Assembly: GCF_022602565.1 (NCBI RefSeq) | Contig: NZ_JALBCV010000001.1 | Span: 181,193-245,192 of the forward strand | DNA length: 64,000 nucleotides | Source: Rosenbergiella metrosideri | GTDB lineage: Bacteria > Pseudomonadota > Gammaproteobacteria > Enterobacterales > Enterobacteriaceae | Direction of reading: 5' to 3' | In this document: positions 1 to 64,000 of the stretch, piece after piece | Position numbering within the stretch: the first letter of the stretch is position 1 | How the letters are laid out: each line of letters opens with the position of its first letter | Translations under genes and position numbers: made by a program | Notes under the pieces: generated by a model | Seen by the model: the letters and a program-made list of their open reading frames with translations, nothing else | Told to the model about the DNA's origin: nothing | Database searches by the model: none

Positions 1-131
1 CTAATAGAGTATCTTATAGTCATTTTGATTAGTTTTGGTTATGTCTTATTACTTAAAGTTATTTAACATATTCCAACAATCAATGTTTTTCTATAAGTAC
101 TTAATTATGAAAGATAAAAGATATTTTTCAT
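1..131. other. AT-rich end of window, no gene seen
   Basis: This short stretch is strongly AT-rich and holds no open frame or clear hairpin. It lies downstream of the LysR gene on the minus strand. It could be the 3' untranslated region of that gene or part of a promoter for a gene outside the window. Confidence 0.4.
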
Positions 132-1073
132 TTATAAAAAAGTGTTTTCGTTTAAGGTTTGAGATTGCTCTCTTATCGTAGCCCGTAACCGTTCAATAGT
201 GGTATTGAATAGGGCATCGGTAGGGGTAATGATACCAACGGTCTCACCCGGATCGGTGAACACTAACGGTAATGGGGAGAGGGCCTGGTGAACTAAGTCT
301 TCACGAACTGCGCCGGAGGGAACAAACCAGACATAATTGTAGTGAAGGGCTAATTGACGGGCGAGAGAGGTGGATGAAGTTTCAATACGGGTTTCGGGTA
401 ACTGACAGTCTTGACTTTCTAAGATCCGTTGGGCGATTCGCCAAGGCGCTGTTCCTTCGGGTGCAATAACCAGCGGCCAGTTCATTGCTGCAGCAAGACT
501 GACATTCCCTTTTAACAGAGGGTGAGCGGGATTAACCACGAGTTTAATTTTCTCCGTGAACAGTAGTTCATACTCTAGTCCATCCATGAACGTTTTTTCA
601 GCGAGTCGGCCGATGCCAAGATCATACTCCCTTGCACGGAGTGAAGCGAGTAGAACGTTATTATGCAGTGTCGACACTTGAAGCTGAACGTTGGGGTTAC
701 GATGATGAAAGGCATCGATAATCCGAGGTAATATCCCCATAGCCACCGTCGTCAGTGCGGCTAAGCGAATAACTTGAACCGGCGAGGTTTCAAAGGCGAA
801 CAAACTGTCTGTGGCATGCTGCAACGTATTGAGAATTTGTAAAGCATGAGGGAGTAACTGCTGTGCCTCTTGGGTCAATATGACGCCTTGCCCCTGACGA
901 ATAATAATGTCGTAGCCACAGAGCAGCTTTAATTCTTTGAGGGTTTTCGATAAGGCTGGCTGACTAATGGATAATGTTTTCGCTGCAGCGCTGATCGATT
1001 TTTGTTGTGCGACCGCCGCGATAGCGTGGAAATGTCTAAGACGTATCTTTTGATTAAAACGATGAATATCCAC
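132..1073 (-). CDS. LysR-family transcriptional regulator (GbpR/PcaQ-like)
   Basis: 313 aa. The N-terminal winged helix-turn-helix (about residues 10-70; core SISAAAKTLSISQPALSKTL) is followed by a LysR substrate-binding domain (about 95-300). The motif LRAREYDLGIGRL resembles the GbpR/PcaQ branch, which senses small acids or sugars; this is family knowledge, and the ligand here is unknown. The start is GTG (reverse complement of bases 1071-1073) with a good ribosome site (AGGATGGG) just upstream. It lies downstream of sotB on the same strand, separated by a terminator, so it probably has its own promoter or depends on read-through. Its target is not visible; the adjacent sugar exporter is a candidate. 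Confidence 0.85.
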   Translation of the reverse strand: MDIHRFNQKIRLRHFHAIAAVAQQKSISAAAKTLSISQPALSKTLKELKLLCGYDIIIRQGQGVILTQEAQQLLPHALQILNTLQHATDSLFAFETSPVQVIRLAALTTVAMGILPRIIDAFHHRNPNVQLQVSTLHNNVLLASLRAREYDLGIGRLAEKTFMDGLEYELLFTEKIKLVVNPAHPLLKGNVSLAAAMNWPLVIAPEGTAPWRIAQRILESQDCQLPETRIETSSTSLARQLALHYNYVWFVPSGAVREDLVHQALSPLPLVFTDPGETVGIITPTDALFNTTIERLRATIREQSQTLNENTFL

Positions 1074-1129
1074 CAGCCCATCCTATGTTACATGATTGTG
1101 TTTTGTCGGTAGGCTTAATGTTATGACAG

Positions 1130-1157
1130 AAAAAAACCCGCCTGTAAACGCGGGTTT
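1130..1157 (-). terminator. Intrinsic terminator after sotB
   Basis: A perfect 8-bp stem (AAACCCGC at 1134-1141 and GCGGGTTT at 1150-1157) with an 8-nt loop. On the minus strand it is followed by a run of T residues, so it terminates sotB. Confidence 0.8.
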
Positions 1158-1180
1158 GATATGAAGTGGTTAGTGCTAAA

Positions 1181-2401
1181 TTATTGATTTGAACGTAAGA
1201 TTGGGTAGCGTTTTAGGCTCCATGCACACCACAGTAGGCTCACTAAGCCAAAGGCTGCCCCGGCATAACCAATCACTGATAGCCCCAGCACATTACTGAT
1301 TTGCCCGCCGAGCAATGCCCCCGCACCGATACCAATGTTATAAATACCTGACATCAGCGACATGGCAACATCGGTCGCGTCGGGCGCGAGGGATAGTACC
1401 CTGATTTGCAGTGCTAGGTTAATCATCATCATCGCGATACCCCAGACCACACAGAGCGCGATAGTTTCGATATCGTGGCCTGCGGCAATGTACAGCAGTG
1501 CCATACATAAGGTGATGAGGAAAATCGCACCAAGTAGCAGTCCCGACGGAAATTTTTTACCTAATGCGCTAAACAACGTACTACCAAAGATCCCTGCACC
1601 CCCAAACAATAACAGTAATAGTGTTGTAAAGTTGGCACTCTGCAAGGCCACCGCTTGAATAAACGGCTCGATATAACTATAGGCGGTATAGTGCGCCGTC
1701 ACCACAATCGTTACCAATAGGTAAAGGCAGACCAGCGGTGGGCGGCGAAAAAGTTCTGGTACGCTTTTCAATGACCCAGTGTGCTCGCTTGGCAGTTTAG
1801 GTAGTAAACGCGCCAGCATGATCATTAATATAAAAGAAGAAACACCAATCAACCCAAAAGTCGCACGCCAACCGAGATATTGGCCGATGATTCGTCCAAT
1901 GGGCACGCCCAAGACCATGGCTAATGCCGTACCGGTTGCTAACATACTCAGTGCTTGCGTACGTTTACCCATTGGGGCTATACGAATGACTAATGAGGCG
2001 TTAATCGACCAGAAAATTGCATGAGTAATGGCAATGCCGACTCGAGAAGCAATTAAGGCATTAAAATCCCACGCGAACGCAGACAGAACATGGCTAATGG
2101 TGAATAAAATAAGCAGTACCACCAATAGACAGCGTCGTTCAATATTACGCGTGACTAACATTAGCGGCAACGAGAGTAAGGCTACACACCATGCGTAGAT
2201 AGTCAGCATTATCCCGACATCTGCCGTCTTCATCTGATAAGAAGTGGCGATATCCGAGAGTAAGCCAACCGGCACGAATTCCGTTGTATTGAAGATAAAA
2301 GCTGATATCGCCAGCAAAAGCACTCGCAGCCAGGCCACTTTACGTGTAACTGGTGGGATATCCTCTTGATGGGATGAAGTCATTGAAGGTTCTACTATCA
2401 T
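1181..2401 (-). CDS. sotB: Sugar efflux transporter SotB (MFS)
   Basis: 406 aa with about twelve hydrophobic segments. It matches recalled E. coli SotB (YdeA) almost throughout: KVAWLRV start, [19 protein letters not shown] in helix 1, [14 protein letters not shown], and [13 protein letters not shown] in the middle. SotB is an inner-membrane drug:proton antiporter-type exporter of arabinose and IPTG-like sugars, thought to relieve sugar stress. Two start codons are possible, 2401 and 2383; the second gives a protein starting nearer the family norm, and neither has a strong ribosome site. A CRP-like site lies just upstream, which would fit catabolite control. Confidence 0.92.
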
Positions 2402-2423
2402 AGAAATCTTATTTGCCCAAAAT

Positions 2424-2445
2424 TAACGTGATATAGATCACAGTA
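2424..2445. promoter_or_regulatory. CRP-like binding site upstream of sotB
   Basis: CGTGA (2427-2431), six bases, TCACA (2438-2442) differs from the CRP core TGTGA-N6-TCACA by one base. It is centred about 33 bp upstream of the sotB start codon. The assignment is from motif match only. Confidence 0.55.
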
Positions 2446-2728
2446 TAGTGTGAAGGATGCAGATTCAACATCTACTGCAATCAGTATAATCAATATGACA
2501 GCAGGCGCCATCTTTCTCCCTCCGCCTGCAATAGTGACTTGTGGTAATAAGCAGAGGATCTTAATCTTTTAATACGGTAATTTCCCCGAGAAAAGCGGAG
2601 GACGCCTTTCTACACTTACTACTCGCTATCTGCTAATCAACGTAAACTTTGCGTTAACGCAATTCTTGCTTAAGAAGAACTAATTAGACTAACACCCTCT
2701 TGATTGGCATTTAGGGAAAAACATCATA
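2446..2728. other. Intergenic region between sotB and bioD
   Basis: Divergent promoter region for sotB (minus) and bioD (plus). It holds no open frame of note. A GTTAACGC-containing stretch near 2650-2665 and AT-rich sequence near 2680-2700 are candidates for the bioD promoter, but no clear -35/-10 pair was resolved. Confidence 0.4.
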
Positions 2729-3406
2729 GTGAATAAAGTGTTTATCACGGGGACCGATACTGCCGTAGGAAAGACCGTCGTCTCACTCGCATTACTCCGC
2801 ATGCTCCGTCAACAGGGGATAGTTTGTGCTGGTTATAAACCCTTATCGCAAAATGCTCAGCTGACTGAACAGGGTTTACAGTGTGTGGATGCTCAATTGC
2901 TTCAACAAGCATCAACCATTTCGTTGCAATATGACGATGTTAACCCTTATCCGTTCACCGGAAATGAGGTCAGTACTGGAGCGATTACTGCGGTTAACGA
3001 GCAACAACTTACCAAAGGGATGTGGTTTATTGAAGAGCAGGTAGAGCGTTTAGTTGTAGAGGGCACGGGAGGTTGGCATAGCCGAATCAATACTCAGAAT
3101 CCTTTATCTGACTGGGTAATCAAACAGAAAATTCCGGTTATTTTAGTCGTAGGAATTAAGTTGGGCTGTATTAACCATGCCATTTTGACGGCGGAATCCA
3201 TTTTACAGCAAGGTGGGGAGCTTGTAGGGTGGGTAGCGAATCGTATTAATCCTGGCTTGGAAGAGTATCAACAAATTATCGCCTTATTGTCACAACATAT
3301 CGCTGCGCCTAAAATTGGCGAGATCCCTTATGTACCGCACGCTCATCAAAAAGATCTCGGCACTTATTTTACCTCTCAACCTCTGATTGACTTCTTTACT
3401 CGCTAA
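2729..3406 (+). CDS. bioD: Dethiobiotin synthetase BioD2 (YnfK-type)
   Basis: 225 aa, starting at GTG. BioD converts 7,8-diaminopelargonate, CO2 and ATP to dethiobiotin in the cytoplasm, the penultimate step of biotin synthesis. Seen here: the Walker A-like loop GTDTAVGKT (residues 7-15), the substrate lysine motif GYKP (about 36-39), VVEGTGGW (about 108-115) and GWVANRINPG near 170. The protein resembles the E. coli YnfK paralogue rather than bio-operon BioD, and it is not beside other bio genes, as for ynfK. YnfK-type proteins have had doubtful activity, so the role in biotin synthesis is likely but not proven. Confidence 0.88.
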   Translation: MNKVFITGTDTAVGKTVVSLALLRMLRQQGIVCAGYKPLSQNAQLTEQGLQCVDAQLLQQASTISLQYDDVNPYPFTGNEVSTGAITAVNEQQLTKGMWFIEEQVERLVVEGTGGWHSRINTQNPLSDWVIKQKIPVILVVGIKLGCINHAILTAESILQQGGELVGWVANRINPGLEEYQQIIALLSQHIAAPKIGEIPYVPHAHQKDLGTYFTSQPLIDFFTR

Positions 3407-3430
3407 AAAAAACAGGGCATTACGCCCTGT
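3404..3430 (-). terminator. Intrinsic terminator for the YnfD-like gene
   Basis: A perfect 7-bp stem (ACAGGGC 3412-3418, GCCCTGT 3424-3430) with a 5-nt loop. The A-run at 3405-3412 gives an eight-base T tract on the minus strand. It sits between convergent bioD and the DUF1161 gene and may stop both. Confidence 0.8.
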
Positions 3431-3440
3431 TATCGTCAGA

Positions 3441-3716
3441 CTAGGGGGAAACCGACTGGCTGGACGAGCCGGAGTTATCATCACTAGTACGCTTGTAAAC
3501 AATCTTCTGTTGATCGTTTTCACAATGTCCGACAACGAGACCGCCTTGCTGTTCAGCTTGGTCATTAGGCACAACGTCTAATGAGAAGGCTGACTCTGCG
3601 ACACCATTCTGGATAATTTTCTGCTGAATGTCCGCTTTCACTGACTCGCATGACGCATAAGAGAGCGTTGGCGCCAGCACCATTACCGTCAATAATGTTA
3701 AGCCTAGTTTTTTCAT
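3441..3716 (-). CDS. ynfD: DUF1161 small secreted protein (YnfD-like)
   Basis: 91 aa. A signal peptide ends near residues 20-22 (LSYASC). The mature part has two cysteines (CESVKADIQQKI and VVGHCEND) that would pair in a periplasmic disulfide. The pattern C-x-x-x-K-x-x-I-x-x-K-I...VGxC matches DUF1161. Function is unknown. A good ribosome site (AGGAAAAGG) precedes the ATG. It lies 15 bp after ynfB on the same strand and the two probably form one transcript. Confidence 0.75.
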   Translation of the reverse strand: MKKLGLTLLTVMVLAPTLSYASCESVKADIQQKIIQNGVAESAFSLDVVPNDQAEQQGGLVVGHCENDQQKIVYKRTSDDNSGSSSQSVSP

Positions 3717-3731
3717 GACCTTTTCCTCAGA

Positions 3732-4067
3732 TTAAGGTTGGACAGGGCGTCCAGTTTGGCGATCTAAACAACGTAGTGTTGTCGGTTCCCAATAAGCATT
3801 GAGATTAAGACTTTGCTGACAGGCTTCTTTGGAGTCAACGGCACGGTCTAAACGGTTAAAATCTTTTTCGTTGCGAGTATTAATTTTCTTACGCAGAGAG
3901 CGAGTGTCATCCCACTGTTCTTTGTGTTCGCGGGAAAGCTCGTTACTATAGTTTGTGTGGCCATCATCAATGATAAGGTGCTCTGTCTGAGCCAGCGCTG
4001 ACGGAGCCACTGAGCCTAAGCAGCTTAATAATAACGCTGCGGATAACATCCTGGTTGCAATCTTCAT
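3732..4067 (-). CDS. ynfB: YnfB, DUF1283 periplasmic protein
   Basis: 111 aa with an N-terminal signal peptide (cleavage after about SALA, residue 26). The C-terminal half carries the conserved EQWDDTRSLRKKIN and NAYWEPTTLRCLDRQTGR segments seen in recalled E. coli YnfB. The function is unknown; the protein should be periplasmic with a Cys pair (KEACQQ and LRCLDR). It is first in a likely two-gene transcript with the YnfD-like gene, similar to the ynfB region of E. coli. Confidence 0.88.
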   Translation of the reverse strand: MKIATRMLSAALLLSCLGSVAPSALAQTEHLIIDDGHTNYSNELSREHKEQWDDTRSLRKKINTRNEKDFNRLDRAVDSKEACQQSLNLNAYWEPTTLRCLDRQTGRPVQP

Positions 4068-4146
4068 TGTTTTACCTTTCAGTTAATACGTTCATGCTTA
4101 GTCAATAAGTTTAGCATAATTAGTCTCAATTAAAGATGGAGCTAAC

Positions 4147-4893
4147 TCAAGATTTGTCAACGCGTAATCCTGCGTACGATTGACTTACTGGCATCATTTC
4201 GAGGGTATTAATATTGACATGCGCTGGCAGGGTGGCGACCCAATACACCGCTTCTGTCACATCTTCAGGGGTCAGTGCCTGAGTCCCCTGATACACGTTT
4301 GCCGCTTTTTCATCGTCACCCTTAAATCGAATGTTCGAAAATTCGGTGCCGCCGACGAGTCCTGGCTCAATATTGGTGACGCGTACGGCTGTGCCGTGTA
4401 AGTCCGTGCGTAAATTTAAGCTAAATTGGCGAACGAAAGCCTTCGTCGCCCCGTAGACATTGCCGCCTTCATATGGCCAATTACCAGCGGTCGAACCAAT
4501 ATTAATAATATGGCCCTTATTACGTTTCACCATGGCAGGCAACACGGCACGAGCAATATACATCACACCTTTGGTATTGGTATCTACCATTGTTTCCCAA
4601 TCTTTAGGGTCTGCCTCTTGTGCGTGACCTAGCCCAAGTGCTAGCCCCGCATTATTTACCACAACATCAATTTCTTGCCACGTACTAGGCAGAGACGAAA
4701 GCTGTTTTTCGATGTCGTTATAATCTCTGACATCCAGTACGATAGGGTAAAAGTCGTCACCCAACTGTTTCTTTAAGACTTGCAAACGCTCTTCACGACG
4801 GCCAGTACCAATAACTTTGTGGCCCTGTTTAATGAAATGTTTAGTAATCGCTTCACCAAAACCGGATGTGACACCTGTAACCAAAATAATCAT
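4147..4893 (-). CDS. ydfG: NADP-dependent 3-hydroxy acid / malonic semialdehyde dehydrogenase YdfG
   Basis: 248 aa short-chain dehydrogenase. It has the cofactor loop TGVTSGFGEA (residues 6-15), Arg at the end of strand 2 (TGRRE) that favours NADP, NNAG (about 87-90), the catalytic Ser in IGSTAGNWPYEGG and the YxxxK motif YGATK. The whole protein parallels E. coli YdfG. YdfG oxidises L-serine and 3-hydroxy acids and, in the cell, reduces malonic semialdehyde from the Rut uracil pathway to 3-hydroxypropionate. That link matters because this window has a rut operon without rutE (20.8-23.9 kb). Confidence 0.92.
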   Translation of the reverse strand: MIILVTGVTSGFGEAITKHFIKQGHKVIGTGRREERLQVLKKQLGDDFYPIVLDVRDYNDIEKQLSSLPSTWQEIDVVVNNAGLALGLGHAQEADPKDWETMVDTNTKGVMYIARAVLPAMVKRNKGHIINIGSTAGNWPYEGGNVYGATKAFVRQFSLNLRTDLHGTAVRVTNIEPGLVGGTEFSNIRFKGDDEKAANVYQGTQALTPEDVTEAVYWVATLPAHVNINTLEMMPVSQSYAGLRVDKS

Positions 4894-5064
4894 GTGAGCT
4901 TCCTTAATAAATGAGTGATGAACTTAACATAGCATTCCTTTTGTGGCGCCGCTCTATTTTTGCTTTACAAAATATAGCGATAACGCCATGTTTAAAGCAT
5001 TACCTGAGGCAGTGCAAGTGGCATAGAGCTTGCTAGACAACGTTTTATTTAATAAGGAATTTTC

Positions 5065-6381
5065 ATGCGTTATGCAATCAGAGCCTCTTTTTTTGATTTT
5101 GCGTCCCAACCAGAGGAGGCCAGTCAGGCCAGCCAGCACGCCCGCTATCTTGAAGAAGGGCTGTTACTGATCAATCAGGGGAAAATTGATGCGCTGATTG
5201 AATGGAAAAACCGTGACCAGTTTCCTGAATGGCAGGATTACACCTTTTATGACCTGCGCGATAAGCTCATTATGCCGGGATTTGTCGATACGCATATTCA
5301 TTTCCCACAGATTGGTATGGTGGGTTCATGGGGCGAGCAACTCTTGGAGTGGCTTGAAGAGTATACCTTTCCTGCTGAGAGTGAATACCACGATACCGCC
5401 TTTGCCGAACAAATGGCGTCGACCTTTCTTGATCAGTGTTTAGAGAACGGTACGACCTCGGCGCTGATCTTTGGTTCGGTACATCAAGGTTCAACAGATG
5501 CTTTATTTGCTGCTGCGGAACAACGAGGAATGCGTATCATCGCGGGTAAAGTCATGATGGATCGTTTCGTGCCGAAGGCATTATGCGAGGAGGTGTCAGA
5601 AAGCTATCAACAGACTAAACAACTTATTGAGCGCTGGCATAATAAAGGCCGCCTTCATTATGCCTTAACGCCTCGGTTTGCACCGACCTCCACACCGGCA
5701 TTACTGAGCGTTGTCAGTCAACTGAAACGTGAATATCCTGATGTATGGATACAGACGCATTTAAGTGAGAATCCTCAAGAGATTGCTTGGGTCAAAGAGT
5801 TGTTTCCCGAACACCCCCATTATCTTGGGGTCTATCACCATTATGGGTTAACCGGTCCGAAGAGTGTGTTTGCTCACTGCTTACATTTGCAGGAGTCTGA
5901 ATGGCAATGCCTGGCTCAAACGCACTCTTCTATCAGCTTTTGTCCCACCTCCAATCTGTTCCTAGGTAGTGGCCTGTTTAATTTAGGTAAAGCGCATCAG
6001 CACAAGGTAAAAATAGGGATGGGGACTGATATCGGTGCAGGGACCAGTTTCTCACTGTTACGCACCCTGTCGGAAGCTTATAAAGTTCAACAATTGCAGC
6101 AATATTCCTTAACCGTAGCGGAAGCGTATTATCATGCCACTTTAGGGGGGGCAGCCTCGCTATCCTTGGAAGATAAAATTGGGAGTTTTAAGCCTGGTAA
6201 AGAAGCCGATTTTATCGTTATTGATTTAGCCGTCACGCCACTACAGACGTTACGGCAATCACGGTGTCGCGATATTTGGGAAAAGCTCTTTGTATTGATG
6301 ACGCTGGGGGATGAGCGAAATATCCGCCAAACTTGGGTGAATGGGCGCTGTATTTTCCAGCGCCATAAGAGTCTAGCTTAG
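5065..6381 (+). CDS. guaD: Guanine deaminase
   Basis: 438 aa amidohydrolase. It hydrolyses guanine to xanthine and ammonia in the cytoplasm. Metal-binding and catalytic motifs are visible: PGFVDTHIHFPQ (about residues 74-85), the aromatic GEQLLEWLEEYTFPAE, HLSEN (about 233-237), FAHCLHL (about 271) and GTDIGAGTSFSLL (about 322). Length matches the E. coli GuaD family. It is convergent with hpxO and the two stop codons overlap. Together they suggest purine breakdown, though xanthine dehydrogenase is not in this window. Confidence 0.92.
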   Translation: MRYAIRASFFDFASQPEEASQASQHARYLEEGLLLINQGKIDALIEWKNRDQFPEWQDYTFYDLRDKLIMPGFVDTHIHFPQIGMVGSWGEQLLEWLEEYTFPAESEYHDTAFAEQMASTFLDQCLENGTTSALIFGSVHQGSTDALFAAAEQRGMRIIAGKVMMDRFVPKALCEEVSESYQQTKQLIERWHNKGRLHYALTPRFAPTSTPALLSVVSQLKREYPDVWIQTHLSENPQEIAWVKELFPEHPHYLGVYHHYGLTGPKSVFAHCLHLQESEWQCLAQTHSSISFCPTSNLFLGSGLFNLGKAHQHKVKIGMGTDIGAGTSFSLLRTLSEAYKVQQLQQYSLTVAEAYYHATLGGAASLSLEDKIGSFKPGKEADFIVIDLAVTPLQTLRQSRCRDIWEKLFVLMTLGDERNIRQTWVNGRCIFQRHKSLA

Positions 6382-7535
6382 CCTAAAGGCCCCCCTTCAA
6401 TGGTTTCACAGAGACCGGCGAGAATACGTTCGCCGGTTTCCGAACGAAGTTCCTGATACCAAGCCTCCGTCTGTTGGGGATTGACGGCGTGGGTCACTGC
6501 ACAACGTTTACGGGCTTTGAGGACGAGATCCCGTGTCCGTACCGTACGGCGTTGCTGATAACGCTGTAAGCTATCTTCAATACCCAACGAGTGACTGGCT
6601 AAGATATCGGCCAACACCACGGCATCTTCAATGGCCGCGCAGCCTCCTTGGCCGATATCTGGCGTGGTACTGTGTGCGGCATCGCCGAGTAGGGCCACGC
6701 GTCCTTTGACAAACTGATCAAAGGGGTCGATATCATGGATTTCGACGCGATTAGTCGTTGATGCATCAAGGGTATCGATTAATGTCTGAACGGACGGACA
6801 CCAGCCCGCAAAATACCGTTTTAGATCGGTTTTTAATGTCTCTCTATTTTCGGCTAACCCTAGGGGTAACGGGACATCAAAAAAGAAGTAAAAACGTTGA
6901 CCACTGACCGGCATAAGTGATACTCGTTTGCCTTCGCCAACATAAGTTGTCCATTGTGATGCGGGGGCAATCGCTTCATCGATTGCCACTAGCCCATTCC
7001 AGTTCACATACCCAGCATAGCGGCGTGGGGGCGATTTTTCTAACACGTATGGACGGGCAACAGAGTGTGTACCATCAGCGGCTATCAGAAAATCCCCGTG
7101 GGCTTGCGTACCATCTTCAAAGGTCACCGTCACACCTTCACTATCTTGATCGATAGCCACGAGCCGCATACCAAACTGGATACGGCTTTTACCGTAATGG
7201 TCAATGAGCATATTTTGTAATTCAGCGCGTACCACGGGGTAAGGTTTTTCCCCTACACGCTGGACTAAAGGCGCCATACTAAACTGAGTGAGCGGGGCAG
7301 CATTACGATAATCAAAGTATGCCATGGTGCGCATATCGCCTCCAATTGCTTTGATTTTTTCTCCCATGCCGAGTGCATTAAGACACTTCACGCCATTTGG
7401 CCAGATAGAGATCGCCGCGCCGACCGGCTTCATCTCCTTCACCGCTTCGAACACCTGGGTTGTAAATCCTTTTTTTTCGAGGGCTATCGCACTCGACATC
7501 CCACCAATACCTGCACCAATGATAATTGCTTTCAT
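6378..7535 (-). CDS. hpxO: FAD-dependent urate hydroxylase HpxO
   Basis: 385 aa from ATG at 7535, chosen because AAGGGG precedes it and because the FAD-binding motif begins at once (MKAIIIGAGIGGMSSA). A longer frame extends upstream but would put about 48 residues before the Rossmann fold. Other motifs: RAELQNML, DG near 165 (AADGTHSVAR), and GDAAHSTTPDIGQGG (FAD ribityl site). HpxO uses NADH and O2 to turn urate into 5-hydroxyisourate. Family length and the GGMSSA and TPDIGQGGC segments agree with Klebsiella HpxO. No hpxDE, hpxT or allantoin genes are nearby, so the rest of the route must lie elsewhere. Confidence 0.88.
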   Translation of the reverse strand: MKAIIIGAGIGGMSSAIALEKKGFTTQVFEAVKEMKPVGAAISIWPNGVKCLNALGMGEKIKAIGGDMRTMAYFDYRNAAPLTQFSMAPLVQRVGEKPYPVVRAELQNMLIDHYGKSRIQFGMRLVAIDQDSEGVTVTFEDGTQAHGDFLIAADGTHSVARPYVLEKSPPRRYAGYVNWNGLVAIDEAIAPASQWTTYVGEGKRVSLMPVSGQRFYFFFDVPLPLGLAENRETLKTDLKRYFAGWCPSVQTLIDTLDASTTNRVEIHDIDPFDQFVKGRVALLGDAAHSTTPDIGQGGCAAIEDAVVLADILASHSLGIEDSLQRYQQRRTVRTRDLVLKARKRCAVTHAVNPQQTEAWYQELRSETGERILAGLCETIEGGPLG

Positions 7536-7712
7536 AGTAAACCCCTTACAAACAGATACTGGGGCATTGCAACTTTTGTACCAAGATTGAGATTGACGTT
7601 TCAATGGTTTCAGCGGTAAATCAACGGCCCACCTTATAATAAATGAATGGCATACTTGCACCATAAAAGGACATTGCACTATTGTAGTGATAATAATTGA
7701 GGAGACCGCATA

Positions 7713-8198
7713 ATGAATCGAGCAATGATAGCAAGATGGGTGTTAACCGGACTAAGTGGATTTTTTGCTATGTCCGCTAGCGCAAATGACCCTATACAAG
7801 CTTATCCGTCCACACTACCGGGATTACACCGTCACGTCATTCAACTTCCGGCCACCGCCAATGAACAGGATCAACAAGTTGAATTGATCATCGGAAAAGA
7901 AGAGCAGGTCGATTGTAACGCGAGATCACTATTAGGCACATTGACTACCGAAACGGTTAAGGGATGGGGCTATGACTATTATCAGGTGGCGATAAAGCCG
8001 GGTAGGCTGTCGACTAAGATGGCCTGTTTACCGAATAGCACGAAGAAAAGGTTTATTACTTTACCGCTGAACACGGCACAACGCTTTATTCGTTACAACA
8101 GTAAGCTACCGATTGTGGTTTACGCTCCGCAGGATATAGCGATCAACTATCGTGTTTGGCAGGCCAAGTCAGCCGTGATGACTGCAGAACAGAAGTAA
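7713..8198 (+). CDS. eco: Ecotin, periplasmic serine protease inhibitor
   Basis: 161 aa. A signal peptide ends at about ASA (residue 24). The mature protein matches ecotin: VELIIGKEEQVDCN, GWGYDYY, ACLPN...KKRFITL, RYNSKLPIVVYAP, and YRVWQAK. The disulfide cysteines are C68 and C105. Ecotin is a dimer that blocks trypsin-fold proteases and guards the periplasm against host enzymes. The reactive loop here is STKMAC, so the P1 residue is Lys102, where E. coli has Met84. This should shift preference to trypsin-like enzymes. A ribosome site (GGAG) lies near 7700. Confidence 0.93.
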   Translation: MNRAMIARWVLTGLSGFFAMSASANDPIQAYPSTLPGLHRHVIQLPATANEQDQQVELIIGKEEQVDCNARSLLGTLTTETVKGWGYDYYQVAIKPGRLSTKMACLPNSTKKRFITLPLNTAQRFIRYNSKLPIVVYAPQDIAINYRVWQAKSAVMTAEQK

Positions 8199-8201
8199 TT
8201 G

Positions 8202-8222
8202 AGCGCCCTATAGTAGGGCGCT
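8202..8222. terminator. Hairpin between ecotin and cytochrome genes
   Basis: A perfect 9-bp stem (AGCGCCCTA 8202-8210, TAGGGCGCT 8214-8222) with a 3-nt loop lies between convergent genes. There is no long T tract on either side, so it is a likely but weak bidirectional terminator. Confidence 0.6.
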
Positions 8223-8231
8223 GTGCTGCGA

Positions 8232-9428
8232 TTACTGCGTAGATAAGATAGCCTTAACTTGTGACGCTGTCACTTTTTCTTGTTTACTCGCGAAACGTCC
8301 GCGAACATAATTAGTTAGGTCAGCAAGCTGTTGTTCATCAAGCGCATGCTGATAACCTGGCATCGACCACGAAAGTTGGCCTAAGGTCTGAGGCGTGTCG
8401 GCGCCATAAGCTATCACTCGGATCAGGCTTGCTGGATTATCGGCCGCCACGATCAGATTATTTTGCAGGGAAGGGATAACATTCGGCGTACCGCGCCCCT
8501 CCTTACCATGACAGGTAGAACAATAACGCAGATAATTTTTATCCGGATCGGTCATGGTAAGCTGTGGTGTGGTAATTTGCTGATTTTTCTCTATCCGTAT
8601 CGAGGTGAGATAGAGACCAATTGCCTTAGCATCACTGTCGGTTAAATACTGACTACTATGTGTGATCACAGCAGACATCGGCCCAGTCACTGCGCTGGTG
8701 GCATTATGGCCCGTCTTGAGTATCTGAGCAGTTTGTGCGGCATCGTAAGGGAGTTGACGCAGTGAGGGCACATACCAACCTTCCACTTCAGCGCCAGAAA
8801 GGTAATGTTCACTCGCGGCCGTCAGGGCCTTCTCTTGCATCATCCAGCCGCGTGGCGTGTGGCAGGCACCGCAGTGACCAGGACCCTCTACTAACCAGGC
8901 ACCACGCTTAATTGGATCGCTATCATCCGGTGATGAGGGGCTACTGACGGGATCTGGAGCATTAATTGCGTTCCATAGCCGCAATGGCCAGCGAGCGGCA
9001 AGATACCAGGGAATGTCATTGTCGCGGTTAGGTTGGTCGACAGGCTTAACACCCTGCATAAAATAGGTATACAGGGCGTGGAGATCCTGATCACTCAGCT
9101 TGGCATAAGCATTGTAAGGCATGGCGGGATAGAGGCGTTTTCCCCCTTTAGCAATCCCTTCACGCACTGCACGAGAAAATTCTGCTTCGCTGTAGTCGCC
9201 AATCCCCTGTTGCTTATCTGGGCTGATATTGGTTGAGTAGAGTGTGCCAACGGGTAATTCAAATTTTACACCGCCAGCAAAAGGTTTTGCACTGTCTTGA
9301 GTATGACAAGCCATGCAATCAGCCGCCCGAGCTAAGTATTCTCCTTGGGCAATTACATCACTGCTCGATGATGCATAACTTTGTAGGGAAAACAGAAATA
9401 ACCCCGCTAAGCCTAATTGACGGTTCAT
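8232..9428 (-). CDS. Triheme cytochrome c subunit of a membrane/periplasmic dehydrogenase
   Basis: 398 aa. A signal peptide ends near LQSYA (about residue 19). Three CxxCH heme sites are seen: CMACH (about 38), CGACH (about 185) and CSTCH (about 303), each in its own cytochrome c domain. This is the layout of the cytochrome subunit of gluconate, sorbitol and alcohol dehydrogenases of acetic acid bacteria and enterobacteria. It should pass electrons to ubiquinone or a terminal oxidase at the outer face of the inner membrane. Its ATG overlaps the end of the upstream flavin dehydrogenase by 4 bp, so the two are co-translated partners. The usual third small subunit is not seen. Confidence 0.88.
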   Translation of the reverse strand: MNRQLGLAGLFLFSLQSYASSSSDVIAQGEYLARAADCMACHTQDSAKPFAGGVKFELPVGTLYSTNISPDKQQGIGDYSEAEFSRAVREGIAKGGKRLYPAMPYNAYAKLSDQDLHALYTYFMQGVKPVDQPNRDNDIPWYLAARWPLRLWNAINAPDPVSSPSSPDDSDPIKRGAWLVEGPGHCGACHTPRGWMMQEKALTAASEHYLSGAEVEGWYVPSLRQLPYDAAQTAQILKTGHNATSAVTGPMSAVITHSSQYLTDSDAKAIGLYLTSIRIEKNQQITTPQLTMTDPDKNYLRYCSTCHGKEGRGTPNVIPSLQNNLIVAADNPASLIRVIAYGADTPQTLGQLSWSMPGYQHALDEQQLADLTNYVRGRFASKQEKVTASQVKAILSTQ

Positions 9429-11320
9429 GATGTCGCTCCTTGGGCTGCAGTTAACTCATTGACGGCTCTCCAAGCCTGATCGATGGCGGCATGGGCGTAA
9501 GGGCTCCAATCAGAATCCGAATTGGCAATGGCCACATGACCGAAGGGCTGACGTGCAGTCTTGATGGTTTTCTCTGCTTCTTCTTCATTATCGTATAAGG
9601 TGTTAACGATGTAAGAATAGCCATGAGCCCAACGATTGACGGTAATCCCTAGAATATCTTGTTGGTGATCAAACCCAGCCTCACCCAGCATGCCTTGAAG
9701 CTGTTCACGGATCCATGTCTCAAAAGTGCTGAAAGGCGTGCCTAATAACCAGGCACGGCCTTTGCGTGACTGTTCACGATTCGATAATCCACTTCCGGCA
9801 AGCGTCGGAACATGCACCATATGCAGGCAGATGGGTTTGTTAGGATCTCGAGGATGACGGTATTCACCCATATCTACGGGGAAGTCGAGTTTTACCATAC
9901 TAAATGGTGCCGCTGGGGAGTAAACATCGTGGACGCCCAGTTTCTGAAACGCGCGCCACTGGCGGATAACCACATTACAATAGACTAAAGGTGCTTTGAC
10001 ATTTTGATGCAGGGCCGCTTTTTGCGCCTCAGGTAATTCGGGCATTAACCAAGGAATAATCATGTTGTAGCACGCCATGACCACCTTATTGGCAGTGACT
10101 TTGTGCAACTCGCCTTGTTCGAAATAGCTAACTTCAGCCAAGTTATCCTGATTTGTCACGTTCACGACCGTACTATTCAGGCGTAGTCGTACCAAGTGGT
10201 CTTCACGATCTAATTGCGAGTAATCGAATGTCGCTGTCACGCAATCGTGCATAGTATCACCGGGTGCGACATCAGGAATTAATCGACGCACCATAATCCG
10301 TGCTAAGCCAGCATTACCATCAGGGAAGTGATAAATATAGGGGTCGGTTAATTCAGCTTGATCTTCAGGGTCGAGTGGCGGCAATCCCATTGCCTCAAAA
10401 CCAGGAAGACCACAAAGTTGAGCATCATTACAGGCTGTCGCATCGATCCCCACTGCTTGGAAGTCATTGGTCATCTGCTGGAAATAGGCAATCGCAGTCT
10501 GGGATAGGCCGACCTTATCTTTTAGAAAGGTTAAATAACTATTTTTAGCGAGCCAATCGACTTTTTGTTGAGTTTCCATCCCTGCTAAATAATCTTTAGG
10601 CAGGGTATGCAATAAAATCAAGGCCTGACGATCATCTGAGGACAGAGGGAAATCATTAATATAATCGGTAATAGGGCGGCCATTACGACGATTCGGGGGG
10701 ATATCATCAGCGACCACACCATCAGGATCACCACTAACTAGCTTATTTTCCCCAAAATGCGCTTTGTCGAAGTAGACTCCGCGGCTAAGGTTAAGGTCAG
10801 GGTAGAAGTTAACGTCGAAATCCTTCGCCATCTGCTGGATATCAACGTTGAGCGATTGTAATAACGCTAAGACCACCGGGCTGTAGATATGTGTAGGTGA
10901 TTGAAAGGATTCGCTACCACCGTAACCAATAATGGTACCTTCTGGTGTGGAGAACTCGTTGCGCTTCGCATGGCCGCCAAAGTCATCATGGTTATCCAGT
11001 AGCAAGATTCGTTGGTCTTTACCCATTTTCTGCTGCCAGAATAGTGCGCTCGCGAGCCCACTCAATCCTGCGCCGACGATGACCAGATCGTAGTGTTCTT
11101 TCGCGGACAGCTTCTTTACCGCGGGGATAAGTCCTTCACGGCCGATTTTATGAGCCATTTCGAAAGAACCCGGATGGTTCCCCCGCATCCCCATCAATGC
11201 TGGTGGATAATAGCGAGCGTTTCCAGCGGTCATTGCCGCATAACTCAATTTAAACGGGGTTAGGCCGGCAGCTAAGGTAATCGCTGAGCCATTTAAAAAA
11301 TCACGCCGAGTAATGGGCAT
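9425..11320 (-). CDS. Tat-exported FAD-dependent dehydrogenase, spermidine dehydrogenase-like
   Basis: 631 aa from ATG at 11320; an upstream ATG at 11332 lies inside the good ribosome site (GGAGAACGAC), so 11320 is preferred. It opens with a twin-arginine signal (TRRDFLNGSAITLAAG). The FAD fold begins at YDLVIVGAGLSGLASALFW (about residues 75-93), with GGHAKRNEF and GYGGSESFQSP following. From memory, this start and architecture resemble SpdH, the periplasmic spermidine dehydrogenase of Pseudomonas aeruginosa; the substrate here is not proven. The gene overlaps a triheme cytochrome c by 4 bp, so the flavoprotein should oxidise its substrate outside the cytoplasm and give electrons to the respiratory chain. 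Upstream 265 bp is the promoter region. Confidence 0.75.
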   Translation of the reverse strand: MPITRRDFLNGSAITLAAGLTPFKLSYAAMTAGNARYYPPALMGMRGNHPGSFEMAHKIGREGLIPAVKKLSAKEHYDLVIVGAGLSGLASALFWQQKMGKDQRILLLDNHDDFGGHAKRNEFSTPEGTIIGYGGSESFQSPTHIYSPVVLALLQSLNVDIQQMAKDFDVNFYPDLNLSRGVYFDKAHFGENKLVSGDPDGVVADDIPPNRRNGRPITDYINDFPLSSDDRQALILLHTLPKDYLAGMETQQKVDWLAKNSYLTFLKDKVGLSQTAIAYFQQMTNDFQAVGIDATACNDAQLCGLPGFEAMGLPPLDPEDQAELTDPYIYHFPDGNAGLARIMVRRLIPDVAPGDTMHDCVTATFDYSQLDREDHLVRLRLNSTVVNVTNQDNLAEVSYFEQGELHKVTANKVVMACYNMIIPWLMPELPEAQKAALHQNVKAPLVYCNVVIRQWRAFQKLGVHDVYSPAAPFSMVKLDFPVDMGEYRHPRDPNKPICLHMVHVPTLAGSGLSNREQSRKGRAWLLGTPFSTFETWIREQLQGMLGEAGFDHQQDILGITVNRWAHGYSYIVNTLYDNEEEAEKTIKTARQPFGHVAIANSDSDWSPYAHAAIDQAWRAVNELTAAQGATS

Positions 11321-11597
11321 GTCGTTCTCCATTGCTTCTTATTGTAATCGATATATTATGCTGCCTAGGGTACCGATTTTCCCTCACATCTTCCATGCCC
11401 GTCGACGATAAACGTGATGGTTAAGGAAAATATCCAGTATAAAGGTAGGGTTAAAGGTTAAATGGGCTTTCTGAGAGTTAGATGGCACGAATTACCACTT
11501 TCTCGCCGCAAAATCCTACCTAAAAATGTTACCCTTCAAAGACTTGATGGGTCACTGTTGGTGACCTATCCCTGTCCCACTGAATAAGGAGTAAATC

Positions 11598-12329
11598 ATG
11601 ACACGTAAAGTTGCACTGATTACTGGCGGAAGCCGTGGTATTGGCGCAGCCATCGCTCGCCAATTAGCTGAGCAAGGATTCGATATTGCCATTTCCTTTG
11701 CACGTAATAAAACTAAAGCTGATGAAGTTGCTGCGCAAATCACTGCGCTGGGTCGGAAGGTGGCGCTAATTCAAGCAGACGGTTCATCGGTTGAGGGTAA
11801 TCAATTAGTGATCAAGGAGACGGTGAAACAATTGGGTCGCCTTGATGCTTTGGTATGTAATGCAGGGATCGGCAATCATAAACCTATTACAGAAGTGACC
11901 AGTGATGATATTGATGCGGTGCTGAACCTCAATTTGCGCGGAATGATGATTGAAACCAGCGAAGCGGCGAAAGTGATGGGTGAGGGTGGCCGGATTATAT
12001 TAATGGGATCTGCGTTCGCAGGACGTGTACCTTTTGGCGGTCTATCCGTTTATGCGGCGACCAAAGCAGGACTACGTGGGTTCGCACAAGGGGTTGCACG
12101 GGATCTTGGGAAGAAAGGGATTACTATCAACGTCTTGGAACCCGGCCCAATTGATACGGATTTAAATCCGGCTGATACCGAGGAAGCGAAATACCTAAGT
12201 AGCTTTGTTGCGACGGGTGCTTATGGCCAAGTTAATGATATTGCGAATGCGGTAGGATTCTTGGTAAGTGAGAAGGCTGGCTATATTACCGGCATTGCCA
12301 TGCCGGTCGATGGCGGGTTACTCGCCTAA
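11598..12329 (+). CDS. SDR-family NAD(P)-dependent oxidoreductase (FabG-like)
   Basis: 243 aa. Classic short-chain dehydrogenase motifs: TGGSRGIGAA (residues 9-18), CNAGIGN (about 87), catalytic Ser in LMGSAFAG, YAATKAG (about 153-159), and PVDGG at the end. It looks like a 3-oxoacyl-ACP-reductase-type SDR but stands alone, so the substrate is unknown. A ribosome site (AAGGAG) precedes the ATG. It is convergent with the acetoin genes and shares a hairpin with them. Confidence 0.82.
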   Translation: MTRKVALITGGSRGIGAAIARQLAEQGFDIAISFARNKTKADEVAAQITALGRKVALIQADGSSVEGNQLVIKETVKQLGRLDALVCNAGIGNHKPITEVTSDDIDAVLNLNLRGMMIETSEAAKVMGEGGRIILMGSAFAGRVPFGGLSVYAATKAGLRGFAQGVARDLGKKGITINVLEPGPIDTDLNPADTEEAKYLSSFVATGAYGQVNDIANAVGFLVSEKAGYITGIAMPVDGGLLA

Positions 12330-12336
12330 TCTTGAG

Positions 12337-12360
12337 ACTAGGCATCCGAAGATGCCTAGT
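12337..12360 (+). terminator. Hairpin terminator after the SDR gene
   Basis: A perfect 10-bp stem (ACTAGGCATC 12337-12346, GATGCCTAGT 12351-12360) with the stable loop CGAA. The following sequence is only moderately T-rich. It may serve both convergent genes. Confidence 0.65.
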
Positions 12361-12383
12361 TAATTATGTTTCGATAGGGCTAA

Positions 12384-13082
12384 TTATTTTTCAATGTGGC
12401 TAATGAGTTCGTCCAATTGTGATACATCAATATCTAAATTGATAAAGGCATCACTATGAGAGTTCGTGATCTCAATACTGTGTTTGACTTGATAATCCAC
12501 GACTGCTTTTGCGGTGGAAAACGACAGAACATGCCCACTCAACTGGCGATCATCACTAATGAAATGGAAGTGGAAGCCAGGCACTGAGATCCGACCAAAC
12601 AGCTCTGGAGTCCAGAATCCTATAAGTTGTCCAGATACGTCATTAAGTGTGTCTACTTGTTGGGAATCAGACATCTCATTGACAGTACGGGTCTTCGATT
12701 CCTCTCGCTGAGGTCGACGAATAACTACTTCATCGAAGCAACTTTTTACATTTACCGCTAAAAAAATATTATTGATAGGAAATTGCTCTGCCAAAAGTTG
12801 TTCAATATTTTCATCATTGATATCAGTGGCTGCTAACGTATGTTCGGCAATAAAGTCGGTAACTTGTAAAAAAGGAACTACGTGGCTTTCAAACTGATGG
12901 AGTGATTCACCCGCAGTCGCTTCCCACAATTTTCCGTCACAGACAGTAAGTTCACCATTAATTCCGCAAGAGCACCCTAAGCCAAAGAGCGTCTGACTCT
13001 TTAGGGAATTGATGGAAAAGTCACCATCAAAGTGACCTGCCATTAGGGCGCCTATAGTCGAAAACTGTGTAATTTTGCTCAT
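12384..13082 (-). CDS. budA: Alpha-acetolactate decarboxylase
   Basis: 232 aa. It decarboxylates acetolactate to acetoin in the cytoplasm. Visible motifs: STIGALMAGHFDGDFSI at the start, GLGCSCGINGELTVCDG, and the zinc-binding segment GFHFHFISDDRQLSGHVL, with its conserved histidines (about residues 170-187). The length fits the family (about 240-260). It lies 17 bp downstream of the budC-like gene, in one transcript read away from a divergent LysR gene. In Enterobacter and Klebsiella the operon is budABC; here budB is absent and the order is budC-like then budA. Confidence 0.88.
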   Translation of the reverse strand: MSKITQFSTIGALMAGHFDGDFSINSLKSQTLFGLGCSCGINGELTVCDGKLWEATAGESLHQFESHVVPFLQVTDFIAEHTLAATDINDENIEQLLAEQFPINNIFLAVNVKSCFDEVVIRRPQREESKTRTVNEMSDSQQVDTLNDVSGQLIGFWTPELFGRISVPGFHFHFISDDRQLSGHVLSFSTAKAVVDYQVKHSIEITNSHSDAFINLDIDVSQLDELISHIEK

Positions 13083-13098
13083 AAAACCTCTAATCTAA

Positions 13099-13836
13099 TT
13101 AGTAGCGAATTAATCCGCCATCAACATTTAATGTTACACCATTGATGTAGCCATTCTTCTCACTCACTAAAAGTAGTATTGCTTCAGCGATATCGCTAGG
13201 TTTGCCCGCTCTCTTAGCAGGGATGGCCTGAACAATATTTTTGACTTGTGTTTCACTCAGAACTTCAGTGAGAGGGGTCTCCACATAACCTGGGCAGAGC
13301 GTATTGCAACTGATCCCATACTCGCCGTACTCGCGAGCAATTCCCTTAGAGAGCGAAAGGATTGCACCTTTACTGGCGGCGTAGCAGGTGTTGCCGAGAA
13401 AGCCGCCACCCGATTGCGCAGCCACTGATGCGATATTAACGATACGTCCTGATTTTTGCTGCTGCATGATTGGGATCACGGCACGACACAGTAAAAAAGG
13501 GCCTTCGACATTTATCTTAAATACTCTTTGCCAGGCCTCTTGACTCAAGGACGTTAATTCCCCCTGACACACCACGCCTGCATTATTAATGAGAACGTCT
13601 ATGTGGCCATATTGCGCCTTCACACCTTCCACGAGAGCCTTCACGGATTGTGCATCAGAAACATCACACTGCTGATAATGAATATTAGCCTGTTGAGCCG
13701 CGTCAAATTGGACGGCTGGCGCATGTAAGTCGGCAATAACAACAAAGTAATTGGCGGCGATTAAGGTTTCGACGATAGCGAACCCGATACCTTGCGAACC
13801 ACCTGTAACTATTGCTAGAGATTTTTCTGCTGTCAT
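13099..13836 (-). CDS. SDR dehydrogenase, probable acetoin/diacetyl reductase (BudC-like)
   Basis: 245 aa from ATG at 13836, chosen for the strong AGGAGGAAATT site just upstream; the open frame runs further up without support. Motifs: TGGSQGIGFA, NNAGVV, catalytic IASVAAQSGGG, YAASKGA, PGYVETPL and VDGG near the C terminus. General SDR features do not fix the substrate, but pairing with budA and a divergent LysR regulator suggests acetoin/2,3-butanediol interconversion. It lacks the exact C terminus I recall for Klebsiella BudC, so the specific role is inferred from context. Confidence 0.78.
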   Translation of the reverse strand: MTAEKSLAIVTGGSQGIGFAIVETLIAANYFVVIADLHAPAVQFDAAQQANIHYQQCDVSDAQSVKALVEGVKAQYGHIDVLINNAGVVCQGELTSLSQEAWQRVFKINVEGPFLLCRAVIPIMQQQKSGRIVNIASVAAQSGGGFLGNTCYAASKGAILSLSKGIAREYGEYGISCNTLCPGYVETPLTEVLSETQVKNIVQAIPAKRAGKPSDIAEAILLLVSEKNGYINGVTLNVDGGLIRY

Positions 13837-13971
13837 AATTTCCTCCTGGTATCCCATGATTTTAGAAGTTACTGTCATAGAGTCCATCGCGTGTTTTTAA
13901 ATAGTTGTTAAGTAAAACTTAAGGTACATGTTATGCTATAAAGATTAATCAGTAGAATCAGGGCGTTATTA

Positions 13972-14844
13972 ATGAAAAGCGATCCAATAATACTCAGTTG
14001 TTTACCCGCCTTTGTAGCCGTGGTCAACGCGAAATCGTTCACGGAGGCAGCGAATCAATTACATCTCACGGTCAGCGCGGTAAGTCAGGCGATAAAAAAA
14101 CTCGAAGCACGGTTAGGGGTTAAGTTGTTCTTAAGGAAAGCCGCTGGCGTATCTTTGACCCCTCAAGGGGAAGTCTTCGCGGATTATGCAAAGAAAAGTC
14201 TACATATTCTCAACCAAGGTATTACCAAATTAAAAGAGCAGGGCAGTAAGATTCGTATTTATACTCCACCCGGAATTTCGTCCATATTACTTAACCAACG
14301 TCTTTTAGAAGAGCTAAGTTATCACTTTGATACGATTGAAATGGTCTCTGAAGAGCGACCATTTGATGGGGAGTTGAGCGACTGGGATATTGTTGTGTAT
14401 TTTCATTCACTGGCACATACCGTACCGGGAAACCACTATTTAGGCGATGACATTTACTATCCCTTTGCCTTACCAGAGATTGCTAAAAAAATAAAAACTA
14501 TTGATGATTTATCACAATATACTTTGCTTTATAACCAGCATGGTCTCGCTAATTGGGATGAATTTTTTAAGGTCAATAAATTAACTACTCCCGATCATCG
14601 AAAAATTTATTATAGCCGAGCCTCGCAGTTATTTACTGCAGTAGAAAGTGGTAAAGGCATAGCGTTCGAGTCATCACGCATAATTTCTAGCAAATTATCC
14701 CAAGGCAGCTTTGAACTCTGCCAACTCGAAGGATTACTGCCGGTCGTCAAGAAGTCAATGTGGCTATATATCAATCCTGAAACGGCAATTTATCGGTTCA
14801 AGAAAGAGATAAAGGATGAGTTGATGGCAGGATTAATGGGGTAG
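13972..14844 (+). CDS. budR: LysR-family regulator, probable BudR
   Basis: 290 aa. The winged helix-turn-helix (about residues 8-65; SFTEAANQLHLTVSAVSQAIKKLEARLGVKLF) is followed by a short substrate-binding domain. It is divergent from the budC-budA unit with 135 bp between start codons, the arrangement of budR and the bud operon in Klebsiella and Enterobacter, where BudR activates acetoin genes in response to acetate. The symbol rests on this position rather than on close sequence recall. Confidence 0.72.
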   Translation: MKSDPIILSCLPAFVAVVNAKSFTEAANQLHLTVSAVSQAIKKLEARLGVKLFLRKAAGVSLTPQGEVFADYAKKSLHILNQGITKLKEQGSKIRIYTPPGISSILLNQRLLEELSYHFDTIEMVSEERPFDGELSDWDIVVYFHSLAHTVPGNHYLGDDIYYPFALPEIAKKIKTIDDLSQYTLLYNQHGLANWDEFFKVNKLTTPDHRKIYYSRASQLFTAVESGKGIAFESSRIISSKLSQGSFELCQLEGLLPVVKKSMWLYINPETAIYRFKKEIKDELMAGLMG

Positions 14845-14944
14845 GAAGTATCGGAAATGATTAGCGATAAGCAGTTATCTACCGTCAACGCTTAGAATAA
14901 AAATAGTGAGTATATGGATGTATGCACTAATTGAGGCCTGAAAT

Positions 14945-14964
14945 GGGATTACTTAGGTAATCCC
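14945..14964 (+). terminator. Hairpin downstream of budR-like gene
   Basis: A perfect 8-bp stem (GGGATTAC 14945-14952, GTAATCCC 14957-14964) with loop TTAG, about 100 bp after the LysR stop codon. A T-rich stretch (CTTTTT) follows at about 14977, so termination is plausible. Confidence 0.45.
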
Positions 14965-15079
14965 GAGCATTAAACTCTTTTTACGTTAGCTGCTTAAATC
15001 TGACCGCCAGCCAGTTGCTGTTTATAATTTTCTGCGAAAATGTTGCTAGCCAGCCTGGTGAACAGGATTTTGGGCGGTG

Positions 15080-15310
15080 GTGTCCCAGGTTACGTACTGT
15101 ACTGTCAGAGATTACCATCGAAGAGGCCCAGGAATTGTTTGATGAGATTTTTACTGAGCTTACTCTCAGGCATGCAGATCTTGATTTCAGTATTTATTTT
15201 TCTGTGAAAGTATGCAGGCCGAATCTGCAAAGGATAGCCGCTGGCTGTATGACTACTTATCCATTCCAGAGTGCTATTTTTCGCTATACGCTACCTTGGT
15301 GCGCATAATG
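15080..15310 (+). pseudogene. Decayed remnant of a DUF1493-like (acyl-carrier-type) gene
   Basis: One frame reads EEAQELFDEIFTEL...HADLDFSIYF (about 15118-15205). A second frame, from about 15213, reads AESAKDSRWLYD near its start and then runs to a stop at about 15326. DUF1493 proteins, as I recall them, have EEAxELMxEFFxxFNVD...FDFSRYFP followed by a closing ESAKAGRWLYD. Both pieces are present but in different frames with the middle segment missing. That supports a frameshifted, internally deleted gene. The match is by memory and the family itself has no clear function. Confidence 0.5.
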
Positions 15311-15326
15311 TATATTATGTTAAATT

Positions 15327-15807
15327 AGGTATTAGGTATCGTTTTAGCGCTTCACTCATTACTCACTTGCGAAATTTTCTTTCTGCTCCGCCCCTTTTGT
15401 CTCATTAAATAATCTGAAAGTACAAACTCTCACAACAGAACTGCGGCATTTTGAGTATTACTATTTCAACAGCCTATTTTTAAATCTGTTTCTACTTCTA
15501 GAAGATACTCAGGTTATTTTTTGCGATATGCATCAGCCACTCATCAATCAAAGTATGACAATATCTCTTGGCGCGTTCGCCATAAATAATAGAGTTATGC
15601 GCTCATTTTCATCTTACGAAAAGTGCGGTCATAAACTCTCTTACTTTCGTCGGGTCAAGCGACAATAGCCGTTAGCTTGGAAAGCCACTTTTCAACGCCA
15701 AGTCTTTTCATCTATCGGCCTCATTAAGCAATGATCAACTGAACCTATTTTCCATCTTTGTCAAAGGACTGCTGCCATGGATATTAGGGATCTTATTCTC
15801 CCTCCCC
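15327..15807. other. Non-coding or heavily decayed stretch
   Basis: About 480 bp with no convincing frame on either strand. A short minus-strand frame near 15500-15590 reads GERAKRYCHTLIDEW, which could be gene debris, but I could not place it. No clear promoter or repeat was seen. Confidence 0.35.
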
Positions 15808-17112
15808 CTACCCTAAACGTCCTATACGTTGTCGAGCATCCGCCAGATGTTGGCCTAATGCCTCGAGGCAAGGTGCAAAATTTGCCGAAAACTGAGTAGA
15901 AGCCTGCGCGAGACGATAAAATTCTTCAGCCATCTCTAATGCTTGACGCCAGCATTGTTCATCGATCACATCGGTTATCGTTGCCGGCCGCAACGTGTTA
16001 ACTCTTTCGCCACCAGATTTTGGCGCAAAGCCCATCGGTAGCATATCGTAGGCGGGTGCTAACTGATAAGGCCGGCCTTTTTCACTGATAAAGGATAAAT
16101 TACCGTGGTGCATATCAGTATTACCGATTAACACACCAAATCCCCATAGGATGGCTGCCTCTTGTACCGCTTCGGGAACGACATGCTGTTGATCAGCGAG
16201 CAATTTCACTAAGCTTGGCCAAGGTTCGCGAGCTTTACCGATAAACTCCGCTTCTAAGGCGCGCAATGAAAAAATACCAATCCGCCCCAAGGCATGTTGA
16301 CGGTCAAAACGAGGAATTTCTAGAAAACGTTGGCTACCTAAATCAATTACCGTTGTATCAACGCCGAGTACTTGTAACGCTAAATGCTCTGCTAATAGCA
16401 AATCACGCCAACGTTCACTAACCGGATTATCTTCGTGTGTGGTGAATTTGACGAGTACATGGCCACGAGCACTGAAGGTACAAAATTTAGGTTGTTCTCC
16501 CCCTGCGGAGGAACCGGGTATTTCACCCAAACTGGAAGATAACGCGAGCTGCGGATAATGCTTATCGCGGTCTATAGGTGTCGGGGTTGGCATCGCTAAA
16601 AAGTGTTCTTTCGCCTTTTCACCAATAAGCAAGTTACCAACGCTATCATGTCCGTGGCTCAACAACGCTCTGATGACATCGTCGTCCTGCCAACTTTCCG
16701 GATTCGATGATATGCCTAACTCCGAAGAAAAGGCACTTGCAAACGCGCGGCCAAGATAGCCTTGCGGGCGCATATCAAAAAGCCACCAGGGTAACCCATC
16801 GCTATGGTGGATGACGCCATCGGTCTGGCACATCACAAAGCCTTGGGGATAGACCGGGATGAGTACGCCCAATAATTTAATTTTCCCTGTCTCTGATATC
16901 CGATAGATCGGTGCGTCACGAAAGCCACGGTGAGGGTGTTTCAGTGCATAATGAATAGAAGGCCCCGCACCTATTTTAACAATATCGCTTTCCATCGTTT
17001 TAAGCACACGTGAAAATGTCGGCTGACTAACTTTAAGTTTTTCAGTTAGTTGCTTAGCTGTCATCAGTGATTGTTGAAGTTGTAGGCGTATGGCTTCGGT
17101 ACGATTTGCCAT
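15808..17112 (-). CDS. yjjJ: YjjJ, HipA-family serine/threonine kinase toxin
   Basis: 434 aa, close to the 443 aa of E. coli YjjJ. The N terminus is a helix-turn-helix (LTEKLKVSQPTFSRVLKTM, residues about 21-39). The HipA-like kinase core follows: the ATP-loop region SSAGGEQPKF (about 203-212), the catalytic GNTDMHHGNLSF (about 329-340) and YDMLPMGF (about 354). HipA kinases phosphorylate translation factors such as tRNA synthetases and slow growth; the YjjJ target is less certain. There is no HipB-like antitoxin gene next door, in keeping with the fused DNA-binding domain. It stands alone between decayed stretches. Confidence 0.88.
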   Translation of the reverse strand: MANRTEAIRLQLQQSLMTAKQLTEKLKVSQPTFSRVLKTMESDIVKIGAGPSIHYALKHPHRGFRDAPIYRISETGKIKLLGVLIPVYPQGFVMCQTDGVIHHSDGLPWWLFDMRPQGYLGRAFASAFSSELGISSNPESWQDDDVIRALLSHGHDSVGNLLIGEKAKEHFLAMPTPTPIDRDKHYPQLALSSSLGEIPGSSAGGEQPKFCTFSARGHVLVKFTTHEDNPVSERWRDLLLAEHLALQVLGVDTTVIDLGSQRFLEIPRFDRQHALGRIGIFSLRALEAEFIGKAREPWPSLVKLLADQQHVVPEAVQEAAILWGFGVLIGNTDMHHGNLSFISEKGRPYQLAPAYDMLPMGFAPKSGGERVNTLRPATITDVIDEQCWRQALEMAEEFYRLAQASTQFSANFAPCLEALGQHLADARQRIGRLG

Positions 17113-17459
17113 CGACAGACCCTCGTTTGAATAGATTTATGAATAGCTTTCTGAATAAATAACTTACCATGCGGAAGTGCTTATGTCATCCTGCTGGCTG
17201 ACTTCTACACATAAGGCGCGTGACCAATGATGAGCAGGATCCTGATGGAGACGGGCACACATCCTTGGCTTAAATCTTCCACTAGCTAGGCATGTAACAC
17301 CTCTACACAATCTACGCTTCCTTCTTCTCTTCCCCAACCCTGCCACGAAATACGTCCAGGAACAGCCAGCCTTCTGTGCAAGCCGAAGCTGTCGAAATAA
17401 AGACGATACTCTGCAGATAATGTGTCGCTATCCGTATCATGTAAACCGGATTCGCGGTG
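17113..17459. other. Stretch upstream of yjjJ without a clear gene
   Basis: This region holds the yjjJ promoter and otherwise only a short minus-strand frame (17164-17346), which is rich in Arg and Cys and looks non-native. No homology was recognised. It could be debris of a lost gene. Confidence 0.35.
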
Positions 17460-17684
17460 TTAATGTAGTAACTTGGCCACAATGAAGAGCTGATGAATAG
17501 CAGTCAAATGCCGCAGCGCCGGGTCCCGCAACAATAACCTCGTTAGAACAAAAATTATCGCTAAAACCTGGTAAGAATTTCTTAGGCCAGTGAATGGTAT
17601 TTTGCATCGTAGTAGTTGTTTCTCTAAACGTAATACCAGATAACCAAAGGCTGTCAAAAACAAAGAAAAAAGAACAATCAGCAT
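17460..17684 (-). CDS. Hypothetical small hydrophobic protein
   Basis: 74 aa. The N-terminal segment MLIVLFSLFLTAFGYLVLRL is a likely membrane helix and a second one may lie at VLAIIFVLTRLLL. It is not recognised and its reality is uncertain: there is no strong ribosome site and it lies in a poorly coding stretch. It is directly downstream of the TPR gene on the same strand, so it could be a small trailing gene of that operon. Confidence 0.25.
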   Translation of the reverse strand: MLIVLFSLFLTAFGYLVLRLEKQLLRCKIPFTGLRNSYQVLAIIFVLTRLLLRDPALRHLTAIHQLFIVAKLLH

Positions 17685-17715
17685 TGCTGATAACGACTCT
17701 TAGCGCTACGGCTTT

Positions 17716-18192
17716 TTAGATTTTTCGCCAATACTCTACTAGGGGCGATTGGTAATCGGCTATTGCGTCGGTAGGAGGATGCGTAATCACTAATCCCATT
17801 AATAAGCGACTTGCCAGCGCTGTATCCTGTAATGCTACGGCACATAATGCATAAAAAGGAATAATTTCGGTGCGTGCCGGGTAACGGATCACTAACCGTT
17901 CGAAGTGTCTTGCCGCCTCTGCGTATCGCCCTAAACAGCGAGCCGTACAGGCCAAGCCAAATGCGGCCTCAAATTCGTCATCGGCACAAAGGGAGTATTC
18001 TAGTGCTTGCTGATAAAAATTGAGCGCCTGCGCTTCTCTGCCTTGATTATCATACGACCAGGCAATATGGAGATAGATCGGCCCCTTATCCGCGGCAGTT
18101 GTTAATAGAGAAAACAGCCTTTTTCGGCTTTGGGAGTAATGTTTATTTTTTCGTAACGCTATCGCATAGGGAAATAAGTGGGTGTCAGTCAT
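17716..18192 (-). CDS. Tetratricopeptide-repeat protein
   Basis: 158 aa made of TPR-like helical pairs: GPIYLHIAWSYDNQGREAQALNFYQQALE (about residues 37-65), FEAAFGLACTARCLGRYAEAARHFERLV (about 74-101) and a third weaker one. There is no signal peptide, so it should be cytoplasmic and act as a protein-binding scaffold. It is 85 bp downstream of a family-9 glycosyltransferase on the same strand. TPR proteins can accompany glycosyltransferases or secretion systems, but no partner is known for this pair. Confidence 0.75.
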   Translation of the reverse strand: MTDTHLFPYAIALRKNKHYSQSRKRLFSLLTTAADKGPIYLHIAWSYDNQGREAQALNFYQQALEYSLCADDEFEAAFGLACTARCLGRYAEAARHFERLVIRYPARTEIIPFYALCAVALQDTALASRLLMGLVITHPPTDAIADYQSPLVEYWRKI

Positions 18193-18277
18193 GCTATCGG
18201 CGACTCACATCAATGAGAGTGACCGATAGCTTAGCGCTTTTATTTCTTCTTTGTCCAACAGAGTAGAACAGTAGAAA

Positions 18278-19327
18278 TCATGGAGCGATTCGCGTGATGA
18301 GTCGTTGCAGTTTATCGCTAAACTCCCCCGCATGAAACGCACTAATTTCTCTCCCCACCACCACCGTTTCAGCTAGGGTCTGCATCGGTGGCCAGCGTGT
18401 TTTGAAATTAGAGTAGACGGCAAGAACGGGAACTTGGTAAGCACTGGCCATATGGACAATGGACGTGTCGGGAGAAATCGTCAGAACCGCATTCCGTACT
18501 ACCGCGGCGGTGCGAAGGATGGAAGGTTCAAGCGATAATCGATGGACATTATGCCATTCGGCTACGCGTTTTTTTGCTTGCTCACTCATTTTCGGACTAT
18601 GCACAATTACGATGGGTAATGGGCTGACCTGTTGAATAAGGGTCAGCAACTGGTCGGCTGCCTCCGGTGAAAAGGTGCGCTCTGCCACGCTCCCTTCAAG
18701 GTTTAGTGCGATATAAGGCCCGAGTGAATTGAGCTCTGACGCGACCTCTTGCAACGTCACTTCAGGGATCGGCAGCTCGAAACCAGCGTTCACAACAGGA
18801 AACCCTGCATCACGCATGAGGATAGACCATGTCATTGGTACTGGTGCGCGAAATTTTTGATCCATGCGCGATGCCACACGACAAGAAGGAGAGAAACAAC
18901 GCATCTTAAGTCCTACCGCTTGTAAATTCGCCCTTGCCCGCAGCGTTTTTACAAACAATAGGGTCTTGAGATTCTTTTTACGCATAGCTTCAATACAGAG
19001 ATCGGGAACCCCATGTTCAGCGCGAATTAATTTGGCTAATGCCTTAATCTCTTGATAGCGAGCGACATCTTGAAATGACGTCGTCATCACCGTTAAGCGA
19101 GTATTTGTAAGAGTGAGTGCCTCAAATACATGATGATTAAGGGTCGAAGCGATGATAATGAGATGCGCAACCTGCTGCTTTTCTAATGACCTGATTAGGG
19201 GATAAGTCGCCATGGCATCTCCGATTTGATCCGGAATGTGTAACACTACGGTTTGAATAGTATCGGCAATCAATGGCTGCGTGCTGTAGTCGAAAAAACT
19301 ATAGGCTAACTTTTGCAAAATGGACAT
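18278..19327 (-). CDS. Glycosyltransferase family 9 (heptosyltransferase-like)
   Basis: 349 aa. The N-terminal half has the GT9 opening VVLHIPDQIGDAMATYPLIRSLE (about residues 27-49); the invariant Asp-Gly-Asp type element (QIGDAM) is visible. The C-terminal half shows NLEGSVAERTFSPEAADQL (sugar-nucleotide region) and ISPDTSIVHMASAYQVPVLAVYS (about 291-313), the donor-binding block of LPS heptosyltransferases. It is not beside waa core genes, which sets it apart from WaaC, WaaF and WaaQ. It probably adds heptose or a similar sugar to LPS core or a protein. It pairs with the TPR gene downstream. Confidence 0.82.
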   Translation of the reverse strand: MSILQKLAYSFFDYSTQPLIADTIQTVVLHIPDQIGDAMATYPLIRSLEKQQVAHLIIIASTLNHHVFEALTLTNTRLTVMTTSFQDVARYQEIKALAKLIRAEHGVPDLCIEAMRKKNLKTLLFVKTLRARANLQAVGLKMRCFSPSCRVASRMDQKFRAPVPMTWSILMRDAGFPVVNAGFELPIPEVTLQEVASELNSLGPYIALNLEGSVAERTFSPEAADQLLTLIQQVSPLPIVIVHSPKMSEQAKKRVAEWHNVHRLSLEPSILRTAAVVRNAVLTISPDTSIVHMASAYQVPVLAVYSNFKTRWPPMQTLAETVVVGREISAFHAGEFSDKLQRLITRIAP

Positions 19328-19529
19328 TTTTTATGTTACCAAGCTATATCATTTATATTTTTAGTATTGGAATGCTGTAATTGACCCTATAAAGCATAGA
19401 ATGTTCACGATCGTAAAAAGTATAATTTTTCAGTGAATGGCACTATTGTTTGTTAAGTCCTCAAGATATCCATAATAGGTTTAGGTAGACCACTTTATAC
19501 CTGCGTCCTTGCAGGCCAAATGTGTTGAT

Positions 19530-19715
19530 TGTACTGCGCCTTGCTAAGCAGGTTGGTTCATAAAGGGCAAATGGCATTGGGGCTTTCACGAGAAATCAGG
19601 GCTAAGTCGAGTTCTCCCTGTTTAACGCGCGGCAGTAACAAGGTTGATTGTCCCCACAGCCGTCAAGTGCGAGGCAAGCCGTTTAAGGGCGGGCGTCAGG
19701 TCCCGCTAACCGCAT
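19530..19715 (-). pseudogene. Fragment of a LysR-family regulator gene
   Basis: Reading the minus strand gives LTPALKRLASHLTAVGTINLVTAAR in one frame, RVKQGELDLALISRESPNAICP in the next and LYEPTCLARRS in a third. In order these match the start of a LysR substrate-binding domain (PaLxRFxxxxPxVxLxLVxxxR...xxGELDLALxSR...plyeEPL). Stops and frame changes separate the pieces and the DNA-binding part is missing. The gene is clearly dead. Confidence 0.55.
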
Positions 19716-19799
19716 CGGAAGAGATTCCGCAAAGCACCTTAAAGGCATTCGCTGCATCGAGGCATTTAATCCCCCTTCTAACAACCGCAATTACTCGTG

Positions 19800-19945
19800 A
19801 AAATGATCATCGAGTGGGTAGAAGCCGGTACCTGTTCAAGCCCCTCTATCACGGGTTCGCGATTTAGATCCTGGCAAACCGTTAATTGCAAACCATGCAG
19901 ACCCAGAACGTATTGCGTTTATCGGAACACGCCGTTTTGCGGCTT
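19800..19945 (+). pseudogene. Unidentified C-terminal gene fragment
   Basis: Plus-strand frames read MIIEWVEAG (about 19803-19829) then, one frame over, APLSRVRDLDPGKPLIANH and IAFIGTRRFAA before a TAA at 19944-19946. Composition looks like real protein, but I could not name the family. It abuts the end of rutR. It may be the tail of a lost neighbour gene. Confidence 0.3.
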
Positions 19946-19947
19946 AA

Positions 19948-20586
19948 TTAACAAGTGATACCTCGAATAATGATCTTTTTGACATTATCGAAGGTTTGTT
20001 GGAAAAAGGCCTTATCATCGAGGCTTTTACCGCTGATGGCGGCAACCTGCACGCCAAAGTCAGCATAATGCTGCGTTGTTGCCCATAAGGTAAAGAGTAA
20101 ATGCAGCGGATTGATCGGGGCAAGTTGTCCAGCATCTATCCAGCCCTGAATAATTGCCGATTTCTCATCGACGAGCTGTTTTAATGCGGTGTTAAGGGTG
20201 TGCATAAGTAATGGCGCCCCCTGTAACATTTCTAAGCAAAACAGTTTTGAGGCTTGCGGGTGGTCCCGCGATACGGTCAACTTTAGTAGAATATAATGCT
20301 CAATGGCGGTTATCGCATCCTGCTCCGCCGAAAAGGCTTTTAACGGCGCCAGCCACACCTCTAATAAATCTTCCAGTAGTGCAATATAGAGTGCTTCTTT
20401 CGAGGGGAAATAGTAGAGAAGATTCGTTTTTGACACATCGGCGCTTTCTGCCACCCGTTCCAACGAGGTGCCATGCAGCCCGAATTGTGAGAATAGCGGC
20501 AATGCCGCAGAGAGAATGGTCCGGCGTTTTTGATTGGCGACGCGTGAACGTCGCGAAGAACTGGCCTTAGTTTCACTCACTGACAC
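19948..20586 (-). CDS. rutR: TetR-family regulator RutR
   Basis: 212 aa. The helix-turn-helix lies at about residues 35-65 (LHGTSLERVAESADVSKTNLLYYFPSKEALY), followed by an all-helical ligand domain with the RutR segments PLKAFSAEQDAITAIEHYI and LFTLWATTQHYADFG. RutR binds uracil or thymine and represses the rut operon while also adjusting carAB and purine genes. It is divergent from rutA across 240 bp that contain two RutR-like operators. Confidence 0.93.
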   Translation of the reverse strand: MSVSETKASSSRRSRVANQKRRTILSAALPLFSQFGLHGTSLERVAESADVSKTNLLYYFPSKEALYIALLEDLLEVWLAPLKAFSAEQDAITAIEHYILLKLTVSRDHPQASKLFCLEMLQGAPLLMHTLNTALKQLVDEKSAIIQGWIDAGQLAPINPLHLLFTLWATTQHYADFGVQVAAISGKSLDDKAFFQQTFDNVKKIIIRGITC

Positions 20587-20644
20587 TCTCCTCTTAGATA
20601 ATCAACTGACTGCACCGCCCTTGCCTATTACTGTTCAACGATTG

Positions 20645-20679
20645 TGCACCAAACGGTCTACTTTAGACCATTTGCTCTA
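20645..20679. promoter_or_regulatory. Two adjacent RutR-like operators
   Basis: TAGACCATTTGCTCTA (20664-20679) matches the RutR consensus TTGACCA-NN-TGGTCAA at 11 of 14 informative bases. TGCACCAAACGGTCTA (20645-20660) matches at 10 of 14. They are offset by 19 bp, and the joining bases GGTCTA-ctt-TAGACC form their own perfect inverted repeat. Position between rutR and rutA supports control of both. Confidence 0.6.
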
Positions 20680-20826
20680 GTGCATAGCAGTATAAAGGAT
20701 TAACTCTCTCATCAATAAGGCTTTTTTAAAGTTGGCACCCTGTTTGCAAATTCCTGTATACGGGACCGCTTAGCGGATCGTCCAACACTCCGTGCTCCAT
20801 TGACTAGTTTGAGAGAGGTGGCAAAG

Positions 20827-21921
20827 ATGAAAATTGGTGTCTTTATTCCCATCGGCAATAATGGTTGGCTTATCTCAGAAAATGCTCCGCAATATAAACC
20901 GACCTTCGAGTTGAATAAAATGATCGTTCAACGGGCTGAGCACTACCATTTCGATTTTGCATTATCGATGATTAAGTTGCGAGGATTTGGCGGTAAAACC
21001 GAATTTTGGGACCATAATCTCGAATCTTTTACCCTTATGGCCGGACTGGCGGCGGTAACGGAACGGATAAAACTTTATGCGACGGCAGCAACCTTAGTCA
21101 TGCCTCCAGCCATTGTCGCCAGAATGGCGGCTACTATCGACTCTATCGCACCCGGGCGCTTCGGGGTAAATGTGGTGACCGGGTGGCAAAAGCCGGAATA
21201 TGCCCAGATGGGACTCTGGCCAGGTGACGAATACTTCAGTCAACGCTATGCCTACTTAACCGAATATGTCTCAGTGTTACGTGACCTCTGGTCCACTGGC
21301 CGCAGCGATTATAAAGGGCAATTCTTCATAATGGATGACTGCCGAGTAAGCCCTCAACCTGAATCAAGGATGGAGATTATCTGTGCGGGACAAAGCGATG
21401 CGGGCCTGAATTTTTCTGCGCACCATGCCGACTATAACTTCTGTTTTGGCAAGGGCGTGAATACCCCATGTGCCTTCAGTCAGACGGCTCAACGAATGAG
21501 CGCGGCTGCACAACAAGCGCAGCGCGATGTCCCTTCTTTTGTTTTATTTATGATAATTGCCGAAGAGAGCGAAGCCTTAGCCCGTGAGAAGTGGGAGCAC
21601 TACAAGGCTGGCGCGGACCAAGCCGCACTTAGCTGGCTAACTGACCAAACGCGGCAAGATCAACGCGCCGATGCGACCACCAATGTGCATCAAATGGCGG
21701 ACCCCACATCTGCGGTGAATATCAATATGGGGACCTTGGTCGGCTCCTATACACAGATCGCCACAATGCTCGATGAAATTGCCACTGTTCCAGGTACCGG
21801 AGGCGTGTTATTAACTTTCGATGATTTTGTGACCGGTATCGAGAAGTTTGGCGAATTTATCCAACCGCTAATGACTACCCGTCAACACCTCCTTTCAACC
21901 GCCAGTCGCGAGGTCGCTTAA
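20827..21921 (+). CDS. rutA: Pyrimidine monooxygenase RutA
   Basis: 364 aa. RutA is an FMN-dependent (luciferase-like) oxygenase that opens uracil or thymine at N3-C4, giving ureidoacrylate peracid. The start at 20827 gives [16 protein letters not shown], as in the family, and follows GAGAGAGGTGG. Conserved blocks: [60 protein letters not shown], and [17 protein letters not shown]. It leads a tightly packed rutABCD operon. The flavin reductase RutF that normally supplies FMNH2 is missing here; a general reductase such as Fre could serve. Confidence 0.96.
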
Positions 21922-22674
21922 ATGACATCTTCTATCCCCACAGCTGTTCGCCGTGATAACAGGGTCTGTGACAATGAGCTATTACTCAACGCCCGGCCTG
22001 AGCAGCTGGCCATGCCCTGTGAACAGACGGCACTAATCGTTATTGATATGCAGAACGCCTACGCGAGCCAAGGCGGTTATTTAGATTTGGCTGGTTTCGA
22101 TGTTAGCCATACTGGACCTGTGATTGCCAACATCAAACAGGCGGTTAAGGCGGCACGCGCCGCAGGAATTAAGGTGATCTTCTTCCAAAATGGCTGGGAC
22201 CCCCACTATCTGGAAGCTGGCGGCCCCGGCTCGCCAAACTTTCATAAATCCAATGCCCTCAAAACGATGCGTCAGCAACCCGATCTGCAAGGCAAGCTCC
22301 TGTCAAAAGGCGGCTGGGACTACGCTCTGGTTGATGAACTAACGCCACAACCCGGCGATATTGTGTTAAGTAAACCGCGTTATAGCGGGTTCTTTAACAC
22401 TCAGCTCGATAGCTTATTACGTAGCGCTGGCATCCATCACCTGATCTTTACGGGGATAGCCACCAATGTGTGCGTGGAATCGACGCTAAGAGATAGTTTT
22501 TTCCTCGAATATTTTAGTGTGGTCTTGGAAGACGCTACGCACCAAGCTGGGCCAGCTTATACCCAGCAAGCAGCGCTCTATAATATTGAAACTTTTTTCG
22601 GCTGGATATCGGATGTCGACGCATTCTGTCAGGCAGCGAGTGCTTGCACTCAACCGCTGAAACAGTCGGCTTAG
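21922..22674 (+). CDS. rutB: Ureidoacrylate amidohydrolase RutB
   Basis: 250 aa, starting at the base after the rutA stop. It is an isochorismatase-like hydrolase: VIDMQNAY (catalytic Asp, about residue 43), [14 protein letters not shown] (catalytic Lys, about 148) and [15 protein letters not shown] (nucleophile Cys, about 186). It splits ureidoacrylate to carbamate and aminoacrylate. Length is slightly above the usual 230 aa because of the N terminus. Confidence 0.94.
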
Positions 22675-22684
22675 GAGAGACTTT

Positions 22685-23098
22685 ATGCCTAAACAGACGA
22701 TTCATTTAGCGAATAGCAGCAAGCCGATAGCCCCTTTTGTACCGGGTACGCTCGCCGACGGGGTGGTGTATGTCTCGGGCACTTTACCTTTCGATAGCGA
22801 AAATAATGTGGTACATCCCGGCGACGCGGCAGCGCAAACTCGCCATGTCTTAGACATCATTAAACAGGTGATAGAAACGGCAGGCGGCACTCTGTCGGAT
22901 ATCACCTTCAATTCCATTTTTATTACAGATTGGGCGAATTATGCCGCCGTTAACCAAGTCTATGCCGAATACTTTCCAGCGGATCGGCCCGCGCGCTACT
23001 GTATTCAATGTGGCTTAGTCAAGCCTGAGGCATTGATTGAAATTGCCAGTATCGCGCATATCGGTCCACCGACACGGGACAAGGGAGGCGAATCATGA
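22685..23098 (+). CDS. rutC: RutC, aminoacrylate peracid reductase/deaminase (RidA family)
   Basis: 137 aa RidA-fold protein: [20 protein letters not shown] (about residues 19-38), [20 protein letters not shown], and the binding Arg in [15 protein letters not shown] (about 98-112). It removes reactive aminoacrylate in the Rut pathway. Ribosome site GGAGAG precedes the ATG. It overlaps the rutD start by 4 bp (ATGA). Confidence 0.94.
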
Positions 23099-23898
23099 CC
23101 TTTCCCCTCGCTTATCGTGTATCGGGCCGAGAAGGACCTGAGGTCGCAACGGTAGTGCTCTCATCAGGCTTAGGCGGTGTCGCCAGTTATTGGCAGCCGC
23201 AACGTGCTAGCCTTGAGCGACATTATCGTGTGGTGGTTTATGATCAGCGAGGTACCGGCGGCAGTCCTGCACAACTGCCCGATGAGTACAGCATGGTAAT
23301 GATGGCGCAAGAGGTTGTGCAGTTGCTCGACCATTTGGCCATTGCATCCTGTCACTTCGTCGGTCATGCCCTAGGTGGGATAATTGGCTTGGTCCTAGCC
23401 GAGCGGTATCCGCAGCGTGTACAGAGTCTAGTCGTCGTCAATGGCTGGGCTGTGCTCAACACGCATACTCGACGCTGTTTCGCGGTACGGCGTAATCTCT
23501 TATCGATTAGCGAGGAGGCCTATCTTCAGGCCCAACCCTGTTTTCTTTACCCCGCTGATTGGCTTGCCCAGCATGAACAGCAGATAGCCGAGGAAGAAGT
23601 CTTTCAGCGGCAACATTTCCAAGGCGAGCATAATCTACTACGGCGTCTCAAAGCGTTGATGGCGGTAGATCTCACGGAAAGCTTGGGACAGATTACTCAG
23701 CCTTGCTTAATTATCTGCACAAAAGATGATTTGCTGGTGCCTTGGATGTGTTCGCAGCAGCTGGCAAAAGGCTTGGTCAATAGCTGTTACATTGCGTTGC
23801 ACTACGGCGGTCATGCCATGAATGTGACTGACCCTTCCCCCTTCACTGATCACCTTATTCAATGGCTAGAGAGCGTGACAACGTCACGCGCAACTTAG
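23095..23898 (+). CDS. rutD: RutD, aminoacrylate hydrolase (alpha/beta hydrolase)
   Basis: 267 aa alpha/beta hydrolase: [15 protein letters not shown] (oxyanion region), [32 protein letters not shown] in the nucleophile position, [11 protein letters not shown] and HYGGHAMN (catalytic His, about 241). The nucleophile elbow reads GHALGG, with Ala where classic esterases have Ser; RutD proteins from E. coli share this, as I recall. RutD speeds aminoacrylate hydrolysis to malonic semialdehyde. The gene is the last of the operon here: no rutE, rutF or rutG follows, and the 3' end overlaps a convergent bestrophin gene by 4 bp. Confidence 0.93.
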
Positions 23899-24812
23899 GT
23901 GAGATTATAATACCGGTCGACCTGTTTTAACGGCGGGAGGGGTGATTGGTCGGTCATTTCTAAAAGATTACGCTCGATACCCGTACATATGGCATCGAGC
24001 GCCAAGTTATTCGCCCCCTCGCCGAAGGGATGCTCCATCTCTTCCGCTACCGCATCCCAGGATAAAAAGGTATAGGAAATAAATACCGAGACAAAAGGCG
24101 TGAGCCAATGCAAGTCGGCAACCAGCGCTAAAGGCAACAACGTACAAAATAGATAGACGGTACGTTGCAGAATCAGGGAGTAAGCAAAAGGCACCGGCGT
24201 GTTAGCAATACGTTCACAGCCCCCTAAACAGCGTGAAAGCTCATTAAGGTTCTCATCAATGTTGCGGTAATTGAGCTCGGAGAGCTTACCTTGACGCAGA
24301 AGGTCTGCATAGAACTTCCCTATCTTTAATAGCAGCATATTTGCCATCGACTGTCGTGTAAGCAGCGCTTCTGCCTCGAGAGGATCGATCAAGCGGGATA
24401 AATCCTGACGTGCTGAGGTACCACGTAAGCTGTGCTTAAGAGTCCAGGCATAGGCAATCAGTAAGTTCGCGGCTAATTTTGGGCTTTGCCCCTCATTTAC
24501 GGCACAGAGTGTTTGACGGATCAGACTACGACTCGTAATCATCATGGAACCCCAGATTTTTCTGGCCTCCAGATAACGGCTGTAACTGGCGTTGTTACGA
24601 AATCCCAGGAAGATAGCGATGGCAATACCTAACAGGCTAAAAGGCGGTAAGGTTAGATGAGCGCTGTACTGACTAAACCAGGGATAGAGTGCTAACGCAA
24701 TAAGTGACATACCGAGATTAAGCAATAAACGAAAAAGAATCTGTGGCATGACCGAACCATGCCAGGTGAAAAGCCGAACAAACCAATGTTGTGGGGGACG
24801 AACGATCATCAC
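23895..24812 (-). CDS. Bestrophin-family anion channel (YneE-like)
   Basis: 305 aa. It has membrane segments at about residues 22-45 and 46-70 and again near 215-255. The motif FRNNASYSRYLEARKIWGSM (about 71-90) is the bestrophin signature. Bacterial homologues form pentameric chloride or anion channels in the inner membrane. It is convergent with rutD and overlaps it by 4 bp. A physiological role is not established. Confidence 0.85.
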   Translation of the reverse strand: MMIVRPPQHWFVRLFTWHGSVMPQILFRLLLNLGMSLIALALYPWFSQYSAHLTLPPFSLLGIAIAIFLGFRNNASYSRYLEARKIWGSMMITSRSLIRQTLCAVNEGQSPKLAANLLIAYAWTLKHSLRGTSARQDLSRLIDPLEAEALLTRQSMANMLLLKIGKFYADLLRQGKLSELNYRNIDENLNELSRCLGGCERIANTPVPFAYSLILQRTVYLFCTLLPLALVADLHWLTPFVSVFISYTFLSWDAVAEEMEHPFGEGANNLALDAICTGIERNLLEMTDQSPLPPLKQVDRYYNLT

Positions 24813-25183
24813 GGGTTCCTAACACTTAAAAATCGCTGAAGGATAAGCGCTAACCGCCCTAACGCTGATCCTTTATTATTGTGCCATTAGCTTAACTGAT
24901 GGCGGGCTGGTATGAAATCGAAAGATCTTGCGAAATTTCCAGCGTAAAGATATGGGCTACAGTGCCTTAAACCCTCTACGGTGGGACTCACAGACGACAG
25001 CGACTTTCGTACTCTCCAGCCCAGTGTGCGATATTTTCCCGCGTTGATGGCTTTAGGGATAGGCTGACTGCTTATCATCACCAAACTACTTCTGGTCACG
25101 TTATTTTTAAATTGGTGACTGAGTGTGAGGCCCCTGTCGTAACATTTCTTTACACTCAGCGCTACGCAATCGCCTCACTTTCA
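24813..25183. other. Intergenic region between bestrophin and zinc ABC genes
   Basis: About 370 bp. A minus-strand frame (24887-25099, 70 aa) with a segment YRTLGWRVRKSLSS could be gene debris, but no family was recognised and it has no ribosome site I trust. The part next to 25200 carries the Zur box. Confidence 0.35.
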
Positions 25184-25207
25184 TGTAATGTTATATTATT
25201 ACATTTA
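25184..25207. promoter_or_regulatory. Zur-box-like operator for the metal ABC transporter
   Basis: AATGTTATATTATTACATT (core at 25188-25206) is an imperfect palindrome close to the enterobacterial Zur consensus (AATGTTATAWTATAACRTT as I recall it). It ends about 13 bp before the ATG of the ATPase gene. Expected effect is repression when zinc is sufficient. Confidence 0.75.
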
Positions 25208-25219
25208 AAGAGTGCGCGA

Positions 25220-25885
25220 ATGATCCAGTTTACCCATCTTTATGCAGGTTACGCCGGGCGAAGTATTACTCCGGCGATTACAGGCTCACTGCCGAAAGGA
25301 AGTCTGACCGCCCTCACCGGCGATAACGGCTGCGGCAAATCGACATTGCTCAAAACCCTAGCGGGACTTCTGCCTGCCTGTGGTGGCCGTTACCAGTGCG
25401 ACTCGGCAAATATTGCATTACTGCCCCAGCAACAGAGCCTCGATCGCACCTTTCCGCTTACCGTCAAGGATATTGTCTGCATGGGCGGTTGGTCACAACG
25501 CACCTGGTATGGTCGCTTACCCCATGCGGTCAAGGTACGGATCGATGAAGCGTTAACCCTTACAGGGATGAGCGATCAGCTGAATACCCCACTTAACCAG
25601 CTCTCTGGCGGTCAGCTACAACGTACTCTTTTCGCCAGAATGTGGGTAGAAGATAGCGATATCTGGTTATTAGACGAACCTTTTACCGGTGTTGATGAGC
25701 CGACGATGGCTCGGTTAATGGAGCTTGTGGCTCAGGCCAGCGAACAAGGGAAGACTATCCTCGTAGTTCTGCATGACGAACAATTAGTTAGCCGTTATTT
25801 TACCCGTCAACTGGTCTTGACCCCTGACTCCGCACAGTGGGTGAATCCAACCGTTTCCACTCCTTCGCTATATCGAGTCAGTTAA
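25220..25885 (+). CDS. Zinc/manganese ABC transporter ATPase (ZnuC-like)
   Basis: 221 aa from ATG at 25220; a longer frame upstream would run through the Zur box and is rejected. Walker A GDNGCGKST (about residues 35-43), signature LSGGQLQRTLFAR, Walker B IWLLDEP and the His switch VVLHDEQLV (about 195) are all visible. The stop codon overlaps the permease ATG. The operon order is ATPase, permease, binding protein. The upstream Zur box points to zinc. Confidence 0.88.
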   Translation: MIQFTHLYAGYAGRSITPAITGSLPKGSLTALTGDNGCGKSTLLKTLAGLLPACGGRYQCDSANIALLPQQQSLDRTFPLTVKDIVCMGGWSQRTWYGRLPHAVKVRIDEALTLTGMSDQLNTPLNQLSGGQLQRTLFARMWVEDSDIWLLDEPFTGVDEPTMARLMELVAQASEQGKTILVVLHDEQLVSRYFTRQLVLTPDSAQWVNPTVSTPSLYRVS

Positions 25886-26751
25886 TGAATGTATTCCACC
25901 CCTTTATTGAATTCGATTTTATGCGCCATGCATTATTAAGCTGCATCTGTCTATCACTCAGCGCCACCCCGCTAGGGGTCCTACTCTCTCTACGCCGTTT
26001 GTCATTAGCGGGGGATGCGCTCTCCCATGCCGTATTGCCGGGTGCCGCGGTAGGTTACCTGTTTTTTGGAATGTCTACCTTAGCGATGGGTATTGGCGGT
26101 CTCTTGGCGGGTCTCATTGTCGCACTGCTCTCTGGGCTAATTAGCCGCACCACCTTACTTAAAGAGGATGCAAGTTTTTCTGGGCTCTATATGGGGGCGT
26201 TAGCGCTGGGTATCACCTTAATTTCGGTTAAGGGCTCAGGAATGGACTTATTAAATATCCTTTTTGGTTCATTACTTGCGGTCAGTTATCAAGCATTATG
26301 TTTCACTGCAATCATTTCCCTCTGCTCGTTGGCGGTGCTGGTGATCATCTATCGTCCACTGGTGATCGATACCTTTGATGGTGACTTTTTACGGGTGCGT
26401 CGTAAAGGACTCGCCGTGTCATTGCATGCCCTCTTTCTCTTTCTAGTGGTACTCAATTTAGTATCAGGTTTTCAAATCCTCGGCACCCTGATGTCGGTGG
26501 GACTGATGATGGTACCGGCGATCAGTGCCCGTTTTTGGGCCCAACGTTTATTACCAACGTTGGTGATAGCTGTAATAATTGCCCTCTTATCATCGGTTCT
26601 AGGCTTATTACTCTCGTGGTATAGCGCTTTGCCCGCAGGGCCTGCCGTGGTGCTGTGTAGCGCGGTAATTTTTCTTTTCTCATGTTTTGCCGGGCGCGCT
26701 AATGGCGGCTTGGCCCATTTTTACCGTCATCGTTCAGGAGCCTTACATTGA
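25885..26751 (+). CDS. Zinc/manganese ABC transporter permease (ZnuB-like)
   Basis: 288 aa with about eight hydrophobic segments. It belongs to the ABC-3 permease family: LSLRRLSLAGDALSHAVLPGAAVGYLF (about residues 33-59), KEDASFSGLYMGALALGI, and GTLMSVGLMMVPAISARFWA (about 208-227), the metal channel region. It starts at the ATPase stop and ends overlapping the binding protein by 4 bp. Confidence 0.9.
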   Translation: MNVFHPFIEFDFMRHALLSCICLSLSATPLGVLLSLRRLSLAGDALSHAVLPGAAVGYLFFGMSTLAMGIGGLLAGLIVALLSGLISRTTLLKEDASFSGLYMGALALGITLISVKGSGMDLLNILFGSLLAVSYQALCFTAIISLCSLAVLVIIYRPLVIDTFDGDFLRVRRKGLAVSLHALFLFLVVLNLVSGFQILGTLMSVGLMMVPAISARFWAQRLLPTLVIAVIIALLSSVLGLLLSWYSALPAGPAVVLCSAVIFLFSCFAGRANGGLAHFYRHRSGALH

Positions 26752-27623
26752 AACTTTTACCCTTAGCTACAGCATTATGCCTTGCGAGTCCTCTTACTTT
26801 CGCTGCCCCATTGCACGTTGTTGCCAGCTTTACCGTGCTCGCCGATATGGCGAAACAGATAGGTGGCGCGGATGTTGAAGTAAAAAGTCTGGTCGGCCCT
26901 AACGGTGATCCGCACAGTTTTGAACCTACTGCACAAGACAGCCGCGCATTGGCAAAAGCGCAAGTGGTGGTCATCAATGGCTTAGGTTTGGAGGGTTGGA
27001 TGGATCGCTTAGTCACCGCCTCCGGTTATCGGGGCCAACTGACTGTCGCCTCACAAGGCATTAATCAGAACAGGATGCAGGAAGAGGGGAAAACGGTCGT
27101 CGACCCTCACGCGTGGAATAGCCTCGCAAACGGCGCAGTCTATGCAAGAAATATTATGCAGGCGCTTGAGAAAGCTGATCCTGCCCACGCTCGGCAGTAT
27201 GCGCAACGCGGTGCAGACTACCTTGAGAAGATGCATGCACTTGATAGCTGGGCCGTTAAGCAGTATCAAACGATTCCGCAGACGAAACGTATCGTACTAA
27301 CCAGTCATGATGCCTTTGGGTATTACGGCAAGCGTTACGGTGTCACGTTTAGTGCCCCGTTAGGCTTATCGACAGAATCGGAAGCTTCTGCCCAGCAGGT
27401 GGGTAGCTTAATCAAGGAACTGAAACAGCGGCATATTAAGCACTACTTTACTGAGAATCAGACTGATCCTCGATTAGTCACTCAAATTGCTCAGGCCAGC
27501 GGAGCAACGCCTGGTGGTGAGCTGTACCCGGAGGCCCTGTCTACACAACAAGGCCCTGCTGGCAGCTACTTAGCGGCGTTTCGTTATAACACCCAAAAAC
27601 TGCTAGCCAGTATGCGAGAATAG
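26748..27623 (+). CDS. Metal ABC transporter substrate-binding protein (ZnuA-like)
   Basis: 291 aa. A signal peptide ends near TFAA (about residue 20). Metal-site residues are placed as in cluster A-I binding proteins: His in GDPHSFEPT (about 64), His in VDPHAWNS (about 122), His in SHDAFGYYG (about 190) and Glu/Asp in FTENQTDPRL (about 258-266). It lacks the His-rich loop of E. coli ZnuA, which fits a Zn or Mn carrier of the YfeA/ZinA type. The Zur box upstream favours zinc; this may be a second zinc uptake system. Confidence 0.88.
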   Translation: MKLLPLATALCLASPLTFAAPLHVVASFTVLADMAKQIGGADVEVKSLVGPNGDPHSFEPTAQDSRALAKAQVVVINGLGLEGWMDRLVTASGYRGQLTVASQGINQNRMQEEGKTVVDPHAWNSLANGAVYARNIMQALEKADPAHARQYAQRGADYLEKMHALDSWAVKQYQTIPQTKRIVLTSHDAFGYYGKRYGVTFSAPLGLSTESEASAQQVGSLIKELKQRHIKHYFTENQTDPRLVTQIAQASGATPGGELYPEALSTQQGPAGSYLAAFRYNTQKLLASMRE

Positions 27624-28388
27624 TTAGGCTTGGCGAGGTTGACCGTTCGAGGCGTGAATGCCGCCGTCAACAGGTAAGTTAACCCCAGTAATATAACTGG
27701 CCTGATCACTGGCTAAGAAGAGCACTGCATGCGCAATATCTTCGGATTGTCCGGGGCGCTGCAGCGGCGTACGGTCCTTAAACTTATCCAAGGCTTGAGG
27801 TTCTGAGGTGATCCCAGCGGTCATCTCGGTTTCTGTCATGCCGGGGCATACTGCGTTAACTCTGACGCCATGCTGGCCATAGTCCATCGCCAGTGAGCGC
27901 GTAAAGTTGCTGATCGCCCCTTTCGAAGCATTATAGAAGCTCATTCCCCAATCGCCCCCGAGTCCGGATACCGATGAGATGTTAACGATATTTCCTTTCT
28001 GCTTTAAGATGCCGGGGACGAAGGCGCGTACCATATAGAATACACCATTTAAATTAGTGCCCATCTGCTTATCCCAATCGTCCACCGACAGTTCATGGGC
28101 TAACCCTTGCACCACTACGCCAGCGTTATTGACCAGTATATCGACATGTCCCCACTTCTGCTCGACATGGGCGGCTAATGCGGTGACCGCATGTGGGTCT
28201 GCGATATCGGTGGGGGCTATAAGTACCTGCGCGGCGGGCAGCTCTGCCGCAACTTTTTTTAATTTCTCGTCTGTTCGGCCGACTAGCACGACTCTCGCAC
28301 CCTCGTTTACAAAGGCCTTCGCTGTTGCGGCACCCATACCAGATCCTGCGCCAGTAACTACCACCACTTTATCTGTAAAACGAGACAT
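27624..28388 (-). CDS. SDR-family oxidoreductase
   Basis: 254 aa from ATG at 28388, which follows AAGGAGCACATA; the open frame extends further upstream without need. Motifs: VTGAGSGMGAAT (about residues 11-22), VLVGRTDE, NNAGVV (about 86), ISSVSGLGGDWGMSF, and YNASKGA. Substrate unknown. It is divergent from the glyoxalase-aldA unit over a 177-bp region rich in inverted repeats, so it may belong to the same aldehyde or ketone detoxification module. Confidence 0.82.
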   Translation of the reverse strand: MSRFTDKVVVVTGAGSGMGAATAKAFVNEGARVVLVGRTDEKLKKVAAELPAAQVLIAPTDIADPHAVTALAAHVEQKWGHVDILVNNAGVVVQGLAHELSVDDWDKQMGTNLNGVFYMVRAFVPGILKQKGNIVNISSVSGLGGDWGMSFYNASKGAISNFTRSLAMDYGQHGVRVNAVCPGMTETEMTAGITSEPQALDKFKDRTPLQRPGQSEDIAHAVLFLASDQASYITGVNLPVDGGIHASNGQPRQA

Positions 28389-28448
28389 TATGTGCTCCTT
28401 ATCGATGTAATCTAACAAAAGTGTGGCACAGAATCCTTGAAAGGCAAT

Positions 28449-28510
28449 ATTTGTCATTTCACAAATAGTGAATGTCTTTTCTCAAAAACTGTCACTTTCG
28501 TAAAACGAAA
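28449..28510. promoter_or_regulatory. Two operator-like inverted repeats between the SDR and glyoxalase genes
   Basis: ATTTGT (28449-28454), six bases, ACAAAT (28461-28466), and TTTCGT (28496-28501), AAA, ACGAAA (28505-28510). Both are perfect small palindromes in the divergent promoter region. They look like regulator sites but I cannot name the protein. Confidence 0.45.
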
Positions 28511-28565
28511 TCCTGTCCTAAGCTTTGAGTCAGTAGATTTTCACAGCCTTACTTAAGGAGTCATT

Positions 28566-29093
28566 ATGGCGTTAGCGACACTACTAGAAAAATTTTCTTT
28601 TGACCGTACGCGAAGTGCTGAGTCGGCTGGTTATCACTTTAATCACACGATGATCAGGGTCAAAAACCTCCAGGACTCAGTCGATTTTTACTGCAATGTT
28701 TTAGGTTTCGTTCCGGTCTGCGAACAAGTCAATAATGATGCAGCCTTTACTATCGTCTACCTGATACGTGCGCCACTTTCCGCCATCCCCGATGACGACG
28801 AAGCGCGTAAAGAGTGGGTGCTTAGCCAAACGGGCGTATTGGAGCTGACCTACAACCACGGTACCGAAACTCAGTCAGACTTCCATTATCACAACGGTAA
28901 TGATGAGCCGCAAGGATTTGGCCATATTTGTATCTCTGTGCCAGATGTCCGCGAAGCCTGCGAACGCTTTGAAGCCTTGAATGTATCGTTTCAAAAACGT
29001 CTTAGCGATGGCCGTATGAAACATATCGCTTTTATTAAAGATCCCGATGGTTATTGGATCGAGATTCTACAACCGACTCCCCTTGATGCCTAA
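28566..29093 (+). CDS. VOC-family glyoxalase I-like protein
   Basis: 175 aa with two beta-alpha-beta modules of the vicinal oxygen chelate fold. Metal-ligand positions of glyoxalase I are filled: His in HTMIRVKNLQDSVDFY (about residue 27), Glu in GVLELTYNHGTE (about 97), His in GFGHICISV (about 119) and Glu in YWIEILQP (about 168). The length and GTE...FGHI pattern resemble the longer, eukaryote/Pseudomonas-type GloA, which turns the methylglyoxal-glutathione adduct into lactoylglutathione. It is followed 26 bp later by an AldA-type dehydrogenase, fitting methylglyoxal or lactaldehyde handling. Confidence 0.8.
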   Translation: MALATLLEKFSFDRTRSAESAGYHFNHTMIRVKNLQDSVDFYCNVLGFVPVCEQVNNDAAFTIVYLIRAPLSAIPDDDEARKEWVLSQTGVLELTYNHGTETQSDFHYHNGNDEPQGFGHICISVPDVREACERFEALNVSFQKRLSDGRMKHIAFIKDPDGYWIEILQPTPLDA

Positions 29094-29119
29094 TGTTGAC
29101 GGACTCTATAGGAGAAGTT

Positions 29120-30586
29120 ATGTCTACCGATTTTAAAAAATTACTGCCTGAAAATGCCGCTCACTTTATTAATAACCAATGGAGGGAGTGTAAGACTACG
29201 GATGTTGTACTGAACCCTGCTACCGGTGAAACCATCGCTAAGGTCGCAATGGGAAGTAAAACAGAGGCAAATCAGGCGGTTACTGCAGCTAAAAATGCGC
29301 AAAAACAGTGGGCTGCCCTGCCACAACCACAACGCGCAGAGTACCTGCAAGCTTTCGCACAGCAAATTGAAAAACATAAAAAAACCCTTGCTACACTGCT
29401 GACGACTGAGCAAGGTAAACCGCTCAGTGAGTCGATTGGCGAAGTGGAAATGGCGATGACAATGCTGCGCTACTACGCTGGTTTTGGGTGGAAACGTACC
29501 GGACATGTCTTGGCGTCAAACCATCCACAACAACAGGCCATTACTAAAGAAGCGCCGCTAGGCGTGGTCGCTGCCATCATTCCATGGAACTTTCCACTGG
29601 CGATTTTCGCACGTAAAACCGCTCCAGCGTTAGTCGCGGGTAATACTATTGTTGTCAAACCGAGTGAAAATACCCCACTTTGTTCATTAGCTCTCGCGAC
29701 ACTGAGTAAGGCCGCTGGCATTCCAGATGGCGTGATCAACGTTCTTTGCGGGGAAGGCAGCAAGGTCGGTGACGCATTAGTTAAACATCCTGATGTACAA
29801 CTGGTGACTATGACCGGATCCACTCGCGCGGGTAAAATTATTGCTAAGAACGCCGCAGAAAAAGTGATTCCTGTCTCCCTTGAATTGGGGGGTAAAGCGC
29901 CCTTTATCGTACTGGCCGATGCCGATATCGAAAAAGCCGCTCAGGATGCTATCGATGCACGTATGGCTAACTGTGGGCAAGTGTGTATCTGTAATGAACG
30001 CACTTACGTTCAACGCGATGTTTATGACACCTTTATGAAAGCTTTGAAAAAAGCGGCAGATAAAGTTGTAGTAGGTGATCCGATGGCGTCTAAAACCACT
30101 ATGGGTCCTAAGGTCTCTGCAGCAGAGAAATCTCACGTGGATGAGCTGTTAGCGAAAAGCCAAAAAGAAGGTGGGAAGATTTTCTGGCAAGGAAAGGTGC
30201 CTACCGACGCTAAGTTCAAAGAGGGTAACTGGGTTGCTCCGACGATCGTGACCGATCTTCCAGCGGATGCGACCATCCTGAAAGAAGAGGCCTTTGGTCC
30301 GATTCTTCCTGTCGTGGTCTTCGATACCTTGGATGAAGTGATTGCCCTGGCGAACGATTGTGAATACGGATTGAGCTCTTACCTGTATACCCGCGATCTG
30401 CACGCGGCTATGCAACTCAGCGACGCGCTTGAATATGGTGAAGTCTATATTAACCGCTACGGCCCTGAAGAGGTCAACGGCTTCCACGCCGGTTGGAAAT
30501 TATCAGGCATCGGCGGTGATGATGGCGAACACGGTTATCAACTCTACGTGAAGCAAAAAACAGTGTACCTCAACTATAAGTCATAA
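29120..30586 (+). CDS. aldA: NAD-dependent aldehyde dehydrogenase, AldA-like (lactaldehyde/glycolaldehyde)
   Basis: 488 aa from ATG at 29120 (ribosome site GGAGAAG). Aldehyde dehydrogenase motifs: PWNFPLAIFARKTAPALVAGNT (about residues 156-177), VKPSENTPLC, LELGGKAPFIVLADADIE with catalytic Glu (about 255), catalytic Cys in MANCGQVCICNERTYVQ, and EEAFGPILPVVVFDTLDE. The C-terminal YGEVYINR...GFHAGWKLSGIGGDDGEHG is very like E. coli AldA. That supports oxidation of lactaldehyde or glycolaldehyde to lactate or glycolate, although succinate semialdehyde is an alternative. Confidence 0.85.
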   Translation: MSTDFKKLLPENAAHFINNQWRECKTTDVVLNPATGETIAKVAMGSKTEANQAVTAAKNAQKQWAALPQPQRAEYLQAFAQQIEKHKKTLATLLTTEQGKPLSESIGEVEMAMTMLRYYAGFGWKRTGHVLASNHPQQQAITKEAPLGVVAAIIPWNFPLAIFARKTAPALVAGNTIVVKPSENTPLCSLALATLSKAAGIPDGVINVLCGEGSKVGDALVKHPDVQLVTMTGSTRAGKIIAKNAAEKVIPVSLELGGKAPFIVLADADIEKAAQDAIDARMANCGQVCICNERTYVQRDVYDTFMKALKKAADKVVVGDPMASKTTMGPKVSAAEKSHVDELLAKSQKEGGKIFWQGKVPTDAKFKEGNWVAPTIVTDLPADATILKEEAFGPILPVVVFDTLDEVIALANDCEYGLSSYLYTRDLHAAMQLSDALEYGEVYINRYGPEEVNGFHAGWKLSGIGGDDGEHGYQLYVKQKTVYLNYKS

Positions 30587-30593
30587 GCCTTTT

Positions 30594-30613
30594 ACCGGTG
30601 CTGCGGCACCGGT
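30594..30613 (+). terminator. Hairpin after aldA-like gene
   Basis: A perfect 8-bp stem (ACCGGTGC 30594-30601, GCACCGGT 30606-30613) with a 4-nt loop just after the aldA stop codon. The following bases are only mildly T-rich, so it may attenuate rather than stop transcription into the AEC gene. Confidence 0.5.
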
Positions 30614-30640
30614 TATCTCTCATCCCGTTCGGTCCTTACC

Positions 30641-31543
30641 ATGAATCCTTTACTCATTATCTGCCTAATAATGGGCATCGCAGCACGCCGCTACTTGTCC
30701 TATCCAGAACAATTAGTACCCTCAATCAACTGGTGGCTTATCACCGTCGCCCTTCCCTGTCTCATCTTAACGCTTATCCCGCATACCACCATAAATCGCG
30801 AATCCCTAGTACCTGTAGCAGGCATGTGGTGTGTTTTTCTCGGGGCGTTAGCGGTAGCTGTCATAATAGGCAAAATATTGTCTTGGCCGCGTGCGGTGAC
30901 GGGTGTTGTAGCGTTAGTCGCAGGGATAGGTAATACCTCTTTCATGGGCTATCCCATCGTGCAGAGTTACTATGGTGCCGCCGGGCTGCAAGTTGCGGTT
31001 ATCGCCGATCAAGTAGGCAGTTTTATCATTCTCTCCACCTTTGGCGTGATGGTGATGGCGCTTTGTTCTGGTCAAACCCCCACAGTTAAAATGATTACGC
31101 AGAAAGTGGTTACCTTTCCACCTTTTATTGCGCTCTGTCTCAGTCTGGCGATTAAACCCTTCGGCGGTTTACCAGAATTTCTCCAGATCCCATTCAGTCA
31201 GATAGGCGCAACGTTAACGCCTTTAGCCCTGTTCTGCGTTGGATTACAAATTGCCCTACGGCCACCACGTGGTGGGGTTTCGCCGCTGATTACGGGAGTG
31301 GTCTGGAAATTAGTCGCCGCACCGCTAGTCGTTTGGGCGTTTGCCGTCGTGAGCGGTGCCTCGTCTCTCACGCAACAGGTCACAGTGATTGAAGGCGCTA
31401 TGGCACCGATGATCGCGGCGGCGATCATGGCAGAACGTGCGGGTTTACAACCTGTTTTGGCCAATGCTATTCAAGGATATGCTATTTTACTCTCTTTCAT
31501 TACGATACCGATTTGGCACACACTGTTGTCAATGTACAAGTAG
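30641..31543 (+). CDS. AEC-family transporter (auxin efflux carrier fold)
   Basis: 300 aa, nearly all hydrophobic, with about ten membrane segments. The GNTSFMGYPIVQSYYG block (about residues 91-106) and FCVGLQIALR (about 198) are typical of the AEC/YfdV group, whose substrates are often organic acids. It lies 54 bp after the AldA-like gene and is followed 10 bp later by a LysR gene, so it may export the acid product of the dehydrogenase. That is inference. Confidence 0.82.
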   Translation: MNPLLIICLIMGIAARRYLSYPEQLVPSINWWLITVALPCLILTLIPHTTINRESLVPVAGMWCVFLGALAVAVIIGKILSWPRAVTGVVALVAGIGNTSFMGYPIVQSYYGAAGLQVAVIADQVGSFIILSTFGVMVMALCSGQTPTVKMITQKVVTFPPFIALCLSLAIKPFGGLPEFLQIPFSQIGATLTPLALFCVGLQIALRPPRGGVSPLITGVVWKLVAAPLVVWAFAVVSGASSLTQQVTVIEGAMAPMIAAAIMAERAGLQPVLANAIQGYAILLSFITIPIWHTLLSMYK

Positions 31544-31553
31544 GAGAGTCGAT

Positions 31554-32423
31554 ATGTTGCTGAAACTGCCCCAATTGCGCATTTTCTGCGCATTGGTCGA
31601 AACAGGGAGTGTGGTACAAGCTGCGAAAAAAATGCACTGCGTCCCATCTAATATCTCAACGCGTATCCGTGAATTAGAAGAGAGTCTAGGCGTCGCGCTA
31701 GTAAATCGGGATAAACAGCGGTTAACCCTCACCCCAGAAGGTCGGGCATTTTACCCTCAAGCCCAGCAGTTACTCAAGCAAAGCGATGAGTGCCTTCACT
31801 TTTTTAAACCCGAATCCTTAAAGGGTCATTTACGCCTCGGTGCATTAGATGTTGCCTTGAACAGCCGCTTGCAACAGATAATGATAGGCTTTATGCAGCA
31901 ATACCCTGACGTGACAGTGTCACTATCTAGTCACTCTTCCCTACCCTTAATGGACCGTTTACTGGCAGGGGAAGTGGATATGGTGGTTGTCGATGGTCCG
32001 GTTGAACACCCAGTACTGGAAAGCCGACTATTCGGCCCTGAAAGCTTATGCTTAGTCACCCATTGTGCAAGCTTAGAGTCTTTTATCGAGCACGTTTCGC
32101 AATTGACGCTCTATACCTTCGGTGAGCACTGCTTTTATCATGTTCTTATCGAGGATTGGCTTGCCGTACAACAACTGGAAGCGCGTCAGCAATGTGATAT
32201 AGAGTCTTACTCACTGATTCTAGGGGCAATTCGTCAAAAACTTGGCTTTACCGTGATGCCGCGCAGTTTCATCGAAAATAATGATGAAGTGAAAGGCCTT
32301 TATTGCTATCCACTGGATACGCTCTCCTCTTGCGATATCTATTTAGTCTGGCACCGTTACTCCGCCTCTCCGGTTGAGAAAGCATTTATGTCAATGGTTG
32401 ATGAGGTGATACCGGCGAAGTAG
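31554..32423 (+). CDS. LysR-family transcriptional regulator
   Basis: 289 aa from ATG at 31554 (ribosome site AGGAGAG). N-terminal helix-turn-helix (GSVVQAAKKMHCVPSNISTRIRELEESLGVALV, about residues 17-49) and a substrate-binding domain (about 90-280). It is last in a likely run with the AldA-like and AEC genes. Its targets may be those genes or the decayed sorbosone operon downstream. LysR regulators more often sit divergent, so the downstream tandem position is a mild oddity. Confidence 0.8.
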   Translation: MLLKLPQLRIFCALVETGSVVQAAKKMHCVPSNISTRIRELEESLGVALVNRDKQRLTLTPEGRAFYPQAQQLLKQSDECLHFFKPESLKGHLRLGALDVALNSRLQQIMIGFMQQYPDVTVSLSSHSSLPLMDRLLAGEVDMVVVDGPVEHPVLESRLFGPESLCLVTHCASLESFIEHVSQLTLYTFGEHCFYHVLIEDWLAVQQLEARQQCDIESYSLILGAIRQKLGFTVMPRSFIENNDEVKGLYCYPLDTLSSCDIYLVWHRYSASPVEKAFMSMVDEVIPAK

Positions 32424-32524
32424 GCCCATTTGAAAGCCCTAAAATTATAACTTTGTTAAAGGGGGGGAGTTTGTAAAATTTTAGCCATGCTCAATAGACT
32501 CTCTTTGACGTTTAGGAGCCTGCT

Positions 32525-32700
32525 ATGCCTCCTGTGACTCAACTTCGCTCACCCTCGCGGTTAGCAATTTTTCTGGTTAATCTTCTCGATCCCGCGGCTT
32601 ATGGTGCCTTTGTCGCGGGGTTTGCTTTGATATTATCTATTTTGTGACGCAAGAGATCTTTTGGGTCAAAGGAGCCAGTAGGCTTAATTTGATCGCAGAG
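32525..32700 (+). pseudogene. Frameshifted 5' fragment of a DUF2231-like membrane protein
   Basis: From ATG 32525 the frame reads MPPVTQLRSPSRLAIFLVNL and LLDPAAYGAFVAGFALIL then stops at 32645. The next frame continues with DIIYFVTQEIFWVKGASRLN (about 32631-32690). In intact DUF2231 proteins the pattern is LLNPIPFGFFVAxLIFDIxYxxTxxVxWxKGASWL, so both pieces belong together with a frameshift between. The rest of the gene is gone. Confidence 0.6.
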
Positions 32701-33072
32701 TCCAGCCCCCTGCTCCCGATAAGGTTGACAGCGCAGTGGCCCCAGATGACGCCCTCAGCTCTCATGTTGCGCCGCTTAGGTTACAGTTTGCACAAGGGAG
32801 TCACTTACCTGGGTTTGGCCAAGATGGCCTGTTTATTAGCGAACATGGTAGTTGGAACCGTAAGCCACTCAATGGTTACCGTGGCATTTATGTGCAATTC
32901 TCTCAAGGCAAACCCGTGGGTTAACCTAAGACAGTGGTGGACGGTTTTGTCTCTGACGATCAGAAAACGATCTACGGGGGCCCTATAGGGTTAACCCTTG
33001 ATAATCAAGGTGCTTTGATCATCGCCGACGATGTGAGTAATCCAGTTTGGCGAGTCAGCGCCGCACCATGAT
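32701..33072 (+). pseudogene. Remnant of an L-sorbosone dehydrogenase-like (PQQ sugar dehydrogenase fold) gene
   Basis: The frame from about 32700 reads QFAQGSHLPGFGQDGLFISEHGSWNRKPLNGYRGIYVQFSQG, then TAA at 32922-32924, then IYGGPIGLTLDNQGALIIAD and NPVWRV to a stop at 33072. SEHGSWNR...GY...V.F..G...G.P.G...D..GAL..ADD..N.VWRV is the C-terminal signature of sorbosone/soluble aldose dehydrogenases. Only about the last 115 codons remain, with an internal stop. In other bacteria a DUF2231 protein gene often sits just before this enzyme, so an internal deletion seems to have joined their remains. Confidence 0.7.
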
Positions 33073-33091
33073 TTAAGCTTGCAATTACTAA

Positions 33092-33120
33092 GTGAGCATC
33101 GCATCATGCTCACCTTTTTT
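33092..33120 (+). terminator. Intrinsic terminator after the sorbosone dehydrogenase remnant
   Basis: A perfect 8-bp stem (GTGAGCAT 33092-33099, ATGCTCAC 33106-33113) with a 6-nt loop, followed by CTTTTTT. It is a textbook terminator retained after the gene decayed. Confidence 0.9.
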
Positions 33121-33140
33121 ATTTGTGTTGGGAGCGAGTC

Positions 33141-34064
33141 GTGCCGCGTTTAGATAATGCTTTTCTTGAATCCATCCTTGACGAGGTGCGTCCACTATTG
33201 GGGCAAGGCCAGGTTGCCTCCTATATCCCTGCACTTGCTCAAGTTCCGGCAAACCAATTAGGGGTCGCTGTCTGCACCCATGATGGCCAGCTATTAACGG
33301 CAGGTAATGCCTCACAGCGTTTCTCTATCCAATCAATCTCTAAAGTCCTTTCGCTCACCGTAGCGATGACTCGTTATTCAGAACATGACCTTTGGCAGCG
33401 AGTGGGGAAAGATCCCTCGGGTCAACCTTTTAACTCGTTAGTCCAGTTGGAAATGGAACAGGGTATTCCTCGTAACCCCTTTATCAATGCCGGGGCATTG
33501 GTAGTCTGCGATATGCTACAAAGCCGTTTATCGGCCCCACGCCAGCAGATGTTAACCTTGGTGCGCCGGCTAAGTGGCGTTGAAGATATTCATTACGATC
33601 GTCAGGTCGCCAGTTCAGAGCTTGCTCATTCAGCTCGCAACGCCGCTATTGCATGGTTAATGAAGTCTTTCGATAACTTTCATAATGATGTAAATACGGT
33701 CTTGGAGAATTATTTTCACTACTGTGCGCTCTCAATGAGTTGTGAAGAGCTGGCCCGCTGCTTCCGCTATCTGATCTCACCGGAGTTATGTAAGGTTTTG
33801 TTTAGACAGGAACTTAACCATAGACAAGTGAGTCATATCAATGCCTTAATGATGACAAGCGGGATGTATAATGCCGCGGGTGAATTTGCCTGGCGAGTAG
33901 GGTTACCTGCAAAATCAGGCGTCGGTGGTGGGATTGTTGCCATCGTGCCAGGAAAAATGAGTATTGCTGTGTGGTCACCTGCCCTTGACCAGTTTGGTAA
34001 CTCATTAGCCGGTACGGCGGTGTTAGAGCATATTTCGGACCGATTGGCTTTTTCTGTTTTTTAA
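33141..34064 (+). CDS. glsB: Glutaminase (GlsB/YneH)
   Basis: 307 aa from GTG at 33141, which has GGGAGCGAG upstream and gives the family length of 308. It hydrolyses glutamine to glutamate and ammonia. Beta-lactamase-like fold: catalytic Ser-x-x-Lys in [13 protein letters not shown] (about residues 60-72), [44 protein letters not shown], and [18 protein letters not shown]. Residues about 210-236 ([23 protein letters not shown]) are unlike recalled E. coli GlsB but keep the same length. It is followed by a carbonic anhydrase gene. Confidence 0.93.
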
Positions 34065-34145
34065 CACAAACTTTTGTGGTTAAGCACGCGGATCCTGATA
34101 ATGGGTTTCGTTTTTCCTTAATACCTGCACCTATGTGGAATAAGT

Positions 34146-34781
34146 ATGAAAACAATTATTGATGGCTTCTTGAATTTCCAGAAAGACATTTATCCTGAAA
34201 GAGAAGAACTTTTTCGTAGTCTTGCTTCAAGTCAGAAACCGAAAGCGCTTTTCATTTCCTGTTCTGATAGCCGCTTAGTTCCTGAGTTGGTCACCCAACA
34301 GGAACCTGGGCAGTTATTCGTTATTCGTAATGCTGGTAATATTGTTCCCTCTTTCGGACCTGAACCGGGTGGCGTTTCAGCTACTATCGAATATGCAGTG
34401 ATGGCACTTGGCGTCACTGATATTATCATTTGTGGTCACTCAAATTGTGGCGCCATGTCAGCGATTGCCAGCTGTGCCTGCTTAGATACCATGCCTGCCG
34501 TTGAGCACTGGCTACGGTATGCTGATGCCGCAAAAGCGGTCGTGGAAAAGCATGAGTATTCATCGCCTGAAGATAAACTGAACGCGATGGTCCGTGAAAA
34601 CGTGATCGCTCAGCTAAATAACATCAAAACGCACCCTTCAGTCGCCGTTGCATTACGAAACAAAAAGATTAATCTTCATGGCTGGGTCTATGATATTGAA
34701 ACCGGACAAATTCATGCGTTGGACAAACATGGTGAGCATTTTGTGAGCCTCGCGGAAAACCCTGAGACCTGTTTCGAATAA
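34146..34781 (+). CDS. can: Beta-class carbonic anhydrase
   Basis: 211 aa. It interconverts CO2 and bicarbonate. Zinc ligands are visible: Cys-x-Asp-x-Arg in [11 protein letters not shown] (about residue 39-45), and His-x-x-Cys in [11 protein letters not shown] (about 98-101). Length and [25 protein letters not shown] match the CynT/Can group, but no cyn genes are present, so the assignment to either is open. It may simply supply bicarbonate. Confidence 0.85.
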
Positions 34782-34786
34782 TCCTA

Positions 34787-34819
34787 CGCCCCAGGTCGTT
34801 TCTTCCATGACTTGGGGCG
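34787..34819. terminator. Hairpin between carbonic anhydrase and esterase genes
   Basis: CGCCCCAGGTC (34787-34797) pairs with GACTTGGGGCG (34809-34819), 10 Watson-Crick pairs and one G-T. There is no clear T tract. It lies between convergent genes and likely ends both transcripts. Confidence 0.5.
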
Positions 34820-34826
34820 ACTCTCA

Positions 34827-35456
34827 TTACATATCTTCTTCTTCGTCCTCATCTTCCCAACCGAAACGCTCGATTAAGAATTGTGTCGCAGCTTCCACCC
34901 CCGCAGCAGAAATGGTATGCACCAGCTCTGGTTCGATTATCACTTGGCAGGAAATACCGTGTTGATTGAGTGTGACTTGCGCATTAAGTGTCTCTTGGGC
35001 CGGTACGACCTCATCCGCTTCACCATGCACTAATAAGACCTCAGCCGAGGTGGTGGGTACTTGGGTGGGCGCTTCAATTAACCGCCCAGAAAACCCAACT
35101 AAGCCGATAACGTTATACTGGCTGCGTAACAAGATATCGAGTGCAATCATCGTCCCTTGTGAAAAACCCACCAATACAATCTGATCCTGAGCGGCATCGA
35201 TATCATGCTGTTGCATGATGGTATTAAGGATCTGATCAACGGCTCGACGTGCATCGTTCAAGCGTTGTTGCAGATTTTCTGGGGTAGTATCCGCCAGACT
35301 AAACCACTGATAGCCCATGCCCGCTTCGCAAAGTTGTGGCGCATTGGGCGAGGCATAGCGTAGTCCGGGTAAGGAGCCTGCCCAGAATTCGCCCAGCCCT
35401 TTTAAATCGTTGCCGTCACTACCATAACCGTGTAACAGAATGACTAATTTTTTCAT
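34827..35456 (-). CDS. Alpha/beta hydrolase, phospholipase/carboxylesterase family
   Basis: 209 aa. LLHGYGSDGNDLKGLGEFWA at the start, the nucleophile elbow VGFSQGTMIALDIL (Ser about residue 116), Asp in LVHGEADEVVP (about 164) and His in PELVHTISAAG (about 194) make a complete triad. This is the acyl-protein thioesterase/YpfH-type group of small esterases. The C terminus is a run of acidic residues (WEDEDEEEDM) that is unusual and may be a tail or disordered end. Physiological substrate unknown. Confidence 0.85.
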   Translation of the reverse strand: MKKLVILLHGYGSDGNDLKGLGEFWAGSLPGLRYASPNAPQLCEAGMGYQWFSLADTTPENLQQRLNDARRAVDQILNTIMQQHDIDAAQDQIVLVGFSQGTMIALDILLRSQYNVIGLVGFSGRLIEAPTQVPTTSAEVLLVHGEADEVVPAQETLNAQVTLNQHGISCQVIIEPELVHTISAAGVEAATQFLIERFGWEDEDEEEDM

Positions 35457-35469
35457 TAAAAATCCTTTA

Positions 35470-37098
35470 TTAAGATTGCGAGACCACTGCGCGAGCAGCC
35501 TGGCGACTCTCTTCTGCGCTTAATAAACGCAGGTGACCTTGTTGCATAGCATAGACACGATCGGCGACATCGAAATAGTCATCGTCATGGCTAATAATTA
35601 GTAATGTTTTCCCAAGTTGCTTCAACCAAGGGAGTAATTCGCGATAGAAATAGCGTCTGAACTGCGGATCTTGTTCTGCGGCCCATTCGTCAAGGAATAG
35701 GATATCGCGTTTCTCCGCCATGGCAAGCAGCAGCGCGACGCGTTTACTCTGCCCCGCCGACAATGACAAGGTGCTGAGCTGATGATTATTGATCGTGATT
35801 TTATTCGTAAGCTGCAGGCGTGCCAACCACTCCGCGGCTAAGGCATGGTCGCTTTCACTCGGCTCAATAAAGACAGTGTCGAAGAGATAGGGTTTGGTAA
35901 ACACCACCGAAAACAGCGACAGTAAACTTTTACTGTCAATTACCTGATCGTCACAATAGGCATGTCCCTGTGCCATGGGATAAAGCCCAGTCAGTAATAA
36001 ACTTAATGTCGATTTTCCCGAGCCGTTGGCTCCAATAATAAACAGAGTCTCGCCGCGGTTGACAGTCATCGACAGCGGCCCCACTTGAAATCCATTATCT
36101 GGGTATTGCCACGTCATATTGTCCCAGTGCAATTGTTGCCAGTTTTCTATTACTTTATGGCTTTCATCCAGTTGCGCTGGAGGCTTCGCTGGCAGCAGTT
36201 CATTGATTTTCTTAAAGGCTAACTCACCGGACAGTAAGGTCGGGTAGGCGCCAATAGCCTGTAATAGCGGGGTGCGCATAAAGAGAATCGTTAAGGAGAA
36301 AGAGGAGGCTACCGCCATCGAGACCCATCCTTGTGTCTCGGCAAGTAAAAATATTACGCCAATTAACCCAAGCATCATAATATTTGACCAGTTAATCGCG
36401 GAAAGATGGTAACTGTCGGCCTTAATGATATTTTGCTTATACCCCAACGCCGCGGTCTGATAGTGGCTTTCATAGAAGTGTTTAGCCCGTGCCGGGTTTA
36501 ATGCTAGCTCTTTTCTGCCTTGGATCACGACCTGAAATGAGGATTGTAAATCGCTTTCATGATGCCTGACTTTCGCAATGTGCTGGTATACCTTACTGAC
36601 CATCTTATAACCTAGCGTAAAGGTGACGACTAACCAACCTATCGTAATCAGTAACACCGGAATCGATAGATAGCCCAGATAGCCGATCGCAACGAGGGCC
36701 AGAACAATACCTTGGATCAATTCAGGTAACCTGACGAACGCTAAGGTAATATTACGAATATCAGGCCCCAATAGCGCGAGTAATTCCCCCTCGCCCTTCG
36801 CTTCAAGCGTGGCAATCGGAGTATTCATCATCTGCCAGACCATCGACGAACGTTTACGCCAGATAAATTGGTGACCCAGGGTGGTGAGGCTCCACTGCGC
36901 ACCAAGGGTCGTCACCAATAATAAGATGAGTAGGCCCAGCATTTTGCTGATTCCTAATGCCAAAGAGTGTTCGGCCAATAGCCCATGATTGATCCATGAG
37001 ATAATCGCGATTCCTAATCCGGCACTCAATAAGTTCAGTAAGATGATGGCGCTGAAAGCCAGCGTGTGCTGGCGGAGAATGGTTTTCAGTAGTTGCAT
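35470..37098 (-). CDS. SyrD/YojI-type cyclic peptide ABC exporter
   Basis: 542 aa, with six membrane segments in the first 300 residues and an ATPase domain in the last 230: Walker A GANGSGKST (about 354-362), signature LSAGQSKRVALLLA, Walker B DILFLDEWAAEQDP and the His switch SHDDDYFDVADR. This single-protein half-transporter matches recalled E. coli YojI (microcin J25 export) and SyrD/PvdE siderophore-related exporters. It lies 49 bp downstream of the siderophore receptor gene on the same strand, so iron-linked control and a peptide or siderophore substrate are likely. Confidence 0.86.
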   Translation of the reverse strand: MQLLKTILRQHTLAFSAIILLNLLSAGLGIAIISWINHGLLAEHSLALGISKMLGLLILLLVTTLGAQWSLTTLGHQFIWRKRSSMVWQMMNTPIATLEAKGEGELLALLGPDIRNITLAFVRLPELIQGIVLALVAIGYLGYLSIPVLLITIGWLVVTFTLGYKMVSKVYQHIAKVRHHESDLQSSFQVVIQGRKELALNPARAKHFYESHYQTAALGYKQNIIKADSYHLSAINWSNIMMLGLIGVIFLLAETQGWVSMAVASSFSLTILFMRTPLLQAIGAYPTLLSGELAFKKINELLPAKPPAQLDESHKVIENWQQLHWDNMTWQYPDNGFQVGPLSMTVNRGETLFIIGANGSGKSTLSLLLTGLYPMAQGHAYCDDQVIDSKSLLSLFSVVFTKPYLFDTVFIEPSESDHALAAEWLARLQLTNKITINNHQLSTLSLSAGQSKRVALLLAMAEKRDILFLDEWAAEQDPQFRRYFYRELLPWLKQLGKTLLIISHDDDYFDVADRVYAMQQGHLRLLSAEESRQAARAVVSQS

Positions 37099-37146
37099 AA
37101 TTAGCTTATGTTAGTACTCGGGAGTTACCTCCCGAGTGGCGATGCC

Positions 37147-39387
37147 TTAAAAATCAAGGCTCATAGAGAGTTTGTAAGTACGGGGATCACCCTGTGTCAA
37201 ATAACCATTATTAGTCCCGACGGTATCCCAATATTTTTCGTTGGTGACGTTTTCCACTCCAGCCCGCCATGTGATCGCACTGACCGTAGACGACTGGATC
37301 GGCATTTGATATTGCACGCCCATATCAAGGCGCGTCCAGCTTGGGATTCGTAGGGTATTCGCGCTGTTAACATATTGGCGACTGGTATGGAGTAAATTTG
37401 CCTGCACCATTAACCCCTCGACCCGTGGAATATCCCACTCGGTACCTAAAGTCCATTGGTTGCGCGGCACGCCCACCGCATCCTTGCCATCATAACTTAC
37501 CCAGCGTTTATTTTCATAGCCATTGGCATTGGACATTTTAGGACGTAGCCAAGTAGAACCTGCATTGACACGCCAACCTAACACCGGCTCACCAAAGACA
37601 TTCACCTCTACACCTTGGTTGCGCTGTTCACCTGCTAGACGATACACGTTATCACTGCCGGTTAAGCCGACCTGACGACGCATATCAAATAGCGCAATAT
37701 TCCCGCCATAACGGCCCTTTTCAACCTTAACACCGACTTCGTTTTGGCGGGTACGTCCGAGCCCGACAATGTAACCCGAGTTAGCGGTTGATGAAGGTGC
37801 TGTGCCTGACGCCTGTAGCCCCTCAATATGGTTAGCATACAGTGATAACCAGTCCGTGGCTTTAAACACCACGCCATAGACCGGCGACCATCGGTGAGCT
37901 TTCAATGCGGCACTCTTATCTTCTACGCCTTGATAGCTGTAATTTTTTACATCGATATGTTGGTAACGCGCGCCAGCGGTAACCAGCAGGCGATCCTGCC
38001 AAAACCCTAAAGTATCGGATAACGCGACACCATTATTGATATTTTTGCTGCGGATATGGGGGTTAGCCATATTACCATCAGAAAAGGTCGTAGCTGGAGA
38101 GGACTGTGGACGGGGATCGTAGATCGTGCCGAAATTCTGCGCGCTCGACATCGTATAGGCGCTGGCACTGCGATTATAGATCCCTGAATAATTCATATTC
38201 AGTTGATGGCTAACTGGACCAGTATCGACTTTACCCCGTAGGCCGATCATTCCACTGGTGGTATCTGACTTATAATGTGTCGTTAAACGGGTTACCGTTG
38301 AACGTCCTGCCATATCGCTTACTAATGGCGCACCGCTTGCCGACCATTCATTATTATGACTGCTGCCAATCGCGCTATACACGACCCACTTATCGTTAAG
38401 ATGATAATCGTTTTTCATCATCACATAACGGCTTTCTAAATCCGCATAGTTCCACGCTGAGCTGTAGTTGGTTCGATTACCAGGTACGCTTGGCACGCTG
38501 GGTAGCGTGATAACGTTATTCAAGGTGTTAAGGCGAATACCCACGCGGCCATGGTGGATGGTGGATTTGACATAACCCATGTCTAATGAGCTTTCTAGCT
38601 TGTCGCCATGATAGTCCAATCCTAAGAAGGCACCCGTGGTACGGTCACGTTCTTTGTGGATCTCGGTTTCGCCTTCACGATGGACAACGTTAGCCCTTAC
38701 CCCAAATTGATCGTTATCACCGAAACGGCGTCCGACATCGGCACTGACTCCGGCTTGGCCTCGACCAGTGTAATCGACGCTAACACGCTGAGTCGGCTCT
38801 GAACCCGCCCGTTTAGGCTCAATATTAACGTTTCCACCTACACCACTGCCTGCGGCAGGCACGCCATTGAGGAAGGCGCTGGAGCCTTTAATCACCTCCA
38901 CGCGCTCGACGGCTTCGAGAGGCAAAATTTGGCGCGGTAAAATTCCATAGAGGCCCCCCAAAGCAATATCGTCCGCTGACAGATCAAAGCCACGGATACG
39001 AAAGCCTTGAGAAAAGTTACCGTATCCTCTGACGTTCTGTACCGAGGCATCGTTTTTCATCACATCCGCAAGATTTCTCGCTTGCTGATGCTCGATGAGT
39101 TTAGCGGTATACCCAACCACGTTAAACGGTACATCCAGCGCCTTCTGTTCCCCCAACGCGCCCAAGCGTCCGCCGTTGGCAATGTTACCATCGAGAAAAG
39201 CCGGAATGAGGTGTTGGCCATTAGCATTATCGGTGGCTGCTGGCGTAGCCGTCACCACCAGGGTGTTGGGTGAGGTGGCCGCGAAAACACTATAGGTTAA
39301 GGGCAAAAGGCTTAACGAAATAGCCTGCGCAAGGCGTTTTTGTCGACCTGTAGGGGAAGTAAGAGGCATAAAGTATCCGTTTTTCAT
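37147..39387 (-). CDS. TonB-dependent siderophore receptor (FcuA/ferrichrome-type)
   Basis: 746 aa from ATG at 39387 (an internal ATG at 39369 is also possible). A signal peptide ends at VFAA. The TonB box is NTLVVTATPA. The plug follows (DVPFNVVGYTAKLIEHQQARNLADVM...GNFSQGFRIRGFDL...VEVIKGSSAFLNGVP), then a barrel ending in the terminal Phe (YKLSMSLDF). The plug style is that of FcuA-like ferrichrome receptors rather than E. coli FhuA. It is divergent from fhuF with the large palindrome between them. Confidence 0.88.
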   Translation of the reverse strand: MKNGYFMPLTSPTGRQKRLAQAISLSLLPLTYSVFAATSPNTLVVTATPAATDNANGQHLIPAFLDGNIANGGRLGALGEQKALDVPFNVVGYTAKLIEHQQARNLADVMKNDASVQNVRGYGNFSQGFRIRGFDLSADDIALGGLYGILPRQILPLEAVERVEVIKGSSAFLNGVPAAGSGVGGNVNIEPKRAGSEPTQRVSVDYTGRGQAGVSADVGRRFGDNDQFGVRANVVHREGETEIHKERDRTTGAFLGLDYHGDKLESSLDMGYVKSTIHHGRVGIRLNTLNNVITLPSVPSVPGNRTNYSSAWNYADLESRYVMMKNDYHLNDKWVVYSAIGSSHNNEWSASGAPLVSDMAGRSTVTRLTTHYKSDTTSGMIGLRGKVDTGPVSHQLNMNYSGIYNRSASAYTMSSAQNFGTIYDPRPQSSPATTFSDGNMANPHIRSKNINNGVALSDTLGFWQDRLLVTAGARYQHIDVKNYSYQGVEDKSAALKAHRWSPVYGVVFKATDWLSLYANHIEGLQASGTAPSSTANSGYIVGLGRTRQNEVGVKVEKGRYGGNIALFDMRRQVGLTGSDNVYRLAGEQRNQGVEVNVFGEPVLGWRVNAGSTWLRPKMSNANGYENKRWVSYDGKDAVGVPRNQWTLGTEWDIPRVEGLMVQANLLHTSRQYVNSANTLRIPSWTRLDMGVQYQMPIQSSTVSAITWRAGVENVTNEKYWDTVGTNNGYLTQGDPRTYKLSMSLDF

Positions 39388-39430
39388 TAGGTTATGATTT
39401 GTTATTGTCACTAAACTTACAAAATGCCGA

Positions 39431-39480
39431 CAATAGTAATGCAAATATCTCTCATTTGCATTACTATTGAGAAATTTCTC
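39431..39480. promoter_or_regulatory. Large palindromic operator, probable Fur site
   Basis: A perfect 16-bp inverted repeat: CAATAGTAATGCAAAT (39431-39446), seven bases, ATTTGCATTACTATTG (39454-39469). The middle part, TGCAAAT...ATTTGCA, resembles the outer half of many Fur boxes (GCAAATGATAATCATTTGC type). Just next to it GAGAAATTTCTC (39469-39480) is another perfect palindrome. It sits between the divergent receptor and fhuF genes. Fur is the expected binder, though the arms are longer than a standard Fur box. Confidence 0.6.
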
Positions 39481-39497
39481 GTAGTGCGAGCGACAAC

Positions 39498-40172
39498 ATG
39501 TCTAGAGCAGCTCCTATCGCCCAGTCACTTCCTAAAACGTTTTCCCTAGCGACATTGCGCGCTTGCGAAAGTTTCCGAGCCTTACTCCCACAAGACTGGA
39601 ATAGCTATCGGTCGCCTGAGCAATTAGCCTGGCTATCTAAATGGTCACAGTGGTTCTTCGCCGGTACGTTATTAACCTGGGGCGAGCAGTTATTGGTCGA
39701 CCAGCGCGCTTATCCACTCTGGCAATGGGTTGGCAGTTTTTCGCTTAATGACCAGGGATTTCCTGATCCTATATCCGTCAGCCATCTCACGTTTGCGGCA
39801 CAAAGCGAGACCGAACAGTACCAAGCTATTCAGCAATTGGTCTCTGGATTTATCGCGCCGGTCTGTTCGACCCTAGCGGGGATTGCGGGACATCCTCTCG
39901 CCCTTTTTTGGAGTAACGCGGCAGTACGCTTACATCAAAGTATGCGTCGAGCGGAACAAAAACAGGCTCCAACGCACCTGTTACATCACCTTTTTGCTAC
40001 CAGACACCTACTTAATGGCGAGCGAAACCGTCTGTACCAACCTTTCACCACACTTGACCAGGCTGATAAGCCCGCGATAATACAACGACGTCATTGTTGT
40101 ATGCGCTTTCACTTGGATAAAGAGTTGTGTGCCTCTTGCCCACTTGATCGTTGCCCAACGTCAAAACGCTAA
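39498..40172 (+). CDS. fhuF: FhuF-like siderophore-iron reductase
   Basis: 224 aa. The C terminus carries four cysteines arranged CC-x9-C-x2-C (HCCMRFHLDKELCASC), which bind a [2Fe-2S] cluster in FhuF. FhuF reduces ferric hydroxamate siderophores in the cytoplasm to release iron. The recalled E. coli spacing is CC-x10-C-x2-C, so this one seems one residue shorter, and the protein is shorter than the 262-aa E. coli FhuF. It leads fhuF-fhuC-fhuD-fhuB, a four-gene run. Start ATG 39498 lacks a strong ribosome site. Confidence 0.82.
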   Translation: MSRAAPIAQSLPKTFSLATLRACESFRALLPQDWNSYRSPEQLAWLSKWSQWFFAGTLLTWGEQLLVDQRAYPLWQWVGSFSLNDQGFPDPISVSHLTFAAQSETEQYQAIQQLVSGFIAPVCSTLAGIAGHPLALFWSNAAVRLHQSMRRAEQKQAPTHLLHHLFATRHLLNGERNRLYQPFTTLDQADKPAIIQRRHCCMRFHLDKELCASCPLDRCPTSKR

Positions 40173-40182
40173 TGGAAAGCTT

Positions 40183-40983
40183 GTGAACAATGTGAGACAA
40201 AGCGAGTCGGTGCCGCTGTTTGAACTGCGCGATGCTGGGGTACAGATCGCCGGGCGTCAAATTTTGCAGCCAGTGACCCATACCTTTACCCCGGGCCGCG
40301 TGACCGGGCTAATCGGCCACAATGGTTCGGGTAAGTCGACCCTACTGAATCTACTTAGCCGTCAAAATACTCAGCATAGCGGTGATATTCTCTGGCAGAA
40401 TCGGCCTATTGCGAAGTGGCCAGCGCGCGAATTTGCGCGTCATGTCGCCTATTTACCGCAGCAATTACCACCTGCTGAAGGCATGACAGTAAAAGAATTA
40501 GTGACTTTAGGCCGCTATGCCTGGCACGGTGCCTTAAAACGGGTCAGTAGCGAAGATATGTCCTTGGTTGAGGATGCAATCCGAAGTGTCGATTTGCACT
40601 GGGCGAGCGACACCCTCGTCGAACAACTCTCTGGTGGTGAACGGCAGCGAGCATGGCTTGCGATGTGCGTGGTGCAAGCGAGTCACTGTTTGTTATTGGA
40701 TGAACCCACCTCAGCGCTGGATATCGCCCACCAAAAAGAGGTACTTCAGGTCATTCATGATCTGTCTCGTACTCGCCAGCTTACGGTTGTCATGGTATTG
40801 CATGATATCAATATGGCGGCACGATTTTGCGACGAGTTTGTGGCGTTACGGCAAGGTGCAACCGTGTTTAAAGGTGATGCACAAGCCTTGATGACCGCCG
40901 AACAACTCTCCGCGATTTACCATGTTCCAATGGGCGTGACCCATCCCGATCCTCTATTACCGCCTATTAGCTATGTCAAATAA
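40183..40983 (+). CDS. fhuC: Hydroxamate siderophore ABC transporter ATPase FhuC
   Basis: 266 aa if started at GTG 40183; an alternative GTG lies at 40192 and an open frame reaches 40129 inside fhuF. Walker A GHNGSGKST, the linker AYLPQQLPPAEGMTVKELV, signature LSGGERQRAWLAM, Walker B CLLLDEPTSALDIAHQ and the His switch VLHDINMAARF are all close to E. coli FhuC. It energises uptake of ferrichrome-type siderophores through FhuB. It overlaps fhuD by 11 bp. Confidence 0.92.
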   Translation: MNNVRQSESVPLFELRDAGVQIAGRQILQPVTHTFTPGRVTGLIGHNGSGKSTLLNLLSRQNTQHSGDILWQNRPIAKWPAREFARHVAYLPQQLPPAEGMTVKELVTLGRYAWHGALKRVSSEDMSLVEDAIRSVDLHWASDTLVEQLSGGERQRAWLAMCVVQASHCLLLDEPTSALDIAHQKEVLQVIHDLSRTRQLTVVMVLHDINMAARFCDEFVALRQGATVFKGDAQALMTAEQLSAIYHVPMGVTHPDPLLPPISYVK

Positions 40984-41875
40984 GCCTATTCACCTTACCC
41001 GTCGGCGTTTACTGCAATATGGCCTTGGGATTGGCGTTGCATCGAGTCTTTCTCCCTCATTGCGCGCAGCGACTCTGCCGCAACCTCGCATAGCCGCACT
41101 GGATTGGACAGCTGTTGAGCTTATCAACGGTGTCGGATTAACCCCCTATGCGGTCAGTGATATCCCGAGCTATCGACAATGGGTTGTGACACCGTCACTT
41201 CCTGCCACGACTGTAGAATTAGGGCTACGTAATGAGCCAAATCTCGAGCTTCTTGCGCAGCTGCGCCCCGATATCATGATTTTGCCCTTCTATTCCCCTT
41301 TACCGGAAAGCAGGCTACGACAATTTGGTGAAGTCATCCGTTATCCTTTTACTCTGCCAGGTAAAAAAATTCTCAGCATTGCCCGCGACAATCTACAACA
41401 ACTTGGCCGCCACCTTGGCCGTGAAGCCTACGCGCAGCGCAGTATAACGGCATGGCAGGCAAGCATGACGGCTGCTCACCAACAGCTGGCACCTTGGCAG
41501 GGCAAACGGCTATTGCTGTATAGTTTTTTGAGTCCGCGCCAAGTTTTAGTCATGTCACCCAGTAGCCTCTTTGGTGAGGTATTAGCGTATTTAGGGTTAG
41601 AGTGTGCGTGGCAAGGCAGTGCAAACATGTGGGGGAGCGCCGTTATCGGGGTCGAACAACTCTACCCTGTCGAAACAGATATCGCGATTGAGTTTATGCA
41701 TGGCGAACGTGGAGCAACGCGGGCCGTGCCGCAGTCTGGCCTCTGGCAGAAAATGCCCTTTATGCAGCAGCACAACCACTATCAAGTAGAAGGTGCATGG
41801 ATGTACGGCGGACTTCACGCCGCATTGCGTTTTACTGAGCAACTTCTTCATTTGTCAGGACAATGGCATGACTAA
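40973..41875 (+). CDS. fhuD: Hydroxamate siderophore-binding periplasmic protein FhuD
   Basis: 300 aa. The start carries a twin-arginine-like signal (TRRRLLQYGLGIGVASSL), followed by the class III binding-protein fold: RIAALDWTAVELINGVGLTP, RNEPNLELLAQLRPDIMILP, YSFLSPRQVLVMSPSSLFGEVL and VIGVEQL. This is FhuD-like throughout. The overlap with fhuB is 8 bp, which suggests translational coupling. Confidence 0.9.
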   Translation: MSNKPIHLTRRRLLQYGLGIGVASSLSPSLRAATLPQPRIAALDWTAVELINGVGLTPYAVSDIPSYRQWVVTPSLPATTVELGLRNEPNLELLAQLRPDIMILPFYSPLPESRLRQFGEVIRYPFTLPGKKILSIARDNLQQLGRHLGREAYAQRSITAWQASMTAAHQQLAPWQGKRLLLYSFLSPRQVLVMSPSSLFGEVLAYLGLECAWQGSANMWGSAVIGVEQLYPVETDIAIEFMHGERGATRAVPQSGLWQKMPFMQQHNHYQVEGAWMYGGLHAALRFTEQLLHLSGQWHD

Positions 41876-43793
41876 ACTTCGGACAGGATTTGCTTTCACC
41901 TTGCTAGCATTACTGATCGTTCTGCTCATTGGCTGGAATCTGCATCATTTAGTCAACAGTAGTGCGACACAACCCGGTATGGCAGCACTGTTGTGGTCAC
42001 AAAGCTATCTACCGCGGATAACGGTTGCCCTGTTGGCGGGGGCAGCATTAGGCCTTTGTGGGCTGTTAGCACAACTGGTGTTGAAAAATCCTCTTGCTGA
42101 GCCTGCAACGCTAGGTATTGCTTCCGGATCTCAATTGGGCACAACCCTTGCCTTATTCGCGGGTGTCACGCCTTGGGTCACGCAGAGTTTCGCGCTGGCG
42201 GGAGGTTTTGTCACTACTGCTATGATCTATGCTTTGAGCCGCCACCGAGGGATGTCGCCTTTAACCTTGTTGCTGACGGGAATGGTGATGGGGCTTTTTT
42301 GTTCCGCATTACAAAATGGCCTCGTGCTGTTCCATCATGAACAGATGCAATCCCTCTTTATCTGGAATAGCGGTAATTTAGCGCAGAACGATTGGTCGGT
42401 CGTCACGCAACTCTTGCCTATGTTAGTGGCCGTCACGGTGCTGATCTTGTTCAGCGCGCGCGCCCTGGCCTTACTCAAACTGTCTGATGAAGTTGTCGAT
42501 AGTTTAGGCGGTGATAGCCGATGCTATCGTTTATTTGCCTTGGGACTGATGGCATTACTTGCCGCCTGGACCGTCAGTCAAGTTGGCTTAATCAGTTTTA
42601 TCGGGTTATTTGCGCCGCAAATCACTCGGCTATTTCCGCGATTATCATTTAAAAGAGGCCTGCTATTGGGGATGGCGTTTGGCGCGGGCTTATTACTCTT
42701 TTGTGACCAATTGGCGCTGTTCGCCGAGGCCTTCAATTGGCAGATCAGTGCTGGGAACATCACGGCGATTATTGGTATTCCTTTGATGTTACTGATCATT
42801 GTTAAGGCGCGTTTCCCGCACCCGCCTGCTTTAGGCAGTACTGCCGTCAAAGTCCTTATCCTGCCCAACGTCGCTAAGGTGTTTCTATTGCTCACCCTAC
42901 TTGGCGCAGCATTCTTAGCATTTACCTTGACGCACGCCTCCCACGGGTGGCTAATCAGTTTGGGCGACCCCTATGATTTACGCTGGCCAAGATCGTTGAT
43001 GGCAGTCGGCTGTGGAGGGTTGCTCGCGAGCGCTGGGGTAATTTTACAGCGGTTAACCAGTAATCCCCTCGCTAGTCCAGAAGTGTTGGGAATTAATAGC
43101 GGTGCTGCTTGCGCCGTCGTGCTGTTACTGGTATTGATGCCAAGTGCAAGCGCCCTACTGCTATTTCATGTGGCGGCATTGGGCGCGATGATAAGCCTAG
43201 GTATCATTATCCTATTTGCGATCAATGCCAGTGATCAAACGCCAAAAATTCTCCTTGTCGGGACGGCGTTAGGCGCGTTTTCATTAGCCTTGATTACGCT
43301 GTTTTTAGCCTCAGGCGCACCGAATAGTAGCGTTATTATCAGTTGGTTATCAGGATCAACTTGGGGAGCGACACCGCAAAAGGCCCTTGCGGCGATAGTC
43401 GGCTTGGGAGTCAGCCTGCCGATCAGTTTGCTCTTCACACGCTGGTTAACCCTGCTACCGCTAGGAAAAACAGTGGCATCGTCACGCGGTTTATCCCTGC
43501 GCGTCAGCACCACACTATTGATTATTTGGTGTGCTGCCTTAAGTGCTGGTGCAACACTTCTGCTGGGACCGATGAGTTTTGTCGGTCTGTTAGCACCGCA
43601 AGCTGCGCGTTATTTGGGGATTTACCGTTTTGGACGCGCGCTATGGGTCAGCGTGATCTGTGGGGCACTGTTGATGTTAGCCGCCGATTTCATCGGTAGA
43701 CTGGTCATGTGGCCATTCCAAGTGCCTGCAGGGATAGTAGCGGTTATTCTGGGTGCGCCAGCTTTGTTATGGTTGCTGTATCGGCGACCTTGA
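41868..43793 (+). CDS. fhuB: Hydroxamate siderophore ABC permease FhuB (double-domain)
   Basis: 641 aa from ATG at 41868; the frame runs further upstream inside fhuD. Two FecCD-type permease halves (about residues 1-325 and 326-641) are each seen: RITVALLAGAALGLCGLLAQLVLKNPLAEPATLGI and, in the second half, RSLMAVGCGGLLASAGVILQRLTSNPLASPEVLGI. This fused layout is typical of FhuB (about 660 aa in E. coli). About 18-20 membrane segments. The 3' end is followed by a hairpin. Confidence 0.92.
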   Translation: MTKLRTGFAFTLLALLIVLLIGWNLHHLVNSSATQPGMAALLWSQSYLPRITVALLAGAALGLCGLLAQLVLKNPLAEPATLGIASGSQLGTTLALFAGVTPWVTQSFALAGGFVTTAMIYALSRHRGMSPLTLLLTGMVMGLFCSALQNGLVLFHHEQMQSLFIWNSGNLAQNDWSVVTQLLPMLVAVTVLILFSARALALLKLSDEVVDSLGGDSRCYRLFALGLMALLAAWTVSQVGLISFIGLFAPQITRLFPRLSFKRGLLLGMAFGAGLLLFCDQLALFAEAFNWQISAGNITAIIGIPLMLLIIVKARFPHPPALGSTAVKVLILPNVAKVFLLLTLLGAAFLAFTLTHASHGWLISLGDPYDLRWPRSLMAVGCGGLLASAGVILQRLTSNPLASPEVLGINSGAACAVVLLLVLMPSASALLLFHVAALGAMISLGIIILFAINASDQTPKILLVGTALGAFSLALITLFLASGAPNSSVIISWLSGSTWGATPQKALAAIVGLGVSLPISLLFTRWLTLLPLGKTVASSRGLSLRVSTTLLIIWCAALSAGATLLLGPMSFVGLLAPQAARYLGIYRFGRALWVSVICGALLMLAADFIGRLVMWPFQVPAGIVAVILGAPALLWLLYRRP

Positions 43794-43800
43794 GTTGAAA

Positions 43801-43823
43801 GCTAGCCCTGTTTAAGGGCTAGC
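43801..43823. terminator. Hairpin between fhuB and oprB
   Basis: A perfect 9-bp stem (GCTAGCCCT 43801-43809, AGGGCTAGC 43815-43823) with a 5-nt loop between convergent genes. T tracts are short, so it is a likely bidirectional terminator of moderate strength. Confidence 0.6.
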
Positions 43824-43830
43824 GGTAAGG

Positions 43831-45180
43831 TTAGAAAGTGACGGTGGTTTTCACTCCCATTACCCATGCATCTGGCGTATCACTGATTGCACCGGGATTA
43901 TGCCAATATTGCAGGCTGGGCTGCAGTTGAAACCACGGTGTTAGCTGGAAACGGTAAAATAATTCCGTATTGATTGCTGAGCTGCCAGTCGGCCAATAGC
44001 CCGCTATATCTTGCTGTGCTGCCACCGCCTGTTGCTGCTGTTGGTCTCTATTCGCCCAACTCCCCACCTTGACATAGCTTACGCCTAAGCCTAGCCAATC
44101 GTTGGGACGAGCATCGAACATCCCCCGATACCGTGCAGAGACTGACCCGACTACCGGTAAGCGTATCGTGCGCTTATCACCTAACCCTAAACTCGCCGAT
44201 AGGCTCATCCCTCGGAGCGGATCATTACTGTGACGGGTAACTTGTTGATTTGCCGCGGCCCAGAGATAATAAGAATTATGGGTTTTGTCATAACCATTTG
44301 GATCACTGGCTCCCCAGTATTGACTAACTCCCCGGGCTAAATGCGTTTGCTCAGCGTTTGTCCAACTCACCCCCAGTGTATAGATACCGGGAAGCTGATT
44401 GACCTGTGTTTTCCACTCTGCCTCGACCGGAACAATCACACCTTTACTGTGTTGGGTGGAAACACTCCACGCATGGGCACGACTCGCCGCTTGAGAGTTT
44501 TGCTCCATTAAGGCGACTTTTATCGCCAGTTCCGATGTGGCTTTCCATTCTACGCTAGTCCCCCATGTGTGAACATTCCAGTTATTCCACGTCATGGAAT
44601 ACGCAGACTTTCCGGCACACAAAGAGAGGATCTGGAAATCGCAAGGGATCGCCTGATCAAAGACCTGGACTTTATTCATTAGCCCAACGCGCCAGAACAG
44701 GTCTCCTCCTAAAAAGCTTCTTCCCGCGGTGAGCCAGCCCAAGCGAGTAATCGATTGACCACCCCAGCTCTCCTGCGCTAAATCGGTCATCGGTACAGAC
44801 TTATTTTGCAAACGCTGTGTCGCTAAGTTCTGATTATGGTTACGATTGACGATATTTCCTTCAATAACGGCACCGGGGATCCCCGTTAAGGCTTCGAGAT
44901 TCTGTGTGAAGGTCAATGCAAACTGATCGATATAAGCGGTTTTGTGCCGCGTATCAGCACCGCCATGTAAATTACTCGCCGTTTGCGATAAGTAACCAAA
45001 ATTAAAGTTGAACCCTTCCTGCGTCAATCGTGGTCTTAACCCTAGCATATCCCCCAATAAACCTTGTTCAGGGGGTGGTTCGAAACCTAATACTGTTGGG
45101 GAGAACGGTGCAGCGGTGAGTGAGGTTGGGATAGACATACCGGCGATAAGCAACCAACCGTAAAGCGGTTTCGCATCCAT
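43831..45180 (-). CDS. Carbohydrate-selective porin, OprB family
   Basis: 449 aa. A signal peptide ends near SLTAA (about residue 24). The OprB signature is visible: RLTQEGFNFNFGYLSQTASNLHGG near the N terminus, YIDQFALTFTQNLEALTGIPGA, and a C-terminal barrel closing with VMGVKTTVTF (terminal Phe). OprB porins pass glucose and other sugars across the outer membrane and are common in Erwinia/Pantoea and pseudomonads. A CRP-like site lies upstream in the shared intergenic region with mdtG. Confidence 0.88.
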   Translation of the reverse strand: MDAKPLYGWLLIAGMSIPTSLTAAPFSPTVLGFEPPPEQGLLGDMLGLRPRLTQEGFNFNFGYLSQTASNLHGGADTRHKTAYIDQFALTFTQNLEALTGIPGAVIEGNIVNRNHNQNLATQRLQNKSVPMTDLAQESWGGQSITRLGWLTAGRSFLGGDLFWRVGLMNKVQVFDQAIPCDFQILSLCAGKSAYSMTWNNWNVHTWGTSVEWKATSELAIKVALMEQNSQAASRAHAWSVSTQHSKGVIVPVEAEWKTQVNQLPGIYTLGVSWTNAEQTHLARGVSQYWGASDPNGYDKTHNSYYLWAAANQQVTRHSNDPLRGMSLSASLGLGDKRTIRLPVVGSVSARYRGMFDARPNDWLGLGVSYVKVGSWANRDQQQQQAVAAQQDIAGYWPTGSSAINTELFYRFQLTPWFQLQPSLQYWHNPGAISDTPDAWVMGVKTTVTF

Positions 45181-45318
45181 GCAATTTCTCCAAGTCCATC
45201 ATGGACTTTATGTTGTGAAATTCGGGTTATTTCAACCCGGTGAAAGAAAAGAAGACAGCTTTCTTTTATCGAAATGCCACGATCATGGCAATAGGTAATC
45301 GTACTTCGCGTGCTGACT

Positions 45319-45334
45319 TTTGATAAAGATCACC
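45319..45334. promoter_or_regulatory. Possible CRP site in the oprB-mdtG region
   Basis: TTTGA-TAAAGA-TCACC matches the CRP core TGTGA-N6-TCACA at 8 of 10 conserved positions. It is 139 bp from the oprB start codon and 86 bp from mdtG. Weak support only. Confidence 0.35.
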
Positions 45335-45363
45335 TTTGGTTAATGAAAAGTTCTTCCCGCTGC

Positions 45364-45395
45364 TATACTCTAGCCAGTAACTCAGAAAGTTACTG
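45364..45395 (+). promoter_or_regulatory. mdtG promoter and leader inverted repeat
   Basis: TATACT (45364-45369) fits a -10 box. Just after it, CAGTAACT (45375-45382), five bases, AGTTACTG (45388-45395) form a perfect 8-bp inverted repeat in the expected transcribed leader, about 25 bp before the mdtG ATG. It could be a repressor operator or a leader hairpin. Confidence 0.45.
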
Positions 45396-45419
45396 ATTGA
45401 CTCAGACAATGGCTGCTTC

Positions 45420-46634
45420 ATGAACGCTTGGCAGAAAAATTTAGTCTCCCTGTGGCTGGGATGTTTTATTACTGGACTCGGTACCAGTCAATTACTCCCT
45501 TTTCTTCCCCTCTATATTTCGCAATTGGGACACTATACCACCGAGCAGCTTACCCTCTGGTCGGGCGTTGCCTTCGGTGTGACATTTCTCGTTTCGGCGG
45601 TCGTCTCGCCTCTATGGGGAAAAATTGCCGATAAACACGGCCGTAAGCTGATGCTGATTCGTGCCACGGTGGGGATGGCCATTGCCATTGTCTGTCAAGG
45701 CTTGGCGCAATCGGTATGGCAACTCTGTCTGTTCCGCGGCATCATGGGTTTGGCCTCCGGATACATTCCAAATGCGATGGCCTTAATTGCGAGTCAAGCG
45801 CCTAAAGGCCGCAGTGGATTCGCACTCAGTATGTTATCGACTGCGCAGATCAGTGGCTTTCTTTGTGGTCCATTACTAGGCGGCTACTTAGCGGATCACA
45901 TTGGCTTACGTCCGGTCTTTTTTGTGACAACAGGCTTATTAGTAATCAGTACTTTTGTGACGCTATTTTTGGTTAAAGAGTCACCGAAGGACACGCTGCC
46001 GAAACGAGTCATGACCGATCTTCAGGGGCTTTGGGCGAAATTGCCTGCCAAACCCCTTATACTTTGTTTACTCTGCTCAACGCTGGTCGTGCAACTCTGC
46101 AACGGCTCGGTTAACCCTATTCTTTATCTCTATGTCGAACATCTGGCCCCGACTCGCGATAATCTCGCTTTTATGAGTGGATTTATCGCAGCGTTACCCG
46201 GCTTTTCGGCGTTGATAACCGCCCCACTTTGGGGGAGGATCAGTGATAGGTATGGTGCACAGTGGGTGATTATTATTGCTTCGTTATTGTTTACCCTTAT
46301 CTTATTGGCGACGACCTGGGTGGCGACTGTCTGGCAGTTTTCCTTTACTCGGTTACTGATTGGCTTTGCAGATGGTGCAATGTTTCCCGCTATCCAATCG
46401 CTGATTATCGCCTGCTCTTCCACCGCCGTATCGGGAAGATTGTTCGGCTATAACCAATCCTTTATGAATTTGGGCAATGTACTAGGTCCACTGCTTGGCG
46501 CGGTGACCTCATCGTTGTTTGGCATGAAGTGGGTCTTTACGGTCTCTGCACTGTTCATGCTGGTTAATGTTCTGGTCTTTTATCGGGTTTTAAAACAGAT
46601 ACCTATTCAGACAGCGAACGAGTCATCTGAGTAA
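45420..46634 (+). CDS. mdtG: MFS multidrug efflux protein MdtG
   Basis: 404 aa with about twelve membrane segments. It follows recalled E. coli MdtG (YceE): LVSLWLGCFITGLG, LPFLPLYISQLG, SPLWGKIADKHGRKLMLIRATVGM (cytoplasmic loop 2-3 motif, about residues 61-84), GYIPNAMALIASQAP, and GRLFGYNQSFMNLGNVLGPLLGA. MdtG exports fosfomycin and deoxycholate and responds to stress regulators in E. coli. It is divergent from oprB. Confidence 0.9.
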   Translation: MNAWQKNLVSLWLGCFITGLGTSQLLPFLPLYISQLGHYTTEQLTLWSGVAFGVTFLVSAVVSPLWGKIADKHGRKLMLIRATVGMAIAIVCQGLAQSVWQLCLFRGIMGLASGYIPNAMALIASQAPKGRSGFALSMLSTAQISGFLCGPLLGGYLADHIGLRPVFFVTTGLLVISTFVTLFLVKESPKDTLPKRVMTDLQGLWAKLPAKPLILCLLCSTLVVQLCNGSVNPILYLYVEHLAPTRDNLAFMSGFIAALPGFSALITAPLWGRISDRYGAQWVIIIASLLFTLILLATTWVATVWQFSFTRLLIGFADGAMFPAIQSLIIACSSTAVSGRLFGYNQSFMNLGNVLGPLLGAVTSSLFGMKWVFTVSALFMLVNVLVFYRVLKQIPIQTANESSE

Positions 46635-46891
46635 GATGTAGAGTACGTCGGTGAAAATACCTATAGGGACCGATTTCATAAGTGAAAATTTATTCATACA
46701 GTTCGGTTTTTTATCAATTAATAATGTCACCTCAACCAATGGAAATATTGTAATAACACTACGATAAGTAATAATATTTTTCTAAAATGAGTAAGATTGT
46801 TTGAGAAATATTGATTAATTGTTATTAACAATTATGAATAAATTGTTTAAAATCGGTCACACTATTGGTTAGTTCCTTATCAGGGTTTGTT
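46635..46891. promoter_or_regulatory. AT-rich mqo upstream region
   Basis: About 257 bp, strongly AT-rich. ATTGTT-ATT-AACAAT (near 46817-46831) is an inverted repeat within GTTATTAAC, which could be an ArcA-type site, as mqo is often under redox control; this is weakly supported. No ORF was seen. Confidence 0.35.
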
Positions 46892-48532
46892 ATGCAACAT
46901 ATTAAAAAGACGGTATTCAGCTTATCGCTGATCGCCGCGTCGCTATTCACTCACACCGCACAAGCACGTACCGAAAATACTGATGTATTACTGATCGGTG
47001 GCGGCATCATGAGCGCATCATTAGGGACTTGGTTACATGAGCTACAACCAGAATGGAAACAAACCATGGTTGAGCGCCTTGATGGGGTAGCGGAAGAGTC
47101 TTCCAATGGTTGGAATAACGCGGGGACTGGCCACTCAGCCAATATGGAACTTAACTACACGCCTCAGCGTGAAGATGGATCCATTGATATTACTAAAGCG
47201 ATCGAGATCAATGAAGCTTTCATGATTTCCCGCCAGTTTTGGGCTTCCCAAGTTCAGTTAGGGACCTTACAACAACCACGCAGCTTTATTAATTCCACGC
47301 CACACATGAGTTTCGTATGGGGCGATAAGAACGTCGATTATTTAACACGTCGTTATGAAGCGTTACAAAAAAGCCCTCTCTTCCAAGGTATGCAGTTTTC
47401 GACTGACCAACAGCAGATTAAAAAATGGGCACCATTGATTATTGAGGGTCGTGATCCCGCGCAGAAAGTTGCGGCGACATGGACGCCACTAGGCACCGAT
47501 GTAAACTACGGCGAAATTACGCGCCAACTGGTCGGCACTTTGCAGAAACAACCCGGCTTTACATTAGAACTCTCGACGCAAGTGACAGAGTTTACTCGTC
47601 AAGATGATAATTCATGGTTAGTGACGGTCGAGAATCGTACTACCGGCGAGAAACACAGCATTCATGCTAAGTATGTCTTTATCGGTGCAGGTGGCGCGTC
47701 ACTGAAATTATTACAAAAAACCGGTATCCCAGAAGCAGAGAACTATGGTGGATTCCCGGTTGGCGGATCATTCTTAGTCACCGAAAACCCGGCGATTACC
47801 GCTCAACATACTGCCAAGGTCTATGGACAAGCTTCAGTGGGTGCCCCACCGATGTCAGTCCCGCACTTAGACACACGCTATTTAGATGGTAAAAAAGTTG
47901 TTCTCTTTGGGCCTTTCGCTACCTTCTCAACCAAATACCTGAAGAATGGCTCATTATTAGATCTGTTCAGTGCGACCACGACCCATAATGTGATGCCTAT
48001 GGCACATGTTGGTATCGATAATTTTGATTTGGTTAAATACCTTATCGGTCAAGTGATGTTATCTGATGAAGATCGTTTCAACGCGTTAAAAGAGTACTTC
48101 CCAGAGGCTAAACAGTCTGATTGGAAACTGTGGCAAGCGGGTCAACGTGTGCAGATCGTCAAAAAAGATGCTGACAAGGGTGGCGTCTTAAAATTAGGTA
48201 CCGAGATTGTGACGGACCAACAAAAGACGATTGCTGCCTTATTAGGCGCTTCACCGGGTGCCTCAACCGCGGCGCCGATCATGTTAAATGTGATCGAAAA
48301 GTTATTCCCGCAACAGGTTAAAACTCCACAATGGCAAGCCCGTATTAAACAAGTGGTGCCAAGCTACGGCCAGAAGTTAAATAATAATCCGGCTTTAGCG
48401 CAACAGGTCTGGGACCATACGGCTGAAGTGTTAATGTTAACACCTCCCCCACGTATCCAGATGGCTGCACCGACGAATACGCAAGCACCTGCCTCGACGA
48501 CTTCTACCCCGAATCGCGATATGGCGCTGTAA
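46892..48532 (+). CDS. mqo: Malate:quinone oxidoreductase
   Basis: 546 aa from ATG at 46892. It oxidises malate to oxaloacetate and reduces ubiquinone at the membrane. FAD motif [19 protein letters not shown] (about residues 28-46), [51 protein letters not shown], and [16 protein letters not shown] are those of Mqo. The N terminus resembles an export signal ([10 protein letters not shown]), seen also in E. coli Mqo. The tail is Thr/Pro/Ala rich. Confidence 0.93.
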
Positions 48533-48537
48533 ACCTT

Positions 48538-48567
48538 AACCCCTTCAGTTTGTTGGCTGGAGGGGTT
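48538..48567 (+). terminator. Hairpin terminator after mqo
   Basis: AACCCCTTCAG (48538-48548) pairs with CTGGAGGGGTT (48557-48567), ten Watson-Crick pairs and one G-T, with an 8-nt loop, between convergent genes. Confidence 0.6.
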
Positions 48568-48571
48568 CTCA

Positions 48572-49800
48572 CTATTCCACCGACTGTGTCAATTGTTGAC
48601 GTCGACGTAAACTCGGAAAGAGCTTCATCCAGATCGCGACAATCACTAAGGTTCCGACTCCCCCCACGACTGCTGCGGGAACCGTCCCTAACATGCTAGC
48701 CAATACACCTGTCTCAAATTCGCCGAATTGATTGGACGTATTAATAAAGATGGAGTTGACGGCATTGACTCTACCACGCATGGCATCGGGTGTATCCAGT
48801 TGAACCATCGCCCCTCTAATAACCATGCTCACCATATCAAAACCGCCGAGTGCCACCAGTGCGAGTAATGATAAAATGATAGTGTGAGACAGCGCGAAGA
48901 CGAGAGTCGCTATGCCGAAACCAGCAACACAACCGAACATAATCAGCCCTGTGTGGCGGGTGATTACCCGACGGCTGATCCAAATCCCGGTTAACAAAGC
49001 CCCCACCGAGGGGGCGGCGCGCAGTGCCCCGAGCCCCCAAGGCCCGGTATGCAAAATATCTTGCGCAAAAATCGGTAATAACGCTGTGACACCGCCGAGT
49101 AACACCGCAAAAGATCTAATGAAATAACGCCTAAAACATCCTTCCGCTCAAAGATAAAATGGAGCCCCGCAAAGAGATTTTTCATCGTCATCGGTAGCCG
49201 TGTCAGTGCCACAGGCACATAGCGAACAGTCGCAATCATCACCAAGGCGAGTAAATAAGCCAATGCAGCGACCCCATAAGCGGCTTGCGGTGAATAGACA
49301 TACAGTAGCCCGCCAATCATTGGTCCAGCAATTACCATCGCCTCGCGGAAAACTTGGTTAGTTGCCATGGCTTTGGAAAGCAGTTCTGGCGGTAATAGCG
49401 CAGGCAATAACGAGGTATTGGCCGGACCTTCCACCGCTTTGGCAATGGAGAAGAGTGCCACCAAGCCTAATAACGCCGAGGTAGAAAGCCAAGACATCAG
49501 CGGTAATGCAATAAGCCCGACGACCGCAATACATTCGACCACTTGTCCGGTAACAATCAACGTTTTGCGATTATATTGGTCCGCAAGGTGACCTGCCGGC
49601 AGTGCTAATAACACTGAGGGTAAAAATTGCATCAGACCAATCATCCCCAACATAAAGGCGCTGTGGGTGATGGCATATATTTGCCAACTGACAGCCAAAG
49701 AAACGATTTGAAAACTGAGCGATGAACAGGTTTGAGCAATCAGGTAATGCCGAAAGCCGCGGTGACTAAATGGAGAGGGTTGGGAGGCTGCGGGATTCAA
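48572..49800 (-). pseudogene. MFS transporter interrupted by a frameshift
   Basis: The first part (49800 to about 49110) has helices of an MFS drug or siderophore-type exporter: MNPAASQPSPFSHRGFRHYL start, SLAVSWQIYAITHSAFMLGMIGLMQ, LLALPAGHLADQYNRKTLIV. At a run of A residues (49109-49112) the frame changes. The second part continues as FAVLLGGVTALLPIFAQDI in the next frame to the stop at 48572. Restoring one T in the minus-strand run would give one continuous protein of about 409 aa, so this is a single-base deletion in a homopolymer. It may be a real mutation or a sequencing error. Confidence 0.85.
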
Positions 49801-49972
49801 GAATAGGCTCCAAGCTGAGCTTGCTGATAATAAGGATGCTTAGCATATCACGAACTTTGCCTAACCATTGACAACACTTATCACAGTAAAAGGCGAAATA
49901 ATATGTCCTGATGGTGGATTTTTGTCTACGCTTAAACTGAGCAATGTAAAAATAAAAATCATGAGGGTAGTG

Positions 49973-51430
49973 ATGAGCGATCAAAAAAGAAACATAACAA
50001 CCACCGATGCTGGCATTCCCGTTGCAAGCGACGAACACTCCTTAACAGTTGGCCCTGATGGCCCGATTGTCCTGCACGACCATTATCTTATTGAGCAAAT
50101 GGCGAATTTTAACCGCGAGCGGATTCCTGAGCGCCAGCCCCACGCCAAAGGTAGCGGTGCATTCGGCCATTTCCAAGTCACGGAAGATGTGAGTCAATAC
50201 ACTAAAGCTGCCCTCTTCCAACCCGGGGTTAAAACTGACGTACTGATGCGTTTTTCAACCGTAGCAGGTGAACGCGGTAGCCCAGATACTTGGCGTGATC
50301 CACGGGGTTTTTCAATCAAGTTTTATACCACCGAAGGAAATTACGATATGGTCGGCAACAATACGCCGGTCTTTTTCGTACGTGACCCGATGAAATTCCA
50401 GCATTTTATCCGCTCGCAAAAGCGTCGTGCCGATAACAATCTGCGTGATAATGATATGCAGTGGGACTTCTGGACCTTATCCCCTGAATCGGCTCACCAA
50501 GTCACTTGGCTGATGAGCGACCGCGGTATTCCTAAAAGCTGGCGCCATATGAATGGTTACTCCAGCCACACTTATATGTGGGTGAACGCCGAAGGCGAGA
50601 AATTCTGGGTGAAGTACCACTTCAAAACTGATCAAGGTGTCGAATGCTTGACTCAAGATGAAGCCGATAAATTAGCTGGCGCAGATGGCGACTTCCACGT
50701 CCGTGATCTGTATAACGCGATCTCCGAGGGGAATAACCCTAGCTGGACGCTGTATATGCAAATTATGCCGTTCGCCGAAGCGGATGATTACCGCTTCAAC
50801 CCCTTCGACTTAACCAAAGTATGGCCGCATAAAGATTATCCGTTAATCAAGGTCGGCAAACTGACCCTCGATCAGAACCCTACCGATAACCATGCACAGA
50901 TCGAACAGGCCGCTTTCGAACCGAATAACTTAGTGCCCGGCATCGGCCTAAGCCCAGATAAAATGCTAATGGGTCGTATCTTCGCCTATGCCGATGCTCA
51001 CCGTGCGCGTTTAGGGGTAAACTACAAGCAAATTCCCGTTAATAGCCCGCGTTGTCCGGTCAATAGCTACAGCAAAGACGGTGCGATGCGCATGCAACCG
51101 GTCAGTGATCCAGTCTATGCTCCGAACAGCAAAGGGGGTCCGGCAGCGGATGGGGAGCGTTACCCTACCGACTCAACTTGGTCTGCACAGGGCGAACAAC
51201 TGCGTGCGCCGTACTCTTTACATGCTGAGGATGACGATTATGGTCAAGCAAACGCGTTGGTCAATCAGGTACTGGATGATGCCGGTCGCGAACGGTTAGT
51301 CAACAACGTTGCAGGTCACCTGCTCAATGGCGTGAAAGAGCCGGTGCTCTCTCGTGCCTTCGACTATTGGCGCGCCATCGACCAAACCCTTGGCGACCGT
51401 ATCGCCGAGAAAGTGAAGTCTTCGCAATAA
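49973..51430 (+). CDS. katA: Monofunctional heme catalase (KatA-type, small subunit)
   Basis: 485 aa from ATG at 49973, which has GAGGGTAG upstream; an in-frame ATG at 49961 is also possible. Catalytic and heme residues: His in [18 protein letters not shown] (about residue 52), Asn in [17 protein letters not shown] (about 125) and the heme-ligand Tyr in [14 protein letters not shown] (about 336). It breaks down hydrogen peroxide in the cytoplasm. It is followed by a perfect terminator and lies beside the broken MFS gene. Confidence 0.93.
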
Positions 51431-51437
51431 TTACGAC

Positions 51438-51463
51438 AATGCCCCGCGCTGCGGGGCATTTTT
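51438..51463 (+). terminator. Intrinsic terminator after katA
   Basis: A perfect 10-bp stem (AATGCCCCGC 51438-51447, GCGGGGCATT 51451-51460) with a 3-nt loop followed by TTTC. It may serve the convergent gene too. Confidence 0.85.
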
Positions 51464-51485
51464 CTGCCTAATCCCTTCTCTAATC

Positions 51486-52310
51486 TTAAGCGTCTGTACT
51501 GCCTTTCATTAAAATGTTCTCTAATGCCTCTTTGGCTCGTTGTGCGACCCCTGTGCAATCTTGTTCAGCCGCATGATCATTAAACACCTCTAACCCGACC
51601 GGACCGGTATAGCCGAGTTTATCTAAGTAGGCGATCAATCCTGTTAGCGGGAAATTACCTTCGCCGGGAAACAGACGGTGATGCCTAGCGATCTGTTTAA
51701 GCGCATCACTCTCTTTCGGCATCTCAATATCTGATAACTGTACTAAGAAGATTTTCTCTTTAGGAATACCTATTAAGTCTTGTAATGATCGACGTAGGGC
51801 AAAGATGTGGAAGGCATCAACCACTAAACCAAGGTTATCTGCATCGACCTGCTGAATGATCTGCCAAGCTTTATCGCACTGGTCGATCTCAGTGCTCCAC
51901 GACATCGCTTCGTACGCCACCCGTAGATCTAACGCTTTGGCCTGCTGACAGAGCCACTTCATATCCGCAACAATTTTCTGCGGATCGCAGGCTGCCGTGT
52001 TCGCCGCCACCAAGATCATCGGGCTGCCTAATGCGCGCGCCGTCATCATCATTGTCAGCGCTTCTCGCCGTTTTTCATCCCGTTTCTCACCTACTGCGCC
52101 GTCGAAGTCTACTAATACCTGGTAATCAGTACGCGCAAGGGATAAAGCGTCTAGTTGCTGTTGTGTTTTCGCTACCGCTTTTTCAGCATCTTGTTGCCAG
52201 ACTTCCACTCCGTTAAATCCGGCTTTCGCGATTGCCTCAAGTTTCTCTGTGAAGCTCCCGCCGAGTAGCACGGTGTTCAGGAAGCGCGGATTGGATTTTA
52301 AGTATGACAT
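51486..52310 (-). CDS. TIM-barrel sugar isomerase/3-dehydroshikimate dehydratase-like enzyme
   Basis: 274 aa of the xylose-isomerase-like TIM barrel family. Metal ligands are seen in VAYEAMSW (Glu about residue 139), VVDAFHIFA (Asp and His about 170-173), VQLSD and VGLEVFND (Glu about 246). HHRLFPGEGNFPL resembles the R/F-PGxG element of 3-dehydroshikimate dehydratases (AsbF/QuiC), as I recall them. The substrate is therefore likely but not proven; IolE/Hyi-type isomerases are the alternative. It is divergent from eptA. An AroE-like gene lies 5 kb away. Confidence 0.7.
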   Translation of the reverse strand: MSYLKSNPRFLNTVLLGGSFTEKLEAIAKAGFNGVEVWQQDAEKAVAKTQQQLDALSLARTDYQVLVDFDGAVGEKRDEKRREALTMMMTARALGSPMILVAANTAACDPQKIVADMKWLCQQAKALDLRVAYEAMSWSTEIDQCDKAWQIIQQVDADNLGLVVDAFHIFALRRSLQDLIGIPKEKIFLVQLSDIEMPKESDALKQIARHHRLFPGEGNFPLTGLIAYLDKLGYTGPVGLEVFNDHAAEQDCTGVAQRAKEALENILMKGSTDA

Positions 52311-52360
52311 GTCTCTCTCCTATCAATGTCTTACTTATAAGTATAGACCTTAGGAGCAGG

Positions 52361-52377
52361 CTTAAGATTATCTTAAG
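52361..52377 (+). promoter_or_regulatory. PmrA/BasR box upstream of eptA
   Basis: CTTAAG (52361-52366), five bases, CTTAAG (52372-52377) is an exact match to the PmrA consensus YTTAAK-N5-YTTAAK. A -10-like GATAAT follows at 52388-52393, ten bases from the second half-site, and the eptA ATG is at 52426. The regulator gene is in the same operon, so autoregulation is expected. Confidence 0.85.
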
Positions 52378-52425
52378 GTCAGTCAGCGATAATCCAACAT
52401 TCGATGCTAAGTCCGGATTTATGTT

Positions 52426-54057
52426 ATGAAAAGTTGGTTTACGACGCGCTTAACGCACCCCGCTATCAATGCGTTGACGGCTGCTGCCATCACGCTATGT
52501 TTAAATATTCCTTTTTTTGAGCAGGCCTATCGGCTTGTTGACCCTAATACCCGTCATACATGGCTATTCTTGCTTAGCATGCCTTGGGTCTCTTTTTTTG
52601 TCCTGTTTAGCATTTTAATGTTGGCCGAAGTGGTGTGGCTGGCTTTTCCGGTCGCGATAATGTTTATCTTGCTCGCCAGTAGCGCCCAATATTTCATTAG
52701 TAGTTACAGTATTATCGTCGATAGGTCGATGGTCGCGAATATGGCGAATACTACCGCGGCGGAGAGTTTCGCGTTGGTCACGCCGCAGATGGTCGGCTAT
52801 TTCATTACGACCGCTATTCTCCCCATTATTGTGCTGTGTATTGTCCGACGTTTGACACGCCAACCTTTTCTGCGGCGCATCAGCTGGGCATTGATCGCAT
52901 TGTTGGTTTCCGGATCCGGTACCTATTTAATTTCGAACAGTTTTTATAAAGATTATGCTTCGCTGTTTCGTAATAACCGAGAACTGATCACTTACCTAAG
53001 CCCGTCAAACGGTATCGCGGCCGCGTTGTCTTGGTACAAACACGAGCGTACGGCGAATCTCCCCTTGATTCGTTTCGGCGAAGACGCTCACCAAATTGCG
53101 GCGCACCTTACTGGAAAACCCTCCCTCACTATCTTAGTGGTCGGTGAGACGACTCGTGCGCAAGATGTCGGGCTAGGGGGTTACGCACGTCAAACGACCC
53201 CTTTATTAGCTAAAGATAACGTGGTCTATTACCCGAATACACTGTCTTGTGGTACATCGACTGCCGTGTCTGTGCCCTGTATGTTCTCGGGGATGGGCCA
53301 CGATCACTATAACGATGAGCTCGCGAATCATCGTGAGGGACTATTAGATATTGTGCAGCGTGCTGGCGTCAATGTACTGTGGCGAGAAAACGATGGCGGC
53401 TGTAAAGGGGCTTGCGCAAGGGTACCAACTGAAGAGATGACCGCGCAGAATCTGCCTGGCATGTGTATCGATGGTGAATGTTATGACCAAGTGCTGTTCC
53501 ACAACTTACAGCGCTATATTGATAAACAAACCGGTAATACGTTGATCGTTTTGCATACTATTGGTAGCCACGGCCCAACCTATAACCATCGTTACCCGGA
53601 TTCGTTTAAATACTATACCCCGACCTGCGATACCAATGAGGTCCAACACTGTTCTAACGAACAGCTGGTGAATACCTACGACAATACCATTCGCTATATG
53701 GATGCGATGGTGGATCAAGGTATCCAGTTACTCCAAGCTAATTCACAACGCTTTACCACAAGTTTAGTCTACCTCTCCGACCACGGTGAATCGCTTGGCG
53801 AAGATGGCGTTTATTTGCATGGCTTGCCTTATAGCGTGGCGCCAATTCAGCAGAAGCACGTGCCTTTGTTAATTTGGCTTTCCCAAGACTATCAGCAACG
53901 TTATGCTGTCGATAAGAAATGTATGGTTGAACAGGCCAAGCTTATGCAAACGTCGCAAGATAATTTGTTCCCCACGCTATTAGGTTTATTCGGTGTCCAA
54001 ACTCGGGAATACGCACCACAACTCGACTTACTGACGCATTGTCGAGCCAAAGCGTGA
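52426..54057 (+). CDS. eptA: Phosphoethanolamine transferase EptA
   Basis: 543 aa. Five membrane segments occupy about residues 1-180; the periplasmic sulfatase-like domain follows. The zinc and nucleophile residues are present: Glu in [10 protein letters not shown] (about 241), Thr in [15 protein letters not shown] (about 281), and the [15 protein letters not shown] segment (about 451-465). EptA adds phosphoethanolamine to lipid A phosphates and lowers binding of polymyxin-type cationic peptides. It leads eptA-basR-basS with 4-bp overlaps and has a PmrA box upstream. Confidence 0.93.
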
Positions 54058-54722
54058 GAGTCTTAATCATCGAAGATGATCCCCTGTTACAGCAGGGAAT
54101 TTTGCTCGCGATGCAGAGTGAGAACTATCTATGTGATGCAGTGAATGGCATTAAGCCAGCCGAACAGTTTCTTCACTCCGCATCTTACAGCCTAATCCTG
54201 CTCGACCTCGGATTGCCCGATGGTAACGGCTTAACCTTATTGAAGCATTTACGTAGGCAAAAAAATGCTATACCGATTATCGTGTTGACCGCTCGCGATA
54301 CTCTTGAGGATCGCGTGATAGGGCTTGATAGCGGTGCAGACGACTACTTAGTCAAGCCCTTTGCACTTGAAGAGTTGCTCGCACGAAGTCGAGCGCTGAT
54401 CCGTCGTTTTCATCAACAATCGGATAATCTGCTACAAATTGATGATCTCACTATTGATATTGGTCGGCGCCAAGTCTTTGTACGCGAACAATTGCTCGAG
54501 TTAACTCCGAAGGAATACGCAATTTTATTACGATTGATGTTAAAGGCGAACCAACCAGTGCATCGTGATGTACTCTATAGCGACATCTATAGCTGGGATA
54601 ACGAACCCTCAACCAATTCGCTGGAAGTGCATATCCACAATCTTCGGGATAAAGTCGGTAAACAGCGTATTCAGACTTTGCGGGGTTTTGGTTATTCTAT
54701 TCGGACACAAAATACACCATGA
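54054..54722 (+). CDS. basR: Response regulator BasR/PmrA
   Basis: 222 aa from GTG at 54054, which overlaps the eptA TGA (GTGA) and gives the exact length of E. coli BasR; an upstream TTG frame is possible but unlikely. OmpR family: acidic pocket DD (residues 8-9), phosphorylation Asp in [13 protein letters not shown] (about 51), Thr in VLTARD, Lys in YLVKPF, and a C-terminal winged helix ([20 protein letters not shown]...TLRGFGYSI). It should activate eptA through the CTTAAG box. Confidence 0.9.
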
Positions 54723-55816
54723 AAAATCGTCTTCGCGTTTTAGCGCCGACTACGCTTCGCTGGAAGCTGATGCTGACGGTGGGAGCGATTATTGTTATTT
54801 GCCAAGCGATCAGTATCCTCTGGCTTTGGCATGAGAGCCGAGAACAGGTCACTTTGTTGGTGCAAAGTGCCATCAATCACCACGATCGTCATCGTCATTA
54901 TGAAAAAGAGGTGCATGAAGCGGTGGCGAGTTTAGCTGTACCTTCGTTACTGATTATTATTGCCTGTTTAGTGCTCTGTTTTAATGCCATCAGACGAGTC
55001 ACCAAGCCATTGGCTGACCTGAGTAATGTGCTGGTACAGCGTTCCGAAGATAATCTCGATCCCCTCTCTTCAACGAGTGAATACACTGAAATCAGCGCAG
55101 TCGTTGAAGCAATCAATACCATGATGGCGAGATTAACCGTAACCTTAGAGCGAGAGCGGCTGTTTACTGCTGACGTGGCCCATGAATTGCGAACCCCACT
55201 GGCTGGATTACGGCTACATCTTCAACTGATTGAGAAAAAACATCAGCTCAACTTGGGGGATCTGCTTTCACGTTTGGATCAAATGACCGACAGTGTTGCT
55301 CAACTACTCAAACTTGCTCGCGTGGGTCAATCTTTTGCCGCCGGAAGTTATCAATATTTCGATATTATGGCAGCGGTTATCACTCCCATGCTGCCGGAGT
55401 GTGAACGGCAGTTAGCCCAGCGCCAGCAATCGTTGGTGGTTGAGACCCCTGCTACAGCCTTACAGTTACGAGGGGATATTACGTTGTTACAGATGGTGAT
55501 ACAGAACCTTGTTCAGAATGCTCACCGTTACAGCCCGCCAAACTCAGCTATTACCTTACGAGTGTCTGCACAGGACTTAAATATCTGTATTGAGATCGAT
55601 GATCAAGGCCCTGGTATTGATCTGAATAAGGCGACGGAATTAAGTAAAGCTTTTGTACGAATGGACCGCCGATATGATGGGATTGGCCTTGGGCTAAATA
55701 TCGTGCAACGTATTTGTCAATTACACCGCAGCCAGTTTACCTTGACCAATTTGCAGCCTATCGGTTGCCGCGCCACCGTAACACTGCCCCAGCTGATACC
55801 GCACATCGAGGCGTAG
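54719..55816 (+). CDS. basS: Sensor histidine kinase BasS/PmrB
   Basis: 365 aa, overlapping basR by 4 bp. Two membrane segments (about residues 16-40 and 72-95) flank a short periplasmic loop. The loop (about 41-71) contains [12 protein letters not shown]: it is rich in His with acidic residues where E. coli PmrB has ExxE motifs for Fe(III) and Al(III). A HAMP-like linker, the phospho-acceptor His in [16 protein letters not shown] (about 150) and the ATP-binding NAHRYSP...IDDQGPGID...[10 protein letters not shown] blocks follow. It senses cation or acid stress and signals to BasR. Confidence 0.9.
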
Positions 55817-55818
55817 TA

Positions 55819-56886
55819 CTATGCCTTATTGAGTTTTTTTTCACGCAGTAAAAGTGCTTCTTTACGGGCCACGCCCCAGCGATAACCCGAGAGTTTTCCA
55901 TCGCGCTTCACCACGCGATGACAAGGGATCACAATAGCGAGCCGGTTGGCCGCACAGGCTTGGGCAACGGCGCGAACGGCTTTAGGGGAACCGAGCTGCT
56001 CGGCAATATCGGTATAACTAACGGTTGAACCTAGGGGGATATCACGTAACGCCCGCCACACACGCTCTTGAAAGACAGTACCTTGAATATCCAAGGGCAA
56101 GTGCCAGATCGAGCCGGGGTGTTCAATGTAACCAATGACTTGGGCGACGATCTGTTCATAATGCGCATCCCCGCCCACCAAAATAGCGTGAGGATATTGT
56201 TGCTGAAATTGTTCAATTAACGATTCAGGCTCATCACCTAAGCTGATCGCACAGACCCCCTTCTCGCTTTGCGCTACCAGTACCGAGCCAAGGCTACACT
56301 GTCCGAGTGCAAAATAGATCGTCACTCCCGCAGCGCCCTGTCGATAGTGCTTCGCTGTCATCCCGAGGCGCAGCGAGGCATTTTCGTAAAATCGGCTATT
56401 TGCGTTAAAACCGGCTTGGTATATGGCCTCGCTGACCGATTGCTGTGGATTATTAAGCTGTTCTCGTAAGCGTATGGCACGCAATCCTTCACTATATGCT
56501 TTCGGCGTCAGTCCCGTTACCGATTTGAAAATACGGTGAAGATAGCCGCTGCTCACTGCACAATGATTGGCCAGTGTCGATAAATCCGGTGACTGTTCAG
56601 CATTCTCGATCAGATAACAGCTCTTTTTTACGATGGCGATCCACTTCGCAGGACAGTGCGGCATTGGTGTGCTAGCCTCGCTTAAGGTATAGCCTGCCGC
56701 CTCGGCCGACGCACTATCACGAAAAAATTCGACATTGTCTCGGGCAGGTAAAATCGTCACGGCACTGGGGGGGCAATATTGACCAGTAGAGCGAACGGCC
56801 ACGACAAAGTAGTCATCGGCGGTGGTATCACGGGTCTTCACGGCTTGCCAACAGGCGTCATCATTCGGATAGCATGGGGTAACCAT
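55819..56886 (-). CDS. ada: Ada-type bifunctional regulator/O6-methylguanine-DNA methyltransferase with degenerate N-terminal zinc site
   Basis: 355 aa, nearly collinear with E. coli Ada. The C-terminal MGMT domain has the methyl acceptor Cys322 in IPCHRVV and the AraC-type helix-turn-helix (about residues 100-185) is complete. In the N-terminal domain, where E. coli Ada uses Cys38, 42, 69 and 72 to bind zinc and accept phosphotriester methyl groups, this protein has Cys38, Ala42, Ser69 and Ser72. So three of four zinc ligands are lost, and methylation-dependent activation through Cys38 is doubtful. No obvious Ada box (AAAGCGCA-like) is seen upstream. It starts 213 bp from the divergent AroE-like gene. 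C-terminal repair should remain active. Confidence 0.85.
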   Translation of the reverse strand: MVTPCYPNDDACWQAVKTRDTTADDYFVVAVRSTGQYCPPSAVTILPARDNVEFFRDSASAEAAGYTLSEASTPMPHCPAKWIAIVKKSCYLIENAEQSPDLSTLANHCAVSSGYLHRIFKSVTGLTPKAYSEGLRAIRLREQLNNPQQSVSEAIYQAGFNANSRFYENASLRLGMTAKHYRQGAAGVTIYFALGQCSLGSVLVAQSEKGVCAISLGDEPESLIEQFQQQYPHAILVGGDAHYEQIVAQVIGYIEHPGSIWHLPLDIQGTVFQERVWRALRDIPLGSTVSYTDIAEQLGSPKAVRAVAQACAANRLAIVIPCHRVVKRDGKLSGYRWGVARKEALLLREKKLNKA

Positions 56887-57098
56887 TGGGCGTTAACTCC
56901 TGACAGTGACTGAGTGGCATAGACGATAGAGGATTATACTGTTCATTAATATCCGTTTGTTAACCTGCTATCCTTTTACAGAAATATTCACTGGTATGAT
57001 CACGCAATATGTTTCTGCGTCGCATTTTTTTAGCGTTTATCTTCCAATGGAATCGGTTCATTGATAATAATATCGCTATATATTATGACTAGGACTGA

Positions 57099-57911
57099 AT
57101 GATGCTCAATAAAGATACTCAACTCTGTATTTCTCTTTCCGGCCGCCCCAGTAATATTGGCACCCGTTTTCATAATTATCTTTATCAGAAACTCGATATT
57201 GATTTTATTTATAAGGCTTTCTCGACGACCGATATAGAAGCGGCGATCAAAGGCGTGCGAGCATTAGGGATCCGCGGTTGTTCAGTTTCTATGCCCTTTA
57301 AAGAGAGCTGCATTCCTTTTATCGATCACTTGACAGATTCGGCTAAAGCGATCGATTCCGTCAATACCATCGTCAATGATAACGGTGTACTCACCGCTTA
57401 TAACACCGATTTTTTAGCTATTCGCCAGTTGATCACCGACCATCTGCCAGACAACTCACAAACTGTGCTGGTACAGGGTGCAGGCGGTATGGCTAAGGCC
57501 GTGGTGGCTGCCTTTCATAATGCCGGATTCACTCAACTCAGCGTAATGGCGCGTAATGAGCAGAGCGGTAAAGCGCTTGCAGAGAAGTATCACTATCGCT
57601 ATCAGTCGCCCGACGAGGCTACGACTGCCGATATTATCGTCAATGTCACCCCAATAGGCATGACCGGCGGCGCTGAAAGTGACACCCTCGCCTTTGCCGA
57701 ATCGATCGTGGATGCGGCTGACACAGTCTTCGACGTTGTTGCGTTCCCGGCACAAACCCCTCTGGTGAAAAAAGGTCATGCACTGGGTAAAAAAGTACTG
57801 AGTGGTGATCAGGTGATTGCGCTACAAGCGTTAGAGCAATTTGCGTTATATACTGGAGTGAGACCCAGTGACGCATTAATGCAAGAGGCCTCTATTTTCT
57901 CCCGCCAATAA
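57099..57911 (+). CDS. Shikimate 5-dehydrogenase-like protein (AroE family)
   Basis: 270 aa. It has the substrate-domain element GCSVSMPFKESC (catalytic Lys about residue 68), DSVNTIV, the Asp in AYNTDFLAI, and the NADP loop VQGAGGMAKAV (about 125-135). The SMPFKE form replaces the SVTIPHK form of AroE and is typical of the HI0607/SDH-like branch, where a function in the shikimate pathway is less clear and quinate or other substrates are possible. A second ATG three bases on could also be the start. Confidence 0.82.
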   Translation: MMLNKDTQLCISLSGRPSNIGTRFHNYLYQKLDIDFIYKAFSTTDIEAAIKGVRALGIRGCSVSMPFKESCIPFIDHLTDSAKAIDSVNTIVNDNGVLTAYNTDFLAIRQLITDHLPDNSQTVLVQGAGGMAKAVVAAFHNAGFTQLSVMARNEQSGKALAEKYHYRYQSPDEATTADIIVNVTPIGMTGGAESDTLAFAESIVDAADTVFDVVAFPAQTPLVKKGHALGKKVLSGDQVIALQALEQFALYTGVRPSDALMQEASIFSRQ

Positions 57912-57927
57912 GGTTTACTGTCCTTAA

Positions 57928-57954
57928 GGCACGGGAAACGCTTTTTTCCGTGCC
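57928..57954 (+). terminator. Hairpin terminator after the AroE-like gene
   Basis: GGCACGG (57928-57934) pairs with CCGTGCC (57948-57954), extended inward by GAAA against TTTT. It lies right after the stop codon. The downstream side is not T-rich, but the loop side is. Confidence 0.5.
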
Positions 57955-58033
57955 CGTTATGGCATATCATCTGCCGGTCTCGTTGAGACCCACCCTTGAT
58001 GGTGCTCCCTAATCTGCTATGAGCGCTTGAGCC

Positions 58034-58654
58034 ATGACTGTTCTTCTGCATTTTATTGATGTATTTGGTACTTTTGTTTTCGCATTGAGTGGCGCAACAG
58101 TCGGTGTTCGGCATCGCTTTGATCTGTTTGGCGTTTTTGTCTTAGCCTTTGTCACGGCGGTAGGGGGTGGCTGTGTTAGGGATATCTGTTTAGGTGCTAC
58201 CCCTCCTGCTGGATTGATCAATGTTGAGTACCTTGCCTGTGTCATCATCGCGATTATGTTGATCAGTTTTTTTCAAAAGATTGTGTTCTCTTTCGAGAAA
58301 CCTGCCCTCTTCTTTGATGCTCTAGGGCTTGGTTTTTTCGCCGCCTTTGGTGCAAACAAAGCCTACGTACATACCCATGAGATCTTTTTTTCTATTTTAA
58401 TGGGTTGTATCAGCGCCGTGGGCGGTGGATGTCTACGGGATATTCTTACTGGCCGTTCTCCTGTGATCCTCACTAAAGAGATTTATGCGAGTGCGGCATT
58501 GATTGGTGCGGGTATTCAGATTTTAGGCTCATCGGGTATTATTCCGCCGCAATACAGTATTTGGCTCGCGATTGGCAGCTGCACGGCGATACGGTTACTT
58601 TCACTGCGCTATAACATCACGCTAAAAACCATCGCCAATAAGTATCTTGATTAA
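58034..58654 (+). CDS. TRIC-type cation channel family protein (YicG-like)
   Basis: 206 aa, nearly all hydrophobic, with two homologous halves of three helices each. The repeat signature GGGCVRDI (about residues 44-51) and GGGCLRDI (about 130-137) is typical of the family (formerly UPF0126). In bacteria, TRIC homologues form trimeric cation channels. It does not seem to be co-regulated with neighbours: 122 bp from the AroE-like gene and 90 bp from nfsB. Confidence 0.88.
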   Translation: MTVLLHFIDVFGTFVFALSGATVGVRHRFDLFGVFVLAFVTAVGGGCVRDICLGATPPAGLINVEYLACVIIAIMLISFFQKIVFSFEKPALFFDALGLGFFAAFGANKAYVHTHEIFFSILMGCISAVGGGCLRDILTGRSPVILTKEIYASAALIGAGIQILGSSGIIPPQYSIWLAIGSCTAIRLLSLRYNITLKTIANKYLD

Positions 58655-58743
58655 TAAGTTAACCCTATGTGCTTGATGTATTGCTCTACTCGATAGAATT
58701 CTTTACCGTATTAAGATATTCGCGCACAAGGGTCCCTTATAAT

Positions 58744-59388
58744 ATGAACATTACTGAACTGGCTTCTAATCGTTTTACCACTAAAGCCTATGATGCCTCA
58801 CGCCCACTGACTGAACAGCAGATCGCTGATGTCCTGTCGTTGCTACAGAACAGCCCTTCTACGCTTAATCTGCAAGGTTGGCATTTCCATGTGATCACCA
58901 CCGAGGCTGGCCGTAAAAAAATTGCGCCCGCTATCTTCGATCTGAATAAAACCAAAGTGGCACAAGCCCCTCTTGCTATCGTTTTCTCCAGTATCAATGG
59001 TATCAGTGAGCAACACTTAGACGAGTTAGTGGCGCAAGAAGCGCAAGATGGCCGTTTTCGTGATACGGAATCTCGCCAGAAAAATGATGCAGGTCGCCGC
59101 AGTTATATTAATAATGTTGCCCACTCCCCTGAGTTTCAGCATAAGTGGATGGAGCGTCAACTCTATATTGCCTTAGGCTTCTTATTACTTGGTGCCCCTG
59201 CACTCGGTCTACATGCTACGCCTATCGAGGGCTTTGATACCCAAGAGATGGATAATATTCTGGGATTAGAGGCTCAAGGTTTGCACAGTGTCGTGATGGC
59301 AACGGTTGGCTATAACAGCGATGCAGATTTCAATGCGCAGCTCCCTAAGTCCCGCTTCCCACTCGATAAAATTATCACTAAGTTATAA
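58744..59388 (+). CDS. nfsB: Oxygen-insensitive NAD(P)H nitroreductase NfsB
   Basis: 214 aa from ATG at 58744, which gives MNITELASNRFTTKAYD in line with E. coli NfsB; the open frame further upstream is not needed. Conserved: SPSTLNLQGWHF (FMN site), GRFRDTESRQKNDAGRR, ALGFLLLGAPALGLHATPIEGFD and LPKSRFP. It is an FMN homodimer that reduces nitro compounds and quinones. It is not RutE, which has a different, shorter sequence. Confidence 0.9.
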   Translation: MNITELASNRFTTKAYDASRPLTEQQIADVLSLLQNSPSTLNLQGWHFHVITTEAGRKKIAPAIFDLNKTKVAQAPLAIVFSSINGISEQHLDELVAQEAQDGRFRDTESRQKNDAGRRSYINNVAHSPEFQHKWMERQLYIALGFLLLGAPALGLHATPIEGFDTQEMDNILGLEAQGLHSVVMATVGYNSDADFNAQLPKSRFPLDKIITKL

Positions 59389-59393
59389 CCGTT

Positions 59394-59423
59394 AATTCGG
59401 TAATCACTAAAGATTACCGAATT
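59394..59423 (+). terminator. Hairpin terminator after nfsB
   Basis: A perfect 12-bp stem (AATTCGGTAATC 59394-59405, GATTACCGAATT 59412-59423) with a 6-nt loop just after the nfsB stop. A short T-rich stretch follows. Confidence 0.75.
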
Positions 59424-59503
59424 GTTGATTTCCAGCCCCCTTTCCCCCAAAAGCATTTAGGTATATTGTTTTACTATTACTTAGCAGCAAGGATCAGGCG
59501 GAT

Positions 59504-61201
59504 ATGGAACAACAAGCTTTAGCATTGCTCAACACGTTATCGGGCATTGTCGGTAACAAGCAAGTCTTAACCTCTCAAGATGATAAGTCCTTTTACACTA
59601 CTGGGTTTCGTGTCGGCCAAGGCGAGGCACTCGCCGTAATTATCCCCGAATCCTTGTCTGCACTCTGGCAGGTATTGAAACACTGCGTTGCCGCAGAGGT
59701 TATTATTTTGATGCAAGCCTCGAATACCGGGATTACTGGCGGCTCGACGCCGGATGGTAACGACTACGATCGTCCTATCATTATCATCAGTACTCGCCGC
59801 TTAAAAGGGATTCAGGTTATCGATGATGGCCAACAGGTCATCGTTTATCCTGGCTCTACCCTTACCGAATTAGAAGATACCCTTAGGCCCTTACAGCGAG
59901 AGCCTCATTCGGTGATTGGTTCGTCCTGTATCGGTGCCTCAGTTATCGGTGGCTTATGTAATAACTCAGGTGGGTCACTCATTCGGCGGGGACCCGCCTT
60001 CACTGAAAAATCGCTTTACGCGCAGATTAGCGAGCAAGGTGAAATTTCCCTCGTTAACCATCTAGGGATCGAGTTAGGGGAAACACCTGAAGAAATCTTA
60101 CATAATCTTGAGGCCAAACAGTTCACTACCGGGGATTCCGATACGTGGCAAGGCAAGATATGGGCCGATGATTACGCTGAGAAACTGCGTGATACCAACT
60201 CTGCAACCCCCGCGCGTTTTAATGGCGACCCGCATTATTTACATGACAGCGCAGGGTGTGCTGGAAAGATTATCGTTTTTGCGGCAAGGCTTGCCACCTT
60301 TCCTGCCAGTAAAGGGACAGAGACCTATTATATTGGGACTAATGATGAAAAAGTCCTGATAGCGCTGCGACGGTTTCTATTAACGAAGCTCGATCAGTTA
60401 CCGATCCAAGCGGAATATATCCACGCTAATGCCTTCGATATGACGCTACGTTATGCCAAGCATCTGATCTTGGCGATACGCCAACTCGGCCCTCAGTCGA
60501 TTCCCGGTATGATGGCGAAAAAAGCAAAATGGGACGTCAGAGTAAAAAATATTAAGTGCCTACCAAAGAATTTAACCGATCGCTTGATTCAAGGCTTCAA
60601 TCAAATTACACCTCCGCTCGTCGCCAAGCGTATCTTAGACTATCGCCGTCGCTATCCGCATCATTTATTGATAAAAGTGGACAGTGAACAAGCCGCGCAA
60701 ATGACTGCCCTGCTGAATACCTTTTTTAGCGACCAGCAAGGTGATTTTTTTATCTGCGATAAAAACGAGGCCCAAGATGCGTTTTTAATCCGCTTTGCGG
60801 TCGGTGGGGCTGCGATTTCGTATTGTGATTATTTGGGTATCGACCCTAATGAGCGCCTGATAGCCTTTGATGCGGCATTTCGCCGTAACGACGAGCAATG
60901 GTTATTTGATCTTCCTGCTCACCTTCAGGACCAAATTCAAGCCGATTCTTGTTGCGGGCACTTTTTCTGTTTAGTGAACCATCAGGACTATATATTAAAA
61001 CCTGGGGTCGATGGTAAGCAGTTTAAGCAAGAGGTTATCGACTATATTGAACGGCGTGGTGCACGCTATCCTGCTGAACATAATGTGGGGCATTTATATG
61101 CTGCGCAGGAAGATTATCAGCAACATTGGCGCGAACTCGATCCCACTAATAGCTGTAATCCGGGAATAGGTAAGACGAGTCGGCGCAAGTTTTGGCAATA
61201 A
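59504..61201 (+). CDS. dld: Quinone-dependent D-lactate dehydrogenase
   Basis: 565 aa (E. coli Dld is 571). FAD-binding PCMH-type domain in the first third: IILMQASNTGITGGSTPDGNDYDRPIIIIS (about residues 67-96) and SCIGASVIGGLCNNSGGSLIRRGPAFTE; the membrane-association and cap domains follow, and the C terminus HNVGHLYAAQEDYQQHWRELDPTNSCNPGIGKTS closes it. It oxidises D-lactate to pyruvate and feeds ubiquinone at the inner face of the membrane. It ends at a shared terminator. Confidence 0.94.
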   Translation: MEQQALALLNTLSGIVGNKQVLTSQDDKSFYTTGFRVGQGEALAVIIPESLSALWQVLKHCVAAEVIILMQASNTGITGGSTPDGNDYDRPIIIISTRRLKGIQVIDDGQQVIVYPGSTLTELEDTLRPLQREPHSVIGSSCIGASVIGGLCNNSGGSLIRRGPAFTEKSLYAQISEQGEISLVNHLGIELGETPEEILHNLEAKQFTTGDSDTWQGKIWADDYAEKLRDTNSATPARFNGDPHYLHDSAGCAGKIIVFAARLATFPASKGTETYYIGTNDEKVLIALRRFLLTKLDQLPIQAEYIHANAFDMTLRYAKHLILAIRQLGPQSIPGMMAKKAKWDVRVKNIKCLPKNLTDRLIQGFNQITPPLVAKRILDYRRRYPHHLLIKVDSEQAAQMTALLNTFFSDQQGDFFICDKNEAQDAFLIRFAVGGAAISYCDYLGIDPNERLIAFDAAFRRNDEQWLFDLPAHLQDQIQADSCCGHFFCLVNHQDYILKPGVDGKQFKQEVIDYIERRGARYPAEHNVGHLYAAQEDYQQHWRELDPTNSCNPGIGKTSRRKFWQ

Positions 61202-61205
61202 CTGA

Positions 61206-61238
61206 AAATGGCGTTCTCCTTGTGGAAGAACGCCATTT
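61206..61238. terminator. Bidirectional terminator between dld and the oxidoreductase gene
   Basis: A perfect 12-bp stem (AAATGGCGTTCT 61206-61217, AGAACGCCATTT 61227-61238) with a 9-nt loop between convergent genes. Confidence 0.8.
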
Positions 61239-61241
61239 AGC

Positions 61242-62111
61242 TTACTGCTTTTCGAGATATTGTGCGATTACCGAGAGATCTTTCTCCCCCAATCCGGCGT
61301 CTACTGCAGCCTGCCACAGTGATGTGATCGAATGTAGATTTGGCATCTGCTCAGCCCCGCCAGCTTCTGCGGCGAGCGTTGCATCTTTTAACGCCCACTT
61401 CAACTGCATCTGCGGCGCGTAGGTGCCTTCATCAATCATCTCCAATTTCGTTTTCGCATAAGGGGCTGCGAGCGGTCCCCCCTCTAAGACTGACCAGAGC
61501 GTTTTGGGACTAAAACCCAGTTGCTTAGCTAAGCAGTGGCTTTCCGCCAAACTTTGTACCAGACCGATTAACCAACTGTTGACCACGAGTTTCATGGCGC
61601 TACCTGCTCCGGCATCACCTAACCAGTGAGTGCCTTTGCTGATGGCCGTAAATACGGGTTCGATGGTTGATTGTAGTGTGCGATCGCCGCTAGCAAGTAT
61701 CGATATCTGTGCCATTTCTGCGGGTTTTTTTGTTCCTGAAACCGGGGCGTCGATAAAACCGACATCAGGACGTTTCTCTTTCAATAAGGTATGGAGTTGC
61801 TGCGTAGCATCGACGCCTATCGTTCCCATTTGAACGACGATGGCTTGGTCTGCTAAAGCATCAATGACGTGGTGCATAACCTCCAAGGTGATTTCAGCAT
61901 TAGCGAGCATGACCAGCACCACTTCACTTCCCTCAACCGCTTGAGCCGGGGTAGAGGCTAGGGTCGCGCCCTGTTCAGCTAAGTCTTTCCCTTTTTCTGC
62001 GCTACGGTTCCATACCCTTAACGTAAAATTATTTCTAAGTAAGTTGCTGGCAAAAGCGTGACCCATTGCCCCTAACCCAAGTACTGAAACAGTGTTAATC
62101 TTCGTTGGCAT
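61242..62111 (-). CDS. NAD(P)-dependent beta-hydroxyacid dehydrogenase (GarR/HIBADH family)
   Basis: 289 aa. The cofactor loop VLGLGAMGHAFASNLL (about residues 10-25), the substrate segment DAPVSGTKKPAE (about 120-131) and the catalytic Lys in GSAMKLVVNSW (about 170) are all seen. This is the 3-hydroxyisobutyrate/tartronate semialdehyde reductase family; GarR/GlxR-type substrates are plausible, but it is alone and the exact substrate is unknown. Confidence 0.85.
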   Translation of the reverse strand: MPTKINTVSVLGLGAMGHAFASNLLRNNFTLRVWNRSAEKGKDLAEQGATLASTPAQAVEGSEVVLVMLANAEITLEVMHHVIDALADQAIVVQMGTIGVDATQQLHTLLKEKRPDVGFIDAPVSGTKKPAEMAQISILASGDRTLQSTIEPVFTAISKGTHWLGDAGAGSAMKLVVNSWLIGLVQSLAESHCLAKQLGFSPKTLWSVLEGGPLAAPYAKTKLEMIDEGTYAPQMQLKWALKDATLAAEAGGAEQMPNLHSITSLWQAAVDAGLGEKDLSVIAQYLEKQ

Positions 62112-62418
62112 TTTGGCTTCCTCTTGTGAGTCAACACAGTGTAGTGCAGAACAATCGATTAGTGGGCGTTAAGCAAGGCTGAAACATATTTTGTAGTACA
62201 ACTGATCGCTTTGAAATATTGCATTAGGGGTTATCGAGAGTGCAATAGGGCTGTGATTATCTAGTCATCTTGACTGTGTGCTAATACGGTAGGTTGCGTA
62301 AGAAGCTCAGAGTGAGACTCATAAGTGTCGTAGTCGACCATTATGACCCACAAGAACATGTAGCTGCTTGCTGTCGGTCCCTCCTCCCAATTTCCTTTCA
62401 ATTACCTTACGCGGTGAA
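62112..62418. other. Intergenic region
   Basis: About 307 bp upstream of the dehydrogenase (promoter on the minus strand) and downstream of the AbrB-family gene. Nothing coding was recognised. A short plus-strand frame at 62294 is likely a shadow of the AbrB-family gene. Confidence 0.4.
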
Positions 62419-63465
62419 TCAATGTAGCCAACGTGCAATCAAACGAGATAAGGCTGGCCCTAAACAGAGCACGGCAATAAAACGACCTGTTTGCATCGAC
62501 ATGACAAAGGGCTGATTCACTGACACTGATGACGCAATAATGGCTACAGAATCGGCACCCCCCGGGCTAGTGGCTAAATAGGCACTTAATGGATCGATGC
62601 CCGCATATTCCACTAACATCCACGCAAACAGGCAGCAAATAGCCATCAACAAAATGACCGATAATAGAGTGGCGGGTAATGTATGGAAAGCATAACGTAG
62701 AATATCTTTAGTAAAACGTGAACCTATGCTCCAGCCAATCATGGCATAAGCCATAGCGAGTAAAGGCAACGGTAACTCAATCTGCAGGCCACCGACATTC
62801 ATGGCGAGATTACTCATGATCATGCTCAGTAATAGAGGGGCCGCGGGAAGCGCAATGAATCTGGAGAGTATTAAGGCAAATAGGATAATCGCTAAGGTAA
62901 TGATAAAAGCGCCCCAAGCAATAGGCTGTTCGAGTTGCGTAATCGCCGAGGTGGCAGCGCTTTCAGGAGCCAGATAGTGACTAACAACGGTAGCGAGTAG
63001 CGTTACCAGTAGTACACGCAAATATTGCATAAAGGCGACTAACCGGACGTCAGCACCAAAATTTCCGGCCATCAGGGTCATGGCCGTCGCCCCGCCAGGG
63101 GAGGATCCCCACAGGGCAGTCGTCCCGGGTAGGACTTTACATTTTGCTAGCACTGCGCCTAATAAAGTGCTGACTGCGATCACCGAAAATACTGTCATGA
63201 TAAAAATAGGCCAGGTGTGCTGCATCTCTTTAAACACTTCGATTGGCATGGCACGTGCAATCATCGCCCCTACCACCGCCTGTGCAGCACGAAACAGTGT
63301 GCGATTCAATGAGACCATCTGTTTGGTCACCGCAAAAAGTATTGCGATAAACATCGGTCCCAGGAGTAAGGCCGCCGGAAGATGGATTGATTCTAGTAAG
63401 GACACAGCGACTAGACTGAGAACAATTAATACAAGCCAACGTACTACACGCGGTGAATGTAACAC
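62419..63465 (-). CDS. AbrB-family membrane protein (ammonia monooxygenase-like, YbgN group)
   Basis: 348 aa with about ten membrane segments in two similar halves. GSSPGGATAMTLMAGNFGADVRLVAFMQYLRVLLVTLLA (about residues 119-157) and YLATSPGGADSVAIIASSVSVNQPFVMSMQTGRFIAVL (about 298-335) are the paired repeat signatures of the family, which has no settled function; despite the name it is not the Bacillus AbrB regulator. It starts 164 bp from the divergent SrfA-like gene. Confidence 0.82.
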   Translation of the reverse strand: MLHSPRVVRWLVLIVLSLVAVSLLESIHLPAALLLGPMFIAILFAVTKQMVSLNRTLFRAAQAVVGAMIARAMPIEVFKEMQHTWPIFIMTVFSVIAVSTLLGAVLAKCKVLPGTTALWGSSPGGATAMTLMAGNFGADVRLVAFMQYLRVLLVTLLATVVSHYLAPESAATSAITQLEQPIAWGAFIITLAIILFALILSRFIALPAAPLLLSMIMSNLAMNVGGLQIELPLPLLAMAYAMIGWSIGSRFTKDILRYAFHTLPATLLSVILLMAICCLFAWMLVEYAGIDPLSAYLATSPGGADSVAIIASSVSVNQPFVMSMQTGRFIAVLCLGPALSRLIARWLH

Positions 63466-63628
63466 ACGCCCTCCCTGTCAATCGTGAGCGGTGGAATAAC
63501 TATACGGCTAATAATAGTAATAATAGCCTAGTTAGACAGACTTAACGTAATCTATTCGCAGCATAAGGTGAGACTAGCCTCCGTATCATAAGTCATTAAT
63601 CACGCAGAATGAATAGATTGGATGGCTG

Positions 63629-64000
63629 ATGGCAAAGGCAGGCTTACCCCTTTATAAGGGACACGATTACATAGCGGTCAAGGTAGAGGGGATCCCCCTT
63701 GGTCGCTATGCACCGCAAATATTCCAGCTGTTATCGCAGCACGGCCTTGACGCGGTAAGGCGAATGCTGGCGCAACCGGTATTAAGTGATCAAGGCATCG
63801 CGTTACAGTGGTTTCCTCACTCGTCAAACCAGGTCATCACACCTTGGTGTCAGGCCAGCTTATCGCAACAAGTTGACTGCCTAGCGCAGCTGATGGAGAG
63901 GATCGATGCGATTAATACGCTGCGTCAGCAACTCGCCGGTCAGCGCACCCGCTCTCTGACGATTATCGACCAAATACTGCAAAACTTAACCGTAATCCCC
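63629..64000 (+). CDS. N-terminal part of an SrfA-like gene (runs off the window)
   Basis: Open from ATG 63629 to the window end, 124 codons, starting MAKAGLPLYKGHDYIAV. The block QPVLSDQGIALQWFPHSSNQVITPW (about residues 48-72) and the following helical region resemble, from memory, the SrfA family (srfABC virulence-associated operon of Salmonella and Pantoea), where a segment like IDWYAPxxGxVxPWxxAT occurs. The family call is tentative. The gene is divergent from the AbrB-family gene. Its end and any srfB/srfC partner are not visible. Confidence 0.5.
   Translation, partial: MAKAGLPLYKGHDYIAVKVEGIPLGRYAPQIFQLLSQHGLDAVRRMLAQPVLSDQGIALQWFPHSSNQVITPWCQASLSQQVDCLAQLMERIDAINTLRQQLAGQRTRSLTIIDQILQNLTVIP

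Follow-up and report, generated by a model that had tools for sequence, protein, structure and literature searches.

In Escherichia coli Ada, the thiolate of Cys38 is activated by a zinc site whose four ligands are the cysteines at positions 38, 42, 69 and 72. According to PMC4437013, the A box of the operator is read by R45 and R71 and the B box by F114, H115 and R118, and the thiolates of Cys38 and Cys69 repel DNA until Cys38 is methylated, which makes the protein an electrostatic switch. PMC10957082, citing earlier work, states that an E. coli Ada with a Cys-to-Gly replacement in its A-box domain is constitutively active. Searches of an open-access full-text library list no paper whose title or abstract opening concerns a naturally zinc-less full-length Ada, and the available portions of PMC3788762 and PMC10779285 do not mention zinc-less variants.

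The ada gene described here lies in the window, the 64,000-nucleotide stretch of Rosenbergiella metrosideri DNA that was analysed (NCBI taxonomy places Rosenbergiella in the Erwiniaceae). The open reading frame, strand and coordinates assigned to it in the earlier note are correct (Table 1). The protein has the domain order N-Ada, AraC-type HTH, C-Ada, and scores 400.2 bits against the NCBIfam Ada model NF011964 over residues 6-352 (cut-off 345). The Pfam models Ada_Zn_binding, HTH_18 and DNA_binding_1 all score above their own cut-offs, the first of them at 65 bits. Against the Ogt model NF007626 the protein reaches 92 bits, under the cut-off of 192. PDB chains 1wpk, 1zgw and 1u8b align with it over residues 8-138 or 8-144. 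An AlphaFold model built from 7 input sequences (pTM 0.41) has a pLDDT of about 88-93 over residues 11-70 and 59 over residues 71-80, and predicts that the N-domain folds; this is weak evidence because AlphaFold ignores zinc. Foldseek ranks 1sfe, 1u8b, 1zgw and 1wpk at the top for this model, a ranking that reflects resemblance within the family rather than function.

Table 1. Features of the ada locus in the Rosenbergiella metrosideri window
Feature	Position	Strand	Remarks
ada gene, 355 aa, zinc site absent	55819..56886	-	uninterrupted ORF; NF011964; Pfam Ada_Zn_binding, HTH_18, DNA_binding_1
N-terminal (A-box / former zinc) domain, residues 11-80	56647..56856	-	C38 A42 S69 S72; I45 E70 A71
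Cys38 codon (former methyl acceptor)	56773..56775	-	retained in window and G004; Ser in G001, Ala in G002
Ala42 codon (E. coli: Cys)	56761..56763	-	
Ser69 codon (E. coli: Cys)	56680..56682	-	
Ser72 codon (E. coli: Cys)	56671..56673	-	
AraC-type HTH domain, residues 92-185	56332..56613	-	R118 retained; 114 = Gly, 115 = Tyr
O6-alkylguanine methyltransferase domain, residues 190-350	55837..56319	-	PDB 1sfe match, 203 bits; pN/pS 0.036 vs G004
Active-site Cys322 codon, PCHR motif (= E. coli Cys321)	55921..55923	-	
Intergenic region 5' of ada	56887..57098	-	perfect Ada box absent; best match AATATTTCTGTAA, 1 mismatch

A MAFFT alignment of 142 rows (the window protein and 141 loci, some rows being repeats of one gene) bears out the claim, made by eye in the earlier note, that three of the four zinc cysteines are lost. 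Positions 38/42/69/72 (E. coli numbering) read C-A-S-S in the window and in genome G004, S-Q-S-L in G001 and A-S-H-C in G002. The closest named relative, at 94% identity, is Rosenbergiella epipactidis 2.1A, apparently the same genome as G004. The zinc site is missing from all five Rosenbergiella genomes in the sample (the window's own included), four of which encode a full-length Ada, and since all five concur a single bad assembly is rejected as the cause. The fifth, G003, is without the N-terminal half: its ada (L014 1492-2025, -) encodes a free-standing C-Ada of 177 aa beside the same basS-like gene, its initial Met corresponding to residue 176, where the E. coli C-Ada structure 1sfe begins, and the 9-kb stretch around L014 contains no further Ada fragment. 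Searching the five genomes with the Ada_Zn_binding profile gives one match in each of four, ada itself, and none in G003; no additional Ada N-domain was found outside ada. Cysteines before residue 92 stand at 5, 12, 38, 78 and 90 in the window protein, at 12, 38 and 90 in G004, at 90 only in G001, and at 7, 36, 72 and 90 in G002; no substitute set of zinc-ligand cysteines is conserved across the four full-length proteins. Cys78, which the earlier note had named as a residue that might enter the zinc site, is rejected as a replacement ligand, as is Cys5, both being unconserved in the 94%-identical sister, where residue 78 is Tyr.

The AraC-type domain had been called intact. That stands for the HTH, which is largely kept in Rosenbergiella Ada (68 of 76 strongly conserved cells retained), and for R118, but F114 and H115 are replaced; beyond what the note had claimed, the A-box readers R45 and R71 are replaced too, so the DNA-binding part is not fully intact. 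The window protein has Ile45 and Ala71 in place of the two A-box arginines and, with Gly114, Tyr115 and Arg118, retains one of the three B-box contacts. Of the four full-length proteins from Rosenbergiella, three have Ile and one has Val at position 45; 71 is Ala in two, Val in one and Glu in one, 114 is Gly in three and Ser in one, and Tyr115 and Arg118 are present in 4/4. The 108 ada genes with an intact zinc site have Arg (94) or Lys (14) at 45, Arg at 71 without exception and His at 115 in all but three. Replacement of F114 is less telling, because that position also varies in intact genes (Tyr 48, Phe 43, Trp 12, other 5).

The operator has gone as well. Scored as AATN6GCAA within 200 bases upstream of ada, a perfect Ada box is found in 0/5 Rosenbergiella genomes versus 104/109 intact ada genes, E. 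coli K-12 among the latter (Fisher p 1.7e-6, not corrected for relatedness); chance would supply one for about 1% of genes. The earlier note had seen no box upstream of the window gene, and rightly: the 214 bases there hold no perfect box, the best match having one mismatch, and such one-mismatch matches occur upstream of ada in 4/5 Rosenbergiella. No perfect box stands upstream of alkB in any of the five genomes, nor is the pattern in excess genome-wide (8 matches versus 11 for the reversed control). Two promoter-like sites are predicted in 56800-57200, against 1.5 (sd 1.4) in shuffled sequence.

Substitution patterns set the domains apart. Between the window gene and that of G004 the C-domain has 4 nonsynonymous and 35 synonymous differences (pN/pS 0.036), versus 9 and 13 for the N-domain and 8 and 11 for the HTH (pN/pS 0.22 for each). 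The nonsynonymous excess of the N-domain over the C-domain is significant (Fisher p 0.004; synonymous p 0.58), and N-domain pN is nonetheless below pS (Fisher p 2.3e-4 against equal rates). Each of the six comparisons among full-length Rosenbergiella genes gives a dN(N)/dN(C) of 3.2-5.4, versus a median of 0.89 and a maximum of 2.70 for 78 control pairs, in which intact Ada genes were compared within a genus. The pairs share branches, and in most Rosenbergiella pairs synonymous sites are saturated; comparisons involving G003 or g107, where the N-domain supplies 1 or 9 columns, are excluded from these ranges. The methyltransferase domain of Rosenbergiella Ada is strongly constrained and, as the earlier note held, its active-site cysteine is intact in a PCHR motif. 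The N-domain is relaxed, yet still under constraint. A whole-gene pseudogene is ruled out by the uninterrupted reading frame together with the low C-domain pN/pS.

AlkB is encoded in 5/5 Rosenbergiella genomes and was not seen adjoining ada; AlkA has no match at E 1e-3 in any of the five, and no Ogt scores above cut-off in any. The other related gene, as inspected in the window's genome, is a 104-aa reading frame with PWHR instead of PCHR, a motif that marks alkyltransferase-like proteins. Ada is the only PCHR-type alkyltransferase found in Rosenbergiella, which would explain its retention. The gene is flanked by the same neighbours on both sides in the window, in L033 (R. epipactidis), in G001 and in G002; in the stretch read from G003 only the eptA-basR-basS flank was found. 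The labels eptA, basRS and ydiB are our own, and a profile scan of the ydiB-labelled neighbour returns a shikimate dehydrogenase-like protein.

Loss of the zinc site extends beyond Rosenbergiella. With an E-value limit of 1e-70, which leaves out shorter or more distant Ada genes, the window protein has matches in 126 of 295 genomes of the family sample (60 of 154 genera); three more Rosenbergiella members bring the total to 129 Ada genes in 60 genera. All four zinc cysteines are retained in 108 of these, three in 1 (L110, which has no Ada box), exactly two in none, one in 11 and none in 6, so that 17 have at most one, while 3 more are without the domain. In nine of the 60 genera every sampled Ada is without the zinc site, and one of the nine (g107) is without the entire N-domain. 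The mapping of cysteines over homologues that the earlier note had proposed shows the loss to be genus-wide, and takes in eight other genera that the note had not foreseen, five of them with an Ada box.

Those five box-keeping genera (g131, g99, g82, g115 and g118; 11 genomes, in the same family as the host) retain R45, R71, H115 and R118 in 11/11 proteins, with a Lys or Arg at position 48 in 11/11 versus 17/108 intact proteins; the 11 cases are not independent, two g82 proteins being identical and two g115 proteins nearly so. Their Ada box is perfect in 10 genomes and has one mismatch in 1; 7 perfect boxes and the one-mismatch box (L065) lie directly upstream of ada. The remaining three belong to g118, where the gene order is alkB-ada rather than ada-alkB, a perfect box lies 90 bases upstream of alkB in 3/3 genomes (L060, L064, L069), and position 38 is Gly; of 28 alkB loci scanned upstream, these three alone have a box. 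Of the 7 perfect boxes that adjoin ada, 5 are followed by a GTGTTT-like stretch, versus 12 of 105 in intact genes. Values of omega_N are 0.081 in g131, 0.067-0.080 in g118 and 0.176 in g99 (controls: median 0.073, maximum 0.25), the g115 and g82 pairs being too similar for an estimate, and N-domain constraint in g131, g118 and g99 is within or near the control range. The N/C ratio exceeds the control maximum in two of three g118 pairs, at 2.81 and at 11.3, the latter value resting on one C-domain change. Cys38 is retained without the other ligands in six further genes, two each from g131, g99 and g82.

The other genera are of several kinds. In g112 the zinc site and box are absent and R45 and R71 are retained, so that contacts and box, linked elsewhere, do not go together in this genus. 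The Ada of g168 (L066, genome G265) has an N-domain deletion that includes position 45, in a frame otherwise open, and no box. In g107 (L104 and L112; genomes G227 and G302) only the HTH and methyltransferase are left, without a box and with an AlkA-like match adjoining. At L049 (G314, g131) an inverted Ada-box-like pair, CACTCGGTCTCTTGCTTTTTAAT ... GAATTGAAAAGCAAGAGACCGAGTG, sits upstream of ada, with ada-alkB to one side and a divergent AlkA-like gene (28% identity) to the other, an arrangement suggesting that both are controlled from it. An alkB match at G211:C1:952641-953288 has one internal TAG; the match in G085 has none.

Across the 11 box-keeping genomes the pattern AATKARAAAGCAA has 27 matches, 6 of them at ada, versus 7 for the reversed control, and so is in excess away from ada. 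Thirteen of the 21 non-ada matches were inspected: 7 are inside longer same-strand reading frames (L288, L289, L291, L293, L294, L295, L297), one (L299) is inside an opposite-strand frame, and 5 lie between frames, one before the L296 frame, one before the L287 frame and three before short frames or none. The L296 match (G314:C1:176800-179000) is a box-like AATGAGAAAGCAA shortly upstream of a frame that resembles mfd, and the L287 frame looks MarR-like to us. No known Ada-regulon gene is among the 13 inspected.

On the rpoB tree the zinc-less genera are scattered, requiring at least 6 changes. The Ada tree requires at least 4 changes for loss of the zinc site and places the zinc-less genera, along with g85 and g163 (both intact), in a basal polytomy of a 50-row clade; the Ada data allow all 20 zinc-less or N-domain-less rows to form a single clade (p-AU 0.137). 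The site may have been lost once and the variant then transferred, or it may have been lost several times.

The reading that we favour, and consider likely from the sequence comparisons, is that Rosenbergiella Ada would be functionally a plain O6-alkylguanine-DNA alkyltransferase uncoupled from the adaptive-response switch. The earlier note had put forward a repair enzyme that has lost its methylation-triggered switch, and this part of its interpretation is well supported: Rosenbergiella has lost the zinc ligands, both A-box arginines, H115 and the operator, and its methyltransferase domain is strongly constrained. Cys38 would not be activated, and methyl groups of phosphotriesters would not be taken up; the protein would induce neither its own gene nor alkB, and ada would be transcribed at a roughly constant level from an Ada-independent promoter. 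The N-domain and HTH may persist as a folded scaffold or as a non-specific DNA-binding part. The zinc ligands would have gone first, giving the form now seen in several other genera with box and contacts, then the contacts and box in Rosenbergiella, and lastly the N-terminal half in one species (G003), an order that is likely, though the trees do not decide it. Several observations count against a plain repair enzyme: four of the five species keep the N-domain in frame, two of the four full-length members keep Cys38, the HTH is mostly intact, one-mismatch boxes are present and, as weak evidence, the N-domain is predicted to fold with good confidence. An N-domain pN below pS argues against simple decay, and this above all is why our confidence stops short of high.

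The same constraint is why the other half of the earlier note's interpretation, that the protein may sense something else, stays in contention. An N-domain with a new sensing or binding role, for another ligand or for redox on Cys38, and with a different operator, would account for purifying selection on the N-domain and HTH, for the retention of R118, and for residues such as K81 and W82 that are common to the four full-length Rosenbergiella proteins and rare in intact Ada. We nevertheless judge it unlikely: no set of cysteines is conserved, G001 having none before residue 90, the N-domain outpaces the C-domain 3- to 5-fold, more than in any of the 78 control pairs, and G003 does without it. 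Fainter still is the prospect that methylation of the PCHR cysteine is the signal for transcription and the N-half only binds DNA. Caulobacter Cada2, which is without the four-Cys A-box domain, is switched in this way according to PMC10957082, and the window protein retains both the HTH and PCHR. Rosenbergiella, though, no longer has the A-box arginines, H115 or the operator, and such a mechanism would suit the five box-keeping genera better. Least probable of all, and very improbable in our estimate, is that Cys38 alone accepts phosphotriester methyl groups zinc-free and acts as a slow sensor. Its retention in the window, in G004 and in the six further ligand-poor genes fits that idea; G001 and G002, however, have Ser and Ala in its place, the basic residues beside it are also lost, and it is the zinc site that activates the thiolate.

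If Rosenbergiella Ada is a plain alkyltransferase, the box-keeping genera may hold the stage before it. We regard it as evenly balanced whether several genera have a class of Ada that is without the zinc-thiolate sensor, keeps the contacts and the box of its own operon, and binds that box without methylation, with Rosenbergiella as a later stage in which regulation is gone and the N-half is being discarded. To judge from their conserved residues and boxes, the box-keeping proteins probably still regulate without the sensor. They should bind the box unmethylated, because with the thiolates gone there would be no electrostatic block left for Cys38 methylation to lift, and methylation-independent binding in the five genera would be what the electrostatic-switch model predicts; g118 genes have Gly at position 38 by nature. 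By analogy these proteins would be either constitutive activators or, like Cada2, switched by the C-terminal PCHR cysteine in response to O6-methylguanine. Since 11 of the 17 zinc-poor proteins keep both the operator and its reading residues, they offer natural variants for the electrostatic-switch model, with which one can ask whether thiolate loss makes Ada constitutive, and the variants together form a gradation that runs from a switch to an enzyme alone.

Set beside known systems, the window protein shares its domain order, PCHR active site and R118 with E. coli Ada, and differs in having lost three zinc cysteines, R45, R71, F114 and H115, in having no perfect Ada box and in an alkB that does not adjoin. 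The zinc-less proteins of g131, g99, g82, g115 and g118 are likewise full-length with at most one zinc cysteine, but keep R45, R71, H115 and the box, all lost in Rosenbergiella. Caulobacter Cada2, as PMC10957082 describes it, is alike in its HTH and PCHR methyltransferase and in the absence of the four-Cys A-box site, and unlike in that the A-box domain is wholly absent, with an RLHD domain and a CGG X-box; the window protein still has a degenerate A-box domain, and it is the Ada of g107 that has the domain layout of Cada2. Ogt and free C-Ada (1sfe) represent the activity that the window protein has probably kept, and the G003 protein is a free C-Ada, whereas the window protein retains its N-domain and HTH.
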